Below are positions 1 through 64,000 of a stretch of DNA of 64,000 bases, in pieces (the stretch's first letter is position 1; each line of letters begins with the position of its first letter). Under the pieces are notes generated by a model, which made no database searches, had not been told where the DNA came from, and worked only from the letters and a program-made list of their open reading frames with translations. The position numbers and the translations under genes are program-made. The stretch comes from Planctomycetia bacterium (lineage in GTDB: Bacteria > Planctomycetota > Planctomycetia > Gemmatales > HRBIN36): assembly GCA_016795155.1 (NCBI GenBank), contig JAEUIE010000014.1:1-64000 (forward strand), read 5' to 3'.

Positions 1-586
1 CTGGGCCGGGCTGACCACCTGGTTCAGTTGGAATGCCGCCAGCAATGCTGCCTGGCAACAGCCCATCTACTACGACTATGGCACCGGTGGCAATGTCTAC
101 ATCAGCAATAACTATGCGATGGTAGGCGGCCAGCAGGTGGCCACGCGGGATGAGTTTGCCGAGAGCGCTGCGGTACTGGCCACCGTGCCACCACCCGCGA
201 ATGAAGAGCAAGCCGCTGCGGTCGAGTGGATGCCGCTCGGTACCTTTGCACTTTCCACCAGTGAAAAGGACACGGAACCCACCCGTGTGCTGCAACTGGC
301 GGTCACCAAGGACGGCATCATTGGTGGCACCTGGTACAACTACCAGACGGAGCAATCCGTTTCCATTCAAGGCAAGGTAGACAAGGACACGCAGCGCGTC
401 GCCTTCCGTATCGGCGAGAACGACAACCTCATCGCTGAGACCGGCATGTACAACCTGACCAAGGATGAAGTTCCCCTGATGGTGCACTTCGGCACCCAGA
501 AAACGGAACAGTTCATGATGGTACGCTTGAAGTACAACGAAGAAGATGACAAGGAAGCGCAGAAGGAAGAGATCAAACTGCCATAG
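1..586 (+). CDS. C-terminal part of an exported/surface protein of unknown function (5' truncated)
   Basis: The reading frame is open to the left edge of the window, so the real start lies outside; the first full codon is at position 2. The visible 194 residues begin with a Trp/Tyr-rich stretch containing a DYGTGGNVYI motif, then an acidic/Ala-rich linker, then a C-terminal domain of about 110 residues rich in beta-strand-like segments (WMPLGTFAL, GGTWYNY, VAFRIGEND) ending in a charged Lys/Glu tail. I associate this combination with long secreted or surface proteins of planctomycetes from memory, but cannot name a function. It ends 24 bases before a strong terminator hairpin, so it is the last gene of its transcript. 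Confidence 0.7.
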   Translation, partial: WAGLTTWFSWNAASNAAWQQPIYYDYGTGGNVYISNNYAMVGGQQVATRDEFAESAAVLATVPPPANEEQAAAVEWMPLGTFALSTSEKDTEPTRVLQLAVTKDGIIGGTWYNYQTEQSVSIQGKVDKDTQRVAFRIGENDNLIAETGMYNLTKDEVPLMVHFGTQKTEQFMMVRLKYNEEDDKEAQKEEIKLP

Positions 587-609
587 TTGTTCTCACACGG
601 TAAACACTT

Positions 610-641
610 AACCGGTGGTTGTGATGACCACCGGTTTTTTA
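610..641 (+). terminator. Rho-independent terminator after the first gene
   Basis: A 10-bp perfect stem (AACCGGTGGT at 610-619 with ACCACCGGTT at 627-636) with a 7-base loop runs directly into a T tract (six T from 635). It lies 24 bases after the stop at 586 and fits termination on the plus strand. Confidence 0.85.
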
Positions 642-1107
642 CGTTCAAGACAATCTAATAATTCACCGGCTCATAATTCCAATGGCGAGCTCGCGCAAGA
701 TAATTGACTCAGTACACGATTGGGAAACGAATTGAGACCATAGTGACAAAACGCTTTCCATTCTGCATAACGCAAACTATAGAATTGCTCAGAGATTTAC
801 GCTGGTCATGAACCTGGGTGTCAATGATTGCCACAACCCGGCTGATGTACTTGAGTTTAATTTAGTTACTGCTGCCATTCATCAGCTCAGTCTCGTATGA
901 TAACCCCACTGCGGCCCCGTGGCCGCTGGAGCAGTCAGGCCGCGTGTCTCCACCGCGGCGGTAGGCCGGCTTCACTTCGTTCTGCCTCAGACCCGGCACC
1001 TCGAACATTTTCCTTCGCAATCGTTGCGACACGGGCGGATTCCGCCGCCGAGCCGCACAGTCGGCGGCAAGTGAACTTAGTCGCTCTGCGAAGAAGGGCA
1101 TAGTGCC
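642..1107. other. Intergenic stretch, no gene seen
   Basis: The left part (642-860) is AT-rich; from about 890 the base composition becomes clearly GC-rich and stays so through the following gene. The short ORFs on both strands here have no family resemblance and no convincing ribosome binding site. The only functional element I can support is a Shine-Dalgarno-like GAAGAAGGG at about 1090-1098, spaced about 9 bases from the ATG at 1108. Confidence 0.5.
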
Positions 1108-1899
1108 ATGGCAAAGCTCGAAGGGACAACTCCGAAGCTAGCGCCGGACGAGCCTCGGGTGCCGATGCCGGCGAAGGCGAAGCCCGGCCGCCTGTTCTAT
1201 TCCGGGGCCGCCGCGTTGATCCTGGTTCTGATGCTCCTGGGCTTTCAGCAATATTACCTATACGGGAAGGGGTACCCCGGTCGCGACATCGCTCCGCCAA
1301 TCCAGACGCTGGTCTTTATGCATGCCATCGTGATGACCACGTGGGTCGTGCTGTTCCTCGTTCAGCCCCTGTTGATCGCCAACGGTAGCCGCCGCGTTCA
1401 CATGGCAGTCGGACGCTTCGGCGCTGTCCTCGCCGTCTGCGTGGTCGTTTTGGGGTCATGGGTGGCGATTCGAGGGGCGTCCCTGGTGCCGCCGGAGGAA
1501 CGCATCTGGGGCCTGGCACCCAAGCCGTTCAATCTGTTCGCGGTTGTTCAGATCGTGAGCTTCGGCCTTTTCGTGGGCGCCGGTGTCTATTACCGCCGCC
1601 GACCAGACATACACCGGCCGATGATGCTCATGGCCACGCTGACGGTAATCAGCGCCGCGGTTGCTCGAATCGGTACCCTCAATGCCTTGTACGAAGGCAC
1701 CGTGTTGGAAACGATTTTCGGCCCGGATATGTGGACGCTCGTCCTGGCAACGTTGCTTCTGGTCGTGAAATGGTTCATCATGCGGTCGTTTGACCGATGG
1801 TTCGCGATCGGATACGGCTGCCTGGTCGCGTCTCACTTATTGGTCTGGTGGGTCGCGAACACTGACGCCTGGGAACGGCTTGCGAACCAGCTTCTCTAG
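1108..1899 (+). CDS. Multi-pass membrane protein of unknown function (DUF2306-like layout)
   Basis: The 263-residue protein has a basic, Pro-rich cytoplasmic N-terminus (about 30 residues) followed by some seven hydrophobic segments: about 32-52, 67-90, 101-121, 143-163, 171-190, 204-222 and 229-248. His residues sit in or next to membrane segments (FMHAIVM near residue 71, RRVHMAVGRFG near 97, and one in the last helix), a pattern seen in small haem- or quinone-linked membrane proteins and in DUF2306-type proteins; the family link is tentative. The start is set by GAAGAAGGG 9 bases upstream. Codon use is much more GC-rich than that of neighbours, and no partner gene is adjacent, which together suggest acquisition from elsewhere. 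Confidence 0.75.
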   Translation: MAKLEGTTPKLAPDEPRVPMPAKAKPGRLFYSGAAALILVLMLLGFQQYYLYGKGYPGRDIAPPIQTLVFMHAIVMTTWVVLFLVQPLLIANGSRRVHMAVGRFGAVLAVCVVVLGSWVAIRGASLVPPEERIWGLAPKPFNLFAVVQIVSFGLFVGAGVYYRRRPDIHRPMMLMATLTVISAAVARIGTLNALYEGTVLETIFGPDMWTLVLATLLLVVKWFIMRSFDRWFAIGYGCLVASHLLVWWVANTDAWERLANQLL

Positions 1900-2069
1900 A
1901 CAGTGCGGCCTCAAGGCGGGCAGTATTCTCGGGCGCCATAGTCTGCCGGTATGTCCGGCTGACTATGCTGAGGTGGAGTTACGCTTCTCTGAAGATGACT
2001 TTCCCTTGATGAACAAAAAGAATGGCATCTTATCACTGAGGGGCATGGTTAGGGCGAATACGCCCAAAC

Positions 2070-2125
2070 CATGGCACCCGAGCACCATCAACGCCTGGGT
2101 GCCATGCCCACCTCGGGTGGGCATG
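2070..2125. repeat. Compound palindromic repeat (CATGGCACCC / CATGCCCACC arms)
   Basis: CATGGCACCC at 2070-2079 pairs with GGGTGCCATG at 2097-2106, and the overlapping CATGCCCACC at 2103-2112 pairs with GGTGGGCATG at 2116-2125 (10-bp perfect arms, 3-base loop). Two alternative hairpins therefore share bases 2103-2106. The words recur at 2209-2235 and in part at 25147-25157, so this is a dispersed family. Confidence 0.8.
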
Positions 2126-2208
2126 TCGTAACTGAGAGTTCTTCTCTTGCATTCTCCATTATGGTTAGCTATTTCGCATGAGTGAGATAGGGAGTCAAAC
2201 TACACTTA

Positions 2209-2235
2209 CCATGCCCATCTTGAAGATGGGCATGG
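2209..2235. repeat. 27-bp perfect palindrome of the same family
   Basis: Two perfect 13-bp arms (CCATGCCCATCTT and its complement) surround a single G. It ends 12 bases beyond the stop codon of the HNH gene (stop at 2248-2250, minus strand), so it could act as its terminator stem, although no T tract follows. The continuing GGCACCC is shared with the repeat at 2070-2125. Confidence 0.85.
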
Positions 2236-2247
2236 CACCCGTGCGAG

Positions 2248-3459
2248 CTATACTTTTTTGCGACTTCCTTTTGGTACAATTCGCACAGCCTCAATTGAGG
2301 TTTTTCTTGTACTCCCAATTATTTTTAGACTAGGGCATATTCGATTTACGTCTTCCCATTCGACTATACCCCTGGCTTGTAGTAGTAACTTTGTCTTTGA
2401 TTCTGTCCAACTTCTTTTTCGATTCAAATCCATCGAAACATCTGCAGAATACCACTCCTCGGAACTATGCCCGGGGATTTGAATGATTGCTGCAAGCGCG
2501 TTGCCAAAAAACGAAAACAGAATTGTCCACGATTTGTCACTGTACACGACCCTTGCTGCATGTCCTTTATTCGGATGTTTAATCTCTTCAGCAAAATGTG
2601 GAGGGACGAACCCAAACGGCGGCACTACAGGATACTTCCTTCTGCGAACTCCAGTTATGTAATCAATTGCAGGATAAGTAAAACGATTAATTAGTGTTTT
2701 AGTACAAAGGTGACTGAGTAAGTTGAAGCCAATTTTCCCCAACGCTCGCACCAGTATGTCAGGATACCAAGAACGAACAATTAAAGGCGATTTTGAGCCA
2801 GGAATCGTTACGCTTGTGTTGAACGTGTGATCACTTGGCATTTTCTCAAGAGCATAAAGCAGCCTGAATTTATCTTCTTCAGAGACATAGCTTAGGATCA
2901 TTTTTGACGATCGCTTCAACTCGCGCAGAATACACGGAAGGTAAAGACGAGGTGGATATTCGCAAGATTCGTGAAAGTCATACTGTGAATGCTGTTCATC
3001 AATTATGCTTATGGCTCCGCATGCTCGATGTTTAAGAACTCGCTTTGTGTGCTCTACCACCTTGCGATTGAACTCTTGTGCTCCATACTCCCTCATCTCT
3101 CTCTCGGTGCCGTAAATAGACAGTTTTCCATTTTCCAACATTATCTGCGGCCAGACTCGCATTGCCTCAAAACCACTTTCGTTGATGACCGGCTGAGCGC
3201 TGATTAGTGTCTTTCCATCATGTTCGTTGATCTCCCATGTGTCCGGTAAGCCTGTCTTTAGTTCCCGAAATGCAATGATTGATAGTGGAGAATGTGTAAT
3301 CAATTGTGTGTCTAGCCCTGATAGAACGCCATTGTTACATTCTCTGCAAACTTTATTTTTCAAAACCCTTCTTCCACCAAGTTTTTCAGGAAATATATGT
3401 TCATCGCTCATTTGTATTCCATTTCGACCACAATAAATGCAGCCACTAAACACAGTCAT
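2248..3459 (-). CDS. HNH endonuclease domain protein (HNH_5 type)
   Basis: The 403-residue protein opens with a zinc-binding HNH module: Cys7-x2-Cys10, then the D19-E20-H21-I-F-P-E-K-L-G-G motif typical of HNH_5 nucleases, then Cys38-x2-Cys41-Asn42. The remaining 350 residues show no domain I recognise. Such proteins cut DNA and are often found in defence islands and mobile elements. The gene is markedly AT-richer than its neighbours, stands alone on its strand between convergent or unrelated genes, and is bordered downstream by palindromic repeats, all consistent with horizontal acquisition. A GGGG tract lies about 8 bases upstream of the ATG at 3459. Target and role are unknown. Confidence 0.8.
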   Translation of the reverse strand: MTVFSGCIYCGRNGIQMSDEHIFPEKLGGRRVLKNKVCRECNNGVLSGLDTQLITHSPLSIIAFRELKTGLPDTWEINEHDGKTLISAQPVINESGFEAMRVWPQIMLENGKLSIYGTEREMREYGAQEFNRKVVEHTKRVLKHRACGAISIIDEQHSQYDFHESCEYPPRLYLPCILRELKRSSKMILSYVSEEDKFRLLYALEKMPSDHTFNTSVTIPGSKSPLIVRSWYPDILVRALGKIGFNLLSHLCTKTLINRFTYPAIDYITGVRRRKYPVVPPFGFVPPHFAEEIKHPNKGHAARVVYSDKSWTILFSFFGNALAAIIQIPGHSSEEWYSADVSMDLNRKRSWTESKTKLLLQARGIVEWEDVNRICPSLKIIGSTRKTSIEAVRIVPKGSRKKV

Positions 3460-3496
3460 TTACAAAACCCCCAGTTCTTTACCACTAATCAACACA

Positions 3497-5038
3497 CTAC
3501 AACGTCGGCCCAATGCTCCACGGTGCAAACTCCTCTTCGCCCACGCCGCTGAGTTCGCTTTTGGTCTTCTTCCCGTTCGCAACTGCGAGTATCTCTTCAA
3601 AAATCTGCCTGCCAATCTCTTCCACGGGCACACCCTGCAGGATCACCCCGGCATCAATATCCATGTCATCCCGCATGTGTTCAAAGAGGGGGGTATTGGT
3701 TGCAACCTTGATCGACGGAGCAGGCTTGCATCCATACACCGAACCTCGGCCTGTGGTAAACACGAGCACATTCGCTCCACCCGCAACAATGCCGGTCATG
3801 CTCACCGGATCGTAGCCGGGCGTGTCCATGAAGACCAGCCCCTTTCTGGTTACCATCTCTGCATAGTGCACCACATCCATCAGTGCAGTGCTGCCTCCCT
3901 TGGCGATGGCCCCCAGTGATTTTTCATAGATCGTAGTCAACCCGCCATCCTTGTTGCCAGGCGATGGGTTATTGTTCATGGTGACACCAAACTGCCCGGT
4001 GTAGCGTTCCCACCAGTGAATACGTTCGATGAGCTTCTCGCCCACTTCCCGATTGATGGCTCGCCGGGTCAGCAGATGTTCTGCCCCGTAAATCTCAGGC
4101 GTTTCAGCCAAAATGCTGGCACCACCCTGTTCAATCAGCAGGTCGCTGGCGATGCCCAGAGCCGGGTTGGCGGTGATGCCACTGTTGCCATCGGAACCGC
4201 CGCAGTTGGTGCCGAGGATTAACTTGTCTGCAGTCAGCGTAGTTCGCCTGATGTCGTTGATGCTTGGCAGCATGCGGGCAACTGCTTCCACTCCAGCTTC
4301 CACCGTTTTGCCGATGCCTCCGCAATCCTGAATGCTGAGCACGACGGGTTGTCGTCTGGAGCCATCGAGCTGAATCAAGTGTTCCTGTTCAATCAGGTGA
4401 ACCGCCTGCCCGGTCTCACATCCCAGACCAATGAGAAGGTAGGCAGCAATATTCGGATGCCTGGCGAACCCGGCCAGCGTGCGGTCAAGCTGTGCATGAT
4501 CTTCACCGCCATACTGCATGGCACAACCAGCCTTGTGCGTGATGGCTACCACGCCATCCACCTGCGGGAACTGTTGCAGCAGATTGGTCTGATGAATCCG
4601 TTGCGAAATGTATTTACTCACGCTGGCAGAACAGTTGACCGTGCTGATGATCGCGAGATAATTTCGTGTGCCAAAGCGGCCATCGCCCCGGTCGTAGCCT
4701 TGAAAAGTTCGCTGCACCTGGGGCAGGGGCTTGGGTGGTGGGCATGTCGAGCAGTAAGCGTAATCGCGTTCAAACAATTCAGCCTGCAGGTTGTGCGAAT
4801 GCACGTGACAGCCAGGCTCGATATTCTCGCTCGCAAACCCAATCACCTGGCCATATTTGATAACCGGCTCACCAGAACCAATCTGCTGCAATGCAACCTT
4901 ATGCCCCATCCGAATTGGCTGCTGAATATCGACAGCAAAACCATCTCCCTGCAATCGTCCAGGCTCGAGTTGTTGAACCGCCACCGCAACATTATCATTG
5001 GCAGACAGTTTCAACAGAGATCGCAAAGGTACGGGCAT
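3497..5038 (-). CDS. UxaA-family sugar-acid dehydratase (altronate/galactarate dehydratase)
   Basis: The protein (about 513 residues) has the two-part architecture of the UxaA/GarD family: an N-terminal SAF-like domain (residues 1-95, with GHKVALQQI) and a large C-terminal dehydratase region starting at GYDRGDGRFGTRNYLAI. Family motifs visible include TVNCSASV, THKAGCAMQYGG, GLGCETGQ, LGTNCGGSDG (Cys and Gly-rich metal or substrate site), FMDTPGYDPVS and GRGSVYG. The family removes water from D-altronate or D-galactarate to give 2-keto-3-deoxy sugar acids. Which substrate applies cannot be told, and no uronate-pathway neighbour is present. I chose the ATG at 5038; a GTG three codons earlier (5047) is the alternative, and neither has a clear ribosome binding site. 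Confidence 0.88.
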   Translation of the reverse strand: MPVPLRSLLKLSANDNVAVAVQQLEPGRLQGDGFAVDIQQPIRMGHKVALQQIGSGEPVIKYGQVIGFASENIEPGCHVHSHNLQAELFERDYAYCSTCPPPKPLPQVQRTFQGYDRGDGRFGTRNYLAIISTVNCSASVSKYISQRIHQTNLLQQFPQVDGVVAITHKAGCAMQYGGEDHAQLDRTLAGFARHPNIAAYLLIGLGCETGQAVHLIEQEHLIQLDGSRRQPVVLSIQDCGGIGKTVEAGVEAVARMLPSINDIRRTTLTADKLILGTNCGGSDGNSGITANPALGIASDLLIEQGGASILAETPEIYGAEHLLTRRAINREVGEKLIERIHWWERYTGQFGVTMNNNPSPGNKDGGLTTIYEKSLGAIAKGGSTALMDVVHYAEMVTRKGLVFMDTPGYDPVSMTGIVAGGANVLVFTTGRGSVYGCKPAPSIKVATNTPLFEHMRDDMDIDAGVILQGVPVEEIGRQIFEEILAVANGKKTKSELSGVGEEEFAPWSIGPTL

Positions 5039-5113
5039 AATCTGCACACAGCAAGAAAATCAACCCTCGCAGGGTAACATGCCAGCGGGACGGGAGCCAG
5101 TGGTTTATTCTTC

Positions 5114-6022
5114 TCACCCCCGCGGGTGAAACTTCTTGTGAATCGCCTGCAGCCTTGCCCTGTCAACATGCGTGTAATGTTGCGTCGTTGCAATGTTGGC
5201 GTGGCCCAGCAGTTCCTGCACAACACGCAGGTCAGCGCCGCCTTCGAGCAAATGCGTCGCAAAGCTGTGCCGCAAGGTATGAGGCGAGACCTTGCCGGTG
5301 ATGCCTACCCGCCGGGCATACTTGCGGATGATTCGCCAAAGCTCTACTCGTGTTAATGGCTTACCATGCCGACTGACAAAGACGTGAGCTGTTGCAGGTC
5401 GGCGTGCCACCAGTTCAGGCCGCTGATCTTTCAGATAAGTCGTGAGTGCGGTGATCGCTGGCTTGCCCAGCGGTACCATGCGCTGCTTGCTGCCCTTGCC
5501 CAGACATCGGCAGAAACCCTGCGACAGAAACAGATCGTTCAGCTTCAGCCCAGCCAGTTCCGTAGCCCGGGCGCCGCTCGCGTAAAACGATTCGAGAATA
5601 GCCCGGTCGCGCAGGTAAAACGTGTCATCCGCCATCGGTGCAGTCAGCAACTTGTTCACCGTCTGGGAACCGAGTACGCTGGGCAACCGTTCCCATAACG
5701 TCGGGCTGCTGAGCAGATCGACTGCTGAATTGCTCGTGCGACCTTCCAGCTTCAGGAACCGGTAGAACATCTTGAGTGCCACCAAGTGCCTAGCCACGCT
5801 GGGCGGCGACAACTGATAAACTTCCCGCAGATGTCCCACGTACTGACTGAACTGCGTCAGTCCCAACGATTCATGATCCTTCTGTTTGCTGCCTGCAAAC
5901 CACTCGGTGAAGTGTTCCAGATCCCGGCTGTAAGCCAGCAGCGTATTGTGTGCCAACCCCCGCTCAGCCTTGAGATATTGCCGAAACGCTGTGATATCCT
6001 GTTGCAAGTCTTTCAGCGACAT
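5114..6022 (-). CDS. Tyrosine recombinase of the XerC/XerD type
   Basis: About 302 residues, the normal length for Xer recombinases. The N-terminal SAM-like core-binding domain ([21 protein letters not shown]) is followed by the catalytic domain with the RHRHY set: Arg in [10 protein letters not shown], a Lys in the beta-hairpin region, [15 protein letters not shown] (His and Arg), [15 protein letters not shown] (His and the nucleophilic Tyr). Xer enzymes resolve chromosome dimers at dif by FtsK-stimulated strand exchange. The gene lacks phage neighbours, which favours a housekeeping role; XerC versus XerD cannot be decided here. The start is taken as the ATG at 6022, with a GAGTGGA just upstream; a GTG at 6031 is in frame. 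Confidence 0.9.
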
Positions 6023-6191
6023 GAAGTCCACTCAAAACAGAAGAAGGCCTATCGGTATCGTCGGATGCTGCAGACGGGGACTTGAATGCGTTGCAGGCAT
6101 TTTGTCGAAAAGGTTCCCCGGTCACGATCCATCTGTGGCTAACTTAAGATTCATGCAGTATGTAATGTGATTTGAACTTCAACGACTTGTC

Positions 6192-8705
6192 TTATTTCGC
6201 TGCCTGTTGCTCGTATGGCTCGATACGCAGCACTTCTTTTTCCTGGATGGTTTTAAAGCCATCCTGGTAGAGAACGCCGTATCGTCTGTTGCCTTGCTGC
6301 TCTTCAGCCTGGATGATGATGCCTCGGCGATTCACATAGTTGTTGTTGACATCCTGTTTGAGCACCATCCAGGCGGGCAGTGGCATGTCAATGCACTTGG
6401 ATTCTCCATCGAGCGAGAAGGCTGCACGCAAGGCATCGACATCGGCTTTCGTTGCCGGGCGTTTCAGCGGTTCGAGCACTGGTAACACCAGGCGGTCGTG
6501 CACATTAAGCTGTTTCATTTCATGTGGGGTCATCGAACGGAATTTCTGAGCTGTGATCCATTGGTAATTACGGTCAAAACGCTGCTGGTGATTGAGGAAG
6601 AGCGGATGGTAATGCACCAGGCCGAAGACTACTTCTCTCATCTTCATCATCTGTTCATCGCAGCGGCGGGATTCTGCAGACTCCCGGCGAAGCTCAGCCT
6701 TCTGCAGTTCGCCGTAAAGCGAGCCTGCCCCGCGCCCATTGCTGGACAACTCCAGTATACTATTCTTCTCAACACGGTAGGTAATGCCCGAAGGCGAGGT
6801 ATCATCCAGCGCACTTCGCAGAAAACTCAGGCAATTAGGATGTCCATAGAAATCACTGTTCCGGCCACGATGTTCATAAGTAAACCGCGAAGCGAAATAA
6901 GGATATAGTGGATGAGTCGGGCTGGTGAATGACATCAGCGCCTTTTCAGTCTCAGGCAGCCGGGCGGCGATCAGGGTCTGCATCAGCATACTGGACTCCA
7001 GGTTGGCGATGTTCCACGATTCGCCAATGGTACGTTGATCAACCGGGGCGAATGCCTGTTCAGGCTGTTTGCCTTCAGCGATTTCCAAGGCAAGCTTTGC
7101 CAGTGGTTTGGATTCGCCGAACCGATGCAGCGTCATGGCCAGCTTCAGACGCAGCCTCCAGTGGGTAGTATTGCTGATTCGCTGCTGCAATTCGGGAATG
7201 ACCTGCCGATCTCCCAGATGGATTAGGGCTACGAGGAAGCAGCTTTCATAACTATGCAGCAGCCTGGCATTCATGTTGATGTCGTAAGGCTGGTTGCTGC
7301 CGGGCTTCAACTGCAGATCGTGATCCAGGCTGCGGAGGATGGCCTGGGCCACCGTCGGATTCTGGAAGCTTGCCAGCTCTTCACGCAGTTGTGCCGGTGG
7401 TTCAGGCCAGTAGGTGTAGTTCGAATTGGCATCAGGCAATTGAACGTAGCGTTCGTGTTGAGTGGACAATAGCGACCGCAAGGCATCAGCCCGCGAATGG
7501 TGATTCATTTTCAAATCGCAGAGTGTTTCATAGAAACGCGTTTGCTGTGGCCTGCCTTTGCTGGCTTCCCAGTATTTGCGTGCCTCTTCACCCAGCATGC
7601 GAATATGCTCGATTCTGGTACGCGGTTCCCAGGGTTTGTTCGACTGCGGAATGGATTTCAAAATCTGTCTTACAGCTTGGTAAGCCAATTCGCTCACATA
7701 AAAACGATCCCGGTTCGGAATGTGCCTGATTCCACCTTCCTGACTACCGCGAGCCAGCCGTGTGTCTTTCTCGATGCATTCAAAGAGTGCTGGCAGTGCA
7801 CTTTCACCAAGTTTCACCATTTCTTTCTCGGATATACCACGGCCAGCAAATGGTGATGTATGATCCTCCAGATGCTTAATCAGGAACCGACACTTTTCCT
7901 GCAGAGGCCAAGTCTTGTAGGTATCAGGCAGAGCGGTGAGGGCAGGTTTGCCCAGAGTGCCTTCCCGCTCGCGACGAGCAATATCGGCCAGCACTTCCTC
8001 GCCTTGTGAAAATCGAGTAACCACATCACCTCGGTAGTATTTTTGAATAATGTGGAATCGTTCCAGTACCTCATCATCTTTCCACTGCTCCAAGGCATTC
8101 TTCATGCCAACGAAGGCCCACCAGCAAAGGTCATTGTGCATGGTGTCGCGAATGTCTTTCGGTGGAAACCGTTCGGAAGGGTTGTGGTACTGGCTTCGCC
8201 GCTCAAACTCTTTTTGCACGGAAGCGAGAATCTCAGCAGCCTGTTTATCTTTTCCCTGTCGATAGACCCAGGCGGCGAGAGCCAGGTCAGGCGGGCTTGG
8301 GGGATAACCGAAGCGTCGCAAGCGCCAGTTGTCTTTCTCCTCTGCCGTCGGATGGAATCGTAGCCTGATGGTTTCTTCCAGTTTGGCTGGCACCACGGTG
8401 ACATCTTTCGGGAAGGTGACTCTGGCGCCTACGCCATCCATGTTGAAGAACTCGTTGCCTTTCTTCCAGACCTGCGTCTGAATTTTATGCACGCCCGTCA
8501 CATGTTTCTGCGGCGTCAACTCCTGAATCACCACAACCCATTCAGCACCATATGGATCGAACAATCCTTCTTTGAACAACTGTTCTAAGAAGTCCTTGTC
8601 TTTCTGAGTAAGCTCAGCAATAGGTTTGGTATCCTGGGGCAAACTCAGCAGAACTATTACGATAATAAGAAGCACGACGATGCACCTGAGAGTTGGATAC
8701 ATCAT
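6192..8705 (-). CDS. Large exported or membrane-anchored protein, possible HEAT-like repeats
   Basis: I place the start at the double Met encoded at 8700-8705 (837 residues), because the longer frame up to 9020 would overlap the upstream gene and has a basic, low-complexity leader unlike the rest. From this start a typical signal anchor follows (RCIVVLLIIVIVLLSL). The mature part contains a beta-rich domain to about residue 100, then a long helical region with HEAT-like elements (LGESALPALFECIEKD, LGDRQVIPELQQRIS, LRLKLAMTLHRFGE), and a C-terminal domain ending in QDGFKTIQEKEVLRIEPYE. No enzymatic motif was recognised; the role may be scaffolding in the envelope. The next gene on the same strand is 244 bases upstream. 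Confidence 0.7.
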   Translation of the reverse strand: MMYPTLRCIVVLLIIVIVLLSLPQDTKPIAELTQKDKDFLEQLFKEGLFDPYGAEWVVVIQELTPQKHVTGVHKIQTQVWKKGNEFFNMDGVGARVTFPKDVTVVPAKLEETIRLRFHPTAEEKDNWRLRRFGYPPSPPDLALAAWVYRQGKDKQAAEILASVQKEFERRSQYHNPSERFPPKDIRDTMHNDLCWWAFVGMKNALEQWKDDEVLERFHIIQKYYRGDVVTRFSQGEEVLADIARREREGTLGKPALTALPDTYKTWPLQEKCRFLIKHLEDHTSPFAGRGISEKEMVKLGESALPALFECIEKDTRLARGSQEGGIRHIPNRDRFYVSELAYQAVRQILKSIPQSNKPWEPRTRIEHIRMLGEEARKYWEASKGRPQQTRFYETLCDLKMNHHSRADALRSLLSTQHERYVQLPDANSNYTYWPEPPAQLREELASFQNPTVAQAILRSLDHDLQLKPGSNQPYDINMNARLLHSYESCFLVALIHLGDRQVIPELQQRISNTTHWRLRLKLAMTLHRFGESKPLAKLALEIAEGKQPEQAFAPVDQRTIGESWNIANLESSMLMQTLIAARLPETEKALMSFTSPTHPLYPYFASRFTYEHRGRNSDFYGHPNCLSFLRSALDDTSPSGITYRVEKNSILELSSNGRGAGSLYGELQKAELRRESAESRRCDEQMMKMREVVFGLVHYHPLFLNHQQRFDRNYQWITAQKFRSMTPHEMKQLNVHDRLVLPVLEPLKRPATKADVDALRAAFSLDGESKCIDMPLPAWMVLKQDVNNNYVNRRGIIIQAEEQQGNRRYGVLYQDGFKTIQEKEVLRIEPYEQQAAK

Positions 8706-8903
8706 AACAGGCGGGTGATGTGCCACAAGCCGACAGCGAATGAATTGCGATTCAGTCCTGTTGAGTGTCATTGACCCTGGCAGTCCGTGGAACCAGCCAG
8801 GGTTGGGTCGCACGGCGGGCTGCCAGTTGCAGGGAGAATCTCGTTGTCGCTCGGTCAGGATTCCGTGTTGGCTCTTTCTGTTGCAGCGGCCGCTTGTTAC
8901 CGT

Positions 8904-8927
8904 GTCATCTCGACGGAGCGAGATGAC
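8904..8927. repeat. Short palindromic repeat (GTCATCTCG-acggag-CGAGATGAC)
   Basis: Perfect 9-bp arms with a 6-base loop. The same arms and identical loop recur at 26845-26866, and a related hairpin lies at 15091-15111, each followed by a similar AC or GAC tail. It lies in the 244-bp gap between the two minus-strand genes. Confidence 0.85.
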
Positions 8928-8949
8928 TACCAACCATGCTGATTGAACA

Positions 8950-10005
8950 TTACTTACTCTTACTGTTACTCGCTTCAATCTTCGACAGCCGAAGCTTCTT
9001 GCTGTCCGTATCCACTTCATATTTGAAATGATTCAGAAACGAGCCGCCCAGCAGTGATGGCGAATCGGGCAAGTCGTCGGGCATGACGATGCATTCGACA
9101 TTCTTCACTTCAAACTTGCCTACGCGCACCGAATCGAGCTTGAGCATCCGAGCCTTGACGGTACGGCCATTGGCAATGGTCACCTTGACTTCCATATCCT
9201 TGTCGCTGGGCTTCAGGCCAACCTTGAGTGCCGTTTCATGTGAGAGGCTGATGGAGGATGCACCCGTGTCGAAGATCATCTTGATCGGCGCTTTGCCATT
9301 GAGCATGACATCGATGCGATGCGTTCCCCGCTGAGTCTCCAGCGGAATGTCTTCCATCAGCACCAGCGCTTCGTAGCGGGCGAACTCTTTCTGGTTCTGC
9401 AGATGCGTTCTGCTTGGCCCCAGGGCAATCTTTTTCTTTTCCTGCTTGCTGAGTTCGTCCAGCAGCTTGCGAACCGAGTCATCGTCCACGGCGATGGCAT
9501 ATTTCGTCTTGATCTTTTCCAGGTTTGTTTTCAGATCAACCACCGCTTTCATGAATTGATTGCGGGGCGTGGAATAAGCGTTCTTGGCTTTAGTCAGTTC
9601 CTCTGCCTTGTTGTCGATATCAATGCGGTGGGAGATATCATCGCCCAGGCTGTTGTACTGTGCCACCAGGCCGTTATGCACCTGCGTGGGCAAATTAGTG
9701 TTGGCCAGTTGCCTGCCGACCTGGCTGCGCTGCTGCATGAGAAGCTTGATCTGATCGCGATTCTGCTGGGTCAGTTGCTCCACACGTGTCAGCCTCTTGC
9801 GGGCTTCCATCAGCGAGTTGTACTGGTTTTTCAGATTGCGAAAGTCTTTGTCGAAGTCCGATTCTTCCTGCAGAATCAGCGTTTCACCTGAGAGCTTGAA
9901 GCCTTGCTGCTTGAGCACATCTGTCATGTCCGATTTGCTGTTGCCTTGTGCCAACAGTGCGACTGGCAGGATCAGGTAAAGCATCAACGAACCATAGTTC
10001 TTCAT
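8950..10005 (-). CDS. Exported retropepsin-like aspartic protease with coiled-coil stalk
   Basis: The 351-residue protein has a signal peptide (LMLYLILPVALLAQG, residues 7-21), a long charged heptad-like region (about 45-205, many Gln/Lys/Glu/Leu) that should form coiled coils, and a C-terminal retropepsin-fold domain. The catalytic motif is Asp246-Thr-Gly-Ala-Ser-Ser, followed by the flap region (IANGRTVKARMLKLDSVRVG) and the conserved LLGGSFLNHFKYEVD near the end, as in clan AA proteases of the TIGR02281 group. It probably acts as a dimer outside the cytoplasm; substrate unknown. The N-terminal coiled coil is longer than in simple members and may mediate dimerisation. Minus-strand order suggests it could be read with the large protein downstream, though a 244-bp repeat-bearing gap separates them. 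Confidence 0.82.
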   Translation of the reverse strand: MKNYGSLMLYLILPVALLAQGNSKSDMTDVLKQQGFKLSGETLILQEESDFDKDFRNLKNQYNSLMEARKRLTRVEQLTQQNRDQIKLLMQQRSQVGRQLANTNLPTQVHNGLVAQYNSLGDDISHRIDIDNKAEELTKAKNAYSTPRNQFMKAVVDLKTNLEKIKTKYAIAVDDDSVRKLLDELSKQEKKKIALGPSRTHLQNQKEFARYEALVLMEDIPLETQRGTHRIDVMLNGKAPIKMIFDTGASSISLSHETALKVGLKPSDKDMEVKVTIANGRTVKARMLKLDSVRVGKFEVKNVECIVMPDDLPDSPSLLGGSFLNHFKYEVDTDSKKLRLSKIEASNSKSK

Positions 10006-10114
10006 GGCGGCCTACTTTCCATTTTTATTGCACTTATGAGCGTAACACAACAGCAGGGGAGGTCAAGAAGCTGGTGGAATGGAAACTCTTTACTATTACG
10101 CATCACCAGTAAAA

Positions 10115-10148
10115 ACAACACAAGCCCATGCTGTTCAGGCATGGGCTT
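10115..10148 (-). terminator. Rho-independent terminator of the PEP-CTERM gene
   Basis: AAGCCCATGC at 10122-10131 pairs with GCATGGGCTT at 10139-10148 (10 bp, 7-base loop). Read on the minus strand the stem is followed by GTGTTGTTTTTA. It lies 24 bases past the stop of the gene ending at 10172. Confidence 0.8.
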
Positions 10149-10171
10149 GAGGAAAGTGTGTGATAGAAGAG

Positions 10172-11017
10172 TTATCTTTTCAATTTGCCTTCCAAGGCCA
10201 GTTCTCGTTTCAATCTGCGGCGATAGGCAAACCCGGTGGCGCCGACCACTGTCAGGCCGAGCAAGGCCCAAGTGCCTGGCTCAGGAATGGCAGCACTGGT
10301 GCCGATCAATTGAAAGGGCATACCTTTGGCGTTCAGCGATGTGCCATCAACCATGGCCACCCAAGATGTTCCGTTGAACTGCAAGGCATCGCCGGTGACT
10401 GCAGCGGTAGAAAGTGCCATGGGTGGAGAAAAAACCGCTCCCGTGCTGGAGGTCAGGGCATAATCAATCCAGTAGGTGCCGGGGCCAAGAATCACCGGAC
10501 CCGTCAAGGTGGAGGTGGAAATCTGAATCCGGCGATTGCTGTCAGTGGGTGTAGCGGAGCTGGCGCGGTAGATCGAAGTTGCGCCATCCAACGCGAAGCC
10601 GGCTGAGGTCTGAACATTGGTGGTCGTATCACCCGCGAACACGGTTCCTCCCGTAGAAGGGTTGCCGTTGAAAAAGCGTATGGTGGCGCCGATGAGCGTG
10701 GGAGTGGTAGCACCTGTCGTGTAATCGAAGAAATTGGCACCGGTAATGGTCCAGGTAAAGCCAGCCGGCACGGTGAAATCATCCGCTATTCGAAATGCAG
10801 TGGATGTGTTAGCGGTAAAACCAAAGGTTCCCTCGGTACCCGAAATCAGTACGCTCAAATGATTACCCCCAAAGCCTGCATTAGGATTGGAAACCAGCCC
10901 ATAGGTGCCAGCTCCAGGCAGTGTGGAAGCGTTATCAAAAAGGATCTGGCTAAACGCCTTGGGTGCAAAAACCAGTGCAAGGGCGATTGCCGCCACTTGC
11001 GGAATACGTTTCATCAT
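10172..11017 (-). CDS. PEP-CTERM sorted exported protein
   Basis: The 281-residue protein has an N-terminal signal peptide (IPQVAAIALALVFAPKAFSQ) and a classic PEP-CTERM tail: AIPEPGTWALLGLTVVGATG (Pro-Glu-Pro, hydrophobic helix), then YRRRLKRELALEGKLKR, a strongly basic cytoplasmic end. The middle is a Gly/Thr/Ser-rich beta-sandwich-like domain. PEP-CTERM proteins are exported and processed by an exosortase, usually in organisms that make exopolysaccharide; no exosortase gene is in this window. The start has ATGATG; a GGAG ribosome binding site sits inside a small hairpin 10-15 bases upstream (see 11021-11035). A terminator follows at 10115-10148, so the gene is a single unit. Confidence 0.88.
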   Translation of the reverse strand: MMKRIPQVAAIALALVFAPKAFSQILFDNASTLPGAGTYGLVSNPNAGFGGNHLSVLISGTEGTFGFTANTSTAFRIADDFTVPAGFTWTITGANFFDYTTGATTPTLIGATIRFFNGNPSTGGTVFAGDTTTNVQTSAGFALDGATSIYRASSATPTDSNRRIQISTSTLTGPVILGPGTYWIDYALTSSTGAVFSPPMALSTAAVTGDALQFNGTSWVAMVDGTSLNAKGMPFQLIGTSAAIPEPGTWALLGLTVVGATGFAYRRRLKRELALEGKLKR

Positions 11018-11020
11018 GAT

Positions 11021-11035
11021 GCAACTCCAGTTGTT
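11021..11035 (-). promoter_or_regulatory. Leader hairpin enclosing the ribosome binding site of the PEP-CTERM gene
   Basis: On the minus strand the leader reads CAACTGGAGTTGCATC before the ATG: CAACT and AGTTG can pair across GG, so the GGAG Shine-Dalgarno lies in the loop and 3' arm. Nearly the same leader (CAACTCGGAGTTGCATT) precedes the second PEP-CTERM gene at 37981. Regulation by accessibility of this site is inference. Confidence 0.5.
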
Positions 11036-11277
11036 TCAATCAATGGTGTGAGAAGTCAGGCAAGACAGAATGACTTTTATGAATTTTCTGTAATGACATT
11101 TTTTGTGAAATTATCGGGAAGTTAGACGGACCAGTCGGAATTTCCGGGGTTGGCAACTCGGTACTTCAGCAGATTTGAGCCAGTTTGAACTACCCCTTCA
11201 CACCAATTTTCCTTGAAAATCAACGAATGACCAAGGAACAATACGTAAACTGTAATCACTTTTCGGAAACCCAGACT

Positions 11278-12165
11278 ATGTTGATTCGACTGCTGATCTC
11301 TTGTTGCCTGGCAGGGTGCCTAATTCCCTCTATCTCCTTCGCGGCGGATGAAACCTTCAATTCCAAAGGCGTAAAGATTCGCTACGTCACCGATGGCAAG
11401 GGTGTGCCTGTGGTACTCATTCATGGCTGGATGTCTGATTCAAGCATGTGGGGTGCCGACCTGACAGGCAACACCAAACTGAAATCCATGGATGGATTCA
11501 TGGCTATCGCCCTGGATTGCCGTGGGCATGGCAAAAGTGATAAGCCTCATGATGTAGCTCAATATGGCACCGAGATGGCGGATGATATCGTGCGATTGCT
11601 CGATCATCTGAAGATCGAGAAAGCACACCTGGTAGGCTACTCCAGCGGCGCGTTCATTGCAGGCAACGTGGCAGCCCGCCATCCACAGCGGGTACTCAGC
11701 GTGATCTATGGCGGGCAGGCGCCAGTTATCGCAGGCCAAGTGAAACCCACCGATTTTTCGGAATGTGAACTCTTTGCCAAGACGGTCGAAGAAGGCAAAA
11801 GCCTGGGATCCTACCTGCTGGCCATCATGCCTGCCGGTGAGAGAAAGATGACCGAAACGCAGGCTGATTCACTGGCCAGGATGCTGTACGGTAGAAAAGA
11901 TGTGAAGGCCTTTGCTGCAGCAGGGCTCACCTTCAAAGACCTGGCGGTTGATATCGAAGAGCTCAAGAAATGCCAGGCTCCCACGCTCTTCATTCATGGC
12001 AGCAAGGAATCAGCCCATGTGAAGAACCGTGTAGCCATGGTGCATGAACTGCTGGGGCGGGGCGACGTTCGCATGGTGGAGGGCGGCAATCACATGACGA
12101 CCCTGATGAATCCCCAATTCGGGAACCTGGTGAAGGAGTTTCTACGCGATGGGAAAGTGAAGTAG
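11278..12165 (+). CDS. Exported alpha/beta hydrolase
   Basis: The start is taken at the ATG at 11278, because it begins directly with a signal sequence (LIRLLISCCLAGCLIPSISFA); the 31 codons upstream look non-coding. An LAGC lipobox-like motif ends at Cys14, so it may be a lipoprotein, with ordinary cleavage after SFA as the alternative. The hydrolase core shows the oxyanion motif HGW at 49-51, nucleophile elbow Gly-Tyr-Ser122-Ser-Gly, a probable acid residue in the LFIHGSKE region, and the catalytic His in EGGNHMTTL near the C-terminus. Length (295 residues) fits the esterase/haloperoxidase-like group. Substrate is unknown. The gene is convergent with the PAAR-like gene and has no obvious partner. 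Confidence 0.85.
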   Translation: MLIRLLISCCLAGCLIPSISFAADETFNSKGVKIRYVTDGKGVPVVLIHGWMSDSSMWGADLTGNTKLKSMDGFMAIALDCRGHGKSDKPHDVAQYGTEMADDIVRLLDHLKIEKAHLVGYSSGAFIAGNVAARHPQRVLSVIYGGQAPVIAGQVKPTDFSECELFAKTVEEGKSLGSYLLAIMPAGERKMTETQADSLARMLYGRKDVKAFAAAGLTFKDLAVDIEELKKCQAPTLFIHGSKESAHVKNRVAMVHELLGRGDVRMVEGGNHMTTLMNPQFGNLVKEFLRDGKVK

Positions 12166-12241
12166 GCCAAAGCGATCAACTTCTTTCCAAACCTGATCGG
12201 GTATCACTGCTCTGCGCGTGCCAGTAAAGTATCGAGCAACA

Positions 12242-12631
12242 TCAGGGAATGTCTTCTGTCATCTGCCCCGGCTGGGTGATCGAGATCACTCCGGCCCAGT
12301 TGCACATGCATTTGCTTGTATCATTAAGTGCAGGGAAATTGCCGATCTTGTGGGTTAACGAGCCAGGTGTCCATGGTGAAGCTGTCGCCGGTATGCATGG
12401 CATGGGCGTCAGTACTCCCAGGGCGGCTGCCGTTGCGGAGGCCACTACCGGGTTGGCTATCGATGTACACATCGCGAACGTCGGGATGTTGACGACTGGC
12501 GCATGATCCATAATCGTTGCAGCCAGCATCCCGCCCGACATTTCCTGAATCTGTGAAGTGACAATCAGTGAGCACGGTGCGGTCCCGAACGAACATGTCA
12601 TCATCGCACCCATTACCACTTGCTTCGGCAT
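12242..12631 (-). CDS. DUF4280 PAAR-like protein
   Basis: The 129-residue protein matches DUF4280 from memory: MTCSFGTAPCSLIV near the start, AATIMDHAPVVNIPTFAMCTS, then ANPVVASATAAALGVLTPMPCIP, and a Cys-containing end (NDTSKCMCNWAGVISI). The repeated short Gly/Pro/Met-rich elements and Cys residues resemble PAAR-like tip proteins that cap contractile injection spikes and carry or dock toxins. The start is firm: AGGAG lies 7 bases before the ATG. No other secretion-system gene and no effector lies beside it in this window, so its partner apparatus must be encoded elsewhere or it is an orphan. Confidence 0.85.
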   Translation of the reverse strand: MPKQVVMGAMMTCSFGTAPCSLIVTSQIQEMSGGMLAATIMDHAPVVNIPTFAMCTSIANPVVASATAAALGVLTPMPCIPATASPWTPGSLTHKIGNFPALNDTSKCMCNWAGVISITQPGQMTEDIP

Positions 12632-12959
12632 CGCGTTGCTCCTGATGAATTTCTGGCAGGTTCATTTCGGTAGATAAGTATCATCGTAACCATTAGCCGG
12701 GCTTCTATCAAATATTATTCTCGTCGCATGGTCTGCAAGAAGGTTAGGATCAAACCGGGTATGTCGGATTCGCCAAAGTCGGGTCGCTGATGTGGTACGT
12801 CACCACGGTGAAGCTTGAACTGGAAGTGCGAGGTGAATTACGACGAGTGAAGGGTGTTACACCGCAGAGATTGATCCGGGTTTAGAGAACCGCATGTTGC
12901 GGCAGGGTCAAGCATGAACGCATACTTGACCTTGCCACTGTAATTCAGAAAGACCTGAA
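12632..12959. other. Intergenic region with a possible small gene remnant
   Basis: A plus-strand frame without a clear start runs from about 12757 to the TAG at about 12886 and reads as protein-like sequence (VGSLMWYVTTVKLELEVRG, then LRRVKGVTPQRLIRV). It is bounded upstream by a stop, is only about 44 codons long and has no ribosome binding site; it may be the end of a decayed gene. Nothing else was seen. Confidence 0.3.
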
Positions 12960-13784
12960 CTATTTTCGATATCGCTTCATGACATCAGTCCAATTTGCAC
13001 CGGGCCCAAAATCACCTTTCTGATGATGGAATGTTTCTGTCCGTAAAGTACCTGCTGCCAGTTCCCGCTGCTCACCTGCGAGTTGCAGAATGCAGGCATC
13101 CGATAGAGTTGATTGTTTTGTTCTAGTTGTGGTTTCCCTGGTAGAGGAAGTCTGTGATGCCATGTAGCGTTTTACTCTGAAAGAGAATTGATTACGCATA
13201 CCCAGCAGTTTTGAATCCTGTGCGGTCAGTTCCGACCAGTCAACTGGCGTAAGCTGGTCAGCGTTGCTTCGGGCAGCGGCACTCAGCATCGAGCGAGCCA
13301 GGTTGAGTCGCCGGATGTAAGAAAGCATTTCAGTGCCAGGAATCTTCATGGCGACTGCAGCAACATTGGGATCGTTAGCTAATGCCCAGAAATGCGTCTG
13401 CGCGCCATCCATCAGAAGTTCGCGGTAGGCAGGCATTTCCCAAAGCGTTGGCTCAACCACTTCGAATGGATTGGAAATGGTAGAGAATGTTCCAAGGATG
13501 CCTCCCGCTTCCAGACGAGCCAGGGCAACCACCCACATGAGTCCCTGTTTTTTTGCAGCAGATTCGCGGCTAGTGGCATTGGCCATCACAGGCTGCTGGC
13601 GGAACCGGTCGGATAGCTGTGAATAGACCGTGAATTCAGGTCGGTTGGAAACATATCGGTCTGCGGCATCGAGTTCCTCCCGATTGGCTGTCCTCAGGAA
13701 CTCATCGAAGTTGCGAAGTGCGGAAAAATATTCGAGTGTGCCGACAATGCGGTTTACCAGAAAAACATCTTCCGAACGCAGCAT
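12960..13784 (-). CDS. C-terminal part of an interrupted hypothetical protein
   Basis: The 274-residue frame, mostly helical and without recognised domains, is in exactly the same reading frame as the gene ending at 13857. Only a single TGA (13857-13859) separates them, and the 24 codons between that stop and the first ATG (13784) read as ordinary protein sequence (SVGFDVYTTSKTIERTA). There is no good ribosome binding site before 13784. The simplest reading is that this is the downstream half of one gene of about 650 codons split by a nonsense change or sequencing error. It could still be made by re-initiation. Function is unknown. Confidence 0.6.
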   Translation of the reverse strand: MLRSEDVFLVNRIVGTLEYFSALRNFDEFLRTANREELDAADRYVSNRPEFTVYSQLSDRFRQQPVMANATSRESAAKKQGLMWVVALARLEAGGILGTFSTISNPFEVVEPTLWEMPAYRELLMDGAQTHFWALANDPNVAAVAMKIPGTEMLSYIRRLNLARSMLSAAARSNADQLTPVDWSELTAQDSKLLGMRNQFSFRVKRYMASQTSSTRETTTRTKQSTLSDACILQLAGEQRELAAGTLRTETFHHQKGDFGPGANWTDVMKRYRK

Positions 13785-13856
13785 GGCAGTGCGTTCAATC
13801 GTTTTGGAGGTGGTGTAAACGTCAAATCCAACTGATCTGACAACTTGATTACGATG

Positions 13857-14921
13857 TCAGTAAAAGTGCGAAAGGGTGCTTACCGTGGTCGAAATCGGAA
13901 TAAATTCATGCGTTTCACGGCGTCCTGTTTCCCTTCGAGCGACATTGATCTGATTAGTTTCAAACTGCCAGAGGTAATGATGCCGACGATCCACGTAGGG
14001 AATCGAGTTCATGCCGTTTGGCGGCGTAGGTGTAGGCATGACGAGTGGCATGATAAGGCCGAACATGGCCTGAGGCGATTGAGTTGCTGAGGGATCTTTC
14101 AGCAAGCCGGCGTTGGAAGTGCCGATGCCATAGCGTCCCCGCACCCACCAGTGCAACCCGGTGAAGAGCGCTCGTGACTTTTTCAGGAGTTCCGGCCCAG
14201 CCTGGGTGCGGGCGTGTTGAATAGTCTCTTTGACTTTCTGAGTCTCTTCAGCAGCCAAGGTAGTATCCTTGCTCAACAGTACAGGCAGCACATCGCCATC
14301 CATATCAAGAGCCAACGCAGCAAGCAGACGTTCTGAAACGTCATTGCCATCGGTCAGAACTTTATCAGCCAGGTTCACTCGTGCAATACGCAGGTCACGG
14401 TCGCGCAGTGCAAACTTGTCGAACACTTCCTGAATGCTTGCCTTGAGAGCCGCCCAGTCGGTCTGCAGAACGCTCAGGTCAATCTTGTTGTTCGGTTTGG
14501 GTTTATACTTTCGAGCAATGTTCAGCAGTTGCTGGGTGTAACCGAACAATCGACTTGCGCCGTTTATCTGATTGCTGTAAACATGCATCGACCAGAAGAC
14601 CTTATCGAAATCTTCCAGCGTGACGGGTTCCTTGCTGCTCAAAGCTGTATGGTTATTACCATCAGCCAGCGTCTTCTCGATGCGTGATTTGAGTGTAGTC
14701 AGCAGAATGATTGCTTCCGGGGGCTGAATGCGTGGAGCCGCCCCAGCCAGACCCTGCTCGATGAGTCTCAAGCGCGCATCGGTAATCAGGTCTGCCGGCG
14801 TGGGAGGAACGAACGGCGTGTTCTGGGATGAATCGTTGGGTGGTGGTTCGTTTGCCAGGCATGCGTGGAGAAAAACAACCCCAGCCGCCAGAGATAACAT
14901 CAGACCTGCGAAGTGCCTCAT
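13857..14921 (-). CDS. Exported hypothetical protein, N-terminal part of an interrupted gene
   Basis: The 354-residue product starts with a signal peptide (MRHFAGLMLSLAAGVVFLHACLA, with possible lipobox-like HAC), followed by a Pro-rich linker and a helical region. An AGGA ribosome binding site lies 8 bases upstream of the ATG. The conserved-looking segment FTGLHWWVRGRYGIG near residue 255 suggests a defined fold, but I recognise no family. It stops at a TGA after LSHFY, beyond which the same frame continues into the 274-residue ORF downstream, so the natural product is probably about 650 residues. The mature protein should act outside the cytoplasm. Confidence 0.65.
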   Translation of the reverse strand: MRHFAGLMLSLAAGVVFLHACLANEPPPNDSSQNTPFVPPTPADLITDARLRLIEQGLAGAAPRIQPPEAIILLTTLKSRIEKTLADGNNHTALSSKEPVTLEDFDKVFWSMHVYSNQINGASRLFGYTQQLLNIARKYKPKPNNKIDLSVLQTDWAALKASIQEVFDKFALRDRDLRIARVNLADKVLTDGNDVSERLLAALALDMDGDVLPVLLSKDTTLAAEETQKVKETIQHARTQAGPELLKKSRALFTGLHWWVRGRYGIGTSNAGLLKDPSATQSPQAMFGLIMPLVMPTPTPPNGMNSIPYVDRRHHYLWQFETNQINVARRETGRRETHEFIPISTTVSTLSHFY

Positions 14922-15016
14922 GGGACAATTCCTGAATCTGAAGGAAAAATGAATTGGAACTATCGTAGCCTGTGAACAGGTAGGCTGTCAATCAGGGGTA
15001 CGAAGATTCTTGATGG

Positions 15017-15043
15017 TGGTCCTCTCTCGCCGAGAGAGGACCA
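15017..15043. repeat. 27-bp perfect palindrome
   Basis: Perfect 13-bp arms (TGGTCCTCTCTCG and complement) around a single C, in the 203-bp gap upstream of the interrupted gene. It lies 48 bases from a second hairpin at 15091-15111 and shares the CTCTCG word with it. Confidence 0.85.
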
Positions 15044-15090
15044 GATCGCGCGGAACAGCATTATTGTCCGTTTTATCATTGCACAATCCA

Positions 15091-15111
15091 TCATCTCTCG
15101 GAGAGAGATGA
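15091..15111. repeat. Short palindromic repeat related to 8904-8927
   Basis: TCATCTCTC at 15091-15099 pairs with GAGAGATGA at 15103-15111 across GGA, followed by CTAC as at 8927-8930. It is a variant of the TCATCTCG repeat at 8904 and 26845. It lies 14 bases past the stop of the lipid kinase gene (minus strand). Confidence 0.75.
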
Positions 15112-15124
15112 CTACATACCCGAA

Positions 15125-16051
15125 CTAACCCGCCAGATGCAGTACGCAGATTTGTTCCCGGCTGATGCTGACCACTGCGGGAGACATGCCGACACTTTCA
15201 CCATCCGCCTGCATGGGATAATCACCATCCGTGTTTTGCAGTTCAAACTGTTTTGCCTGAAATAATTGGGTTCCTTGCAGGTTCACGTTTCTACCGAGTG
15301 CGATCTTCATCAGCCACCTGATGACGTTCAGGCGATCATGCCCTGGAAAAAATCGGGCATGCAATTGATCATGGCGGCTGTCCGCTTCGGGCACCAGGCC
15401 GAGCTTGCCTGCATACTCCTTGTTGTTAGCGATGATGAGATAACCCTTCTGTGCTTCAAGCACTGGTACGCCATCCGCTCGCAGCGTGATCTGCGGACTA
15501 CGATGATGGAAGAGGCAAGAGAGGCCAGGCAGGATGTAACCCACATGCTTGATAGGTCCCCGGCGATAACTGTCGATATACCGGATGACTTCTGAATCGT
15601 AGCCAAGACTCAACATCGTAAAGAACGGGCGCCCGTTCACCAGGCCAAAGTGATGTCGGCTGAGTTGAGGTTTCCGCAGTGCCGCAAGTACACAGTCAGC
15701 TCGCGAACGCATTCGGAAAACCCGGGCAAACAGTGATTCATTTCCGCTGGGAAGCATGGACACCGGCGTACCGGCACGTGCCAAGGGCTGCAGCAATCCC
15801 ATCATGGTACCATCACCACCCGCCACCATGACGAAATCAAACTGCTTCAGAAAAGTATCGATCTCATCAGCTTCATACTCCCGGCTCGATGCACGCAGAA
15901 CGACCTCGATGCCATGTGCTTTCAATTGGTCGCTGACAGTTTTTGCTGTGCGTTTTGCCTTCCCCGACCCCGATTGTGGATTGTAAATGATGGCTGCCAA
16001 CCTGCGCTGCAGGACAGGATGCGAGGCAGATGAGAGTGGATCATGCGTCAT
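15125..16051 (-). CDS. Diacylglycerol/lipid kinase family protein (DAGK catalytic domain)
   Basis: The 308-residue protein has the DAGK catalytic fold: IYNPQSGSGKAKRTA (first nucleotide-binding element, residues 22-36), the signature VAGGDGTMMGLLQPLA near 76-91, LPSGNESLFARVF (the position of the usual GTxND motif, here SGNES), and the C-terminal half with GYDSEVI and NNKEYAGKLGL. Members phosphorylate diacylglycerol, sphingoid bases or undecaprenol-type lipids using ATP. The change of GTxND to SGNES is unusual and could affect the substrate or nucleotide site. AGGA lies 6 bases upstream of the ATG. It stands alone between repeat clusters. Confidence 0.85.
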   Translation of the reverse strand: MTHDPLSSASHPVLQRRLAAIIYNPQSGSGKAKRTAKTVSDQLKAHGIEVVLRASSREYEADEIDTFLKQFDFVMVAGGDGTMMGLLQPLARAGTPVSMLPSGNESLFARVFRMRSRADCVLAALRKPQLSRHHFGLVNGRPFFTMLSLGYDSEVIRYIDSYRRGPIKHVGYILPGLSCLFHHRSPQITLRADGVPVLEAQKGYLIIANNKEYAGKLGLVPEADSRHDQLHARFFPGHDRLNVIRWLMKIALGRNVNLQGTQLFQAKQFELQNTDGDYPMQADGESVGMSPAVVSISREQICVLHLAG

Positions 16052-16074
16052 TGATTATCCTGGCTGTGCAATGT

Positions 16075-16212
16075 CCCCTCTCCCCATTGGGGAGAGGGTG
16101 AGGGGTTCTAATTCATGGCGTATGACCATCGTGATTGGATCATGACAGACCGATGGGCTTCGCCATGACAGTACCCCTCACCCCCGGCCCCTCTCCCCGT
16201 TGGGGAGAGGAG
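16075..16212. mobile_element. MITE-like element, copy 1 (CCCCTCTCCCC hairpins as inverted ends)
   Basis: The left end is a hairpin with 11-bp arms (16076-16098) followed by GTGAGGGGT; the right end is the inverted counterpart, ACCCCTCAC (16173-16181) followed by a hairpin CCTCTCCCC/GGGGAGAGG (16190-16210). Between them an inner inverted repeat CATGGCG/CGCCATG is visible (about 16125 and 16161). No ORF inside. A second copy with the same plan lies at 22393-22540 and a half copy at 38690-38727. Confidence 0.7.
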
Positions 16213-16286
16213 AGCAAGCAAAAATTTCCTTAGTTTGAGTAATAACCGTCTGTACTCTGACAGTGTATGGCTTGAGGCTATAAAAC

Positions 16287-16664
16287 TTGTTCAAAAATCT
16301 TCTCTGGATCGACTGTATCGCTGGCGGCCTGGTGGGTTCCCTCACGCTGATCTTCTCAATCTGGCTGAGTCAGCTTTACGGTTTGCCTCGTGAACTGCTC
16401 ATAGTCTTTGGTTTAGCCAATCTACTTTACGGCTGTTACTCCTTTTGGCTGGCGATGCGCCAACGTCGGCCAATGAATTTGATCATCTTGCTCGTCATCG
16501 CCAATGCAGTTTGGGCCGTGATCTGTTTCATCCTGGCTGTCAACTACGCAACGACAGCCACGGTTTTCGGGCAAATTCAACTCGTTGGCGAAGGAATTTT
16601 CGTTGGCGGATTGGCATGGCTCGAATGGAAACAGCGGACTATGTTGCTTCAGGTACATGGATGA
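16287..16664 (+). CDS. Small four-helix membrane protein of unknown function
   Basis: The 125-residue protein is almost all hydrophobic, with four predicted membrane helices (about 5-30, 38-56, 63-85, 93-113) and short basic loops (AMRQRRPMN). The start is a TTG at 16287: it has a GAGG 9 bases upstream, and the only in-frame upstream ATG (16266) is followed by a stop after one codon. No family is recognised from memory; four-helix layouts of this size occur in DoxX-like and SPW-like proteins. It precedes an exported protein gene by 113 bases on the same strand. Confidence 0.7.
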   Translation: MFKNLLWIDCIAGGLVGSLTLIFSIWLSQLYGLPRELLIVFGLANLLYGCYSFWLAMRQRRPMNLIILLVIANAVWAVICFILAVNYATTATVFGQIQLVGEGIFVGGLAWLEWKQRTMLLQVHG

Positions 16665-16777
16665 TCGTTTGATTCAAATACCTGAACCATCCAGTCGGCA
16701 ATTGCATTATGGTTTATTTGCATTTACAGTAGATGAGCGAGAGCCTTGTTACCATCCTGAATCACACGAGAAACCTG

Positions 16778-17554
16778 ATGAATTTTGGCTTATTGTGGTT
16801 GATCCTGTTCTTTTCCAGTCTGACAGCCAGAGCAGCATCCGAGGAAGTTCCTTTTGAAAAAGTGCCTCGCACCATCAAGAAAGAACCGGCGTATCAGGAT
16901 AAGCCCCGTTACGCTCTGATCGCGTTAGGCGAGTCGTTGCAACATCGCCACTGGCTGGTGCTTGACGGCAAGACACTCTACTTTGATCGCAATGGCAATG
17001 GGGACCTGACTGAACAGGGAGAACGCATAGAACCAACAACCGATTGGTCGGATACTACACTAATTCATTTTCAACTGGGTGAACTCAAGCAGGATGATCG
17101 TACCCATATCAAACTGGGGGCTATAGTACGCAATGTCAGTGAAGTGCGTCAGCGTCCCGAAGCTCCGCCTGCTGAATCACTGGATAATAATGCACTCACA
17201 TTGGAGATGTGGGGGGAGTTTGCCATCCCCGGCTTTCGTGGACGCTGTGATCATGGCCGCGTGCCCCGGCATGCAGGGCCGTTTGACCAGAATGGCTACC
17301 TTCTGTGGAAAAATACTCCTGTTGAAGCCAGCATCATTCACTTTGGTGAATTCTGGAGTGTGCAGTTGCAGGATCACCAACCGCTTCTCATCGGCGTGGA
17401 AAATCACATTGGTATCAACGTGGGCAGTCGTGGTTTTGGCACGGGAACATTCGCCAAGCTGGGCTACGAGAAAGTTGTGCCTGAAGGCATCCATCCCAGA
17501 TTGAAGCTTCGAATCAATGAACGCACGGCTCTGGAATACAGGAGCACGCTCTAG
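16778..17554 (+). CDS. Exported hypothetical protein, probably the 5' half of a damaged gene
   Basis: I place the start at the ATG at 16778, which begins a signal peptide (MNFGLLWLILFFSSLTARAA); the ATG at 16733 would add 15 residues ahead of it. The mature part includes a Ca-binding-like FDRNGNGDLTE segment and beta-rich sequence (GFRGRCDHGRVPRHAG). Translation stops at 17554, but coding-like sequence continues in another frame: reading the frame of the following WD40 gene gives LELQERC, a TGA, then TYQFYGPVRVPV. That suggests one frameshift near 17545-17560 and one nonsense codon at 17572. The intact protein would then run on into the WD40 domain. Function unknown. Confidence 0.6.
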   Translation: MNFGLLWLILFFSSLTARAASEEVPFEKVPRTIKKEPAYQDKPRYALIALGESLQHRHWLVLDGKTLYFDRNGNGDLTEQGERIEPTTDWSDTTLIHFQLGELKQDDRTHIKLGAIVRNVSEVRQRPEAPPAESLDNNALTLEMWGEFAIPGFRGRCDHGRVPRHAGPFDQNGYLLWKNTPVEASIIHFGEFWSVQLQDHQPLLIGVENHIGINVGSRGFGTGTFAKLGYEKVVPEGIHPRLKLRINERTALEYRSTL

Positions 17555-17691
17555 AGTTGCAGGAACGATGTTGAACGTATCAGTTTTATGGCCCGGTGCG
17601 GGTCCCTGTCACAGCAAACTCTGGTCAGGCACTGGTGGAAGTTCAATTCCCATGGCCGACACTGCGTCATCAGAACTGTCTGAGCCAGGTG

Positions 17692-18987
17692 ATGTTGCGG
17701 GCACTACCGACCGTTCCCACACGGGAACTGGTTTCCAGTCAACATCTTCGCAGCCTGCCACATCCAGACAAAGCCAGCAGTTTTTCTTCCATCATCTTCA
17801 GCAGCGATGGCAAGCGATTATTGGCTGGCGGATATCCAGAAGGTACCGTAGTTCAATACGATCTTGCCAGTGGTTCGCGGCTGCTGGAAATTGCCACTGG
17901 CAAAACGTGGCGAGGCAATTCACGCTATGTCAATCTGATGCCTGATACCAAAAGCTTCTTTGTCATCCATGAACGATTCGCCAGGATTGAACGATTCCAG
18001 AAAGAGGAGAAACAGTTCACTCGCTATGTTGGAGCCACAGGCATCAAGAGATGGAGCCTGGAAACCGGTGAATTGCTGTGGAAAGATACTCGTCCCGACC
18101 AAGGTCGGCTGATTTCGCTGAAACTCTCCCCTGATGGCCAGAAAATGGTGGTGATGGAAGAACCTCCCGGAGAATATCCGCGTGGCGAACATGGAATGCT
18201 GCGCAGCTGGCAAGGTGATACTTCTACGGGAAAGCTGCAGCCACTTCCTGAACAAATCAGTGGCTTGGGCGTGTTCTCATCAGACAGCCAGGCGTTTCTG
18301 ACGAACACATTCGATAAACTCGGCTACAGCACCGGCATCCGCTGGCTGCATGGCATAACGTTCGACACGCTGGGAAGTTGGGATATCAAGGAACCCTTGA
18401 GCTATGCCGAGATGGGCTGGCCCTTGCCCGATCAGCAATTGCTCTATGTGCACACTATCTATCCTCGCTTGAACCAGGCTAACGCTGTCAGCAGACGGCT
18501 GATGTTATTGAGGTATGGCAAGCAAGGCGCTGTGCCGGAAGTGATGTTTGAAAATTTCAAGGACTGTTCCAGTCTTTTGCTGCATCATGATCGACAGTCG
18601 CTGTTTTACGTGAAAAAAGATAGCACTGACTTTACGCTCAAGCAATGGCGATGGGCGGATCGTCGGGAAGTTCTCTCCGTGGCGCTGCCTACCGAACCAG
18701 GCCGAGCTTACAATGATGTCATTGCTATTTCACCCGATGGGAAGTTGCTGGCACTAGCGCATTTTGCTCAAACGCCTAAGGAACTGGAAAACCTTGACGA
18801 TCTTCGACCCGAAATGCTCAATCAACCACGAATCATTCTGGTCGATGTACAAAATGGTAAAGTAGCGGGCACTCTCGTCTCACCGCCTGCCTTCATCGGC
18901 GGTCTGGCTTTTAGCCCGGATGGCAAACAACTCATCTCCAGTGGCAGTGGCTGCCTGCATCTGTGGGATGTCAGTGAGTGGAAGTAA
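17692..18987 (+). CDS. WD40-repeat protein, probably the 3' half of a damaged gene
   Basis: A continuous frame from at least 17575 to 18987 encodes WD40/beta-propeller repeats: IIFSSDGKRLLAGGYPEGTV near the start, SLKLSPDGQKMVV, IAISPDGKLLALA and LAFSPDGKQLISSGSGC, LHLWDVSEWK at the end. The nominal start GTG at 17596 lies within sequence that looks like the C-terminal part of the preceding domain (YGPVRVPVTANSGQALVEVQ), so I give the ATG at 17692 as the first plausible internal start. There is no convincing ribosome binding site at either. If the two ORFs are one gene, the ancestral product was an exported protein with an N-terminal domain and a propeller of four or more blades. Confidence 0.6.
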   Translation: MLRALPTVPTRELVSSQHLRSLPHPDKASSFSSIIFSSDGKRLLAGGYPEGTVVQYDLASGSRLLEIATGKTWRGNSRYVNLMPDTKSFFVIHERFARIERFQKEEKQFTRYVGATGIKRWSLETGELLWKDTRPDQGRLISLKLSPDGQKMVVMEEPPGEYPRGEHGMLRSWQGDTSTGKLQPLPEQISGLGVFSSDSQAFLTNTFDKLGYSTGIRWLHGITFDTLGSWDIKEPLSYAEMGWPLPDQQLLYVHTIYPRLNQANAVSRRLMLLRYGKQGAVPEVMFENFKDCSSLLLHHDRQSLFYVKKDSTDFTLKQWRWADRREVLSVALPTEPGRAYNDVIAISPDGKLLALAHFAQTPKELENLDDLRPEMLNQPRIILVDVQNGKVAGTLVSPPAFIGGLAFSPDGKQLISSGSGCLHLWDVSEWK

Positions 18988-19082
18988 ATGCAGCTGAAGT
19001 ACCCAGATCGGCACCGAAATATGCGTCGTCAACAAGAAGCAGATGAAAGTGCACAAGCTGATTTGCTATATCCAGTAGTACA

Positions 19083-21686
19083 CTATCGTTGCAGGAGTTT
19101 TTCACATTCTCTTATTTTGGAAGCATGACGCTTAGTATCCATCCGATAAATAGCCATCGCTTCCTCGAGTTTCTTATTCATGGCATCAGGCTTCTGGTAT
19201 TGTTTTAAAAACTGTGCATGCAATAACAGTGCATTGGCAGTTCGAAAATGCTCGGCTGACCAGCGTTTTCTCTGCGCCAATTCATATTCTTCAAAAGCAG
19301 AAGCCACCCTGCCAAGAGGTTGTTGACTCGCGTTCAACATCTCGGCGTAATCTTGTAGCACCACACCAGCGTTGTAGTTTTCAAATCCGACGGTAAGTCG
19401 CATAATACGCAGACTGTCTTCGTAAGCCTGTTGCGCCTGCGTATAGTTTTTCTTGCCTGAATATGCTTTGGCCATCTGAAAAAGGAGTATGGCTTCGTAA
19501 GCATGGTCTGGACCAAACTCCGATTGCAATAAAGATCGACAGGTCTGAAATTGTTTCAAAGCAAGATCATGCTGGGAAGCTACAAGAAAAGTTGCACCAC
19601 TCTTGAACGCACTGGTTGCTTCCACCAATTTTGGATAACCGGCTTTAACAGCGAGCCTGTTCAGGCTGGGGACACAGAGTTTCAATGCTTCCAGAATTTT
19701 TCCCTGATTCGTCAACGCGCTACCCAGCGCCAGAGTGGCGCGATGTTTCAAGTAAGAATCCTTTTGTCCTTTTTGATCCTGTCCGTCGATAATCTCCCGC
19801 AGGCGTCGCTCTGCTTCAGGATAATCTTCGGCATCAATGGCAACGTAACTTCGATACAGTTGAACATTCTGAAGTATTACATCTTCTTCTGAGAAACTTT
19901 TCTTCAGGATTTCGTAAGCCTGGGTCAGTTCCACCTCAGCAGCGCGTGTTTTTCCCTGTTCTGTATGCACCAGGCCCAGCAGCATCAGACAAGTGCCCAG
20001 ATCAGCATGATCATTCGGGAGAATCTTCTTCTTCAATTCAAGCGATTGCAGCAAGAGAGATTCCGCTTTCGGAAACATCGAAATAGTACGGTAACCGTTA
20101 CCGATCATTTGCAGAACTGCAGCATAGATAAACAGATCCTGGGATAATTCCCGTTGAGCTTTGGCTTCCGAAGCTCGTAAAGAATCAAGCAACTTCCGAT
20201 TCTGACCAAAACTGCTGGGGTTAATAAACAAAGGATCATCATCATTGCTGCCCATGATGGATTCGGCCATCATCCTGGCGACCATCGCTTGCTTAACTTT
20301 GTTCTCGCTATCACGCGCTGCCGCTTCAGAACGTTGCGCCTTTTCCTGCGCAATCTCTTCTTCGAGGGCATGCGCTTGTGCCTGTCGCATGAATACCAGT
20401 GAGCTGATGAGGCCGGCAATGAGAGCCAGGACTACCAGCGCACCAGCAAGCACCTGTTGCCGGTTGCGGAGTATGAATTTCGAAAGGCGGTAGGAAAGTG
20501 TTGGCGGCCCTGCCTGAACAACTTCGTTATTCAGAAACCGTTGGATATCATCTGCAAAAGCAGTTGCAGTGTCGTAGCGACGGTCTCGTTCCTTGGCCAA
20601 GGCTTTCATGACGATCCAGTCGAGATCGCCCGCAATCATCTTGGTGAGCCGCTTGGGTTCCAGCCTGCGTTGAGCAGAAATGCTGGGCAATTTTTCGCCA
20701 CTTTGAGAGAGCTTGGTGCTTGGCTTGTCTGGAACCTTTTCGCGAATCAGCCTCAACATCTCGGTAAAGCCTGCACTCCGCAACACTTTGCCATCGATGG
20801 GACGAGAGTCCGTCAGCAATTCGTAGAGGATACACCCCAGCGAGTAGATATCCGTTCGGGTATCAATATCGAGATTCGTCAACTCGGCCTGTTCGGGACT
20901 CATGTATTCGAGTGTGCCAATGATAACCCCTACTTCGGTGAAGATAGTACGCTGTGTGAGGTTATGATGCAGCGCCTTGGCGACACCAAAATCAATGACT
21001 TTCACGAGGGGCTTGCCATCATACAAGGCGACCAGCACATTGCTGGGTTTCAAATCCCGATGAATAATTCCCTTCTGATGTGCATGCTGGATTGCCGAGC
21101 AGACGGTACTGAAGAGTTTCAGTCTTTCTTCGATATTCAGTTTGGCTTGATTGCAAAAATCGTTGATCGGTATGCCTTTGACCAGTTCCATCACAAAAAA
21201 GGGACGCCCATCTGAAATGGTCCCGGCATCGTAAACCTTGGCAATATTTGGATGGTCCATCATCGCCAGGGCCTGACGCTCGATTTCGAATCGTGCCAGC
21301 ACTCCTTTGGAATCCATGCCCGGTTTGATGAGCTTGATGGCAACCCTGCGTCGAACCGGTTCGGTTTGCTCTGCAAGCCAGACAGCTCCCATGCCACCTT
21401 CACCAAGCACGTGAAGCAGCCGATATTGGCTCCCCGTAGTTGACTTCACCTCCTGTACTTGTTTCTTCCCAGCGTCTTGGTTTGAGCTTAAGCCGAGTTC
21501 ATCTGTCAAAACGGGTTCAGCCGGATTTTTGTTTTGAAGATCCAATTGCTGGAGTCGAGCTTTGATTTTCTCAACAAGATTCTGACAATCGCGTGTATGA
21601 CAAAATTCTTCTACTGTAACTTGTGGATCAGCAGATTGTTGTTGGCGATACTGTTGAATCAGATTTTCGACGTTGGAATCCGACAT
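19083..21686 (-). CDS. Membrane Ser/Thr protein kinase with C-terminal TPR domain
   Basis: The start is taken at the ATG at 21686 (867 residues), since the preceding frame up to 21773 is not kinase-like. An N-terminal region of 85 residues precedes the kinase: P-loop [13 protein letters not shown] (94-106), catalytic Lys in RRVAIKLIK (K118), HRDLKPSN (209-216, Asp211), DFG at 232-234 and [13 protein letters not shown] single membrane helix follows at about 413-434, then a coiled segment ([20 protein letters not shown]) and a TPR region with repeated pattern ([40 protein letters not shown]). This is the Hanks-type signalling architecture common in planctomycetes: kinase inside, TPR platform outside. 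Substrates unknown; single transcription unit. Confidence 0.92.
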
Positions 21687-21792
21687 TGTTTCCACTCGAA
21701 AGATATTTCTCCCAATTGAATCAATTCTTGTCCATAATGCAAAGAAAAATGAAACGATTGAAGCAATTTCCACTTAATGGTAGATACGAAAG

Positions 21793-22329
21793 CTAAACGA
21801 CGTGCATCAATTTCAACAACTCCCCCATCTCCTTCGCTGTCACGAACAGCCTCCCCTGTTTTTCCGGAATGAACCCTGCCGCGACGGCTTTTACCAGCCA
21901 GGTGATGAGTTCATCGTAAAACCCAAAGGCGTTCAACAAACCGATGGGTTTATCGTGCAGTTTGAGTTGCTTCCAGGTAATGATCTCAAAGAGTTCATCC
22001 ATGGTGCCATAGCCGCCGGGGAGGGCGATGAAGGCATCAGCGAGTTCTGCCATGCGGGCCTTGCGTTCGTGCATGGTGCTGACAATTTCAAGCCGGGTGA
22101 TGCCATGATGAGCCAGTTCCGCTTCGACCATGGAGCCTGGAATCACGCCGACAATGTCGCCTTGCAGTTCGAGAGCAGCATCCGCAATCACACCCATCAG
22201 GCCGATGTTGCCTCCACCATAAACAATGGAGTGCCCCTGCTTGACGATGAGCCTGGCCGCCTGGGCAGCACAGTTGGCGTAGCAGGTTTCCAGCCCGGTT
22301 CGGGCTCCGCAAAAGAGTGCAATCCGCAT
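21793..22329 (-). CDS. LOG-family protein (TIGR00730, nucleoside 5'-monophosphate phosphoribohydrolase)
   Basis: The 178-residue protein shows the LOG signature: CGARTG near the start, VYGGGNIGLMGVIADAAL (36-53), and PGGYGTMDELFEIITWKQL (103-121) with the conserved PGGxGTxxE nucleotide-binding and catalytic Glu motif. Members hydrolyse cytokinin-type or ordinary nucleoside monophosphates, releasing ribose 5-phosphate; bacterial roles are in nucleotide salvage. Length and order of motifs are normal. It ends 107 bases before the kinase start on the same strand; whether they are co-transcribed is not clear. Confidence 0.9.
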   Translation of the reverse strand: MRIALFCGARTGLETCYANCAAQAARLIVKQGHSIVYGGGNIGLMGVIADAALELQGDIVGVIPGSMVEAELAHHGITRLEIVSTMHERKARMAELADAFIALPGGYGTMDELFEIITWKQLKLHDKPIGLLNAFGFYDELITWLVKAVAAGFIPEKQGRLFVTAKEMGELLKLMHVV

Positions 22330-22392
22330 CCTTCCCCCGTTCCTTTGTATTGCTATGCTACGAGTAACTCAAACTGAGCAAATTATCTTGCT

Positions 22393-22540
22393 CCCCTCTC
22401 CCCCTTGGGGAGAGGGGCTGGGGGTGAGGGGTATATTATGTGGCGAAGCCCATCATCTTCCTCTCAATTGAATAGAACACGAAGGGCTTACGCCATGTGT
22501 AAAACCCCTCACCCTAGCCCTCTCCCCGAGAGGGAGAGGG
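22393..22540. mobile_element. MITE-like element, copy 2
   Basis: The same plan as 16075-16212: a terminal hairpin CCCCTCTCCCCC-TT-GGGGAGAGGGG (22393-22417), GGGGTGAGGGGT, an inner arm TGGCGAAGCCC (22441-22451), an AT-rich centre, the opposite inner arm GGGCTTACGCCA, then ACCCCTCACC and a closing hairpin CCCTCTCCCCGAGAGGGAGAGGG. The two ends are inverted relative to each other. It lies in the promoter side of both the LOG-family gene and purH. Confidence 0.7.
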
Positions 22541-22589
22541 AATTCCACTTAGTATGAGTGAGTAACTCCTCTTCCTTGTGATTACACCT

Positions 22590-24161
22590 ATGACTGACAT
22601 CACCCTTCGTCGTGCCCTGTTGAGCGTAACGGATAAAACCGGGCTGGTATCTCTAGCTCAGGCATTGCACAAACTGGGCGTGGAACTCATCTCCACCGGT
22701 GGCACACGCAACACGCTCGCTGAGGCAGGTCTGCCCGTCAAAGACATCAGCGAGGTGACCAAGTTTCCAGAAATGCTGGATGGCCGCGTGAAGACGCTGC
22801 ATCCCGCAGTGCATGCGGGCATCCTCGCCAAACGTGACAAGGCTGAGCACTTGAAGACGTTGCAGGAACATCAACTGCCCGTCTTCGATCTGATTGTCTG
22901 CAACCTCTATGCGTTTGAAGAAACCGTTGCCAAGCCGGGCTGCACCATGGCCCAGGCAATTGACAACATTGATATCGGCGGCCCCACCATGATCCGGGCT
23001 GCTGCCAAGAACCACAACGGCGTAGCAGTGCTGACATGCCCCAGTCAATATGCATCGTTTGTGGAAGAAGCCCAGAACAACGCAGGCAAAATCAGCCTGG
23101 CAACCCGGCAAAAACTCGCTGCGGATGCCTTCTCCATCATCGCTGATTACGACCTGGCTATTGCCAAGTACTTTGCTGAACAATCGAGCAAGGAAACCTT
23201 CCCGGCATCCTTGCGGCTCAGTTGGAAACGCAAAGCGACTCTGAGGTATGGTGAAAACCCGCATCAGCAGGCTGCTTTCTATGTTGAATCCAAACCGAGC
23301 CGGGCTTCTGTTTCTACTGCCCAATCGCTGGGTGGCAAGGAACTTTCCTTCAACAATCTGTTCGATCTGGACAGTGCGTTGACTCTCGTTCGCACCTTTG
23401 CCGAGCCAGCGGCCGTGGTCATCAAGCACAACAACCCATGCGGTGCTGCCGTAGCTGCCACGCTGGTAGAAGCGTATCGCCGTGCAAACGAGGGCGACCC
23501 GATCAGCGCCTTCGGCGGCATCGTCGGGCTGAACCGCGAAGTGGATGCTGCAACCGCTCAGCAAATGACCGAGCCTGGCCGGTTCTTTGAAGCCATCATT
23601 GCTCCCGGCTTCAGCGATGAAGCGATGAACATTCTCCGCACCCGGCCCAAGTGGAAGGATAGTGTTCGACTTTTAGCTACCGGCCCGCTCGAGGGAAATG
23701 CTTACGGCTTCGATCTGAAAAAGATCGAAGGCGGCTTGCTCGTGCAAAACCTGGACAATGCGGTGCTCGACTGGAGCCAGGTGAAGGTGGTTACCAAGCG
23801 TGCACCCACACCCAGCGAACTGGCAGATTTAGCCGTAGGCTGGGCAGTGGTGAAGCAAGTGAAAAGTAATGCCATTGTGCTGGCGAAGGATCGCATGGTG
23901 ATTGGCGTGGGTGCTGGCCAGATGAGTCGCATTGATTCGGTGCAGATTGCCATCCGCAAAGCTGGGGACAGAAGCCAGGGTTCCGTGCTCGCCTCCGATG
24001 CCTTCTTCCCATTCCCCGATAATGTCGAAGCTGCTGCTGCAGCAGGCGTGAAAGCCATTGCCCAGCCAGGCGGCTCCGTCAAGGACCAGGACAGCATCGC
24101 CGCCTGCGACAAGCATGGCATCGCCATGGTCTTCACCGCCATGCGGCATTTCAAGCACTAA
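22590..24161 (+). CDS. purH: Bifunctional AICAR transformylase/IMP cyclohydrolase
   Basis: The start ATG at 22590 gives MTDITLRRALLSVTDKTGLV, the usual PurH beginning (a GTG four codons earlier is also open). 523 residues is the standard length. The N-terminal IMP cyclohydrolase (MGS-like fold) shows VTDKTGL, ISTGGT, FPEMLDGRVKTLHP and NLYAFEE; the C-terminal formyltransferase shows LRYGENPHQQAA, AAVVIKHNNPCGAA, DPISAFGGIV and the C-terminal HGIAMVFTAMRHFKH. The enzyme performs the last two steps of IMP synthesis in the cytosol. It stands alone here; purQ lies some 25 kb away. The only unusual point is that repeats press closely on both sides: a MITE-like element upstream and a repeat hairpin directly after the stop. 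Confidence 0.97.
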   Translation: MTDITLRRALLSVTDKTGLVSLAQALHKLGVELISTGGTRNTLAEAGLPVKDISEVTKFPEMLDGRVKTLHPAVHAGILAKRDKAEHLKTLQEHQLPVFDLIVCNLYAFEETVAKPGCTMAQAIDNIDIGGPTMIRAAAKNHNGVAVLTCPSQYASFVEEAQNNAGKISLATRQKLAADAFSIIADYDLAIAKYFAEQSSKETFPASLRLSWKRKATLRYGENPHQQAAFYVESKPSRASVSTAQSLGGKELSFNNLFDLDSALTLVRTFAEPAAVVIKHNNPCGAAVAATLVEAYRRANEGDPISAFGGIVGLNREVDAATAQQMTEPGRFFEAIIAPGFSDEAMNILRTRPKWKDSVRLLATGPLEGNAYGFDLKKIEGGLLVQNLDNAVLDWSQVKVVTKRAPTPSELADLAVGWAVVKQVKSNAIVLAKDRMVIGVGAGQMSRIDSVQIAIRKAGDRSQGSVLASDAFFPFPDNVEAAAAAGVKAIAQPGGSVKDQDSIAACDKHGIAMVFTAMRHFKH

Positions 24162-24165
24162 CATA

Positions 24166-24206
24166 TTTAGCCCCCGGCTCTTTAAGCCGGGGGAGGGTTC
24201 ACGCGA
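24166..24206. repeat. REP-like repeat (TTTAGCC ... GGCGGGTTCGCGCG family), copy 1
   Basis: Begins TTTAGCCCCCGGCT; arms CCCCCGGCT (24171-24179) and AGCCGGGGG (24185-24193) form a 9-bp stem, followed by AGGGTTCACGCGA. Related copies lie at 29590-29630, 29680-29719 (inverted) and 30253-30293 (inverted). Lying 5 bases after the purH stop, the stem may serve as its terminator. Confidence 0.8.
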
Positions 24207-24314
24207 GGTGCGTTACGTCTTTCAAGATGGCGTTATTGCTGGCTGTGATATGCCTTCGTGCACACCCGCCCCACACTAAAGGAAAACGGGGCCAAATGAA
24301 ACTCGAGCAGTGTA

Positions 24315-24551
24315 ATGGGTGACGCCGGATTCCCGTTCATGTTTTGTGTACTGTTTTTCATTTTCGCAATCTTTGCGAGAAAGATGACGCACTTCATGTT
24401 GTTTGGATACCGATTAATCTATACCGAGAAAGATTATCTATATCGTTGGATGAACAAGAACACCGATTTGCTTATTTCGCTAAGCAGACTTACCTGGTTA
24501 GCAATCGCCTGCATCAATCTATACATCACGATAATGCTTCTGAACCGTTAA
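24315..24551 (+). CDS. Small two-helix membrane protein (hypothetical)
   Basis: The 78-residue product has two hydrophobic segments (about 7-30 and 53-74) separated by a charged loop (YTEKDYLYRWMNKNTD). No family is recognised and the ribosome binding site is weak (AGTGTAATGGGTG). It sits in a repeat-rich, AT-richer island (24.2-25.7 kb) with another small membrane gene, which suggests accessory content. It may not be a real gene. Confidence 0.4.
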   Translation: MGDAGFPFMFCVLFFIFAIFARKMTHFMLFGYRLIYTEKDYLYRWMNKNTDLLISLSRLTWLAIACINLYITIMLLNR

Positions 24552-24635
24552 ACCGCAATGCCTCTGTGCCATGAAACCAATTGATTGCATCATTCGTCCG
24601 ATGGTACATAAAAGTGTTTATTTAACTGTACTGCA

Positions 24636-24682
24636 CGTGTGCCATTGCGTGCAGATACTCCTGCTAGCAATGCACAAGTGTG
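24636..24682. repeat. Dispersed palindromic repeat CGTGTGCCATTGC..., copy A
   Basis: Matches 25103-25149 over most of its length (shared GCAGATACTCCTGC core with flanking CATTGC / AGCAAT arms). In each copy ATTGC...GCAAT and GCAG...CTGC can fold into one hairpin. Confidence 0.75.
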
Positions 24683-24743
24683 TAAGGGAAGATGGCATCA
24701 TCATGCCTAAGCACGGCCAAACGATGACATCCGACAAAACTGA

Positions 24744-25163
24744 ATGAAATTTCAATTCCTCTACCTGAATTCAGTGTGGCACCGGGTGTGTCTGGGTGCA
24801 CTACTGGGTGGGTTGATGGGATTCGGTCTTTGTTACTACGCTTTATACATCCAAAAGCCAAGCAAGGTGTTTTTTTCGATTAGTGTTACAGACAATATTC
24901 CAGCCGAGACTGTGAAAGATATTTATCGTCAAGCAGAAATTGAGGCGCGGAGAATATCAGGCGACGATGTACCCATGAAAATCATGATTTTTGGTTTCGT
25001 ATTTCTTCCGCTCACTGTTATCGCAGTCATCATCATCTGTGGCTTCTGCTGGCCACATGAACGAAAGAAACTTCATTCAGTTTGTCATTTACGCCATCTG
25101 CCCGTGTGTCATTGCTTGCAGATACTCCTGCCAGCAATACTCCGTGTGCCATGGCACCGTTAG
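24744..25163 (+). CDS. Small membrane protein with a repeat-derived C-terminus (hypothetical)
   Basis: The 139-residue frame has two membrane segments (about 15-36 and 82-101) flanking an extracytoplasmic loop of 45 residues with a plausible amphipathic helix (ETVKDIYRQAEIEARRI). The last 30 codons cross repeat copy B (25103-25157), so the Cys/His/Leu-rich tail (VCHCLQILLPAILRVPWHR) is encoded by repeat DNA and the original C-terminus was probably lost. No family is recognised. Its end overlaps the convergent zinc-finger gene by four bases. Confidence 0.5.
   Translation: MKFQFLYLNSVWHRVCLGALLGGLMGFGLCYYALYIQKPSKVFFSISVTDNIPAETVKDIYRQAEIEARRISGDDVPMKIMIFGFVFLPLTVIAVIIICGFCWPHERKKLHSVCHLRHLPVCHCLQILLPAILRVPWHR
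25103..25157. repeat. Dispersed palindromic repeat, copy B
   Basis: Shares the CGTGTG(C/T)CATTGC, GCAGATACTCCTGC and AGCAAT blocks with copy A at 24636-24682, and ends in CGTGTGCCATGGCACC, which links it to the CATGGCACCC family at 2070. It overlaps the 3' end of the preceding ORF. Confidence 0.75.
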
Positions 25164-25657
25164 GATGCATCACTAATTTCTGGAAGTTTTTGCGGAAATG
25201 AATTTGATTGACAGCGAGGACAACTGCGCGATGTTGTTCTATCACCTGTCCCTGCACATTTGAAATGAATTGCAGCACGGCATGACGGACAGATAGCACC
25301 TTCCAGGATACTCGCAATTCGTTGCTGACATTGCACACACATTTCGTTAACTACCTGCTGTGAAGTTGATGCTTCTCGCTTTTCTACGGGTAGTTCGTTT
25401 TTCTCCACAAGCCTGGCTGCTAAAAGTCCAACGACCAAACCTGCTACAGCAAGTACGACAGGAACGGTTAGCCAGAAGATAAAATCGTTCGAATAGTATG
25501 CGATCACTAATCCCACAACTAGAAACAGAGACATGAAGCTGCAACCGAGTGCAGTCTGGCTTTGCATATTTGTTGATTGATTCTCGTGATCCATCTCGGG
25601 TATTTCTGGAATGTTGCTACCAGTGTAGAGACCATAATCCTTCGAACCATGCTGCAT
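25160..25657 (-). CDS. Membrane protein with a C-terminal RING/PHD-like (C4HC3) zinc finger
   Basis: The 165-residue protein has a short acidic N-terminus, two adjacent membrane helices (about 38-54 and 58-82) and a cytoplasmic tail. The tail holds Cys107-x2-Cys110-x12-Cys123-x2-Cys126-x4-His131-x2-Cys134-x11-Cys146-x2-Cys149, a full cross-brace C4HC3 ligand set as in PHD/RING-variant fingers and the bacterial Prok-RING families. In eukaryotes such fingers bind E2 enzymes or peptides; in bacteria the role is unknown, and no ubiquitin-like gene is near. The start at 25657 has only a weak ribosome binding site; Met22 (25594) is an alternative. A terminator of the upstream gene lies just before it. 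Confidence 0.7.
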   Translation of the reverse strand: MQHGSKDYGLYTGSNIPEIPEMDHENQSTNMQSQTALGCSFMSLFLVVGLVIAYYSNDFIFWLTVPVVLAVAGLVVGLLAARLVEKNELPVEKREASTSQQVVNEMCVQCQQRIASILEGAICPSCRAAIHFKCAGTGDRTTSRSCPRCQSNSFPQKLPEISDAS

Positions 25658-25661
25658 TTCA

Positions 25662-25700
25662 AGCTAAAAAACCAGCCCTGACAATGTTGCCAGGGCTGGT
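25662..25700 (-). terminator. Rho-independent terminator of the FKBP-like gene
   Basis: ACCAGCCCTG at 25671-25680 and CAGGGCTGGT at 25691-25700 form a 10-bp stem; on the minus strand it is followed by TTTTTAGCTT. It lies 32 bases past the stop at 25732. Confidence 0.85.
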
Positions 25701-25731
25701 GATGTACTCTGTTCTTCTGTCGCAGGTTTCC

Positions 25732-26157
25732 TTACACGATGGCCATGAGTTCCACTTTCATTTCGACCAGGTGAGCGTCCCAGCGATGGTGTGTTTCGAC
25801 AAAAATCATTTCGTCATCGATATCGAGCACGCGAACCAGGCACATCTTGCCGTTGCGTGAACGCACCCGAACCCATCTACCAATGCTTAATTCTGCAGTG
25901 GCTTCGAATCGAGCACGATGAAGCTTGTGCACCTTGGCTGAATTGGGCTGGCCGTAGGCCTGTTGTTCAAAGCGTTTGACAGTCGTGGCGCCAACTGCCA
26001 TGCCTTCGAGGGCCATACCGAGACCTGGCATACGTGGATGATCCACGCCGACAGTAACGCGAGTCGGGCCGCGTTTGCTGGAAGTAACCGTTGTTCCATC
26101 AACAAATCGTTTGACATAATTCACATCGACCACATCTCCGCGCCGTGCCGTTTTCAT
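25732..26157 (-). CDS. FKBP-type peptidyl-prolyl isomerase-like protein
   Basis: The start is the ATG at 26157, with GGAG 7-9 bases upstream (141 residues); the longer frame to 26220 is less likely. The first 85 residues match the small FKBP pattern: RGDVVDVNYVKRFVDGTTVTSS, PRMPGLGMALEGMAVGATTVKRF (the PGLxxALxGMxxGxxK core) and AYGQ. The insert-in-flap domain of SlyD appears absent. A C-terminal beta-rich extension (WVRVRSRNGKMCLVRVLDIDDEMIFVETHHRWDAHL) is not part of a normal FKBP and is of unknown role. Several aromatic active-site positions are not obvious, so isomerase activity is uncertain. Cytoplasmic, single gene with its own terminator. Confidence 0.75.
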   Translation of the reverse strand: MKTARRGDVVDVNYVKRFVDGTTVTSSKRGPTRVTVGVDHPRMPGLGMALEGMAVGATTVKRFEQQAYGQPNSAKVHKLHRARFEATAELSIGRWVRVRSRNGKMCLVRVLDIDDEMIFVETHHRWDAHLVEMKVELMAIV

Positions 26158-26434
26158 GACGGGCTCCCGTTCTTGAGTACTGGAAACAACAGCCTGTCTC
26201 GTTCGATGCAGGCGGCACACCAGGGTGCTGCGAGTTCATCGCGCTTCAGGCTCAAGCAGATCACGTCTCAAACTGGAGGCAGGAAAAATCCAGCAAGAAA
26301 TGAACAGACAAAAGGCTCAACAGAAGTGTCGAGTAAAGGCTTAGGAAGGTAATGATACCATATTCTGTTGATCATTACCAGTTCAAAGTCTGACGAACAT
26401 GTCATTCATTCATGCACAGAGCGTTACAACGCCA

Positions 26435-26641
26435 TTACTTGGCATCGCGGCGGGCTTGCGTTCGTTTGCCACCTGACGAGCTCTGCCCAAACCCCCGGGA
26501 ATCATTCCCGGTGAACTGGGTGGCTTTGCGCTGGGAGGCTGCTGAGGTCTTTTTTTGACTGGTACGATCGGCTGCGACCGCGTTTTTGATCATCTGAACC
26601 TGGGCGGGCCATGAGGCCTTCGCACTTTTCTTCGCGGGCAT
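26435..26641 (-). CDS. Small basic protein of unknown function
   Basis: The 68-residue product is rich in Lys, Arg, Ser, Ala and Gln, with no hydrophobic segment (KKSAKASWPAQVQMIKNAVA, then a Ser/Gly-rich end). It looks like a nucleic-acid-associated or ribosome-associated small protein, but no family is recognised. It is transcribed away from the FKBP-like gene's upstream region, 277 bases off. Ribosome binding site weak (GAGTAGAAAG). The coding call rests mainly on its biased composition. Confidence 0.5.
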   Translation of the reverse strand: MPAKKSAKASWPAQVQMIKNAVAADRTSQKKTSAASQRKATQFTGNDSRGFGQSSSGGKRTQARRDAK

Positions 26642-26844
26642 GGTTGCTTTCTACTCTGAGTAAGTTACTGGTGTTGTGTTATGTTACGGTATTACGGAAG
26701 TGCTGACGATGAATACGCAGAATCGCATGAGAATCATGATGTCCAGATGGTTTCCCGTAACCACACCTCGACGGAGTACCGCCGGAGTGTGGCACAGATT
26801 CCGAACAGGTACTTCAGCTGGACATTCAGTATGACACTACTGAA

Positions 26845-26866
26845 TCATCTCGACGGAGCGAGATGA
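26845..26866. repeat. Short palindromic repeat (TCATCTCG-acggag-CGAGATGA)
   Basis: Same arms and same 6-base loop as 8904-8927. It lies 65 bases upstream of the SpoIIAA-like gene. Confidence 0.85.
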
Positions 26867-26930
26867 CGACAAACTGATAAACTAAATCACATCATTGCAT
26901 TGTCCCTGTTCAAAATGGAGAGAGCGCATC

Positions 26931-27293
26931 ATGATCGAGCCACTCAGTCGCAGTTCGGGCAAGGTGCTGGGTTTCAAGATGTCGGGCAAGCTGCACGATG
27001 CCGACTATCAGCATTTTGTACCGACCGTGGATGCCGCGGTTGCAAAGCTTGGCAAAGTCCGCCTGCTGGCGGTGTTTCATGATTTCCAGGGCTGGGACAT
27101 GCATGCCCTGTGGGACGATATCAAGTTTGCCACCACGCACTGCACGAAGATTGACCGCATCGCCCTGGTGGGGGACAAGAAATGGGAAGAATGGATGGCG
27201 AAAGTCTGCAAGCCCTTCACCATGGCCAGCATCCAGTATTTTGATGCAACCAAAGAAGTTGACGCATGGAAGTGGCTGGAAGAAGGGACGTAG
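26931..27293 (+). CDS. SpoIIAA/STAS-like protein
   Basis: The ATG at 26931 (with GGAGAG 8-13 bases upstream) gives 120 residues matching the SpoIIAA-like family: IEPLSRSSGKVLGFKMSGKLHDADY at the start, VRLLAVFHDFQGWDMHALWDDIKFATTH in the middle and the end IQYFDATKEVDAWKWLEEG. Proteins of this type have the STAS fold and are thought to bind lipids or act as anti-anti-sigma-like regulators; the classic phosphorylatable Ser is not evident here. No sigma-factor or anti-sigma gene lies beside it. Cytoplasmic, monocistronic. Confidence 0.82.
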   Translation: MIEPLSRSSGKVLGFKMSGKLHDADYQHFVPTVDAAVAKLGKVRLLAVFHDFQGWDMHALWDDIKFATTHCTKIDRIALVGDKKWEEWMAKVCKPFTMASIQYFDATKEVDAWKWLEEGT

Positions 27294-27307
27294 ATTCTTA
27301 CTGTTTT

Positions 27308-27421
27308 GCTCCGAAGCTTCGAAGGAGCGACCTATTCGAGCGCTCCTCCGGAGCTTGACCATTCTTTCCTTGCTCACCAGGCCCTGCCGGGCCTGGCTAA
27401 TACCGTTCGCTCCTTTGGAGC
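27308..27421. repeat. Cluster of four short palindromes (GCTCC/GGAGC arms)
   Basis: GCTCC...GGAGC pairs occur at 27308-27328, 27342-27354 and 27409-27421, and a CCAGGCCC-tgcc-GGGCCTGG hairpin at 27377-27396. They fill most of the gap after the SpoIIAA-like gene. Confidence 0.6.
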
Positions 27422-27445
27422 AAGAGACCGTTTCACACTGACTGT

Positions 27446-27478
27446 AAAACAAAAACAGCCCGGAGAACTTCCAGGCTG
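27446..27478 (-). terminator. Rho-independent terminator of the aminotransferase gene
   Basis: On the minus strand CAGCCTGGA pairs with TCCGGGCTG (one G-U), loop of 5, followed by TTTTTGTTTTAC. It lies 22 bases past the stop at 27500. Confidence 0.8.
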
Positions 27479-27499
27479 CGTTGTTGTAACTGGTATCGG

Positions 27500-28675
27500 C
27501 TAAGCAGCTTTCCGCAGGCCAGCATGTTTCTCGACAAAGTTGACGCAACTGGCCACCACGCGGCGCTGTTGTTCAAGCGTGAGTTCCGGGAACATGGGCA
27601 GGGCCAGCACTTCCTGGCAGGCCTTCTCGGTCACGGGTAGGTCACCCGTCTGGTAGCCCAGGTAAGCGAAGACTTTCTGCTGATGCAGTGGCAGCGGATA
27701 GTAGATTTCGGTGCCGATGCTGTCATCAGCCAGGTGTTTGCGGAGAGCATCGCGCTGTCCATCGGGAACGCGTACCACGTACTGATTGAAGCAGTGCTTG
27801 CCAAACGTCTTCACCGTAGGACGGACGAAATACTGATCGAGTTTATGCTCAGCAAGCATGCTGTCGTACCGGCTGGCAATCGCAGAACGGGCATTGTTCC
27901 ACAGATCAACATAAGGCAGCTTCACTCGGAGCATGGCAGCCTGGATCGCATCGAGCCTGCTGTTCCAGCCCATCTCTTCGTGATAGTACCGTTGATACAT
28001 GCCGTGGTTACGCAGGCAGACCAGCTTGCGGGCCCATTCACGGTCGTTGGTGACGATCATGCCACCGTCGCCGTAAGCGCCCAGGTTCTTGGTCGGGTAG
28101 AAGCTGAAGCAGGCCATCGCGCCAAGTGTGCCACAGCGTTTGCCCTGGTATTCGGAACCAGTCGACTGGGCAGCATCTTCAATGACATGCAGGTTGTGTT
28201 CATCTGCTAATCGCCAGATCGGTTCCATGTCAGCACATTGGCCATACAGGTGCACCGGCATGATGGCCTTGGTACGTGGCGTGATCTTGGCTGCGATCTT
28301 GCTCGTATCGATATTGAACGTATCGGGTTCGATATCAACGAAGACGGGCGTGGCACCCAGCCGGGCGACGCAACTGGCCGTCGCGAAGAAGGTGAATGCG
28401 GTCGTAATAACTTCATCGCCTGGGCCAATATCGAGGCATTTCAGTGCCAGGGAGATGGCATCGGTACCGGAGGCGCAGGCGACGGCAGCGGATGCACCAC
28501 AATACCCGGCAAATTCCTTTTCCAGTGCTTCCACTTCCTTGCCACCGATGGCACAGCCGGAATCGAGCACGCGTCGGCATGCTTCTTCCAGGTGAACTTT
28601 CAGCCCTTTGTATTGCAGTTTCGCGTCAAACAACGGAACAGGCTGCAGTGGTGTCGGAAACTTGAGCGTAGACAT
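27500..28675 (-). CDS. DegT/DnrJ/EryC1-type sugar aminotransferase
   Basis: 391 residues, the usual length for the PLP-dependent DegT/EryC1 family. Motifs: GSGCAIGGKEVEALEKEFA, ACASGTDAISLALKCL (phosphate-binding), VIEDAAQSTGSEYQGKRCG, and the PLP lysine in SFYPTKNLGAYGDGGMIVT. The C-terminal half (FNQYVVRV, GIGTEIYYPLPLHQQ, EVLALPMFPEL) is typical of members acting on UDP- or dTDP-keto sugars for surface polysaccharides. The exact sugar cannot be read and no sugar-nucleotide gene is adjacent. It is a single gene with a terminator. The ATG at 28675 lacks a strong Shine-Dalgarno but is supported by the N-terminal alignment pattern. Confidence 0.92.
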   Translation of the reverse strand: MSTLKFPTPLQPVPLFDAKLQYKGLKVHLEEACRRVLDSGCAIGGKEVEALEKEFAGYCGASAAVACASGTDAISLALKCLDIGPGDEVITTAFTFFATASCVARLGATPVFVDIEPDTFNIDTSKIAAKITPRTKAIMPVHLYGQCADMEPIWRLADEHNLHVIEDAAQSTGSEYQGKRCGTLGAMACFSFYPTKNLGAYGDGGMIVTNDREWARKLVCLRNHGMYQRYYHEEMGWNSRLDAIQAAMLRVKLPYVDLWNNARSAIASRYDSMLAEHKLDQYFVRPTVKTFGKHCFNQYVVRVPDGQRDALRKHLADDSIGTEIYYPLPLHQQKVFAYLGYQTGDLPVTEKACQEVLALPMFPELTLEQQRRVVASCVNFVEKHAGLRKAA

Positions 28676-28770
28676 GAGCAGACTCCCTCCCTCAAGCGTG
28701 GGGACATTCCCTGTCCCATAGCATTTGGCACCATAAGGTGAAGCGTGTATTCTGTCAAGAGAAAAGCCAT

Positions 28771-28911
28771 TAGCTGTCAGCTATCAGCTTACAGATATCA
28801 GCCATGCGGGAAAAACTATGCAATTTGCTTTGCATCGTTCAATAATTAAGGGTGGAGTCGAGCATAGCTACACTTCCGCTTGTGCCTTATTAGCTGATAG
28901 CTGACAGCTGA
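28771..28911. repeat. Inverted repeat pair around about 100 bp (AGCTGTCAGCTATCAGCT arms)
   Basis: AGCTGTCAGCTATCAGCT at 28772-28789 is the perfect reverse complement of 28892-28909. Each arm is itself built of AGCTGAT/AGCTGTC subunits, and the right arm continues with GATAGC. The pair lies in the gap between the aminotransferase gene and trpF. The enclosed 100 bp encode nothing. Confidence 0.85.
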
Positions 28912-28943
28912 TAGCTTAATACTGACTACTCCAAGGTTTCCCC

Positions 28944-29594
28944 GTGAACACCAAGACTAAAATCTGTGGCCTCACCACCCCCGCCTGCGTTGAGGCCTGC
29001 CTGGCTGTCGGCGTCGATGCCATCGGGCTCAATTTTTATCCCCCTTCCCCTCGCTCAGTCACCCTGGAGCAGGGGGCCAGGCTGCGGTTGATGATTCCCT
29101 CCACCATTCAAGTAGTAGGTGTTTTCGTTCGACCAGATCAAGCCTGGTTGCAATCGGTGATGGCTGCCATCCCGCTCGATGTCGTGCAACTGCATGGCAC
29201 CGATGCAATGTACTGGAAGACGTTCTCCCCCATTGCCATTCCTCTCTGGCTGGCGTGTGGCATCAAAAGCACGGATGATCTCGCCGAGGTACAGCAACAA
29301 CTATCTGATTGCCAAGCTGCGGGGGGTAAGGTAACAGCCTTGCTGCTCGATGCCAAGGTGGATGGACAGCATGGCGGGACCGGCCAGACCGCACCCTGGT
29401 CGCTCGTTAAGCAGGTTCGATGTCCAGTTCCTTTGGTGCTGGCGGGCGGTCTGACACCTGACAATGTTGCTGAAGCAGTGCAAGAGGTGCAACCCGCCTG
29501 GGTCGATACCGCCAGCGGAGTAGAAAACCAGCCCGGCATCAAGGATGCAGACAAGGTGCGTAGGTTCGTGCAAGCCGTGCGTGATAATATTTAG
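28944..29594 (+). CDS. trpF: Phosphoribosylanthranilate isomerase
   Basis: 216 residues with a GTG start (AAGG 7 bases upstream). TrpF motifs are clear: KICGLTTPACVEACL (catalytic Cys), AIGLNFYPPSPRSVT, VGVFVRPD, VVQLHGTD, ALLLDAKVDGQHGGTGQTAPW (general acid Asp plus phosphate loop) and PLVLAGGLTPDNVAEAV, with VDTASGVE near the end. It catalyses the Amadori rearrangement of phosphoribosylanthranilate in tryptophan synthesis. No other trp gene is present, as usual for dispersed trp genes in planctomycetes. The stop codon TAG falls inside the TTTAGCC repeat that starts at 29590. Confidence 0.95.
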   Translation: MNTKTKICGLTTPACVEACLAVGVDAIGLNFYPPSPRSVTLEQGARLRLMIPSTIQVVGVFVRPDQAWLQSVMAAIPLDVVQLHGTDAMYWKTFSPIAIPLWLACGIKSTDDLAEVQQQLSDCQAAGGKVTALLLDAKVDGQHGGTGQTAPWSLVKQVRCPVPLVLAGGLTPDNVAEAVQEVQPAWVDTASGVENQPGIKDADKVRRFVQAVRDNI

Positions 29595-29720
29595 CCCTCA
29601 TCCCTTCAGGTCGGGGGCGGGTGCGTGCGGTCGAGAAATACGCATTGCGAAGGAAAAATACCGTGGTCACGATCACTCCCGCGCGAACCCGCCACAGGCT
29701 TAAAGAGCCGATGGCTAACT
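29590..29720. repeat. Pair of inverted REP-like repeats, copies 2 and 3
   Basis: Copy 2 (29590-29630) reads TTTAGCCCTCATCCC, then GGCGGGTGCGTGCGG. Copy 3 (29680-29719) is in the opposite orientation, CGCGCGAACCCGCCACAGGC, then AAAGAGCCGATGGCTAA. They enclose about 50 bases. The head-to-head pair could move as one unit. Confidence 0.75.
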
Positions 29721-29806
29721 GGGAAATGTGTGTATTAGTCAATAGGGCTTAGTTTCAATTATCCTGCTATGTCAATACGTGAGGGAGACGTTCGCGTTGT
29801 GCCAAC

Positions 29807-30040
29807 TTATGGATGCGCAGATGCATTGCCGTGGATCGCCTCGTGCATGCTCTTTTCCAGATCCTCAAGGGAGATCATTTCCGCTTTCCCTGAGCGCATC
29901 TCATCCAGACGACGATCCATTTCTTCCAGACTGATCGGTTCTTCCTCCAAGCCTTCCAAAAGCTCATGTGCAAGGATGATGCGATCTTCCATAGGAAGAT
30001 TCATAACAACTTTTCTAGCGTCAGCCAGCACGGTGCTCAT
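29807..30040 (-). CDS. Orphan addiction-module antidote-like protein
   Basis: The likely start is the ATG at 30040 (77 residues), with GAGA upstream; the longer frame to 30139 adds an unlikely leader. The sequence MSTVLADARKVVMNLPMEDR, then ILAHELLEGLEEEP, and the acidic helical tail match the 'putative addiction module component' family (PF09720 / CHP02574), whose members are antitoxins paired with a RelE/ParE-like toxin. Normally the toxin gene follows immediately; here the sequence after the stop is repeat DNA (29590-29720) and the convergent trpF, with no toxin frame. It is probably a leftover or a stand-alone regulator. Confidence 0.75.
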   Translation of the reverse strand: MSTVLADARKVVMNLPMEDRIILAHELLEGLEEEPISLEEMDRRLDEMRSGKAEMISLEDLEKSMHEAIHGNASAHP

Positions 30041-30404
30041 AGGTTTCTCTATCAGTCCATAACATCTTATCCTAATGGACATTGAGCGTTCAATAGAAGT
30101 TGTAGCTTGAATGTGCCATTTGATCCCGCACTCATTCATTGAAGCTGTGCCGCATTCCGCTGTTTACTCACGTCGGAATGTGGTTTTCGGCAACCGCAAA
30201 CTCCCACACCTCGGCTGAGTAGAGCCGAAGTGTAGCATCATGCACACACCACCGCGCGAACCCGCCACCGGCTTGAAGAGCCGGTGGCTAAATGGGATTG
30301 ATGGGGCAAAATGTTCCTTCCCTGCTTCACAGCCGGTTTCCATTTGCATCCTGACTGTCACCTCGCCACAATAGAGTCTTCTCGCGGCAGGGGTTACTGT
30401 CGTC
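30041..30404. other. Intergenic stretch between divergent genes, carrying one repeat
   Basis: No coding frame with recognisable content. It must carry the promoters of the antidote-like gene (leftward) and the histidine kinase gene (rightward). Contains REP-like copy 4 at 30253-30293. Confidence 0.5.
30253..30293. repeat. REP-like repeat, copy 4 (inverted)
   Basis: CGCGCGAACCCGCCACCGGC, TTGAAGA, GCCGGTGGCTAAA: arms CCACCGGCT/AGCCGGTGG pair with a short loop. Same family as 24166-24206 and 29590-29720. Confidence 0.8.
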
Positions 30405-32804
30405 ATGGAATCAGCCACACCATTACTTTCGACCAAGTCGTGGTCGCTGGAGGAGATTGAAGAGCGGCATGCTGCCATTCTGGAGGCTGCCCTTGATGCC
30501 ATCATTACGATGGATCATCAAGGAACGGTGATTGAATTCAACCCCGCAGCGGAAAGACTTTTTGGCTATCGGCGTGAACAGGCAGTAGGCCAACCCCTGG
30601 CATCACTCATCATCCCCGTCAGGCTGCGAGATGCCCATCAGCAAGGCATGAAGCGTTACCTGGCAACCGGTCAGGGCGCGGTGCTGAACAAGAGGCTGGA
30701 GATGCCGGCACTCCATGCGGATGGCCATGAATTTACCGTCGAACTCACCATCGTTCGCATTTCCACGCGGGGAACACCTCAGTTCACAGGCTTCCTGCGT
30801 TATGTGAGTGAATTGCGATGGAAAGAAGAATCGCTGCGTCGCAAGGCCAAGTTGCTGGATGAAGCCCAGGCCCTCGCCCAGATGGGCAGTTGGGAATGGG
30901 ACCTGATCAGCAACCAGGTCACCTGTTCCGACCAGATGTATCGCATCTTCGGGCAGTCTCGTGGTACATTCCCTTCACGGTTCGAATCGTTCATGGAATG
31001 CATCCATCCCGAAGACCGCCTAGCAGTACAGCAAACCATTGAACAGTCAGTGAATCCGGGAATCCTGAATGTCGTGGGGCGCATCGTTCGACCTGATGGC
31101 ACGGTTCGCATCGTGCATACACAGGGTGAAGTCATCCGCGATGCACAAGGCAATCCGGTGCGTATGACCGGCTACTCGCAGGATATCACCGACCGTCAGC
31201 AGGCAGAAGAGGCCCTACGTGCCAGCCAGAAGCAGTTGGCTTCCATTGCCGCTTCCATGCCCCAGGCGCTGTATGTTTTTGATATCTTCGAAAAGCGGAT
31301 GATTTATTCCAACCGTGAAGTGTGGAGCGATCTGGCGTATACCCGGGAGGAAGTGGATAAACTCGGCCCGCAGTTTCTTACTCTGATGCTGCACCCGGAA
31401 GACCAGGAGAGACTGCCGGGATTGCTGGCACGCTGGGATACTGCCCGCGATGGTGAGGTGCTTGAGACCGAGTACCGCATCAAGCATGCCAACGGCACCT
31501 GGCGATGGCATCTCGGTCGTGACGCAGTTTTCAAGCGTGATCAGGAAGGGAAAGTCCGACAGATCATCGGCACCATCCAGGACATTACCGATCGCAAACG
31601 TGCCGAGGAGGAAAAGCAGAAACTGCAGGCACAGGTGCAGCACGCCCAGAAAATGGAAAGTCTGGGCATTCTCTCCGGCGGTATCGCACACGACTTCAAC
31701 AACCTGCTCACCAGCGTGCTGGGATACACCGATCTGGCCATGAGCGAACTGCCAGCCAACTCGCTGGCCCATCAATATGTGGCTCATGCGGTCGATGGCG
31801 CTCGCCGCGCCGCTGAGTTGACACAGCAGTTGCTGGCCTATTCCGGCAAAGGCCGCTTTGTCGTGGAGCCTCTCGATCTCTCTGCCATCACCGAAGAGAT
31901 GACCAGGCTGCTGCAGGTGTCAATCTCGAAAAAGTGCGTGATCCAATTCGATCTGCGAAAACCCCTGGCTGCCGTGGAAGCTGATGCCGCCCAGATGCGC
32001 CAGGTAATCATGAATCTGGTGATCAATGCCTCGGAAGCCATTGGTGATGAACAGGGCGTGATCGGCATCAGCACGGGCATCATGCAGTGCGACCGGGCCT
32101 GGTTTGCCGATGCCTGCGCCGCTGATGATTTGCCTGAAGGCCAGTACGTGTTTCTGGAAGTGAGCGATACAGGCTGCGGCATGGATGCGGAAACCAAGGC
32201 AAAAATATTCGATCCTTTTTTCACGACCAAGTTCACCGGTCGCGGGCTGGGGCTTTCGGCAGTGCTGGGCATCGTGCGCGGGCACCGTGGCGCCATCAAG
32301 GTCTATTCCGAACCAGGCAAGGGAACATCCATCAAGATGGTCTTCCCCTCGTCGCAGTTGCCTGCACGCGCCCAGGAACCAGCCAGCGACACTCCGACAC
32401 CATGGCGTGGGCATGGCACAGTGCTGATCATTGACGATGAACCATTTGTCATCGAACTGGCCCGCTGCATGCTCGAAAAGATGGGGTTCACGGTACTGAC
32501 CGCCCGCAACGGCCATGATGGGCTGCACGTTTTTGAACGGGAGGGGAACAACATCCGCCTGGTGCTCCTCGATATGACCATGCCCCAACTCGATGGCGAA
32601 GAAACCTTCCGCGAACTGCGCAGGCTCCGCAGCGATGTACTGACCATTCTTTCTAGTGGCTACAACGAACAGACCGCCACCAGCCGCTTCGCCGGCAAAG
32701 GCCTGGCGGCGTTTATCCAGAAGCCTTATACCTTCGAACAATTGCAAACCACCGTGCGCCAGGTGCTGGAAAAGGGAACTAAGCCCGGTGAAGCAGGAGA
32801 ATGA
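30405..32804 (+). CDS. PAS-domain hybrid histidine kinase with receiver domain
   Basis: The 799-residue protein has no membrane helix and should be cytoplasmic. Domains in order: PAS 1 (about 20-135, AALDAIITMDHQGTVIEFNP), PAS 2 with PAC end (150-265), PAS 3 (280-400, ending TIQDITDRKRAEEEK), a HisKA dimerisation segment with His429 (ILSGGIAHDFNNLL), HATPase_c with an N box near NLVINASEAIGD, DTGCGMDAETKAKIFDPFFTTK and GRGLGLSAVLGIV, and a receiver (from about 670) with IIDDEP, LLDMTMPQLDGEE and a FIQKPY end. The IAHDFNNLL/ATPase variant is typical of PAS hybrid kinases in which the receiver is the first phosphate acceptor. No output regulator lies beside it. Signal unknown. Confidence 0.93.
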   Translation: MESATPLLSTKSWSLEEIEERHAAILEAALDAIITMDHQGTVIEFNPAAERLFGYRREQAVGQPLASLIIPVRLRDAHQQGMKRYLATGQGAVLNKRLEMPALHADGHEFTVELTIVRISTRGTPQFTGFLRYVSELRWKEESLRRKAKLLDEAQALAQMGSWEWDLISNQVTCSDQMYRIFGQSRGTFPSRFESFMECIHPEDRLAVQQTIEQSVNPGILNVVGRIVRPDGTVRIVHTQGEVIRDAQGNPVRMTGYSQDITDRQQAEEALRASQKQLASIAASMPQALYVFDIFEKRMIYSNREVWSDLAYTREEVDKLGPQFLTLMLHPEDQERLPGLLARWDTARDGEVLETEYRIKHANGTWRWHLGRDAVFKRDQEGKVRQIIGTIQDITDRKRAEEEKQKLQAQVQHAQKMESLGILSGGIAHDFNNLLTSVLGYTDLAMSELPANSLAHQYVAHAVDGARRAAELTQQLLAYSGKGRFVVEPLDLSAITEEMTRLLQVSISKKCVIQFDLRKPLAAVEADAAQMRQVIMNLVINASEAIGDEQGVIGISTGIMQCDRAWFADACAADDLPEGQYVFLEVSDTGCGMDAETKAKIFDPFFTTKFTGRGLGLSAVLGIVRGHRGAIKVYSEPGKGTSIKMVFPSSQLPARAQEPASDTPTPWRGHGTVLIIDDEPFVIELARCMLEKMGFTVLTARNGHDGLHVFEREGNNIRLVLLDMTMPQLDGEETFRELRRLRSDVLTILSSGYNEQTATSRFAGKGLAAFIQKPYTFEQLQTTVRQVLEKGTKPGEAGE

Positions 32805-32829
32805 ACATTGGACAGAATTCTGCCCTGTC

Positions 32830-35442
32830 TCACTTATCATCCCGCTTGAGCGTCATCCCCTTTTGAGTATTGCGTGAACGGAGCATATCCACCGGAGCGG
32901 TGGGGATTGCTTCCGGGTAGAGGGTGACCGATTGCTTGTCCTCTGCAAGAGTGAGTGCCTGGATGGAATTCATACCGAATTGCTCCGGAAAAGGAGGCAG
33001 CAGGAACAGGAGATTGCCTATGCCCACACCCTTGAGGCTGGAAGACATGTTGGGCATCATGCTGGTACCTGCCCCGGAGCATTGGAAAATGCTTGCAGTG
33101 CTGGTTTTCTTGATCAGGGTGTTTCTACTCTTGTCGCGATCATGCACCCAGTAACCAGCGAAGTCGCTGCCATCGCCCTGCTGAAACCAGTTCGGATCGA
33201 CAAACCCGAAATCGAGCCGCTCGAGTTTACCGTTGCGGGCCTGTTCTTTCTCCAGTTCCTGTCGACGTGCCAGTGGATTCATTCCCAACCCCATTCCCGG
33301 ATTATTCACGCGGAACGGATTGTCTTTGGTTTTGTCATTGGTCTTGCCGGAAGTCTTACCGAAACCACCAAATCCACTACCTGTTTTGCTGAGAGTGGTT
33401 TTACCTTGAGACTTGGCAGATTCCTTTCGCGGTGAATTGGACGCCGTACGCGGACCAGCTTCGCCGGAAATCGCATCGAGCGTCCATTTGCCTGAGAGGC
33501 CATCTTCGCCGAGTTCAAGTTTTCCACTCCGTTCGCGGCCACGTGCATCGTGCAGAGTGAAACTGAGCGTATTGTTGCGTGCCTGGCCAGCAAGAACTGC
33601 TGTGACAGCGGTACCTCTGCTACCATCAATGGGCAAAGCCCCCAGACTGCTGCGGAAGGCCTTGCTGGAGAAGGTGCCGATCACCCCTTTCTCATTCTGA
33701 TACAACGTCAGCACGCCATAGTCGAACAGCCAGTAGCCGGCGAACCGTGCGTCACTCGGTCGTTCAGCCAGGCTCGAACCTGTCAGTGTCAGGAGTTCAC
33801 CATCGCGGGCCAGTGTGGCAGCAGGAAACTTCGCCTGCATTTCTGCAATCTTGCGTTCCCAATCCAGTGTCAGCAGTCGTCCCGCCTGTTGCCGGGAGAC
33901 GATGCGTTCCAGGCTCTGAACCTTCGTATTCATGTCCATATCGCGGTTGGCATCAATCTTACCGGGTGACTCAAGTTTCTGTTTTTCCCATTCGTTCTTG
34001 AGGCTATCGACAGCCTTGGAAGCCTTCTGCTCCCCCTTTTTCCATTCGTCTACTCGGCGCTGCAGAATAGCACGGGAACGAGCCAGGTCAAAACGGCCAT
34101 CGCCTGGCTTCAGATCCAGCCGAAGCACACCCACCAGGCGGTTGGCATCATCGAAGCATTCCAGTGCAGGCAATGCGGATTTGCTGTCACTGGTGATGGT
34201 GAAGCCGCCTCGTTCATCACGGTTCCAGGTCAGACCTGCGAAGGAAACCGTTTTGCCAGTCAATTTGGTTTTGGAACTCTGCCCCTTGATGCTCACCAGG
34301 GTGATGCGCTGCATGAGATCGTAACGCATGGGTGTTCCCAAAGTGCCCACCAGTTCCCAGTGCATTCCCGATGGTGCAGGCAGAGCCGTCCAGTCCTGTT
34401 CCTGGGTTGCCTTGCTTTCCCTGCGAGCTGCCTCCATATCAAACAGCACCGGTGGCTTCATCATCATCAGCACGTCACGATCTCGCACATCGATAGCTAC
34501 TGTGCTCTTGACGAACAGTTTCACTATCTGATCGAGGTCATCATCAGAATTCGACATTCGATCCATCATGGCATTGATGCTGCGCTGCAGTTCCTGGCCG
34601 AGTTCTTGAGCCTCTTTGGCGCCAGGCATGTGGGCTACCTGCATCACGTAAGGCATCGGGTTCACTGCAACCACAAAGCTGCTGGCTAGTGCCTTGTCGG
34701 ACAATTCCACCGTTCGGGCCAGCGACGGCGCCAACGCGGGCAAGATCACACCCATGACAGAATCGAGACGATTGCGTTCAAGGTTCACCAGGGTAACCGG
34801 GTGCGTATCTGCCAGTTGAATAGTAACCTGAGGTAATGCTCGCTGCTGGATGCTGGCAGGCCGAATCGGGCAGCCCGTTCGCAGACTGTGTTCGATGAGT
34901 TTGGCTTTGAGGGGTGCAGGATCGCCTGATGGAATGTTGCCCAACTTACGTATCATCCATCCCTTGGGCTTGGCTGGTTCAAACCCCTGCAGGTAACTGG
35001 CCCAGGAACTTAACCCGGCGAGTTCAAGCCGAGCCTTCAGCTTTTGTATGGTCTGCGGAGTGCCGGGCAGAATCAGAAAACCAGGGAGCGTGACTGAATC
35101 GATCCAGTGCTGTTCGACCTGGAAGTAAAGAGTGTCGATACCCTGCTCAAGAAAAAAGGCCCGCAGCGTGCGATAGTCATCGGCAAAGCTGTCTCGATCC
35201 CTGGCGCCGAGAATAGCTTGCCGAACGGGATTATCGGCAGGAAGTTTCTGCACCACCGGCCACAACTGGCTGGCCAGCTTCATGGCATTCTCGGCCTGCA
35301 GGCCTGAAAAGTGAAAGCGGTAAAACTGCTTGGTGTTGGAATTCACCAGGAACGTGGGGATTTCCTGAGCAGAAGGCGACTGGGCCTGTGCCGATAGGTA
35401 ACAGTACACCGTGACGAGCAGAGGCAGACACGCACGTACCAT
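32830..35442 (-). CDS. Large exported protein of unknown function
   Basis: The start is chosen at the ATG at 35442, which begins the signal peptide VRACLPLLVTVYCYLSAQAQ; the frame extends seven codons further up. The mature protein (about 850 residues) has an N-terminal region of helices and strands (IPTFLVNSNTKQFYRFHFSG) that resembles planctomycete proteins with DUF-type folds, a coiled-coil-like stretch around 470-540 (VDEWKKGEQKASKAVDSLKN), a Gly/Ser/Lys low-complexity linker near 690-730 (GFGGFGKTSGKTNDKTK), and a C-terminal beta-rich domain (DFAGYWVHDRDKS). DARFAGYWLFDYGVLTLYQNEKG and DFAGYWVHDRDK look like two versions of one domain. No catalytic motif was seen. Confidence 0.75.
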   Translation of the reverse strand: MVRACLPLLVTVYCYLSAQAQSPSAQEIPTFLVNSNTKQFYRFHFSGLQAENAMKLASQLWPVVQKLPADNPVRQAILGARDRDSFADDYRTLRAFFLEQGIDTLYFQVEQHWIDSVTLPGFLILPGTPQTIQKLKARLELAGLSSWASYLQGFEPAKPKGWMIRKLGNIPSGDPAPLKAKLIEHSLRTGCPIRPASIQQRALPQVTIQLADTHPVTLVNLERNRLDSVMGVILPALAPSLARTVELSDKALASSFVVAVNPMPYVMQVAHMPGAKEAQELGQELQRSINAMMDRMSNSDDDLDQIVKLFVKSTVAIDVRDRDVLMMMKPPVLFDMEAARRESKATQEQDWTALPAPSGMHWELVGTLGTPMRYDLMQRITLVSIKGQSSKTKLTGKTVSFAGLTWNRDERGGFTITSDSKSALPALECFDDANRLVGVLRLDLKPGDGRFDLARSRAILQRRVDEWKKGEQKASKAVDSLKNEWEKQKLESPGKIDANRDMDMNTKVQSLERIVSRQQAGRLLTLDWERKIAEMQAKFPAATLARDGELLTLTGSSLAERPSDARFAGYWLFDYGVLTLYQNEKGVIGTFSSKAFRSSLGALPIDGSRGTAVTAVLAGQARNNTLSFTLHDARGRERSGKLELGEDGLSGKWTLDAISGEAGPRTASNSPRKESAKSQGKTTLSKTGSGFGGFGKTSGKTNDKTKDNPFRVNNPGMGLGMNPLARRQELEKEQARNGKLERLDFGFVDPNWFQQGDGSDFAGYWVHDRDKSRNTLIKKTSTASIFQCSGAGTSMMPNMSSSLKGVGIGNLLFLLPPFPEQFGMNSIQALTLAEDKQSVTLYPEAIPTAPVDMLRSRNTQKGMTLKRDDK

Positions 35443-35618
35443 TGTGATATCCCAACGTGGCATCGGTATTCGGGCTTACCAATAGCTAACACTGATATCT
35501 GCACGAAGCAAGAAGAAAAGCCAGGCGGTTCCAGTCCACGAATGAATCTGGTCGCATCTCGCCCCCGGTGTTACTTCCCGTAGGCTAATTCGGTACATTC
35601 CGTAAGGCAAATGCGTTC

Positions 35619-36602
35619 ATGCGTGAATTGACTGCGATAGCTGACAAGCATGATGCCCAGGTATTCGTCGATTATCTGCTGACTCAGAATATTTCAGCAG
35701 TGATCAGGATGGATGAAGGTCATCCGGTAGTCTGGGTGCATAACGAAGATGACCTCGAGCCAGCTCGCGCCATCTGGAACGCATTTCAGCAGAACCCACA
35801 CGACAGCAAATACCGTTCAGCACAGAAACCAGCCAAGGAACTCCGCAAGCTCAAAGAAAAAGTAGATGCGAAATATGCCCAGCTCTACAAGGACAGTTAC
35901 GAGTTCTGGGGACGGCCGAGCCCCAAACAGGTGCCCATCACTATCGCCTTAATCATCATCAGTGTTGCAGTCACTTTCTGGACCGAGTTTGGCGGCAATG
36001 TGAAGAACCTGCTGACACTTACCATGATGGACAAGGTGAGTAATCAACTCCCGCTTCAAGTCAAAATTCAGCCCGAAGCACAGGCCGAAGCAAAAAAGCT
36101 GCAACTCGAATCGCTGTTCCAGGGAGAATTCTGGCGACTGATCACTCCGATATTCCTTCACTTCTCCACCTTACACCTGCTTTTCAACATGTATGCCCTC
36201 TATTCCCTGGGGGGAATGATCGAATGCCGACGCAGCATCTGGTGGTATGTGATGTTCATCTTGTGCACCGGTATCTTTTCCAATGTCCTGCAGTTCATGT
36301 TTCCCACCTTGTTTGACCTGCACGCAGCAAAGGTTGTCGTTTTCGGCTCGCCACTATTCGGAGGTATGTCGGGCGTGGATTTCGCTCTGTTTGGCTTCCT
36401 GGTTGCCAAGTCAGTTTATTCTCCCGAACCGGGGATGGTGCTGCCACGCGATACCATTGTGACCATGCTCATCTGGCTGGTCATCTGCATGACGGGTTTT
36501 ATCGGCTCTATTGCCAACACCGCCCACGTTGCCGGACTACTGATTGGCTTCGCCATCGGCGGGTTCAGCAAGTTCAGAAAACGATTTTTTCAGCAGCGGT
36601 AA
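35619..36602 (+). CDS. Rhomboid-family intramembrane serine protease
   Basis: The 327-residue protein has an N-terminal cytoplasmic domain of about 95 residues (MRELTAIADKHDAQVFVDYL, as in GlpG-type rhomboids) and then some six membrane helices. Rhomboid hallmarks are all present: TPIFLHFSTLHLLFNMYAL (His186 and Asn190 on helix 2), catalytic Ser251 in FGGMSGVDFALFGF and the partner His303 in NTAHVAGLLIGFAIGG. Between the first two helices lies an extended loop (130-170). Rhomboids cleave single-pass membrane proteins within the bilayer; substrate unknown. It stands 39 bases or more upstream of tpx on the same strand, possibly co-transcribed. Confidence 0.9.
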   Translation: MRELTAIADKHDAQVFVDYLLTQNISAVIRMDEGHPVVWVHNEDDLEPARAIWNAFQQNPHDSKYRSAQKPAKELRKLKEKVDAKYAQLYKDSYEFWGRPSPKQVPITIALIIISVAVTFWTEFGGNVKNLLTLTMMDKVSNQLPLQVKIQPEAQAEAKKLQLESLFQGEFWRLITPIFLHFSTLHLLFNMYALYSLGGMIECRRSIWWYVMFILCTGIFSNVLQFMFPTLFDLHAAKVVVFGSPLFGGMSGVDFALFGFLVAKSVYSPEPGMVLPRDTIVTMLIWLVICMTGFIGSIANTAHVAGLLIGFAIGGFSKFRKRFFQQR

Positions 36603-36673
36603 TCCTTTGGACAACGCTGCCATCCGTCCATAACTCAATAGTGCAGATATCTTTCACCCTGGAAACTACCTCC

Positions 36674-37210
36674 ATGCACAAGCGTGCCAATGCATTCACC
36701 ATGATGGGACATTCGCTGACTCTGGTTGGCCCGGAACTGAAAAAGGGGGACAAGGCTCCCGATTTCAAAGTTCACAAGTTCGAAAAAGGCAAAGGCCTGG
36801 TGCCTGTGTCGCTGCAGGATGCCCTGCAGGGCAAGCCCGCACTTTTCAGCGTGGTGCCTTCGCTCGATACTCCCGTCTGTTCCGTGCAGACCCAGAAGTT
36901 CAACAAGGAACTGGCTGCCTTTGCCGAGAAGCTCAACAGCTACACCGTCAGCCTCGATCTGCCCTTTGCCATGAACCGGTTCTGTAGCGATGCAGCTCAC
37001 ACCATTGATCAGTTGCACAATCTTTCTGATTACATGGATCGCTCATTCGGCACCGCGACCGGCACCCTCATCGATGAAGTGAAACTACTCTCCCGCGCGG
37101 TGTTTGTGGTTGATAAGACCGGCACCGTGGCCTATGCCGAGTACGTTGGTGAGGCAGGCAAGGAACCCAACTACGAAGCGGCGCTGAAGGCGATTCAGAG
37201 CGTGGTGTAA
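36674..37210 (+). CDS. tpx: Thiol peroxidase (Tpx-type peroxiredoxin)
   Basis: The start is the ATG at 36674 (178 residues); a GTG at 36641 is in frame but gives an atypical leader. The atypical 2-Cys Tpx pattern is present: the peroxidatic Cys in PSLDTPVCSVQTQKF and the resolving Cys in MNRFCSDAA, plus GDKAPDFKV at the start and FGTATGTLIDEVKLLSRAVFVVDK near the end. The enzyme reduces peroxides using thioredoxin in the cytoplasm. A bidirectional terminator follows 17 bases after the stop. Confidence 0.95.
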   Translation: MHKRANAFTMMGHSLTLVGPELKKGDKAPDFKVHKFEKGKGLVPVSLQDALQGKPALFSVVPSLDTPVCSVQTQKFNKELAAFAEKLNSYTVSLDLPFAMNRFCSDAAHTIDQLHNLSDYMDRSFGTATGTLIDEVKLLSRAVFVVDKTGTVAYAEYVGEAGKEPNYEAALKAIQSVV

Positions 37211-37226
37211 GATTGCACCGGAAAGT

Positions 37227-37260
37227 AAAAAAGGCATGTCGAAATCGACATGCCTTTTTT
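37227..37260. terminator. Bidirectional terminator between tpx and the PEP-CTERM gene
   Basis: A 16-bp perfect stem (AAAAAAGGCATGTCGA with its complement) around a 2-base loop, with an A tract on one side and a T tract on the other. It ends 16 bases after tpx and 17 bases after the stop of the convergent gene, so it serves both strands. Confidence 0.9.
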
Positions 37261-37276
37261 GTTATTGAATCAACGA

Positions 37277-37981
37277 TTACTGACGGGCAAATCGGAGTGC
37301 TTTACGGCGTTTGCGACGCAGATGCACCACTCCGCCACCAGTAACCAGTGCCGTGACTATCAAGGCTATGGTTGCTGGTTCGGGCACAGCGACGATAGAC
37401 AGGTTATCCATTCCGAAACCGCCTGCCTCTACGGAGCCATCGCTGCCAAACTGAAAGCGGATATCAACGGTCTGACCAGCGAACGCTGAGAGATCAAATT
37501 CAGCAACGCCACTGGCACCACCTGATGCCCCAATAGTATCATAGGCGAATTGTCCCAGCAGTGGATGATGGTCATGATCCAAATCAATGAATTGCATACC
37601 CGAAGTGGCAGTGGGATTCAGCAGACTGTTGGGTGGATTCAGGCCACCCGTGACCGATGCCTGGACATTGAAGCGATCAAAGTGTGTTTCAAACTGACCA
37701 ACATAGTCAAAGGTCATGGTGATGGGACCGAAGGCAGGTAGTACCAGGCCTGTGATCTGATAGAACGAATACTCATCCGATGAATAGGTGGTGGCATGGC
37801 CCATCATGTTGGTGCCATTGTTGGAAAACCCGGTGTTGTTAATCAGGAAGGAGCCGCTGACCGATTCCAGCCCACCTAAACCTGATTCAAAATTCTGGCT
37901 GAACACCGTAATCTGGGCTGATGCGGTTGATACCCCTATAGCCAGGATGGCTAGTGCCAGCAAAGACCCCAAAAATTTCAT
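37277..37981 (-). CDS. PEP-CTERM sorted exported protein (second)
   Basis: 234 residues: signal peptide (LGSLLALAILAIGVSTASAQ), a beta-sandwich domain like that of extracellular carbohydrate-binding proteins (FSQNFESGLGGLE, FDLSAFAGQTVDIRFQFGSD, GFGMDNLSIVAV), then VPEPATIALIVTALVTGGGV and the basic end HLRRKRRKALRFARQ. This is the standard PEP-CTERM cassette; the last strand before it is the typical DNLSIVAVPEP. The protein should be exported and handled by an exosortase. The leader hairpin upstream (37984-37996) resembles that of the first PEP-CTERM gene. Confidence 0.9.
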   Translation of the reverse strand: MKFLGSLLALAILAIGVSTASAQITVFSQNFESGLGGLESVSGSFLINNTGFSNNGTNMMGHATTYSSDEYSFYQITGLVLPAFGPITMTFDYVGQFETHFDRFNVQASVTGGLNPPNSLLNPTATSGMQFIDLDHDHHPLLGQFAYDTIGASGGASGVAEFDLSAFAGQTVDIRFQFGSDGSVEAGGFGMDNLSIVAVPEPATIALIVTALVTGGGVVHLRRKRRKALRFARQ

Positions 37982-37983
37982 AA

Positions 37984-37999
37984 TGCAACTCCGAGTTGA
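37984..37999 (-). promoter_or_regulatory. Leader hairpin enclosing the ribosome binding site of the second PEP-CTERM gene
   Basis: On the minus strand the leader is CAACTCGGAGTTGCATT followed by ATG: CAACTC and GAGTTG pair around one G, so the GGAG sequence is inside the 3' arm. The match to the leader at 11021-11035 is nearly complete. An AT-rich stretch of about 110 bases lies upstream in both genes. Confidence 0.5.
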
Positions 38000-38330
38000 T
38001 GAACGGTAAGTAGTGTGAAAATAGTTCTTGAAATGAAGCTAATCAACAAAAAATTCAAATTTTCTTCACAATTTACTAATCAAGCAAAATTTGCGCAATT
38101 TTCCCATATTGCCTGATTGTAACCTTTTGACATTAATTCATTTCCCTGCCGATTTGTTGTTACTTGCTTCCAAGCCGAAAACCCTCACATCTGCGCATTC
38201 CAGCGGGCTGTCTGCAGGTAGGTCAGCCGATGAATCCCGATCCGCCTATGAAGAGTATGATCGCCATATTGGAGGTTCCAATGTGTTACTGAATGAGACC
38301 AGGGAAAGTATGTGCTGTCAAATGAAAACC

Positions 38331-38672
38331 CTACCTCACCCCAGGCAGTTTCAACCATCCCCGCTTGTATATCTCCCAGCCCAGCGCGGGTAGAAATGCA
38401 ATCGCGCCCAGCAGCACGACAAGAATATGAAAGCCCAACAGACCCGAAGTGCGTGACAGCTCCCGTGCCGCATCAATGCTGTAATAGCAGGCTACACTTC
38501 CCAGTATGATCAGCAGGATCAGGGCAAACAGCGATTGTGCATCGGCTTTACGAATCGCACGCACTTCGAGCCAGACCAGCAGGTACGGGCCAAAGATGGC
38601 AATCAGAAGATAAATCCATCCCAGGAGATAGAAACCGCCACGTGAACCACCGCCTCCCAGATTGGTAAACAT
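38331..38672 (-). CDS. Small membrane protein (hypothetical)
   Basis: The 113-residue product has a Gly-rich start and three predicted helices (about 14-37, 47-66, 78-97) with a basic loop VRAIRKADAQ after the first. The family is not recognised. It lies 85 bases downstream of the zinc-ribbon membrane gene on the same strand; a half copy of the MITE-like repeat (38690-38727) sits between them, immediately upstream of its start. Confidence 0.55.
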   Translation of the reverse strand: MFTNLGGGGSRGGFYLLGWIYLLIAIFGPYLLVWLEVRAIRKADAQSLFALILLIILGSVACYYSIDAARELSRTSGLLGFHILVVLLGAIAFLPALGWEIYKRGWLKLPGVR

Positions 38673-38689
38673 GAGTGCTCTCTTGAATT

Positions 38690-38727
38690 CCCCTCACCCC
38701 AACCCCTCTCCCCTGGTGGGAGAGGGG
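38690..38727. repeat. Half copy of the MITE-like element
   Basis: CCCCTCACCCCAA followed by a hairpin CCCCTCTCCC (38703-38712) with GGGAGAGGGG (38718-38727). It corresponds to the right end of the elements at 16075 and 22393; no matching opposite end is present nearby. Confidence 0.7.
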
Positions 38728-38757
38728 AGAATGAGGCGCTCATTCGGCAAGAATCAT

Positions 38758-39783
38758 TTACGCAACCCGCCTCTCCACCCAAACCCGCATCTGCTCATGC
38801 CAGTGGCCGGGCTGCAGATAGCTCTGGTCATCGCCGTCATCATCTTTCATCGGCGGTACGCGTTTCCATTCACCTCCGCGGGGATCTAACTCGAATTCTT
38901 CGATCTCCAAGTCAGGATCCTTTTTGCGTGGGCCGACCAGGTCGTCGTCCAGTAGCTTGATGATGAACATGCCGAGAGCAAAGTTCAGTATCCAGTTGAT
39001 CACCAGCAGAAACCGCGCCTCCCACGGATCAAGCCCGAAGATGGTCATGAACCCGACGAGCCAGACCAGCAGTGTCAGATACGGGCCAATAATCGGTATC
39101 ATGCGGACGAGGTTGACAATGAATACCAGGAACAGCGAGCCGATGATGGCAGTCTTGGCATCGCCAAAATTGATGCCACCCCCCAGGGCACTGCTGATAA
39201 ACATGCTCGCCACCAGTATCACCAGCGTAATGGGAACACTGATGGCAAAAACGGTCAGATGCTGAGCCCAGTCAATCGGATCGCCATCACGTGTACCTAC
39301 CCGCATCATCATGATCAGGCCGAAAACCAGCCCGCCGGTGGTGACCAGTGCCCCCAGGCCACCGGCAATCCACATCCACAAGGGGAGACGCTCTGATTCC
39401 TTCGTCTTGAGTTTCTTCTTCTTTTTCTTTTTCTTGGGGACGGGAGTCGGCTCTTCAGGCGGTGATTCAATTACTTGCGCTTTGACTGGACGAGGCTTCG
39501 ATGGTGAAGGCGGGCTGACAGGTGCTTCATCGGGCAACACTTCAAAGTCGCCGAACTCTGCATCGTCTGGCAGCACCTCCGCCAGTTCCGGCTCATCGTC
39601 TGTAACCGGAATGGCCATCAACGGAGTACCCTGGCCTGGAGCGGAAACCGGTGGCAATACCATCGGGGACATTGGGACACGCACCGGTTGACGGCATTTC
39701 GGGCAACGAACCTTCTTGCCCTGCAGCGATACTTTCGCTGCCAGCCTGGTCGAACATCGGGTACAACGAAGATCGGTCCGCAT
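38758..39783 (-). CDS. Membrane protein with N-terminal MJ0042-type zinc ribbon
   Basis: The 341-residue protein starts with a zinc ribbon: Cys7-x2-Cys10 and Cys27-x2-Cys30 (CTRC, RCPKC), as in MJ0042-type fingers widespread in planctomycetes. A Pro/Glu-rich linker follows, then a run of eight Lys (residues about 116-123), and a membrane region with five helices (about 135-160, 178-197, 217-238, 240-258 and 265-285). The C-terminal 60 residues are acidic and then basic. The finger and poly-Lys likely face the cytoplasm. A sensor-like or scaffold role is inference only. Confidence 0.75.
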   Translation of the reverse strand: MRTDLRCTRCSTRLAAKVSLQGKKVRCPKCRQPVRVPMSPMVLPPVSAPGQGTPLMAIPVTDDEPELAEVLPDDAEFGDFEVLPDEAPVSPPSPSKPRPVKAQVIESPPEEPTPVPKKKKKKKKLKTKESERLPLWMWIAGGLGALVTTGGLVFGLIMMMRVGTRDGDPIDWAQHLTVFAISVPITLVILVASMFISSALGGGINFGDAKTAIIGSLFLVFIVNLVRMIPIIGPYLTLLVWLVGFMTIFGLDPWEARFLLVINWILNFALGMFIIKLLDDDLVGPRKKDPDLEIEEFELDPRGGEWKRVPPMKDDDGDDQSYLQPGHWHEQMRVWVERRVA

Positions 39784-39878
39784 GGGTGGAATGCCTCGAT
39801 CCGTGTGGAGAGTTTACACTCCCTGAGCACAGAATTTCAAGAAAGATGCCGTAAAAACTTCGCAAAGATCATTTCTTT

Positions 39879-39903
39879 CCCCACTCCCCCGGAAGGAGTG
39901 GGG
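39879..39903. repeat. Hairpin upstream of the zinc-ribbon membrane gene
   Basis: CCCCACTCC and GGAGTGGGG form a 9-bp stem with a 7-base loop. It lies 34 bases past the end of the gene ending at 39937 (minus strand), so it may be that gene's terminator, although no T tract follows. Confidence 0.5.
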
Positions 39904-39936
39904 GCACGGAGATTGGTGGCTTCACTCCATCAAGTC

Positions 39937-40764
39937 TCAACGCACCAGGCGTTGCCAGAGCCGGTAGAGTTCGCGATTGTTGCTGTGTTCCAGAGCATGC
40001 AGCGTTGCTATCTGGTTAATCCTGTTCCGTTCGATTTGCGGGATAGCTCGTAACGCCTGAGCTGTATCGTTAAACCCGCCATCCGTAATCTGGCCATTCA
40101 CGATATCGACAAACATCAAACCAGTCTCGTAGTCAGTCGGATTGCGGACCGCCAGGATGCGTTCGAATACCATGACACCCCGAAGCGTTCGCATAATGGA
40201 CTGTATCTGGGCTATTTCTGCCAAGGTTCGATGACAGCATGCAGGAAGTTGTTGCCGAGCGGCAGGTTGAGATTCCCGCTGTCGTGGAATGATGTACTGC
40301 ATGGGTTCATGGGGTTCATCAATCTGCAGGCGATTGCCTACCGTGCGTTTTTTACCAAGCACCTCCAAGGTGTTGTTGGTCGTGGTATCGTCCAGCCTCA
40401 GTTGAAGGTCGGCATTGGTACTGGTGATTGCATTGACGATGACATTGCATCGATGCGTCACCAGTTTCCGGTTCTTCATACCAGCCAAAGTGATCCTGCA
40501 TTCTTCGGCGCCATCACGTGCCCATCGCCTCTGTACCGTGATGCATGGAGAAACAAAATTGCCATGCTGCGGATTTGAACTCGCGAGCGCGGTATTGGGT
40601 TCAAATCGGCATTGGTGATGGACATACCAGGCTACATTGGCCGACAGCCAGCGTGCAATGGCATCAGCTATATCCACGCCTGATTCGAGCGGTGGCTGCA
40701 CCGTTCGCACACTGTTTCCGCTGAATCGGACAATCAAATCCCGAAGGGCTTCTGCGTGTGTCAT
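39937..40764 (-). CDS. Hypothetical protein, cytoplasmic
   Basis: The start is the ATG at 40764, with GGGAG 9 bases upstream (275 residues); the GTG five codons earlier is less likely because it would contain that site. The sequence is rich in Arg, Asn and Thr with five or so Cys (CITVQRRW, CRITLA, HRCNVIVN, PACCHR), a plausible beta-rich middle and an alpha-helical C-terminal part (HALEHSNNRELYRLWQRL). No family is recognised. It lies divergent from the serine hydrolase gene across 215 bases. Confidence 0.65.
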   Translation of the reverse strand: MTHAEALRDLIVRFSGNSVRTVQPPLESGVDIADAIARWLSANVAWYVHHQCRFEPNTALASSNPQHGNFVSPCITVQRRWARDGAEECRITLAGMKNRKLVTHRCNVIVNAITSTNADLQLRLDDTTTNNTLEVLGKKRTVGNRLQIDEPHEPMQYIIPRQRESQPAARQQLPACCHRTLAEIAQIQSIMRTLRGVMVFERILAVRNPTDYETGLMFVDIVNGQITDGGFNDTAQALRAIPQIERNRINQIATLHALEHSNNRELYRLWQRLVR

Positions 40765-40979
40765 GGCATGATCTCCCACTGGCTAAGTTGATGAACTACT
40801 ATCCACTCGCAATGCCGTCCGGTTGCCCGACAAGAATCTTTGATTAATTTGTTTCGCTGAGAAATGTCTCTGAACACTGCACATCACAACATCATCCATT
40901 CCAAGCGATTGTCCCATATTCCTGAAAATTCATGAATGATCTGACGTGTTTTTACTCAATATGTCGCATGAATCAGTAG

Positions 40980-41963
40980 ATGGCAGTGACCACATTAAAG
41001 GCATACCTCATGGCGATTCCCGGACCGTTTCCTGAAAAGGCTGAGAAAGATACTCTGGTCGAGAACCAGATTCTATTTCAAATGCTGAAACCGCTGACTC
41101 AGGATGCACAATATGCATCCAGTAACTTTGCCGTCATGTATCTGCGTCCCACCCAGGCCAACTACGCTGGGTGGAATCTCGACAAGCCTCGTTTCAGCGC
41201 CAGTGTGCTGAAGAGTACGGTGCTGTATGCCGCCTACGAGTTGAGAAATCGAGCGAAGCTCGCTGCTCCGGGAATGAAAGCGGATGTCGTGCTGGGCAAT
41301 CTGGAAGCAGCGTGGAAGCCGATAGTTCAGCATGCCGTGGCAGGCCCGGCGAATTTCCCCAAACTTGCCGAAATCTTTGAGCCCTATACCAGCACGGTCG
41401 ACTTTCGAGATGATTTTCTTGCGGATTTGAAGAGCATGGCGACCTACTCGAACACCGAAGCATCGGGACGGGTGATTGCCAAACTGGGGCACCAGTACAT
41501 CAACGGCGTCTTGGCCAAGCAGGGACTTTATTCCAGGCAGAAAAGCGGGCTCTGGGTGGGAGGCAATTACAACCAGATTGCCTGGCATCCATCACCCGGA
41601 CACAGTTCGTACTATACTGCAACGCCGCGAGCACTCCTGCGATATCTCAATCTGCTCTACAACAATTCGCTGATCACTACAGAAGTTTCGAAAGAGATGA
41701 AATCAACCCTGGCTAACTTTTACTCGGAAAGAATCTGGACGAACACGCCGGGAGAGTATGACGATGCGAAATCTTACGGAAAGCTGGGCTGGGAGTATAT
41801 GAAAAACACCAAGATTAAGATCTTATATGATGCAGCGGTCATCGCCCGTACTTCGAGCAGCGGGAACTTTGACTACGGAATAGTCATCCAGGGACTTACG
41901 GCTTCGATATTTTCGAAACTCGTCGTGGAACTCGACAACATCATGGTGGGCTTTCACCCGTAA
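40980..41963 (+). CDS. Serine hydrolase resembling class A beta-lactamase/penicillin-binding fold
   Basis: 327 residues. A Ser-x-x-Lys motif occurs in PRFSASVLKSTVLYAAYELR, followed by helical sequence as in class A beta-lactamases; the element TATPRALLRYLNLLYNNSLIT resembles the TPR(D)LARLL region before the last domain, and KSYGKLGW resembles the K-x-G strand. No signal peptide is seen, which is odd for a cell-wall enzyme, and the family assignment is by pattern only. The start at 40980 has no clear ribosome binding site; a second ATG ten codons later (41010) is an alternative. Function unknown; hydrolysis of beta-lactams need not apply. Confidence 0.6.
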   Translation: MAVTTLKAYLMAIPGPFPEKAEKDTLVENQILFQMLKPLTQDAQYASSNFAVMYLRPTQANYAGWNLDKPRFSASVLKSTVLYAAYELRNRAKLAAPGMKADVVLGNLEAAWKPIVQHAVAGPANFPKLAEIFEPYTSTVDFRDDFLADLKSMATYSNTEASGRVIAKLGHQYINGVLAKQGLYSRQKSGLWVGGNYNQIAWHPSPGHSSYYTATPRALLRYLNLLYNNSLITTEVSKEMKSTLANFYSERIWTNTPGEYDDAKSYGKLGWEYMKNTKIKILYDAAVIARTSSSGNFDYGIVIQGLTASIFSKLVVELDNIMVGFHP

Positions 41964-42072
41964 GCGCCATGACAACCGGTATTTTTGTCAATGCATTGTC
42001 ATTTGTTCGAATCAACGGCCTGAAATGAAGGTAACCGTCCTTAGCCATCAGATGGCACCCTGCGTCGATTGA

Positions 42073-42297
42073 CTATTGATCGATAGCAGTCAGCATGCAG
42101 TATTCACTACCGGCACAGTCAAAAATCAACCAGGCACGGATGAGGTCAGCATCGGTGGCATCCTGTTCGAGGATGATAGCGTCTTTCTGGCCATGGCGAA
42201 TCTCCACCGCCTGGTAATACCGGGCCATGAATCGACGAAGGAATGTAAGGAACGACGCAGAGAGATTGTCAGACTTCACGGTGATGCAAATGTTCAT
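42073..42297 (-). CDS. Small hypothetical protein, divergent from the polymerase gene
   Basis: The ATG at 42297 is preceded by GGAG at 6-8 bases (the upstream ATG at 42309 overlaps this site), giving 74 residues with a likely alpha/beta fold (MNICITVKSDNLSASFLTFL and AIILEQDATDADLIRAWLIF). No family is recognised. It shares the 178-bp intergenic region with the Y-family polymerase gene, so the palindrome at 42377-42392 could control both. Confidence 0.55.
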   Translation of the reverse strand: MNICITVKSDNLSASFLTFLRRFMARYYQAVEIRHGQKDAIILEQDATDADLIRAWLIFDCAGSEYCMLTAIDQ

Positions 42298-42360
42298 AAC
42301 TGTCTCCATGGGTACGAAGCAACTCTACTCCATGTTCACCAGGTGCTGTCAAGCATCTAT

Positions 42361-42396
42361 TTGATAAATGATGGCGTGTACACTACTATACATGTT
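42361..42396. promoter_or_regulatory. Candidate promoter with palindromic operator upstream of the polymerase gene
   Basis: TTGATA at 42361-42366 and TACTAT at 42384-42389 are spaced by 17 bases, a plausible -35/-10 pair. The -10 region overlaps TGTA-N8-TACA (42377-42392), which contains GTGTACAC at 42376-42383. The geometry resembles a repressor site such as that of a LexA-type regulator, but no planctomycete consensus was available, so the identity is inference. Confidence 0.4.
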
Positions 42397-42474
42397 AAAA
42401 TGTTCATATATCCCTTGTCTGTTCACTACTGAACTCTGCTACGATGAGCCGATAGAGCATGCGGAGGGACATTC

Positions 42475-43710
42475 ATGCCACTTCCATTCCGGGTCTACGG
42501 CCACGTTGATGTTGATGCGTTTTATGCGTCAGCAGCCCAGGTGCGCAATCCGTTCCTGATGGGTAAGCCGCTGGGTGTGCTGTCGAACCAGGCTTATTTT
42601 GTGATCGCCAAGAGTCTTGAACTCAAGAAGTATGGCGTGAAGACTGGTGAGCCATTGCCGGACGCTATCGCCAAGTGTCCACATGCCATTTTCGTAAAGC
42701 GGGACTTTGCCTGGTACAACGCGTTGAGTGACCGCTTCCACGCCTTCATGCGGAAAATGGTTTCTCCTGTTTGCGAAGAATACAGTGTGGATGAATGCTT
42801 CTTTGTGATGCCTCAGTATGAAGATGCCAGCACGTTTGCCGAGAAGGTGCGTGGGTTGGTGAAGAAGTATATCGGCCTGCCGGTGACGGTGGGATTGGGT
42901 CGTTCCAAGACTCTCGCCAAGCTCATTAGCGATACAGCTAAGCCCAATGGTGCGAAGGCGGTGCTGACGGAAGCGGAAGAGCATAAACTTCTGGGCAACC
43001 TGGCCGTCACGGAAGTTTCAGGCATTGCCGGGCGACGGGCCAGGAGAATGGAGCCTTACGGCATCAAAACATGTCTCGATTACATCAACACTCCCGTTGC
43101 GAGAATCCGACAGATACTCACTGTGGAAGGCGCCAAGCTCTGGAACGAGCTGCGGGGCGACCCGGTTTCGAAAGTACAGACAGAACGACAACGCTACAAG
43201 ATTCTCACCCGAGGCGGTTCCATTGGCAGTGCTACTAATAAACCTGACCGTGCCTGGGCTTTCGTAGTCAAGAACCTGGAACGACTAATCGAGGAGTTGC
43301 ATCGGCATCAACTCAAGACCGGCAGGGTTGAGTTTCATCTGGAGCAGCGTAGTTACGACTATCAGATGTATCATTTTGGAACCGGTTCCAACCTCGAAGC
43401 GCCAACAGATCGGTTTGATCTCTTGGTGGAAGTCTTCGAGCAGTTGTTCCGGCGTACCTATCAGAGACACTTACTGGTGTCGCGGATGCACTTGCTGGCT
43501 CACCGACTTGAATCTGCAGCAACTGCTCAACGGGGCTTGTTTGACCCGCCTGATGAGCCAGAACGAACACTAGCAGTTACCAAGAGGCGAATCAACACGG
43601 ATGTCAGCCGATTTGCGATTCGGAGCGGTGCCACCTTGCCTATTAAAGACTGGTATGACGACCCGGCCCTGGGCGAAGAGGCGATTGCTCCGCAAAGAAC
43701 GGTGTGGTAA
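42475..43710 (+). CDS. Y-family translesion DNA polymerase (UmuC/DinB-like)
   Basis: The start is fixed by GGAGGG at 42463-42468, six bases before the ATG. 411 residues. Catalytic motifs: DVDAFYAS (residues 12-19, metal-binding Asp12 and Tyr17 at the steric-gate position) and YSVDECF with Asp106-Glu107. The segment VLSNQAYFVIAKSLELKKYGVKTGEP is UmuC-like, followed by the helix-hairpin-helix region (VTEVSGIAGRRARRMEPYG) and the little-finger domain (LIEELHRHQLKTGRVEFHL). The C-terminal extension ends without a beta-clamp motif that I can recognise. The enzyme copies damaged templates with low fidelity. It is followed after two bases by the gene at 43713, so they form an operon. Confidence 0.88.
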   Translation: MPLPFRVYGHVDVDAFYASAAQVRNPFLMGKPLGVLSNQAYFVIAKSLELKKYGVKTGEPLPDAIAKCPHAIFVKRDFAWYNALSDRFHAFMRKMVSPVCEEYSVDECFFVMPQYEDASTFAEKVRGLVKKYIGLPVTVGLGRSKTLAKLISDTAKPNGAKAVLTEAEEHKLLGNLAVTEVSGIAGRRARRMEPYGIKTCLDYINTPVARIRQILTVEGAKLWNELRGDPVSKVQTERQRYKILTRGGSIGSATNKPDRAWAFVVKNLERLIEELHRHQLKTGRVEFHLEQRSYDYQMYHFGTGSNLEAPTDRFDLLVEVFEQLFRRTYQRHLLVSRMHLLAHRLESAATAQRGLFDPPDEPERTLAVTKRRINTDVSRFAIRSGATLPIKDWYDDPALGEEAIAPQRTVW

Positions 43711-43712
43711 CC

Positions 43713-44186
43713 ATGTGTGATGCGGTTTCAATCTCGCTGAAACATCTGCCGACGAAATACCATCACCATCCTGCGATCATAACCAGGGTGACAGGCCGTG
43801 GTGGCGAAGAAGAAGTGCAGTTCTACTACGACCGCAAGCCTTATCCGCCGCTGTTACCTATCGTGCTCGAGGATCAATTCCGCATAGTACGCTGGGGAAA
43901 TCGGCAGCGACGCAGTAAGGTGTTGCCCCATACAGGTCGGGTCGAAGTCTGGGAACTGGAGCAAGGCATCTGGCAGCATACCGATATTCAGGAGGTGCTG
44001 ATTACGGGCAATGCCGCCTTGCATCGCGGTGTCTGGTTCCCATTGCTGGAAGGCATCAAGGGAATCTATCTACGGGATGAACACGGTACGCCCACGGTAT
44101 TTATGTTGATGGACAAGCCCTCGGACTACTATGGTATCATGACCAAAAGCAAGGTGATGCCAGTCATCGTAGGGGATATTATTTAA
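43713..44186 (+). CDS. Met-Cys-starting protein co-transcribed with the Y-family polymerase (possible divergent SRAP)
   Basis: The ATG at 43713 follows the polymerase stop by two bases; the longer frame (43704) would overlap it. With this start the protein (157 residues) begins MCDAVSISLKHLPTK, so Cys is residue 2 after Met, as in the SOS-associated SRAP/HMCES family, whose Cys2 crosslinks to abasic DNA. Other features that may correspond: RIVRWGN (WG motif near residue 66), GIYLRDEHGTPTVFMLMD, and MTKSKVMPVIVGDII, which resembles the HdRMPviL end. The catalytic Glu and His of SRAP are not clear and the protein is shorter than usual. Assignment is therefore tentative, but context (translesion polymerase operon) supports a repair role. 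Confidence 0.55.
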   Translation: MCDAVSISLKHLPTKYHHHPAIITRVTGRGGEEEVQFYYDRKPYPPLLPIVLEDQFRIVRWGNRQRRSKVLPHTGRVEVWELEQGIWQHTDIQEVLITGNAALHRGVWFPLLEGIKGIYLRDEHGTPTVFMLMDKPSDYYGIMTKSKVMPVIVGDII

Positions 44187-44284
44187 TAAGACGCTCATGG
44201 TTCAGGTGCATCGCGGCGAATCGTGAGGACTACTATCTCATTTTCCCAATCAACATCAGGCAGGTTATCTCATAAGACAACCTC

Positions 44285-45451
44285 ATGGATACACTGCCTG
44301 TCATCAGCTTGAAAATTGAAAGGCGTTCGTCGCATCCGTGGATCTTCCAGAAGATGGTGGAGAAGCCGATGCAGAAGCCGCCGCCCGGCACCATTGTGGA
44401 TATCGAAGACATCTCTGGCCAATGGGTGGGCCGTGGTTTTTACAATGGCCACTCGCGCATCAGCCTGCGTGTGCTGACATCGAATCGCGAGGAAGTCATC
44501 GATGCCGATTTCTTCCGCCGCAAGATCAGTCAGGCAGTTGCACTACGTCGGGAACTGCATCAACTCGATACCGTGACCAGTGCTTATCGGCTGGTTCATT
44601 CGGAAGGCGATGGCCTGAGCGGCCTGGTGGTGGATCGCTTTGGTGACATCATCGTGCTCGAGTTTTTCTCGGCAGGCATGTTCAAGTGGCGAAACACCAT
44701 CATGGAGATTCTTGCAGAGTTGTTCCCCGGCACATGTTTTTACTGGTTTGCTGAGGAGCATGTGCAGAAGCAGGAATCGTTTGACTGCTGGCCGCCTGAA
44801 CAGCCTGAGGGGGTGAACATTACCGAGCATGGGTTGCGATTCCGAGTGCAGCCCGGTGCCAAGCATAAGACAGGTTTCTTTGTCGATCAACGCGACAACC
44901 GCAATTACCTGACGCAGTTCACCGCGGGAAAAAAGGTGCTCGATATCTGCTGCAACACTGGTGGCTTTGCAGTCTATGCCAAGGCCAAGGGTAAAGCGGA
45001 GGAAACCATCGGTCTCGATCTCGATGAAGAATGCCTGGAGACAGCTAAACAGAATGCCAACCTCAACCAGGCACGTGTCCGCTTCGTGCAGACGGATTTG
45101 TACCCCTGGCTGCGTGATTCCATTGCCAGGCAACAGTTTTTTGATGTCGTCATTCTCGATCCAGCCAAGCAGACCCGCGATCGCGAAGGCATCGACGATG
45201 CACTCAAGCAGTATCTCGACATGAACCGATTGGCGATGCAGGTAGTGACTCCCGGTGGAGTTTATCTGACTTGTTCCTGCACCGGGTTAATCAACGAAGA
45301 TTTGTTTATTGACTGCATTCGACGATCAGCGTGGCAGGCAGGCCGCACACTGCAGATTTTTCATCTCAGTGGCGCCGGACCTGATCATCCTTATTATGCT
45401 CACGTTCGCGAAGGCCGGTATCTGAAGGCGGTGTGGGGGCGGTTGCTGTAG
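44285..45451 (+). CDS. rlmI: Class I SAM-dependent rRNA methyltransferase (RlmI-like)
   Basis: 388 residues. An N-terminal PUA domain (about 1-75, PPGTIVDIEDISGQWVGRGFYN) is followed by an RlmI-type middle domain (VHSEGDGLSGLVVDRFGDIIV) and a Rossmann methyltransferase: HKTGFFVDQRDNRNYL, KVLDICCNTGGFAVYA (motif I), IGLDLDEECLETAKQNA, and DVVILDPAKQTRD where the usual catalytic loop is DPP; the end LTCSCTGLINEDLF carries motif-like Cys residues. RlmI methylates a cytosine (C1962 in E. coli) of 23S rRNA at carbon 5. The replacement of the second Pro by Ala is mild. Begins 98 bases after the previous gene; could be read through. Confidence 0.88.
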   Translation: MDTLPVISLKIERRSSHPWIFQKMVEKPMQKPPPGTIVDIEDISGQWVGRGFYNGHSRISLRVLTSNREEVIDADFFRRKISQAVALRRELHQLDTVTSAYRLVHSEGDGLSGLVVDRFGDIIVLEFFSAGMFKWRNTIMEILAELFPGTCFYWFAEEHVQKQESFDCWPPEQPEGVNITEHGLRFRVQPGAKHKTGFFVDQRDNRNYLTQFTAGKKVLDICCNTGGFAVYAKAKGKAEETIGLDLDEECLETAKQNANLNQARVRFVQTDLYPWLRDSIARQQFFDVVILDPAKQTRDREGIDDALKQYLDMNRLAMQVVTPGGVYLTCSCTGLINEDLFIDCIRRSAWQAGRTLQIFHLSGAGPDHPYYAHVREGRYLKAVWGRLL

Positions 45452-46049
45452 TATTAGCCAGTGGGAAGCCATTTACGAAGTTGCGATGGATAGATTTGTC
45501 AGCTTGACTTGAGCCGCCGTTCATGCATTATCAGCAGATGAATGACTTGAAGATAATGTAACTTTTGCATCATGACGCTTCGTGTTGCCATCGCGAATTC
45601 CTACCTGGCATAGCTAGGCGAAATGGCGAGATCGGTAACCATTTTCTCTATCTCTCGCAGAATACCTGCCTTATACAGGTAGTTTGAAATGATGTAAAAG
45701 GAAGTGAGCTAGAGTATCGTTTTAGTGCAACTTATAAACAGGTAAGAGTTTACGTCGAATCCATAATGAAAAAGAGTAACCAACGTGTAGTGCAAGTTTC
45801 AAAGAAGGTTGACTTTAACGGCTATTCCGTGGTGGAAAGTTTCAAGGTTAGTACGGGTGGTGACGATAAAGTGGATTGAAACCATAGTGGCGTTGGTATC
45901 GACGCGACAGTTGCCGCTGGGGGAGTTGGCCAGGGGAAGGCCGCAGGCGGCAGACCGCACCACAACTGGGGAATCTAGGCACGCACGAAACTGTTTCGAC
46001 CTTGACTGTTAAGGAAGCAACAGAGCGGCGGCCCAAGGAGACGACGGCA
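45452..46049. other. Long upstream region of the BBP7 gene, no gene seen
   Basis: Nearly 600 bases without a supported frame. A TTGACT at about 45810 could be a -35 element, but no convincing -10 follows, and I found no strong hairpin. The right third is Gly/Ala-codon rich and GC-rich. The region is likely a long leader and promoter for the outer-membrane protein, which is expected to be expressed at high level. Confidence 0.4.
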
Positions 46050-47393
46050 ATGGCTCGATGGAAAACGCTCTTGCTTGCCGGGGCGCTAGGCTGCTGGCCG
46101 GCCCTTGGCTACGCCCAAGCAAACTTGCCGGTCCCACCGGCGGGACCTGGCGGAGATTTAGGCGTACCAGCCTTGCCTCCAGGCGCGAACACCGGAACGA
46201 TCTCTGCACCGGTTGCCGTATCAGGCAGCAGCATGAGTCGCCCGGCTCGCGTGTCCCTCTCTGACATGGGTTCAGGCTCTGGAATGATGGGTGGCGTACC
46301 CGACGTTACCGGAATGCCCAAGCCCGAAGGCATGATGTTCACCGGCATGAACATGGGTATGTCGCCGATGATGGGTGGCGACCAGGCCCAAGGTTCCTTT
46401 ATGCCTGCCAGTGCCAACTGCTTTGCTCCTGGATGCCCCGTGGGTGTTGAACCCTGTGGCACCACGATCCATGCACGTGGCCCCAGTGGCTTCATGCTCG
46501 ATGCAGGTATCATGTGGTACCGCGTCAAGCGAAGTGATCCTTCTTTGCTCACTCGCCAGTTCATCGACAACGGCGGTTTCGGCGACGTGACCGTGGGCGT
46601 TCAGGAAGATTACGGTTCAGCAACCGGTGCAGGCTGGTGGGTTGGCGGTGGTTACCTGGCTCCCAACGGCTGGTTCGGCATGGTGACTTATCGCAAGTAC
46701 ACCGACACCGTTCACAGCGACCGCGTGACTAACGATGGCCTCGATCCTAACTTCTCCATCGAATACATCGGACCTGGCCCGCTGGGCAGTGGTGCTGGTG
46801 GCGATGTGCCAGGCAATGGCTTCATCGACCGAGGCTTCGCTGTTGACTGGACCAACGTTGACGCGATGATAGGCACCGTGATCAGCCCGGCTGAATGTCT
46901 CGACATCGTCTTCAGTGGCGGTATCCGCTTCAGCAAGTTGGAACAGAACTACGATGTTTTCATCAATCGTGATCTGGGTGCCTTCAACGCTCAGCAACTC
47001 TATACACGGTTGCAGGGTGCTGGCCCTCGCATCGGTCTGGAAACACGTGTCTATCCTTGCTCGCCATTGACACTGTATGCCAAGGCTTACTCATCGATTC
47101 TCTATACAAATCGCGTAGAAGAAGCTAACACCATCTTTGCTGACGGGTTAGGCAACTTCACTCAGGGCTTCACAACCTATACCCGTGAAGAACTCATGCC
47201 AGTGATTGAATTGAGCCTGGGCTTCGACATCAATCTGTTCAGCGGCCGATTCATCATCGGTGCTGGCTATGACATGAACTACCTGTTCGAAGCTGGTTCG
47301 ACCTACTCCGAACAGACGACTAATCCCCGCTCAGCCCGCCATGTCAACCTGGCGATTGACGGAGTGAACCTGCACGCCACCTGGCTGTGGTAA
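46050..47393 (+). CDS. BBP7-family outer-membrane beta-barrel protein
   Basis: The start ATG at 46050 has AAGGAG at 46035-46040, nine bases upstream. 447 residues: a signal peptide (MARWKTLLLAGALGCWPALGYAQA), a Pro/Gly/Met-rich linker (about 25-120, PPAGPGGDL then repeated GMNMGMSPMMGG), a short Cys-rich patch (NCFAPGCPVGVEPCGT) and a beta-barrel region with alternating strands (SGFMLDAGIMWYRVK, GWWVGGGYLAPNGWFGMVTYR, FIIGAGYDMNYLFE) ending VNLHATWLW, an aromatic C-terminus. This matches the BBP7 family of planctomycete barrels. It should be a pore or surface protein of the outer membrane. A strong terminator follows. Confidence 0.85.
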   Translation: MARWKTLLLAGALGCWPALGYAQANLPVPPAGPGGDLGVPALPPGANTGTISAPVAVSGSSMSRPARVSLSDMGSGSGMMGGVPDVTGMPKPEGMMFTGMNMGMSPMMGGDQAQGSFMPASANCFAPGCPVGVEPCGTTIHARGPSGFMLDAGIMWYRVKRSDPSLLTRQFIDNGGFGDVTVGVQEDYGSATGAGWWVGGGYLAPNGWFGMVTYRKYTDTVHSDRVTNDGLDPNFSIEYIGPGPLGSGAGGDVPGNGFIDRGFAVDWTNVDAMIGTVISPAECLDIVFSGGIRFSKLEQNYDVFINRDLGAFNAQQLYTRLQGAGPRIGLETRVYPCSPLTLYAKAYSSILYTNRVEEANTIFADGLGNFTQGFTTYTREELMPVIELSLGFDINLFSGRFIIGAGYDMNYLFEAGSTYSEQTTNPRSARHVNLAIDGVNLHATWLW

Positions 47394-47412
47394 CCGGTTA
47401 GCAGTAAATGAA

Positions 47413-47450
47413 ACAAGCCGCGAGAATCTTCTCGCGGCTTGTCTGTTTTT
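47413..47450 (+). terminator. Rho-independent terminator of the BBP7 gene
   Basis: A 14-bp perfect stem (47413-47426 with 47429-47442) and 2-base loop, followed by CTGTTTTTG. It begins 20 bases past the stop. Confidence 0.9.
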
Positions 47451-47476
47451 GATTGGTGTACGGAGTGTTGTGGCAT

Positions 47477-47564
47477 GGTCGTAACTGTACTCAGTTTCGA
47501 CCCTGCAGTTTCGCGACCATTTTGCATTTCTTCAGGGTCGTGATGGTACTCCATCTCGACCCTG
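47477..47564. repeat. Two adjacent hairpins of the CAGGGTCG/CGACCCTG family
   Basis: GGTCG-taACT...AGTtt-CGACC at 47477-47502 and CAGGGTCG-tGATGG-tact-CCATCt-CGACCCTG at 47533-47564. A third member is at 55045-55074. They lie between the BBP7 terminator and the enolase-superfamily gene. Confidence 0.75.
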
Positions 47565-47683
47565 CCAAAGCTAATCACCAAACTTGTGGAGAAGCATTTG
47601 ACCTGCTACTGCAATTCCATTGCATTTACCTTGCATTTACGGTCTACTGAGACAGTTCATCTCGAGACCCGTTGAGTTCGTCC

Positions 47684-49030
47684 ATGTCGGTTGCGGTACG
47701 TATTGTTGATGTACAACTGGGTGAAGAGACATTCCGTTACCGTACACCGATCAAGTTTGGCGGCGTGGCGGTGGATCGTGCCACGCTGCTCAATGCACAT
47801 GTAGTGATTGAAGACAAGCAAGGCAGGCAGCAGGTGGGCTTTGGCTCCATGCCGCTGGGCAATGTCTGGGCCTTTCCCACCACACAATTGACATATGATC
47901 AAACGCTGCAATTGATGCAGGAACTGGCTGAGGATGCGGCACATATCGCCCGAACGCACAAGCTCTGGGGCCATCCGCTGGAACTACATGAAGTACTGGA
48001 GCCAGCCTGGCTGCAGGCAGCACGACTTCGTTCCGAAACTTTGCCGGTGAAAATACCAGACCTGACAACGCTGGTGGCTACCAGTCCCATTGATGCAGCC
48101 ATACACGATGCCTATGGCAAGCTGCATGGCCGCAGCAGCTATGAGTGCTACGGCGCCGATTTTCTCCATCGCGATGTAGGCAGTTTCCTGGGCAAGGAGT
48201 TTGCCGGGGTCTGGATTTCAGACCATATCACGACAAACCCTGTCGCCAGCCTGCCTTTGTACCATCTGGTAGGAGCGCTGGATGCACTCACGCCAGCGGA
48301 AGTCATCACCAATGGCAAATCGGATCAGTATCCCCAGCACCTGGCAGATTGGATTCGTCGCGACCTGCTCACGCATCTCAAGATCAAGCTGAATGGCGAT
48401 GACCTGGCCTGGGATGTGAACCGGGTAATTCAGGTCAATCATGTCGCTGAGAATCTGCAACATGAACGCGAGACCACTGAGTGGCATTACTCACTCGATT
48501 TCAATGAGAGATGCCAGTCGGTGGGGTATTTGCTGGAGTTCATCCAACGGCTCAAGAGCAAGTCGGCACAGGCGTGGAGCCGGGTGCAGTACATTGAACA
48601 GCCAACGGCACGGAACCTGAAAGCGCATCCGGAAAACAAGATGCACGAGGTATCGAAACTGGTGCCGGTAGTGATTGATGAATCACTGGTGGACCTGGAA
48701 AGCCTGCAACTGGCCCGTGAGCAGGGTTACACGGGTGCAGCATTGAAAGCCTGCAAGGGACAAAGTGCCTCGCTGCTGATGGCCTGTGCTGTCCGGCACT
48801 ATGGTATGTTTTTGTGCGTACAGGATTTAACCTGTCCAGGCGCCTCGCTGATTCATTCCGCAGGCCTGGCAGCACACGTCAAAGGTGTGGCAGCGATTGA
48901 AGCCAACGCCCGGCAGTATCTTCCCGCAGCCAATGAGCGGTGGAAACGCAGCTATCCCGGACTGTTTGAGCCGGTGGACGGAAGATTACTGACCGGACAG
49001 CTCAAGGGGTTGGGGTTGAGTGTCTTGTAG
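47684..49030 (+). CDS. Enolase-superfamily (mandelate racemase/muconate lactonising type) enzyme
   Basis: The ATG at 47684 is chosen over a TTG at 47672; a TTGAG lies 8 bases before it. 448 residues, longer than most members. The N-terminal capping domain runs to about 140; the barrel shows LDFNERC (first metal ligand), IEQPT (second) and VVIDESL (third), with KACKGQSASLLMACAV downstream (Lys motif on the following strand) and DLTCPGASLIHSAGLAAH. The family abstracts a proton alpha to a carboxylate, using a divalent metal. The substrate is unknown; the divergent N-terminus and insertions near residue 220-260 suggest a specialised subgroup. No pathway partner is adjacent. Confidence 0.82.
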   Translation: MSVAVRIVDVQLGEETFRYRTPIKFGGVAVDRATLLNAHVVIEDKQGRQQVGFGSMPLGNVWAFPTTQLTYDQTLQLMQELAEDAAHIARTHKLWGHPLELHEVLEPAWLQAARLRSETLPVKIPDLTTLVATSPIDAAIHDAYGKLHGRSSYECYGADFLHRDVGSFLGKEFAGVWISDHITTNPVASLPLYHLVGALDALTPAEVITNGKSDQYPQHLADWIRRDLLTHLKIKLNGDDLAWDVNRVIQVNHVAENLQHERETTEWHYSLDFNERCQSVGYLLEFIQRLKSKSAQAWSRVQYIEQPTARNLKAHPENKMHEVSKLVPVVIDESLVDLESLQLAREQGYTGAALKACKGQSASLLMACAVRHYGMFLCVQDLTCPGASLIHSAGLAAHVKGVAAIEANARQYLPAANERWKRSYPGLFEPVDGRLLTGQLKGLGLSVL

Positions 49031-49038
49031 TAGTACAC

Positions 49039-49818
49039 TCAACGACGCAGGTAGGCTACCGCATTCTGGAAAAGTAGAAGGCCATCGCCTTGGGGGGCGA
49101 GACCCCGGCGGGTCCAGCGTGGATGCTGGTAAGGCAGAATGTGTCTGTCGGGGTGGGGCATCAGGCCCAGCACGCGGCCGGATGGATCACAAGCCCCGGC
49201 AACATCGCCCTGTGAGCCATTAGGATTGTAAGGTTGATTGGCCCGCTGGCCTGCACCAGCAATATATCGTAGTACCAGTTGGTGATGACGTTCCATCTCC
49301 TGCCAGGTGGCCTGGTCGCGTGTGACGAACCGGCCTTCACCATGAGCGATCGGCACTTCCATGGTGACGTAGCCTTCGAGGAAGGGGCACTGGTGTTCCG
49401 GGTTGATGCCCAGGGTTACCCAGCGATCCTGAAAGCCATGCGGCAGATTGTTAGCGAGCGTGGCAGGAACCTGTTGGTCTGCATCGGGCGGGATGATCAG
49501 CCCGGCTTTGAGCAGCACCTGAAAACCGTTGCAGATGCCGAGGATCAGTTTGCCTGCATCGCGAAACTGATTGAGTGCATCGGCGAGGAACGTCTGCAAC
49601 TGGACCGCGAGGATTTTGCCAGCAGCGACATCGTCGCCATAGGTAAAGCCGCCTGGAATGAGGAGCAACTGATAATCGTGAAGCAAGGCGGGCCGTTCGC
49701 GAAGACGGTTGATGTGTACAAGGTCAGGTTTGGCGCCGGCCTGTTCCAGGGCGAAGGCAGCTTCCTGGTCGCAATTGGCTCCGGGAGCACGCAGAATCAA
49801 AGCACGGACGTCGGCCAC
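49039..49818 (-). CDS. purQ: Phosphoribosylformylglycinamidine synthase glutaminase subunit
   Basis: 259 residues (longer than the small PurQ of 220, as in many non-enteric bacteria). Class I glutamine amidotransferase features: APGANCDQEAAFALEQAGA near the start, IPGGFTYGDDVAAG, the catalytic Cys in GICNGFQVLLKAGL, PIAHGEGRF, and the His/Glu pair at the end in GLMPHPDRH. It supplies ammonia from glutamine to PurL for FGAR amidation in purine synthesis. purL and purS are not in this window. The gene follows the membrane protein gene (49821-50330) with a 2-base gap, so they are one transcript. Confidence 0.95.
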   Translation of the reverse strand: MADVRALILRAPGANCDQEAAFALEQAGAKPDLVHINRLRERPALLHDYQLLLIPGGFTYGDDVAAGKILAVQLQTFLADALNQFRDAGKLILGICNGFQVLLKAGLIIPPDADQQVPATLANNLPHGFQDRWVTLGINPEHQCPFLEGYVTMEVPIAHGEGRFVTRDQATWQEMERHHQLVLRYIAGAGQRANQPYNPNGSQGDVAGACDPSGRVLGLMPHPDRHILPYQHPRWTRRGLAPQGDGLLLFQNAVAYLRR

Positions 49819-49820
49819 GG

Positions 49821-50330
49821 TTATCTCGCCAGGCCAGGTTGCTCCGCGCGTTTGATGAGTTCCCGGCGAAGCTCTTCCCAGCGAGCCTGGATATCGCTGG
49901 TCATACGCATGTTATAGATGCCTGGCTGCCCGGTGGCAGGTGCAGATTGCACCATCGCCAGCAAGGTGCTGACCTGGTTCTTCAAGTCGCCGATTTCCAG
50001 TTGCCCCATTTTCTGAAAACGTTCAACGAGCGGCTCGCGATGAGCCACGGCCAGGTTGTTGAGAGTGGTGTAGGCGGAGTAAGGTTGCTGAAGCAGATTC
50101 AGTGCAGCCAGGTATGGATTATTGTTCGGGTTCGAGGCTGGCGTGATGATGCCCATCGCTTCGCCCAGGTATTTGACGCCGACCAACCCTGCGATGAGCA
50201 TGATGACCAGCACCAGCCAGGGCAGCATCGGGTGCGATTTCTTGTTCTGCTTCAGCCAGAGGAGTACCCCTGCACTGAGCAGCAGGATGACCATGAGGGC
50301 AATGGATAATTCAAGAAGCGAGTTAGTCAT
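49821..50330 (-). CDS. Two-helix membrane protein upstream of purQ (hypothetical)
   Basis: The 169-residue product has two N-terminal membrane helices (about 7-25 and 38-57), an Asn/Pro-rich link (PASNPNNNPYLAAL) and a cytoplasmic or periplasmic helical domain (ERFQKMGQLEIGDLKNQVSTL, ARWEELRRELIKRA). The family is not recognised. Its stop lies two bases before the purQ start, an arrangement that implies translational coupling, although no link to purine synthesis is known. Confidence 0.65.
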   Translation of the reverse strand: MTNSLLELSIALMVILLLSAGVLLWLKQNKKSHPMLPWLVLVIMLIAGLVGVKYLGEAMGIITPASNPNNNPYLAALNLLQQPYSAYTTLNNLAVAHREPLVERFQKMGQLEIGDLKNQVSTLLAMVQSAPATGQPGIYNMRMTSDIQARWEELRRELIKRAEQPGLAR

Positions 50331-50454
50331 GCTGCAACAGTCCCGGTGGAGCTATGGGGAAGTATAGCATGGGAAAGCGTGAAACCGTTGGGCAATACAA
50401 ACTCAACAGACTTTCAGCATCATTTGACTAGTACAAATCAACCCGCTCCTTGCA

Positions 50455-51777
50455 TCACTTCCCCAGCGATACGCACACTATTTCCTTGTCATTCCGTGCA
50501 AAGCAGCACTTGTCAGCAAACGCAGGGTGGCTCCAGACGACATCTCGGCCAAAGCACTCGTTAGTAGGCTCCAGAATCTTCGCCCGGCTCAGTTCCTCAT
50601 AACCATTCGGGCTGAGCTTCGCGATAATCAGGTGCCCCGTCTCGCTGAAGAGAAAGAACTTGTCGCCGTTTTTTACCAGGAAGGTAGTGCCGGAATTGGT
50701 GGGTCTGCCAGACTTCTTACCCGTTGTCGGCTCATAGGCTTCCCAGAGACGCTTGCCCGTTTTCAATTCCACGCAGCGAAGCTGGCCAGGCTGATCGATG
50801 CCATAGATCAAACCGTTCTCGATGATGGGCGTACTGTTCACCGGACAGACCGAAGAATTACGATCACCTTTCCATAGCACTTTCGCTGCAGGTTTTGAAG
50901 TATCGAGTTCCAGGCAGGCAGACACAAACCCGATACCACCCGCAAACAGGTAGTTGCCTTCCAGTCTCGGGCTCATGATCGACATGTCGTATTGAGGCAC
51001 CAGCTTTTCCGACCAGTATTCCTTGCCGGTTTCGGGATCGAGGCTGGTGATGTTTTCCGCATTCCAGTGAATGAGTTGCCGCGTGTTGCCTACGGTGTAA
51101 ATAACGGGTGGGCAATAACCCTGTTCCTTGGCAGTTACTGATTTCCATAGTTCCTTACCTGTCTTACGGTCGAAGGCCACCAGCGTGCTGCCTTCGCCAC
51201 CCACGCCGCAGATAAGCTTCTCGCCATCCACCAGCGGATGACTGCAGAAACCCCAGGTGGGCGATTTCGTGTTGTACTCCTTTTTGAGTTCTTTCGACCA
51301 GACTGCTGAACCCGTATTTGCATCGCGGCAGCTCAGTGTGCCCTCAGCCCCTAAAACGTAAACCAGTCCATCGATCACCGTCGGCGTACAGCGTGGCCCG
51401 CTGGCATAGGAGATTTCATAAGGACAGGCGTACTTGTATTCCCACAACTTCTCGCCCGTTTTGGCATCGAGGCACAACAGCCGTTCCTGGCCATTGAACT
51501 TGGCACGCACATTCGGACTATTCCCCAGCTTGCCTTCACCACGAACATAATCAAAGACATACACTTTGCCGTTGGCAACTGCTGGTCCCGCATATCCACC
51601 CGCGAGAGGCTTCCGCCAAAGTATCTTGGCGCCCTCAGCCGGGAACTGATCGATGGTGCTCGTTTCGTTCCAGCGTCCATCGCGGTTAGGCCCCATCCAT
51701 TGCGGCCAATCTTCCGCAAAGCTGAGAGTAGGAAGTGTTAATACAATAAATATCCAAGAGGAATATCGCAGCATCAA
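50455..51777 (-). CDS. Exported PQQ-like beta-propeller protein
   Basis: 440 residues: a signal peptide (SSWIFIVLTLPTLSFA), then a WPQWMGPNRDG motif typical of planctomycete exported propellers, and repeated PQQ-blade patterns (LLCLDAKTGEKLWEYKY, LSCRDANTGSAVWSKEL, LVAFDRKTGKELWKSV, ITSLDPETGKEYWSEKL, LRCVELKTGKRLWEAYE). At least five blades are visible, so a seven- or eight-bladed propeller is likely. Such proteins are periplasmic or outer-membrane-associated; PQQ binding need not occur, and some members assist membrane protein assembly (BamB-like). The upstream gene on the same strand is the transposase, so it is a separate unit. Confidence 0.88.
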   Translation of the reverse strand: MMLRYSSWIFIVLTLPTLSFAEDWPQWMGPNRDGRWNETSTIDQFPAEGAKILWRKPLAGGYAGPAVANGKVYVFDYVRGEGKLGNSPNVRAKFNGQERLLCLDAKTGEKLWEYKYACPYEISYASGPRCTPTVIDGLVYVLGAEGTLSCRDANTGSAVWSKELKKEYNTKSPTWGFCSHPLVDGEKLICGVGGEGSTLVAFDRKTGKELWKSVTAKEQGYCPPVIYTVGNTRQLIHWNAENITSLDPETGKEYWSEKLVPQYDMSIMSPRLEGNYLFAGGIGFVSACLELDTSKPAAKVLWKGDRNSSVCPVNSTPIIENGLIYGIDQPGQLRCVELKTGKRLWEAYEPTTGKKSGRPTNSGTTFLVKNGDKFFLFSETGHLIIAKLSPNGYEELSRAKILEPTNECFGRDVVWSHPAFADKCCFARNDKEIVCVSLGK

Positions 51778-51788
51778 TCAACTCCTCA

Positions 51789-52448
51789 CGAGCCGGGAAC
51801 GTTAGTGACCGGAGTATTCTATTGTTAGCGGTACGATAACTCAAACCAATCGCCCTTCCTCGGCACACCACACTACTAGTGGATTAGGCTGGCGTTCAAG
51901 CACATAGCGCGTGGCATTCTTAACGGCGCTATCGTCTTTCAACTTGCGAGTTGAGCCTTTGCTGGTCCACCATGTTCCTGAGGCAGGCTTTCCGTATTCT
52001 CGATTCAATACTCGTGACGCATATGCTTTGAAATCTGCCAGGACCCGAGCAGGGCCTGCTTCATCAGGCACTAGGACTATCAAGTGATAATGGTTAGCCA
52101 TGATCGAGATAGCCACCAGCGTCCATTCCCGAAACACGGCAGTTTCTTGAAACTGTAACAAGACTTGCTCTGCCTGGGGCAATGACAAATAGACTGGTGG
52201 CCCTTTCATCAATCGTTCCGCGCTGCGCTGAAGCCCCGGTACGTAGTCCTCATAGGGTTGGCCCGGCAGGTCATGTTCTTGTCGAGAAGTTGTTTCTGCT
52301 TCATTCGGTCGCTTATCACGAACCGACGTAACTGAACCTCGGGGATCGCCTGGAAGCCAGGTGCCGTAGGTTGTGTTGGTGATAAGCCAATAGGCCATCA
52401 TCCTTCTCCACTCTCTAACGATCTCCGGTCACTAACGTTCCTGGCTCG
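51789..52448. mobile_element. RAYT-type element: transposase gene between 26-bp inverted repeats
   Basis: The sequence 51789-51814 (CGAGCCGGGAACGTTAGTGA, then CCGGAG) is matched at 52423-52448 by its reverse complement with one mismatch in 26 bases. The transposase gene (51841-52401) is the only gene inside. The ends also repeat GTTAG words on the inner side of each arm. This is the arrangement of a REP-associated tyrosine transposase with its own REP-like ends, about 660 bp long. Confidence 0.8.
51841..52401 (-). CDS. REP-associated tyrosine transposase (Y1 HUH type)
   Basis: 186 residues. The HUH motif is in MANHYHLIVLV (His-x-His), preceded by AYWLITNTTYGTWLPGDPRG, the usual start of this family, and followed by FKAYASRVLNREYG, where the catalytic Tyr is expected on the helix (the first or second Tyr here). 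TWWTSKGSTRKL and AVKNATRYVLERQPNPLV complete the fold. Members cut and join single strands at REP sequences and are thought to spread or maintain REPs. Flanking 26-bp inverted repeats (51789 and 52423) match the cis targets expected. The frame is intact. Confidence 0.88.
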   Translation of the reverse strand: MMAYWLITNTTYGTWLPGDPRGSVTSVRDKRPNEAETTSRQEHDLPGQPYEDYVPGLQRSAERLMKGPPVYLSLPQAEQVLLQFQETAVFREWTLVAISIMANHYHLIVLVPDEAGPARVLADFKAYASRVLNREYGKPASGTWWTSKGSTRKLKDDSAVKNATRYVLERQPNPLVVWCAEEGRLV

Positions 52449-52464
52449 CAAATACGTCTACCCC

Positions 52465-54945
52465 TCACCCAAACAACCCGGGCTGATCTTCCGCCTTCTT
52501 CCGCTTCCGCTTCACCGTCTCCATCGCCTGAGCTGGCACTGACATCGGCTTGTTCTCCAGTTCATCTAATACTTGTCTTGCACGTTCCAGTACCGGCCCC
52601 GGCACGCCTGCCAACTGGGCGACATGAATGCCAAAACTCCGCTCCGCTGCACCGGGCGAAATGCGATGAATAAAGGTTATCTTCCCCATCTCTTCATGCA
52701 CCGCAGCATTCCAGTTGCGAACGCCGGGCAGCAACTCAGCCAGCTTGGTCAACTCATGGTAATGGGTCGCAAACAGCGTTCTGCAACCAATTACATTGGT
52801 CAGGTGTTCCACAATCGCCCACGCCAGCGACAAACCATCATAAGTGCTCGTGCCTCGACCAATCTCATCCAGAATCACCACACTCTGGGCAGTCGCATTG
52901 TGAAGAATGTTGGCTGTCTCTGCCATCTCCACCATGAAAGTGCTTTGGCCACGCGAAAGATCATCGCCGGCGCCAACACGCGCGAACAAACGGTCTGCCA
53001 CGCCGAGCCTTGCGGCATGCGCGGGAACAAAGCTGCCCATCTGGGTGAGTATCTGCAGTAACGCCACCTGGCGGATGTACGTGCTCTTACCCGCCATGTT
53101 CGGGCCGGTAATCAGCCAGAGCATGCCGCCCCGTTCCGACAATTTGGTATCATTGGGCACGAACGTGCCGACAGGCAACGTCTTCTCCAGCACCGGATGT
53201 CTGCCTTGAACCACTTCGCACACAGGCTGATCCACCAGTTCAGGCATCACCCATTCGCTGCCATCCGCGAGTTCCGCCAGCGAAAGTAGAACATCCAGCG
53301 TAGCCAGCGCTTCCGAAGTAGCCAGCAACTGCGGTGCTGCTTTCGCAGTCAAATTGCGAAGCTGCACGAACAGATCGTATTCGAGAGCTTTGCTCTCGTC
53401 TTCTGCCTTGAGCACTTCCTCTTCGTGCTTCTTCAATTCAGGTGTGATGTACCGTTCGCAGTTCTTGAGTGTCTGCTTGCGCTGATAGTCCGCTGGTATC
53501 TTGTTGGCATGGGTGTTAGTGATTTCGAGGTAATAGCCAAACACCGAATTAAATCCGACTTTCAAACTATTGATGCCGGTGCGTTCAATCTCCTGTGCCT
53601 GGTAGCTGGCAATCCATTCCTTGCCGCCTCGAGTCAGTTCACGCAGATGATCGAGTCGGGCATGAAAACCCGCCCGAATGAAGCCGCCTTCCTTAGGCGA
53701 CAAAGGCGGCGCTTCAGCCAGGGCAGTGTGCAGTTGCTGCTGCAATGTGGTACACGGGTTCGTCCGCTCCTGCAGAATGCCAATGAGCGACGATTGACAC
53801 TTTCTCAATGCTTCCAGCACCGGCGGAACAGCACCAAGCGCCAAACCGATGGCTGACAGATCGCGTGGACTGGCCCGGCCTGTGCTTGCCTTGGTCGTCA
53901 ATCGAGGCAGATCGGGAAACTGTTTCAGATGATCTCGCAGCGAACGCCGCAGCGCATGTTGCTTGCGTAACTCTGCGACCGCATCGAGTCGTGTCTGAAT
54001 CTGCGACCGATCGGCCAGCGGTGCGGAGAGCCATTCATGCAACAGCCTGGCTCCCATCGATGTGCACGTGCGATCCATCGTATCGAGCAGTGAACCTTCA
54101 CGTCGACTTTCGCGAAGTGTCCGCACCAGTTCCAGACTCCGCCTTGTCACCTGATCCATCAGCAGCGTCTGGCCACTCTGGAAAGGCTCCAGCCTGGTGA
54201 TATGCTGCAAGCTGTTCTTCAGCATGTCCTTCAAATACAGGATGAGTGCCCCAGCTGCCTGCAGGCAAGGCTGATGATCCTGAAAGCCAAACCCCTCCAG
54301 CGTGCTGATGGCAAAATGCTGATGCAGCGCCTGGCTCGCCGTATGCCCATCAAACTGCCAATGTGCCCGAAACGTGAGTGTAAAACCCGAATCAGGCTGC
54401 CTGAGCGGGTTCAGCACCTCGGCAGGATAGTCGCCCGGCCAGATGCACTCTGATACGCTCAATCGCCCCAGTTCCTCGAGCAGTTCCTCCGGCTCGATAT
54501 CGCGTGCTTTGAAAACACCACTGGAAAGTTCCACCCACGCCAGGCCCCATCGGCCTTTGTTGCCCGGAAACACCGATGCCAGGTGATTGGCCTGCTTCGG
54601 ATCGAGCAGGTTCTCTTCGGTCAATGTGCCCGGCGTAACCACCCGCACCACTTCGCGTTTAACAATCCCCTTCGCCTGAGCGGGGTCTTCCATCTGTTCG
54701 CAGATAGCTACCCGATGCCCCAGCTCAATCAATTTCCGCAGATGCACTTCAAGGGCATGATGCGGAAATCCTGCCATCGGCAACTGTTTATCCCGGCTCG
54801 TCAATGTTAGATGCAGTTGCTTGGAGATGCTGACCGCATCGTCGCCAAAGAGTTCATAAAAGTCTCCCATGCGGAAAAGCAGCACTGTCCCCGGATGCTT
54901 ATCCTTGGCATCCTGGTACTGCTGCATCATGGGGGTGAGAGACAT
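52465..54945 (-). CDS. mutS: DNA mismatch repair protein MutS
   Basis: The ATG at 54945 gives MSLTPMMQQYQDAKDKHPGT, the true MutS start (the longer frame up to 55098 is not MutS-like). 826 residues. Mismatch-recognition domain: LLFRMGDFYELFGDDA with the Phe-x-Glu motif (DFYELF). Core and clamp region through GYYLEITNTHANKIP, then the ATPase: Walker A GPNMAGKSTYIRQVAL, ARVGAGDDLSRGQSTFMVEM, Walker B DEIGRGTSTYDGLSLAWAI, and TLFATHYHELTKLA. The C-terminal tail is short. MutS finds mispairs after replication and recruits MutL, which is not in this window. The gene is followed 16 bases downstream by the RAYT element end. Confidence 0.97.
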   Translation of the reverse strand: MSLTPMMQQYQDAKDKHPGTVLLFRMGDFYELFGDDAVSISKQLHLTLTSRDKQLPMAGFPHHALEVHLRKLIELGHRVAICEQMEDPAQAKGIVKREVVRVVTPGTLTEENLLDPKQANHLASVFPGNKGRWGLAWVELSSGVFKARDIEPEELLEELGRLSVSECIWPGDYPAEVLNPLRQPDSGFTLTFRAHWQFDGHTASQALHQHFAISTLEGFGFQDHQPCLQAAGALILYLKDMLKNSLQHITRLEPFQSGQTLLMDQVTRRSLELVRTLRESRREGSLLDTMDRTCTSMGARLLHEWLSAPLADRSQIQTRLDAVAELRKQHALRRSLRDHLKQFPDLPRLTTKASTGRASPRDLSAIGLALGAVPPVLEALRKCQSSLIGILQERTNPCTTLQQQLHTALAEAPPLSPKEGGFIRAGFHARLDHLRELTRGGKEWIASYQAQEIERTGINSLKVGFNSVFGYYLEITNTHANKIPADYQRKQTLKNCERYITPELKKHEEEVLKAEDESKALEYDLFVQLRNLTAKAAPQLLATSEALATLDVLLSLAELADGSEWVMPELVDQPVCEVVQGRHPVLEKTLPVGTFVPNDTKLSERGGMLWLITGPNMAGKSTYIRQVALLQILTQMGSFVPAHAARLGVADRLFARVGAGDDLSRGQSTFMVEMAETANILHNATAQSVVILDEIGRGTSTYDGLSLAWAIVEHLTNVIGCRTLFATHYHELTKLAELLPGVRNWNAAVHEEMGKITFIHRISPGAAERSFGIHVAQLAGVPGPVLERARQVLDELENKPMSVPAQAMETVKRKRKKAEDQPGLFG

Positions 54946-54956
54946 CGGGTGTGCAG

Positions 54957-55128
54957 TCCTGAGTGCTGAGTCCTGAGTGCTTAGGATACAGGATGAGTTT
55001 GCGACGTGAACCGAAAAAATCAGCACGATTGTCACATCATGCGACAGGGTCGAACATGAATTTGTTCGACCCTGCCAAGGTTCAAGGTATTTTCTCATTC
55101 ATACAGTACGATGAAATAGTGCTGCACC
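54957..55128. other. mutS upstream region with two repeat motifs
   Basis: A tandem GAGTGCT/GAGTCCT motif lies at about 54958-54983, and the CAGGGTCG-type hairpin at 55045-55074 (12-bp perfect arms, 6-base loop). No gene is visible. Confidence 0.5.
55045..55074. repeat. Hairpin of the CAGGGTCG/CGACCCTG family
   Basis: CAGGGTCGAACA (55045-55056) pairs perfectly with TGTTCGACCCTG (55063-55074). Shares the CAGGGTCG/CGACCCTGCCAA words with 47533-47570. Confidence 0.8.
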
Positions 55129-55542
55129 TTAATCATCGTCTTCGTGTTCTGGATGGAAGACGACGGCGGGTTTACCTTCCTCCATCACGATTTCCATGGT
55201 GATATCGCTAGGCTTGAATTTACTCTTGAACCGATCGTGCTGCAGAACAAATTGTGAACTTTTACCCTCTTTGATGTTGTGTGCTTGAAAGGCGAGAGGC
55301 TTGTCCAGTCCTTTGAATTTCACAACGATGGTTTCTGCCTTGATGGGAGTCTCGTTCTTGGCTTTCTTGTCGAGAACATAGATAGTTGCTTTGCCTGTCT
55401 TGGCGTCCAGACACCACTCGGCATGGTGTTTGTGTTTGCCATCGCAAAAGAGTTCACCGCCATGCGGGCCATCATGTGCAACGGCATTGCCTGTCAGCAG
55501 CATCAGGCTGCACGACATCATCAGTATGCAACGCAACATCAT
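55129..55542 (-). CDS. Exported His-rich protein, possibly metal-associated
   Basis: 137 residues with a signal peptide (LRCILMMSCSLMLLTGNAVA). The mature N-terminus is HDGPHGGELFCDGKHKHHAE, a His/Cys-rich stretch like the N-terminal metal-binding segment of RND-type heavy-metal efflux adaptor proteins, followed by a beta-rich domain (TIYVLDKKAKNETPIKAETI, VVKFKGLDKPLAF, SDITMEIVMEEGKPAVVF) and an acidic tail. It likely binds copper, zinc or similar in the periplasm; no efflux genes accompany it. Function is inference from the composition. Short TM or lipobox alternatives are not obvious. Confidence 0.65.
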   Translation of the reverse strand: MMLRCILMMSCSLMLLTGNAVAHDGPHGGELFCDGKHKHHAEWCLDAKTGKATIYVLDKKAKNETPIKAETIVVKFKGLDKPLAFQAHNIKEGKSSQFVLQHDRFKSKFKPSDITMEIVMEEGKPAVVFHPEHEDDD

Positions 55543-55643
55543 CTTAACTCCTGCAGGAAGATAGACTTATTACGCATCCCCTCTCATCTTGTTCGTAGTG
55601 GTTCATAAGTTATCGTCAACGCACGTTGCAGAAAGGAATAGCC

Positions 55644-56555
55644 ATGAGTTTTGGGTTAGCCCAGCCCGGCAGGACGAAAATCGGCTGGATTGGCACTGGT
55701 GTGATGGGACGCTGGATGTGCCAGCATGCGATGACTGCAGGTTTCCAAGCCACCATTTTCACCCGCACGCCAGCCAAGGCGCAGCCACTGGTAGAGCTGG
55801 GAGCCAAGCTGGCTGCATCGCCTCGTGAAGTGGCGGAACAGTCCGACATCATCTGCGGCATGGTCGGCTTTCCCAGCGATGTGCGTGAAGTGTTCCTGGG
55901 AGAGCAGGGGACGCTATCCGGCTGCAATGCTGGAAAAATCCTGGTCGACATGACCACCAGCGACCCGACGCTCGCCCGCGAGATAGCTTCTGCTGCCACT
56001 CAGAAGGGTGTAGGCTGTCTCGATGCACCAGTCAGTGGTGGCGATGTCGGCGCTCGTGAAGCCCGACTGTCCATCATGGTCGGCGGCGAACCAGCTGTAT
56101 TTGAAGCTGTCAAACCGCTCTTTGAAACGATGGGGAAGACCATCGTCCTGCAAGGCCCGGCTGGCTCGGGCCAGCATACCAAGATGGTCAACCAGATTCT
56201 GATTGCCAACAATATGATTGGCGTGTGCGAAGCATTGCTTTATGCCTATCGGGCCAAGCTCGATCCTGTTACGGTGCTGCAATCGGTAGGCAGTGGAGCC
56301 GCTGCCAGTGCAGCACTGAATGTATTGTGGCCTCGCATGATCAAGCGTGATTTCGAGCCAGGCTTCTATGTGGAACACTTCATCAAGGATATGGGCATTG
56401 CCCTGGCGGAATCGGAACGGATGAACCTTTATATGCCAGGGCTGGCACTGGCTAAACAACTGTACCAGGCGGTGCAGAGCCAAGGATTTGGCCGCAAGGG
56501 TACACAGTCGCTGCTGCTGGCACTGGAAGCAATGACCGGAAGCAAGAGTTCTTGA
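55644..56555 (+). CDS. 3-hydroxyisobutyrate dehydrogenase-like oxidoreductase
   Basis: The ATG at 55644 (AAAGGA upstream) gives 303 residues, normal for the beta-hydroxyacid dehydrogenase family. [17 protein letters not shown] is the NAD(P)-binding motif; [38 protein letters not shown] (substrate-binding), and [19 protein letters not shown], containing the catalytic Lys, are all present. The C-terminal helical domain is typical ([21 protein letters not shown]). Members oxidise 3-hydroxyisobutyrate, tartronate semialdehyde and related acids; the substrate cannot be decided. Lies divergent from the His-rich protein gene. Confidence 0.9.
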
Positions 56556-56595
56556 TGCCGTGCCATTTGCAGAATCATCTGCAAAAAGTAAATCT

Positions 56596-56664
56596 CTTGG
56601 CGCTACTTGGCAACTTGGCGGTTCATTTCTCCAATAACCGCCAAGCCGCCAAGAAGACGCCAAG
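56596..56664. repeat. Extended imperfect inverted repeat (CTTGGCG/CGCCAAG words)
   Basis: The left arm (56596-56623) contains CTTGGCG, CTTGGC and CTTGGCGGTT; the right arm (56636-56664) contains AACCGCCAAG, GCCAAG and CGCCAAG in mirror order. It lies 40 bases past the dehydrogenase stop and could act as its terminator, though no T tract is seen. Confidence 0.75.
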
Positions 56665-56761
56665 GGTTGATCGATAACAGCAACTACGCACCTTGGTGCA
56701 ATTCATATTCACTGTTAGTAATAGACTAATTCTTATCTTTCACCATCGAATGGAAATGCGA

Positions 56762-57751
56762 ATGCCTCTTGATTGGACGCCTTTTATTGATTTCGTACGC
56801 GCACCGCAGCGGTTTGTCATCTCGACGCATATGCGGCCTGATGGCGATGCATTGGGGTCGGCATTGGGGCTGGCACATGCACTCAGGCATCTGGGAAAGC
56901 AGGCCCAGGTGGTGATTCCCAGCCCGCTCCCGCCTCGCTATGTCAACATCATCGCTGAAGGTGATGTGGTGATGTATGACCCAGCCCAGGAAGCCTTGCT
57001 GGCTGGAACCGAGGCGATCATCATCGTGGATACCGGCACCTGGAACCAGCTAGGCAAGTTTGGTGACTGGATGCGCAGGCAGAATGTACCCAAGTTTGTC
57101 ATTGATCATCATCGCACGCAGGATGATCTGAATGCCACCCGGCTGGTGGATATCTCAGCAGAAGCGTGCGGACGACTCATTTACGATGCAGCCAGAGCGC
57201 TGAACGTGCCTTTGAATAAAGACATTGCTTCGTATTTGTTCATGGCCGTTGCCACCGATACCGGCTGGTTTCATCATCGCAATGTGCTGGCAGAAACATT
57301 CAGTCTGGCAGCAGTCCTCACTCAAGCCGGCGCTGAACCAACGCAACTCTATCAGTTGCTTTACGACACCAATTCCCTGGCCCGGCAGAAGCTGTCAGGC
57401 CATGTGTTGCACTCCCTCGATATTTCTCATGGCGGCGATGTCTGCTATGCCAGCATCACGCTGGCTGATTACCTGCGAACGGGTGCGGTGCCTCTCGACA
57501 GCGAAGACCTGGTGAACCTGACTCTGACAGTAAGCGGGGTGGATGTAGGCATCCTGTTTCTGGAGCAGCCGGTGGGTGGGACGAAGGTGAGTCTGCGCAG
57601 CCGGGGCAAGCTCGATTGCAGCAAGCTGGCAGAGAAGCTGGGAGGCGGCGGACACAGCGCCGCAGCCGGGGCGATTGTTCAGAAACCGTTGCCTGAGGTG
57701 CGCACGCTGGTGTTGGATGAAGTGAACCAGCGGCTGGATGGTTTGGGATGA
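56762..57751 (+). CDS. DHH-family phosphoesterase (NrnA-like oligoribonuclease/pAp phosphatase)
   Basis: The ATG at 56762 (MPLDWTPFIDF) is preferred; ATGs at 56750 and 56756 are alternatives. About 329 residues. DHH motifs: VISTHMRPDGDALGSALGLA, IIIVDTGTWNQLG, KFVIDHHRTQDD and AVATDTGWFHHRNV, with the C-terminal DHHA1 part GTKVSLRSRGKLDCSKLAEK, then LGGGGHSAAAG. This is the layout of NrnA-type enzymes that degrade nanoRNA or dephosphorylate 3',5'-pAp with Mn2+ or Co2+. RecJ is excluded by length. Cytoplasmic. It converges with the transketolase gene. Confidence 0.92.
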   Translation: MPLDWTPFIDFVRAPQRFVISTHMRPDGDALGSALGLAHALRHLGKQAQVVIPSPLPPRYVNIIAEGDVVMYDPAQEALLAGTEAIIIVDTGTWNQLGKFGDWMRRQNVPKFVIDHHRTQDDLNATRLVDISAEACGRLIYDAARALNVPLNKDIASYLFMAVATDTGWFHHRNVLAETFSLAAVLTQAGAEPTQLYQLLYDTNSLARQKLSGHVLHSLDISHGGDVCYASITLADYLRTGAVPLDSEDLVNLTLTVSGVDVGILFLEQPVGGTKVSLRSRGKLDCSKLAEKLGGGGHSAAAGAIVQKPLPEVRTLVLDEVNQRLDGLG

Positions 57752-57785
57752 TCGTAGACACGATACCATCGTGTCCAACGTTTGC

Positions 57786-59633
57786 TTATCCAACCAAACC
57801 TTTTACTTCGCGGACGATGGCGGCGGCGTTGATGCCGGCGGCTTCGAGCATCTCTGCGGGAGAGCCTGAGCCAGGCATGGAACGTGGAGCCATCTTCAGC
57901 ACAATACCGTCGATCTTGTCTTTGCCTGACAGAGCTTCCAGCACCGCATCGCCCAGACCACCTTCGGGCCAGTGATCTTCGACGACAATGATTCTGCCAC
58001 ACTCTTTCAGTGCCTGGACCATCGTGTTGCGATCAATGGGTTTGACCGAATAGGCATCGATGATGCGAACCGTAATGCCTTCCTTCTGCAGCAATTCATA
58101 AGCCTGCAAAGCTTCGTGCACAGTAATGCCCGCAGCTACGATGGCGACTTTATCCTGGGCAGATGATTTGATGGTTTTGCTGCCACCGATGGTAAACGTG
58201 TCCTTGTTGGTATAGAGTACCGGAGTTTTCTCGCGGGTCGTACGAATGTAACTGATGCCTTCCAGATCAGCCATCTGGTGAATGAGTTGAGCCGCTTGGT
58301 TGGGATCGCAGGGATAAAGCACGGTTGAGCCAAAGATAGCCCGCATCATGGCCAGATCTTCGAGTGCCATTTGGGAAGGGCCATCTTCACCAATGCTGAC
58401 TCCGGCATGGGAACCGCTGAGCGACATGTTTGCACCGGCGATAGCTGCCATGCGAATCTGATCGTAGGCCCTGGTGAGGAACGCTGCGAACGTTGAAGCA
58501 AAGACACGGTTATCCATCACTGCCAGGCCATTGGCAACGCTTACCATGCACTGTTCCGCAATGTACATTTCGAAGAATCGCTGAGGAAATGCCTTAGCGA
58601 ACACTTCGGAATAGGTGGAGTTGGAGACTTCTCCATCAACCACAACAAGATGCTGCATGCTTTGCCCCAGGGCAGCGAGTGTATCGCCGTAAGCTTTGCG
58701 GGTAGCCTCCTTGGTACCGAGGGCATAATTGGGGAGCTTGGGTGGGGACAGGGAAACTGTCTTCGGTGGCGGTGTGTTGGTGGGAGGCAGTGTGGGGAAC
58801 ACGCGGTTCTTCACGCCACCCAAGGCAGTGATGGCTTTCTCGGCAATGTCGGCGGGCATTGGTTTGCCATGCCAGTTTTCCTGATCTGCCACGCCGGGGA
58901 TACCAGCGCCTTTGAGCGTCTTGGCAATGATACAGGTGGGGCGGTCAGTCTGCTTGCAGGCATAGTCGTAAGCACGGTCGATCGCACCAATGTCGTGACC
59001 ATCAATTTCCAGGGCATGCCAGCCGAAAGCACGGGCTCGGTTGGCATACGTGGCACTGTCCCACTGCAGGTTGGTCGGCCCGCGCTGGCCAAGTCTGTTC
59101 ATATCGACGACGGCGATCAGGTGATTCAGCTTGTAGGTCCATCCTTTGTCGAAGGCTTCCCAGACAGAACCTTCCGCCATCTCGCTATCGCCCAGTAGAA
59201 CCCAGACACGGTTCTGAATGTGATCAATATTCTTCGTGGCCAACGCCATGCCTACACCGATGGCCAGCCCCATGCCGAGCGAACCTGTGGCTACATCAAC
59301 CAGCGGCAACACGCGCGGATTGGGATGCCCCTGCAGTCGGCAACGGAACTTTCGCAGTTGCATCAGTTCGTCATCAGAAAGAGCCCCAGCTGCTTTGAAC
59401 ATGGAGTAGAGCAGGGGGCAGGCATGGCCTTTGCTAAAAATCAGCCGGTCGTTGGATTCACGCTTGGGATTGTTCCAGTCGAACCGCAGGTACTTGGCAT
59501 GCAGCACAGCCATCAGGTCTGCTGCGGAAGTGGAAGAGGTTGGGTGGCCGGAACCTGCTGCGGTCGTACAGCGGATGCTGTCCACACGCAGTTGGGCAGC
59601 AAGGTCCTGCATATCCTGAAAGGTCGGGTACAT
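57786..59633 (-). CDS. tkt: Transketolase
   Basis: 615 residues, shorter than the E. coli type (about 660) and closer to the animal-type layout. The N-terminal pyrophosphate-binding domain has RCTTAAGSGHPTSSTSAADL, FSKGHACPLLYSMF, LVDVATGSLGMGLAIGVG and the thiamine motif GDSEMAEGSVWEAF. The pyrimidine-binding domain has MYIAEQCMVSVANGLAVM (catalytic Glu), GVSIGEDGPSQMALEDLAMM, then IRTTREKTPVLY, and the C-terminal domain ends KMAPRSMPGSGSPAEMLEAA. It transfers two-carbon units in the pentose phosphate pathway with thiamine pyrophosphate and Mg2+. A Pro/Thr-rich linker (near residue 285-300) joins the domains. Single gene. Confidence 0.95.
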   Translation of the reverse strand: MYPTFQDMQDLAAQLRVDSIRCTTAAGSGHPTSSTSAADLMAVLHAKYLRFDWNNPKRESNDRLIFSKGHACPLLYSMFKAAGALSDDELMQLRKFRCRLQGHPNPRVLPLVDVATGSLGMGLAIGVGMALATKNIDHIQNRVWVLLGDSEMAEGSVWEAFDKGWTYKLNHLIAVVDMNRLGQRGPTNLQWDSATYANRARAFGWHALEIDGHDIGAIDRAYDYACKQTDRPTCIIAKTLKGAGIPGVADQENWHGKPMPADIAEKAITALGGVKNRVFPTLPPTNTPPPKTVSLSPPKLPNYALGTKEATRKAYGDTLAALGQSMQHLVVVDGEVSNSTYSEVFAKAFPQRFFEMYIAEQCMVSVANGLAVMDNRVFASTFAAFLTRAYDQIRMAAIAGANMSLSGSHAGVSIGEDGPSQMALEDLAMMRAIFGSTVLYPCDPNQAAQLIHQMADLEGISYIRTTREKTPVLYTNKDTFTIGGSKTIKSSAQDKVAIVAAGITVHEALQAYELLQKEGITVRIIDAYSVKPIDRNTMVQALKECGRIIVVEDHWPEGGLGDAVLEALSGKDKIDGIVLKMAPRSMPGSGSPAEMLEAAGINAAAIVREVKGLVG

Positions 59634-59756
59634 GCTTCGCTCGAAAAGGAAGATAAGATGATAAAGTGATCTTCGGGCGAATGACCCTGCTCGGCAAGGC
59701 TGAAACGGCTGAATCTGCCTACCTCTTCAGTTATGCTCTGACATGAGAATCTGGTG

Positions 59757-60815
59757 CTACCTGCCTGTAGCGAGAACGATGGAATCGTTGCCATTGATGA
59801 CTATGGCAACCTGCTGACCTTCCGGCAGCAAGATGGCAGAAACTTCGGGATGCCCTTGGCAAAACTGCTGTGTGCCTTCCAGCCCCATGACATAGAAGGC
59901 CGTTGACAAGGCATCAGCCATCGCTGCGGTTTCCGTGATGGCAGTTGCAGATGCAATTCCGCTGGCTGGCCAACCGGTTCGCGGATCGAGGATGTGTCCC
60001 AGTTTTTTTCCTTCGTGAACCAGGTGCTTGTAGGTAGCAGCGGAAGTTGCCAGTGCTTGATCACGCAGGTAGACACTGGCCAGGTGCGACTCGTGATTCC
60101 AGGGGTGTTCAATGTCGATTCGCCAGCCACGATCATGGCCCGGCGGTGAATGCATGGCCAGGACACTGCTCTTGCCACCGTGAAGCAAGACTGGCTGGCC
60201 ACGAGCATGCTGGTCAAAGAAATGGGCAACTGCATCGAGTGCGAATCCTTTGCCGATACTGCCGAAGTTGAGTCGCAGGCCGGGCGCTTTGAAGCGGATG
60301 GTGTCGTCATTCAACTCCACGTGCTGAAACCCGCTTTGATGCAATGCAGCTTGTCGCTCAGACTCGGGTGGAACACGTTTGGGGCCTTGCACAAAGCCCC
60401 AGGCATCGATCAATGTGCCAGCGGTAATATCAAACGCGCCGCCAGTCCATCGGCTCAGTTTCTCTGCCTGCTGGATCAGGTTGTGCAGTTCCGTTGAAAT
60501 ACTCACGGCTTCCTGCCCCGCTCGGCGGTTCACCTCGCTGACTTCGCTGGTTTGACGGTACACTGTCAACAACTGTTCGTAACGATCCACCTCGTCAAGA
60601 GCGTCATGGATCAAGCTGGTGGCATAGGGATGACCAAAGGGCAACACGATCTCGAAAACCGTGCCCATGGCAGGGCGGGCATAGCGGACGAGGGTAATGT
60701 CATCATCTTCTTGCGAGCGCGGTGCCGTCAGGCCCACGTGAACGTCAACGAGACCAATGAGTTGTCCCGCTGATTCAGCCAGGTGGCGGGGATCAAGAAA
60801 TGCTCGGCGGTGCAT
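59757..60815 (-). CDS. apbE: FAD:protein FMN transferase (ApbE)
   Basis: 352 residues. The N-terminus MHRRAFLDPRHLAESAG resembles the start of other planctomycete members and is not a typical signal peptide. ApbE motifs: YARPAMGTVFEIVLPFG, GAFDITAGTLIDAWGF, LRLNFGSIGKGFALDAVAHF, LHGGKSSVLAMHSPPG and GHILDPRTGWPASGIASATAI with the metal-binding Asp, then MADALSTAFYVMG. The enzyme attaches FMN to a threonine in flavoproteins such as Rnf/Nqr subunits; none is encoded here. It is normally exported, so the lack of an obvious signal peptide is a point to check. It lies 123 bases upstream of the transketolase start. Confidence 0.92.
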   Translation of the reverse strand: MHRRAFLDPRHLAESAGQLIGLVDVHVGLTAPRSQEDDDITLVRYARPAMGTVFEIVLPFGHPYATSLIHDALDEVDRYEQLLTVYRQTSEVSEVNRRAGQEAVSISTELHNLIQQAEKLSRWTGGAFDITAGTLIDAWGFVQGPKRVPPESERQAALHQSGFQHVELNDDTIRFKAPGLRLNFGSIGKGFALDAVAHFFDQHARGQPVLLHGGKSSVLAMHSPPGHDRGWRIDIEHPWNHESHLASVYLRDQALATSAATYKHLVHEGKKLGHILDPRTGWPASGIASATAITETAAMADALSTAFYVMGLEGTQQFCQGHPEVSAILLPEGQQVAIVINGNDSIVLATGR

Positions 60816-60919
60816 GATAATGCCAGTGAACGACAGGAAATCGTTCTGTCATTGTACTATCAAACGGGTACTCGCACGATCAATCTGCAACGCGAGATTT
60901 GGCACACTGCTGCGAACCG

Positions 60920-61330
60920 TTAGAACGTCGCCACCCATGGTGCGGGATCAAGTTCGAAACCAGGAGGAACGCACACGAACAGCAGTCCGCCGAATACACG
61001 CTCCCAGTAACCGCCCCGCTCCGTCAACTCCGCGAGCAGGTATTGACCCCACTCACCATCAATCTTTTGTGGCGACAAAACGTAGTCAAACGTTCGCCAT
61101 CCTCCCGGCTCCGCGATACGGACGAACCGCAGTCGATCAACTCCGACTGGCTCAGCCTCAATAACATCCCCGAACGAAGCAGACTCAACAAAGATTGGCA
61201 CGCCGTCCAGACGATACAACCGGCTATTCATCGCAGTAACTGGGACACTTACTGTCAAGCGTTCGGCGGGGAACTCGATGAGCGGTTCCTCCCTTCCAAA
61301 TCGTACGGTCATCGCAACATCATCCGCCAT
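60920..61330 (-). CDS. DUF4265 domain protein
   Basis: 136 residues. The sequence from SRLYRLDGVPIFVESASFGDVIEAEPVGVDRLRFV, including the FGDVIEAEP core, matches DUF4265 from memory; the C-terminal part (FDYVLSPQKIDGEWGQYLLAEL) is a less conserved extension. Function of the domain is unknown; several relatives lie beside toxin or immunity genes, so an immunity-like role is possible. It lies 90 bases downstream of the small gene at 61420-61644, on the same strand. Confidence 0.7.
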   Translation of the reverse strand: MADDVAMTVRFGREEPLIEFPAERLTVSVPVTAMNSRLYRLDGVPIFVESASFGDVIEAEPVGVDRLRFVRIAEPGGWRTFDYVLSPQKIDGEWGQYLLAELTERGGYWERVFGGLLFVCVPPGFELDPAPWVATF

Positions 61331-61419
61331 TCACGTCTCCTTGCGGACTGACGATCAAGTTCAGCAGCCGACGGTGTCTGGTAAATCGTTGATTCAACGA
61401 GAGATTTCCCTATTCGGTG

Positions 61420-61644
61420 TTACACACTCCCGACAAGTGCCATCGCAGCCTCGTGATTGCGACGAAATTGCCAGACTGCCTCCAACAGTTCATCATCGCT
61501 GGCATTCCACAAATCCCGTCCATGTAAATCCAGGCACAACTCGCCCACGGCTGCGACAATCTGACCACCGCGCATTTCCGGGATGGATTCAGCCAATTCC
61601 CGCAAGGCTTCAAATAACGCCGTTTTCGATTCGTTATCACTCAT
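61420..61644 (-). CDS. Small acidic protein in the ParB-like/DUF4265 cluster
   Basis: 74 residues, acidic and helical (ALFEALRELAESIPEMRGGQ, DDELLEAVWQFRRNHEAAM). Not assigned to a family. Its ATG overlaps the stop of the preceding ORF by ATGA (61641-61644), a clear sign of translational coupling, and it is followed by the DUF4265 gene. The size and acidity fit an immunity or antidote protein, which is inference. Confidence 0.65.
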   Translation of the reverse strand: MSDNESKTALFEALRELAESIPEMRGGQIVAAVGELCLDLHGRDLWNASDDELLEAVWQFRRNHEAAMALVGSV

Positions 61645-61937
61645 GTAAAGTCCCTCACTCGAGGTGATTTTGCGCGACTTCGACGATACCGACCAATCAC
61701 AACCACTGGAACTGTTTGTCCTGGAGCGAGCCTGGCAACTCGCGTTGCCCGCGTAACTCCGTCGATGATTTCCATAACACCATCAGGATCCTCGTAAACC
61801 AGAATTGGAGGCATTCCATCGCGAGACGTCCCATACTGGAGAATCTGCCTGTGCAGTTTCCACGGATCAGCACCTTGGAATCGGGTTGTCGGTAACCTTA
61901 ACTCACCTGGGTCGACGTCAAGTATGATCGGCGTCAT
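61641..61937 (-). CDS. Small ParB-like-fold protein
   Basis: 98 residues. The core (PPILVYEDPDGVMEIIDGV, TRATRVARLAPGQTVPVVVIG) has the ParB/Srx-like pattern: strand, D-G-x-T/H-R-x-x-A, and a hydrophobic strand afterwards, where RATRVA could correspond to the HRxxA of ParB-type domains. The N-terminus ILDVDPGELRLPTTRF looks like the start of toxin-type ParB-like domains found at the C-termini of polymorphic toxins. Here it is free-standing, followed by an acidic gene via ATGA. A toxin/immunity relation is a hypothesis. An AT-rich stretch (GTAGAGTATGGTAAAAT) upstream could be the promoter. Confidence 0.6.
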   Translation of the reverse strand: MTPIILDVDPGELRLPTTRFQGADPWKLHRQILQYGTSRDGMPPILVYEDPDGVMEIIDGVTRATRVARLAPGQTVPVVVIGRYRRSRAKSPRVRDFT

Positions 61938-62107
61938 GATTTGATTTTACCATACTCTACATTAATTTGCCATTCCACCACGGCGCAGCCTTCGCAATGT
62001 GTTGCAGGGATTGGGCGCTATAAAGCGTTGTCGCGGGCAGGTTATTCGGGGAATGGCGCAAGGACATTGCATGTCTGCCGCTTACTTCCTGCGCGGCTCT
62101 GGACAAT

Positions 62108-63226
62108 CTACTCACTGGTTTCGTGAATGAGTGGTTCGAGAGATTTCGTGTTGCGTTCCACGGCAAGAACGATGGTGCGCTCTTCCACACCATCAGCAGA
62201 GTAGGCAACTGCTGGGAGGATCTGTCGACCATCGGGCAAACTGAACCGCATGGTAAAGGTACCATCGGGACGAAGTTGAACCGGCTCGCCCTGAATCATC
62301 ACTTTGGCGGTGGGTTCGGTGGCTCCATAGACAATCAGCTCCGCATCGAGACGGAAGAAGAATTTGCGTGCCTTGCTTCCGAAAGCACCAGAGCCGAGAC
62401 TGGTAACCACCTGGGAACTCATCGGCCGACGCAGCCGTTCTTCAAACAGTTTGCGAAGCTCGAAACTGCTGGTGTTTTTGTCGTAGCCGCCGGAAAGAGC
62501 GTAAATCTTATCGAGCTTCTGCTGGACATCGGCCCAGTTTTCATCGAGTTGATCGCTCACATTGGGCCGGGGGGTATTGATCACATTGGAACGACACATC
62601 ATGTAGAAACGGCCTGAGCGGGTGTAATAGCCGATGTCAACGCGGTAGGTGCGGTTGGGCTTGTTGACATCGATGTACCAGTTGTTGCATCCTTCATAGA
62701 TGTCGATGTCGCGCACAATCGTTTCAGTGACGCTGCTCGATTCTTCACTGGTGATATCAAGCACGCGCAGAATGGGCTTGGCGCCATGCCATTCCTGTTC
62801 GAGAGCCGCTTCGGCACGTCGGATGGAATGCTCGGTGATTTCCCAGTAGACATGCAGCCAGAAAGGATCACGCACCATGACGACGATCCGGTCGCGACCA
62901 TAGGTGCGGGGCAGATCAGGCAGCTTGTCGGGAACCTGCTTGGGCCCATCGACGAGGAACTTGCTGGAACCCACATTACCTACTGCAATATCTTCGAGCG
63001 TGGTATCACGCCGGGCGGCTTTCTGTCTGACTGCGGGTTTTACAGCAGGCTTCAAAACAGATTTACCAGGCTTAGCTGAGACCTTGGATACTGGTTTAGT
63101 TGCAGTTTTGGCCACGACTTTGCTGCGGCTGGGCTTCTTAGGGGAAGCAGAGCGGGCAGCATCGCGCGATCTGGACGATTTTGCCAATGTTGCCTTGGCT
63201 CGTTTGGAAACACGCTTGCTGGTCAT
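62108..63226 (-). CDS. DUF4912 protein with a basic N-terminal tail
   Basis: 372 residues. The first 75 residues are Lys/Arg/Ser/Ala/Pro-rich with repeated SKV, KPAVK words like a histone H1-type tail. The rest matches the DUF4912 group: GRDRIVVMVRDPFWLHVYWEI, ETIVRDIDIYEG, then CNNWYIDVNKPNRTYRVDIG, GYYTRSGRF, and a C-terminal beta-rich domain (TFTMRFSLPDGRQILPA). Function is unknown; DUF4912 proteins are common in planctomycetes and other environmental bacteria. Basic tail suggests binding to DNA or polyanions. The start at 63226 is the only ATG consistent with this tail. Confidence 0.85.
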   Translation of the reverse strand: MTSKRVSKRAKATLAKSSRSRDAARSASPKKPSRSKVVAKTATKPVSKVSAKPGKSVLKPAVKPAVRQKAARRDTTLEDIAVGNVGSSKFLVDGPKQVPDKLPDLPRTYGRDRIVVMVRDPFWLHVYWEITEHSIRRAEAALEQEWHGAKPILRVLDITSEESSSVTETIVRDIDIYEGCNNWYIDVNKPNRTYRVDIGYYTRSGRFYMMCRSNVINTPRPNVSDQLDENWADVQQKLDKIYALSGGYDKNTSSFELRKLFEERLRRPMSSQVVTSLGSGAFGSKARKFFFRLDAELIVYGATEPTAKVMIQGEPVQLRPDGTFTMRFSLPDGRQILPAVAYSADGVEERTIVLAVERNTKSLEPLIHETSE

Positions 63227-63624
63227 AGAGCATACCGCAGTAACTGGGGGTGGGTTCGAGACGTAACTGGTGAACGAGTCTTGAGTTACGATAAATTATC
63301 GCTTGTCAAGCACCTGAATGGAATAAATCCATTTTCTTGCTTGACACTACTTTTATAACTGTTCCGCGCAATGAAAGTCAATGGAACTCGCCTGAATTTC
63401 GTGCTTTCCCGGCGTTTTCTGTAATGTTGTAACGGTTTAGCAAGGGACAGAAACAGGGCGAGGTAATGAGATAAGATGATCTTCAGAGAGTACTTCGCTT
63501 TCATAAGTCACTCAGCGTTTTTGCATTGTGCGTTGCACATGGGGAAGTCATCAGCTACTGTTAGGTAGTAGCTTCCGGTTCGCCGGAAGTTCGATTGTCA
63601 GCATCACTCCAGGCAAACGCCCAA
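63227..63624. other. Intergenic stretch with a UUCG hairpin
   Basis: About 400 bases between divergent genes without a supported frame. CTTCCGG at 63572-63578 and CCGGAAG at 63583-63589 form a 7-bp stem closed by the loop TTCG (63579-63582); it is 36 bases upstream of the kinase-like gene start and could be part of its leader. Confidence 0.55.
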
Positions 63625-64000
63625 ATGCCTCCACCTGCAACTTCGGATAAGAACGATCTTTTTGCCCAATATCAGATCCTGGAAGATCTGGGAGACTTTC
63701 CCAATTACAGCTTGTTCCGGGTGAAGGCCCCTAATGGCACCATCAAGCTCTGGAAGAAAGTCGATCTGCAATTCAGCGCCAACAGCATCGAAACGCGATT
63801 GCTGCCTGTCATCGAACGAGTCACGCATCCCAATCTCAATGCGGTCAGCAACAGCTTTCATTTTCCCGATAAGGGATTGCTGTTTGTCGAAAGCGAATTT
63901 CCTGTCAAAACACTCAGACATCGACTGGAAGAAATACGGAATACCAAAACGGTAGGCACCGCGGCAGGTGGCATCCCGGTCAACGAGTTGTTCAGCTACA
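63625..64000 (+). CDS. Atypical Ser/Thr protein kinase, 5' end only
   Basis: The frame starts at the ATG at 63625 (PPPATSDKNDLFAQYQILED) and is open at the right edge; AGG is seen 13-15 bases upstream, and no better start is in frame. It resembles the N-lobe of Hanks-type kinases: LFAQYQILEDLGDF, LFRVKAPNGTIKLWKKVDL (Lys near residue 50), ETRLLPVIERVTHPNLNAV (alpha-C region and the HPNL motif) and LLFVESEFPVKTLRHRLEE (hinge region). The Gly-rich loop G-x-G-x-x-G is degenerate (LGDFPNYSLFRVKAP), so this may be a pseudokinase or an unusual kinase. The HRD and DFG motifs are beyond the window. Confidence 0.65.
   Translation, partial: MPPPATSDKNDLFAQYQILEDLGDFPNYSLFRVKAPNGTIKLWKKVDLQFSANSIETRLLPVIERVTHPNLNAVSNSFHFPDKGLLFVESEFPVKTLRHRLEEIRNTKTVGTAAGGIPVNELFSY

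Follow-up and report, generated by a model that had tools for sequence, protein, structure and literature searches.

A small protein with a predicted SRAP fold and a largely lost active site, encoded beside a UmuC-like polymerase in planctomycetes

In the window, which is the whole stretch of 64,000 nucleotides that we analysed, the gene for a UmuC-like polymerase is followed by the gene for a small protein, here called mini-SRAP, which is probably a largely non-catalytic, SRAP-fold accessory subunit of that polymerase. The two genes would form a damage-induced translesion-synthesis operon, in which a short SRAP fold whose abasic-site-trapping active site has been largely lost would serve the polymerase as a dedicated partner. 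Mini-SRAP would thereby stand in the place held by UmuD' in Pol V or by YolD/YqjX in Gram-positive bacteria.

Organization of the locus

The features of the locus are listed below with their window coordinates, strand and basis.

42073..42309, minus strand: divergent 78-aa ORF, probably outside the cassette (without homologues)
42361..42389, plus strand: promoter-like TTGATA-17-TACTAT (sequence)
42377..42392, plus strand: operator-like palindrome TGTACACTACTATACA, overlapping the -10 element (sequence)
42420..42435, plus strand: second operator-like site TGTTCACTACTGAACT, 27 bases downstream of TGTACACTACTATACA (sequence)
42475..43710, plus strand: Y-family (UmuC/DinB-like) translesion DNA polymerase, 411 aa (Pfam, PHROG, catalytic residues)
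43528..43542, plus strand: QRGLF, polymerase residues 352-356, β-clamp-binding-like motif (motif position)
43570..43653, plus strand: RecA-N-terminus-like stretch LAVTKRRINTDVSRFAIRSGATL in the polymerase (tail alignment, by eye)
43657..43707, plus strand: diverged polymerase C-terminal end YDDPALGEEAIAPQRTVW (comparison with paired polymerases)
43713..44186, plus strand: SRAP-fold protein (mini-SRAP), 157 aa (AF2 model, Foldseek, residue mapping)

The original prediction had described this layout accurately. The polymerase ORF is intact, with Asp12 in the motif DVDAFY (from residue 12) and Asp106-Glu107 in SVDECF (from residue 104), and the 157-aa ORF starts at the ATG at 43713, two bases past the polymerase stop codon, with Cys2 in the sequence MCDAVS. 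The promoter-like TTGATA-17-TACTAT (TTGATA at 42361-42366, TACTAT at 42384-42389), overlapped by TGTA-N8-TACA, was also found where it had been placed; the second operator-like site, TGTTCACTACTGAACT, was absent from the original prediction. The polymerase matched the Pfam models IMS (E 2e-34) and IMS_C (E 2.4e-7) and the PHROG 1268 DNA polymerase family (4e-68), while none of the NCBIfam Pol IV/UmuC models matched above their cut-offs; with both IMS domains and the catalytic D and D-E residues present, it belongs to the Y-family. A third small gene had been proposed to read divergently from the same palindrome. This 78-aa ORF gave no family match above cut-off and had no homologue in 40 related genomes; it lacks support as a gene and was rejected as a member of the cassette.

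The gene upstream of the locus (40980-41963, plus strand) encodes a β-lactamase-like serine hydrolase (Pfam Beta-lactamase2, E 3e-8), and the gene downstream (44285-45451, plus strand) an RlmI-like 23S rRNA cytosine methyltransferase with a PUA domain, the match being below the NCBIfam cut-off.

Fold and active site of mini-SRAP

The small protein matched no model in Pfam, NCBIfam or PHROG, and the Pfam SRAP model (PF02586) recognized neither this protein nor any of 16 family members. Its AlphaFold2 model is confident (pLDDT, 90.9; pTM, 0.86), and a Foldseek search of the PDB returned as its top four matches 1zn6 and both chains (A and B) of 2f20, which are SRAP (DUF159) proteins, and 6oeb, recorded in the database as human HMCES. 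These four had probabilities of 0.97 to 1.00, with TM scores of only about 0.5 (0.49 to 0.56) and modest E-values (0.011 to 0.041) that limit the fold match, and the fifth match fell to a probability of 0.08. The model of a more remote, proteobacterial-type relative from a viral contig (L087; pLDDT, 82.5) found seven best PDB matches that were all SRAP proteins, including YedK-DNA complexes such as 6nua, and nothing further. A search of a viral structure library with the mini-SRAP model gave no convincing match. The family profile, searched against PDB sequences, hit β-lactamase inhibitory protein II (E 0.003), a weak, repeat-driven match over 43 residues that we dismissed as chance.

Profile comparison points the same way. 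The planctomycete family matched its proteobacterial relatives, which come from proviruses and plasmids, at 98.8 to 99.2%, and the joint profile of the two matched canonical SRAP at 66 to 90%; the Met-Cys/MCG at the N terminus, the WG of the core, the Glu and IHDRxP were all in register. On its own the planctomycete family reached only 2 to 10% against canonical SRAP, so that the proteobacterial bridge is needed; several of the proteobacterial relatives themselves match Pfam SRAP directly, if weakly and below the cut-off (E 0.0055 to 0.17). Taken as a prediction from models and profiles, the SRAP fold that had been proposed for the product of 43713-44186 is computationally established.

The chemistry expected of such a fold is another matter. 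In YedK the thiazolidine is formed by Cys2, and Glu105 ranks next in importance: crosslinking is severely slowed by E105A/Q and about tenfold by H160A (PMC9436759). Residue mapping of the window protein shows Cys2 in place, a His at the position equivalent to Glu105 and no equivalent of His160, in keeping with the doubt already voiced in the original prediction about a clear catalytic Glu/His. Its expectation of conserved Cys2 chemistry was not supported: of 35 planctomycete rows, 25 have Cys2 and 10 lack it, with at least six changes on the family tree, the Glu105 equivalent is acidic (Glu/Asp) in 18 and absent from 17, and His160 has an equivalent in a single member (L062) and none in the other 34. 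Members without Cys2 mostly still adjoin a polymerase (L007, L009, L011, L019, L061, L075 and L077). The constant core of the planctomycete family lies elsewhere, at Trp61-Gly62, Leu71-Pro72, Trp108, Gly114, Gly117 and Pro150. Loss of Cys2, Glu and His with retention of both core and pairing is the pattern that would be expected if the indispensable function were something other than covalent trapping. Cys2 and the acidic residue do occur together in 12 of the 35 rows, and, judged by these residues, reactivity toward abasic sites may persist in part of the family.

The same data bear on the idea that mini-SRAP is an active short SRAP whose Cys2 traps abasic sites, the polymerase extending beyond the lesion protected in this way. 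Such a trap would account for the fold, for the position next to a translesion polymerase, for Cys2 in the window protein and 25 of the 35 planctomycete rows, and for the invariance of Cys2, Glu and His in the proteobacterial viral-contig alignment. We nevertheless consider it unlikely, because the window protein lacks both the Glu105 and the His160 equivalents and because the 10 rows without Cys2 mostly keep their polymerase. Further, a canonical SRAP gene (L021, G000:C54:91422-91928) with intact NARVET, FLEW and IHDRMP motifs lies elsewhere in the same genome, so mini-SRAP is not that genome's only candidate abasic-site shield, and in several relatives a canonical SRAP gene lies right beside the cassette, within 3 kb (L002, L005, L016, L019 and L073). 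Of the abasic-site shield first proposed beside the polymerase, then, the fold and the pairing stand and the trapping chemistry is unsupported. With most of the active site lost, a role as a structural partner of the polymerase is likelier than one as a second abasic-site trap.

At two loci (L002:1501-2656 and L019), the polymerase, a degenerate mini-SRAP and a canonical SRAP follow one another on one strand as one putative operon.

Pairing with the polymerase

Mini-SRAP homologues were found in 12 of 41 related genomes, including the window's own, with best matches 29 to 39% identical, and in 14 of the 392 genomes that were taken from the phylum; they occur in named Gemmataceae and in other planctomycetes, and one IMG/VR viral contig carries a homologue. 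Remoter relatives are carried by plasmids of Methylophaga, Pseudomonas and Nitrosomonas and by 26 IMG/VR contigs, and the phage collection held none at E 0.01. The collection scan used a subset of the family alignment, the full 16-row alignment being too diverse.

The conserved pairing that had been predicted was confirmed. A polymerase lies within 100 bp of mini-SRAP at 28 loci and within about 400 bp at 4 more, directly upstream of it in most, and stop/start overlap is common among the pairs (gap of -1 in L052-L058). When the aligned C-terminal regions of the polymerases served as query against the same 41 genomes, strong matches were obtained in exactly the 12 that have mini-SRAP, and a 13th genome (G029) gave a partial match only (E 2.8e-4). 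Unstructured counting puts the probability of such co-occurrence at 1 in 8 billion, but since the genomes are related it amounts to concordance over some nine genera. A Methylophaga plasmid, with the gene order lexA, polymerase (polY), mini-SRAP, provides an independent parallel. In viral contigs L087, L089, L090 and L112 mini-SRAP is divergent from a UmuC-like polymerase, and in L089 and L090 a LexA/UmuD-like gene lies between the two.

Against a subunit role count the copies that have no adjacent polymerase, mostly second copies in multi-copy genomes (L006, L008, L014, L015 and L017), together with the Pseudomonas and Nitrosomonas plasmid homologues, which also have none next to them. The plasmid homologues would suit a protein that acts as a reader and not as a subunit, its cleft binding DNA junctions or damaged single-stranded DNA and recruiting or licensing the polymerase without a stable complex. 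SRAP proteins such as YedK and HMCES bind single-stranded DNA and 3' junctions, which also favours a reader, as does the invariance of the WG and neighbouring core positions. Strict co-occurrence with a single polymerase subfamily that has a special C terminus argues instead for a physical complex, and we regard the reader as rather improbable.

Two further observations concern particular members. The viral-contig and plasmid proteins of 140 to 150 aa (L087:5001-5456 and L088-L112), with the pattern MCGG...FMEKD...IHDRWP, keep the SRAP Cys2, Glu and His and fall below the Pfam SRAP cut-off in the five members tested; going by these residues, they are probably compact, active mini-SRAPs. One plasmid copy of the proteobacterial group (P0002) has a start without Cys2 as annotated. 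In one related genome (G026:C345) two homologues, L012 and L018, point toward each other across about 1 kb; both have a long low-complexity insert in the N-terminal part, and the surrounding stretch has no polymerase.

The special C terminus just mentioned is shared by the paired polymerases, in which QxxLF, a RecA-N-terminus-like stretch and, at the extreme end, YxDxxxxYDICDxxGKxCF follow in this order. The first element, QRGLF in the window polymerase and QLSLF in some relatives, is presumably a β-clamp-binding motif. The second (KxxINxKxGRFxxRSGATL) is kept in all paired polymerases of the tail alignment, its likeness to RecA being judged by eye and unscored, in comparison with E. coli RecA and UmuC and the RecA of the same genome. 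The CDxxGKxCF end, mostly as YDICDxxGKxCF, is present in 27 of the 28 paired polymerases compared. Since the extreme C terminus of UmuC binds UmuD' in Pol V, as stated in a 2026 survey (PMC12926913), our guess by analogy is that this tail may dock mini-SRAP.

The sole exception among the 28 is the window polymerase itself, which lacks the proposed docking site, and this too counts against a subunit role. A frameshift was ruled out as the cause, as no other frame encodes the tail. The window polymerase also shows the lowest identities to the other 27, and the branch of its partner (1.45) is among the two longest in the family tree. All three features would be expected if the window members were family outliers and the pair were drifting toward loss or a new function, an explanation we find very doubtful given that both ORFs and the polymerase active site are intact and that the partner is modeled with confidence.

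Regulation and relation to known systems

The subunit reading places the operon under damage control, and the upstream sites are suggestive in this respect. Within the window the joint pattern of TGTACACTACTATACA and TGTTCACTACTGAACT occurs only at these two sites, where 0.12 occurrences would be expected, the pattern having been drawn from these very sites. The half-site ASTGWAC was present upstream of 19 of 31 homologous operons compared with 1.6 in shuffled sequences, a count in which several upstream regions are near-copies and for which the half-site was chosen after looking. In the window's own genome ACTGTACAGT lies just upstream of lexA; no such site was found in the recA stretch scanned, nor upstream of any of 16 canonical SRAP genes. 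A genome-wide search with the operator pattern gave no excess over the reversed-pattern control and found sites beside genes without a clear SOS role. Two perfect copies of TGTNCACTACTGNACA (G000:C42:22539-22554 and C5:103185-103200) have nearby genes with no evident role in DNA repair. From these sequence patterns, LexA/SOS control of the cassette is plausible.

SRAP was defined by Aravind et al. in 2013, with operons containing UmuC, DinB and ImuB (PMC3765255). The main text of the 2026 survey of bacterial polymerases counts SRAP-like proteins as putative regulatory subunits that bind PolY and links a UmuC-like polymerase with a RecA-NT motif specifically to an SRAP-related group (PMC12926913). 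That module and the window cassette are probably the same or neighbouring groups, as far as the main text allows; it offers neither sequence detail nor taxa nor an analysis of the active site for the group, and in it we found no description of a degenerate active site, exact co-occurrence or a C-terminal tail, whereas the window family is described here with its catalytic degeneration and tail. The link between a UmuC-like polymerase and an SRAP-related protein has thus already been reported, and the present analysis adds the degenerate active site and the C-terminal tail. The cassette is most likely a variant of the type of module that the 2026 survey was the first to report, with a non-catalytic SRAP-fold partner.

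With the SRAP superfamily (PF02586; YedK, HMCES and YoqW) the window protein shares its fold, the N-terminal Met-Cys and the neighbourhood of a translesion polymerase, but it has 157 aa instead of about 220, lies below Pfam detection and lacks the Glu105 and His160 equivalents, and Cys2 is unconserved in its family. Pol V (UmuD'2C-RecA) and YqjW-YqjX/YolD resemble the cassette in that an error-prone Y-family polymerase adjoins a small partner, and Pol V and YqjW also have a RecA-NT-like motif at the polymerase C terminus. The window partner differs in its SRAP fold, which is neither an S24 peptidase nor a YolD fold, and in having no known autocleavage site. It gave no match to Pfam Peptidase_S24, and the only S24 protein found in the window's genome is a LexA, from which we infer that this genome has no UmuD. 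Standalone ImuB-C proteins, found with GeoPolY in Planctomycetes among others (PMC6511836), are likewise small partners of an active Y-family polymerase, with a domain unrelated to SRAP.

Carried further, the subunit reading leads to a planctomycete mutasome that resembles Pol V but is free of UmuD: an SRAP pseudo-enzyme would replace UmuD', dock on the dedicated polymerase peptide YDICDxxGKxCF and hold template junctions non-covalently in the former abasic-site cleft, a picture that is possible and that we put forward tentatively.

Nearly all discussion of SRAP proteins treats them as covalent traps for abasic sites. If a family has repeatedly given up the trapping residues and still retains both the fold and a translesion polymerase as partner, trapping and partnership would be separable, which would suggest that association with a polymerase is in itself a function of the SRAP fold. 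The C-terminal tail offers a short peptide with which docking could be tested, and mini-SRAP is a concrete candidate for the UmuD-like subunit that is missing in Planctomycetes.
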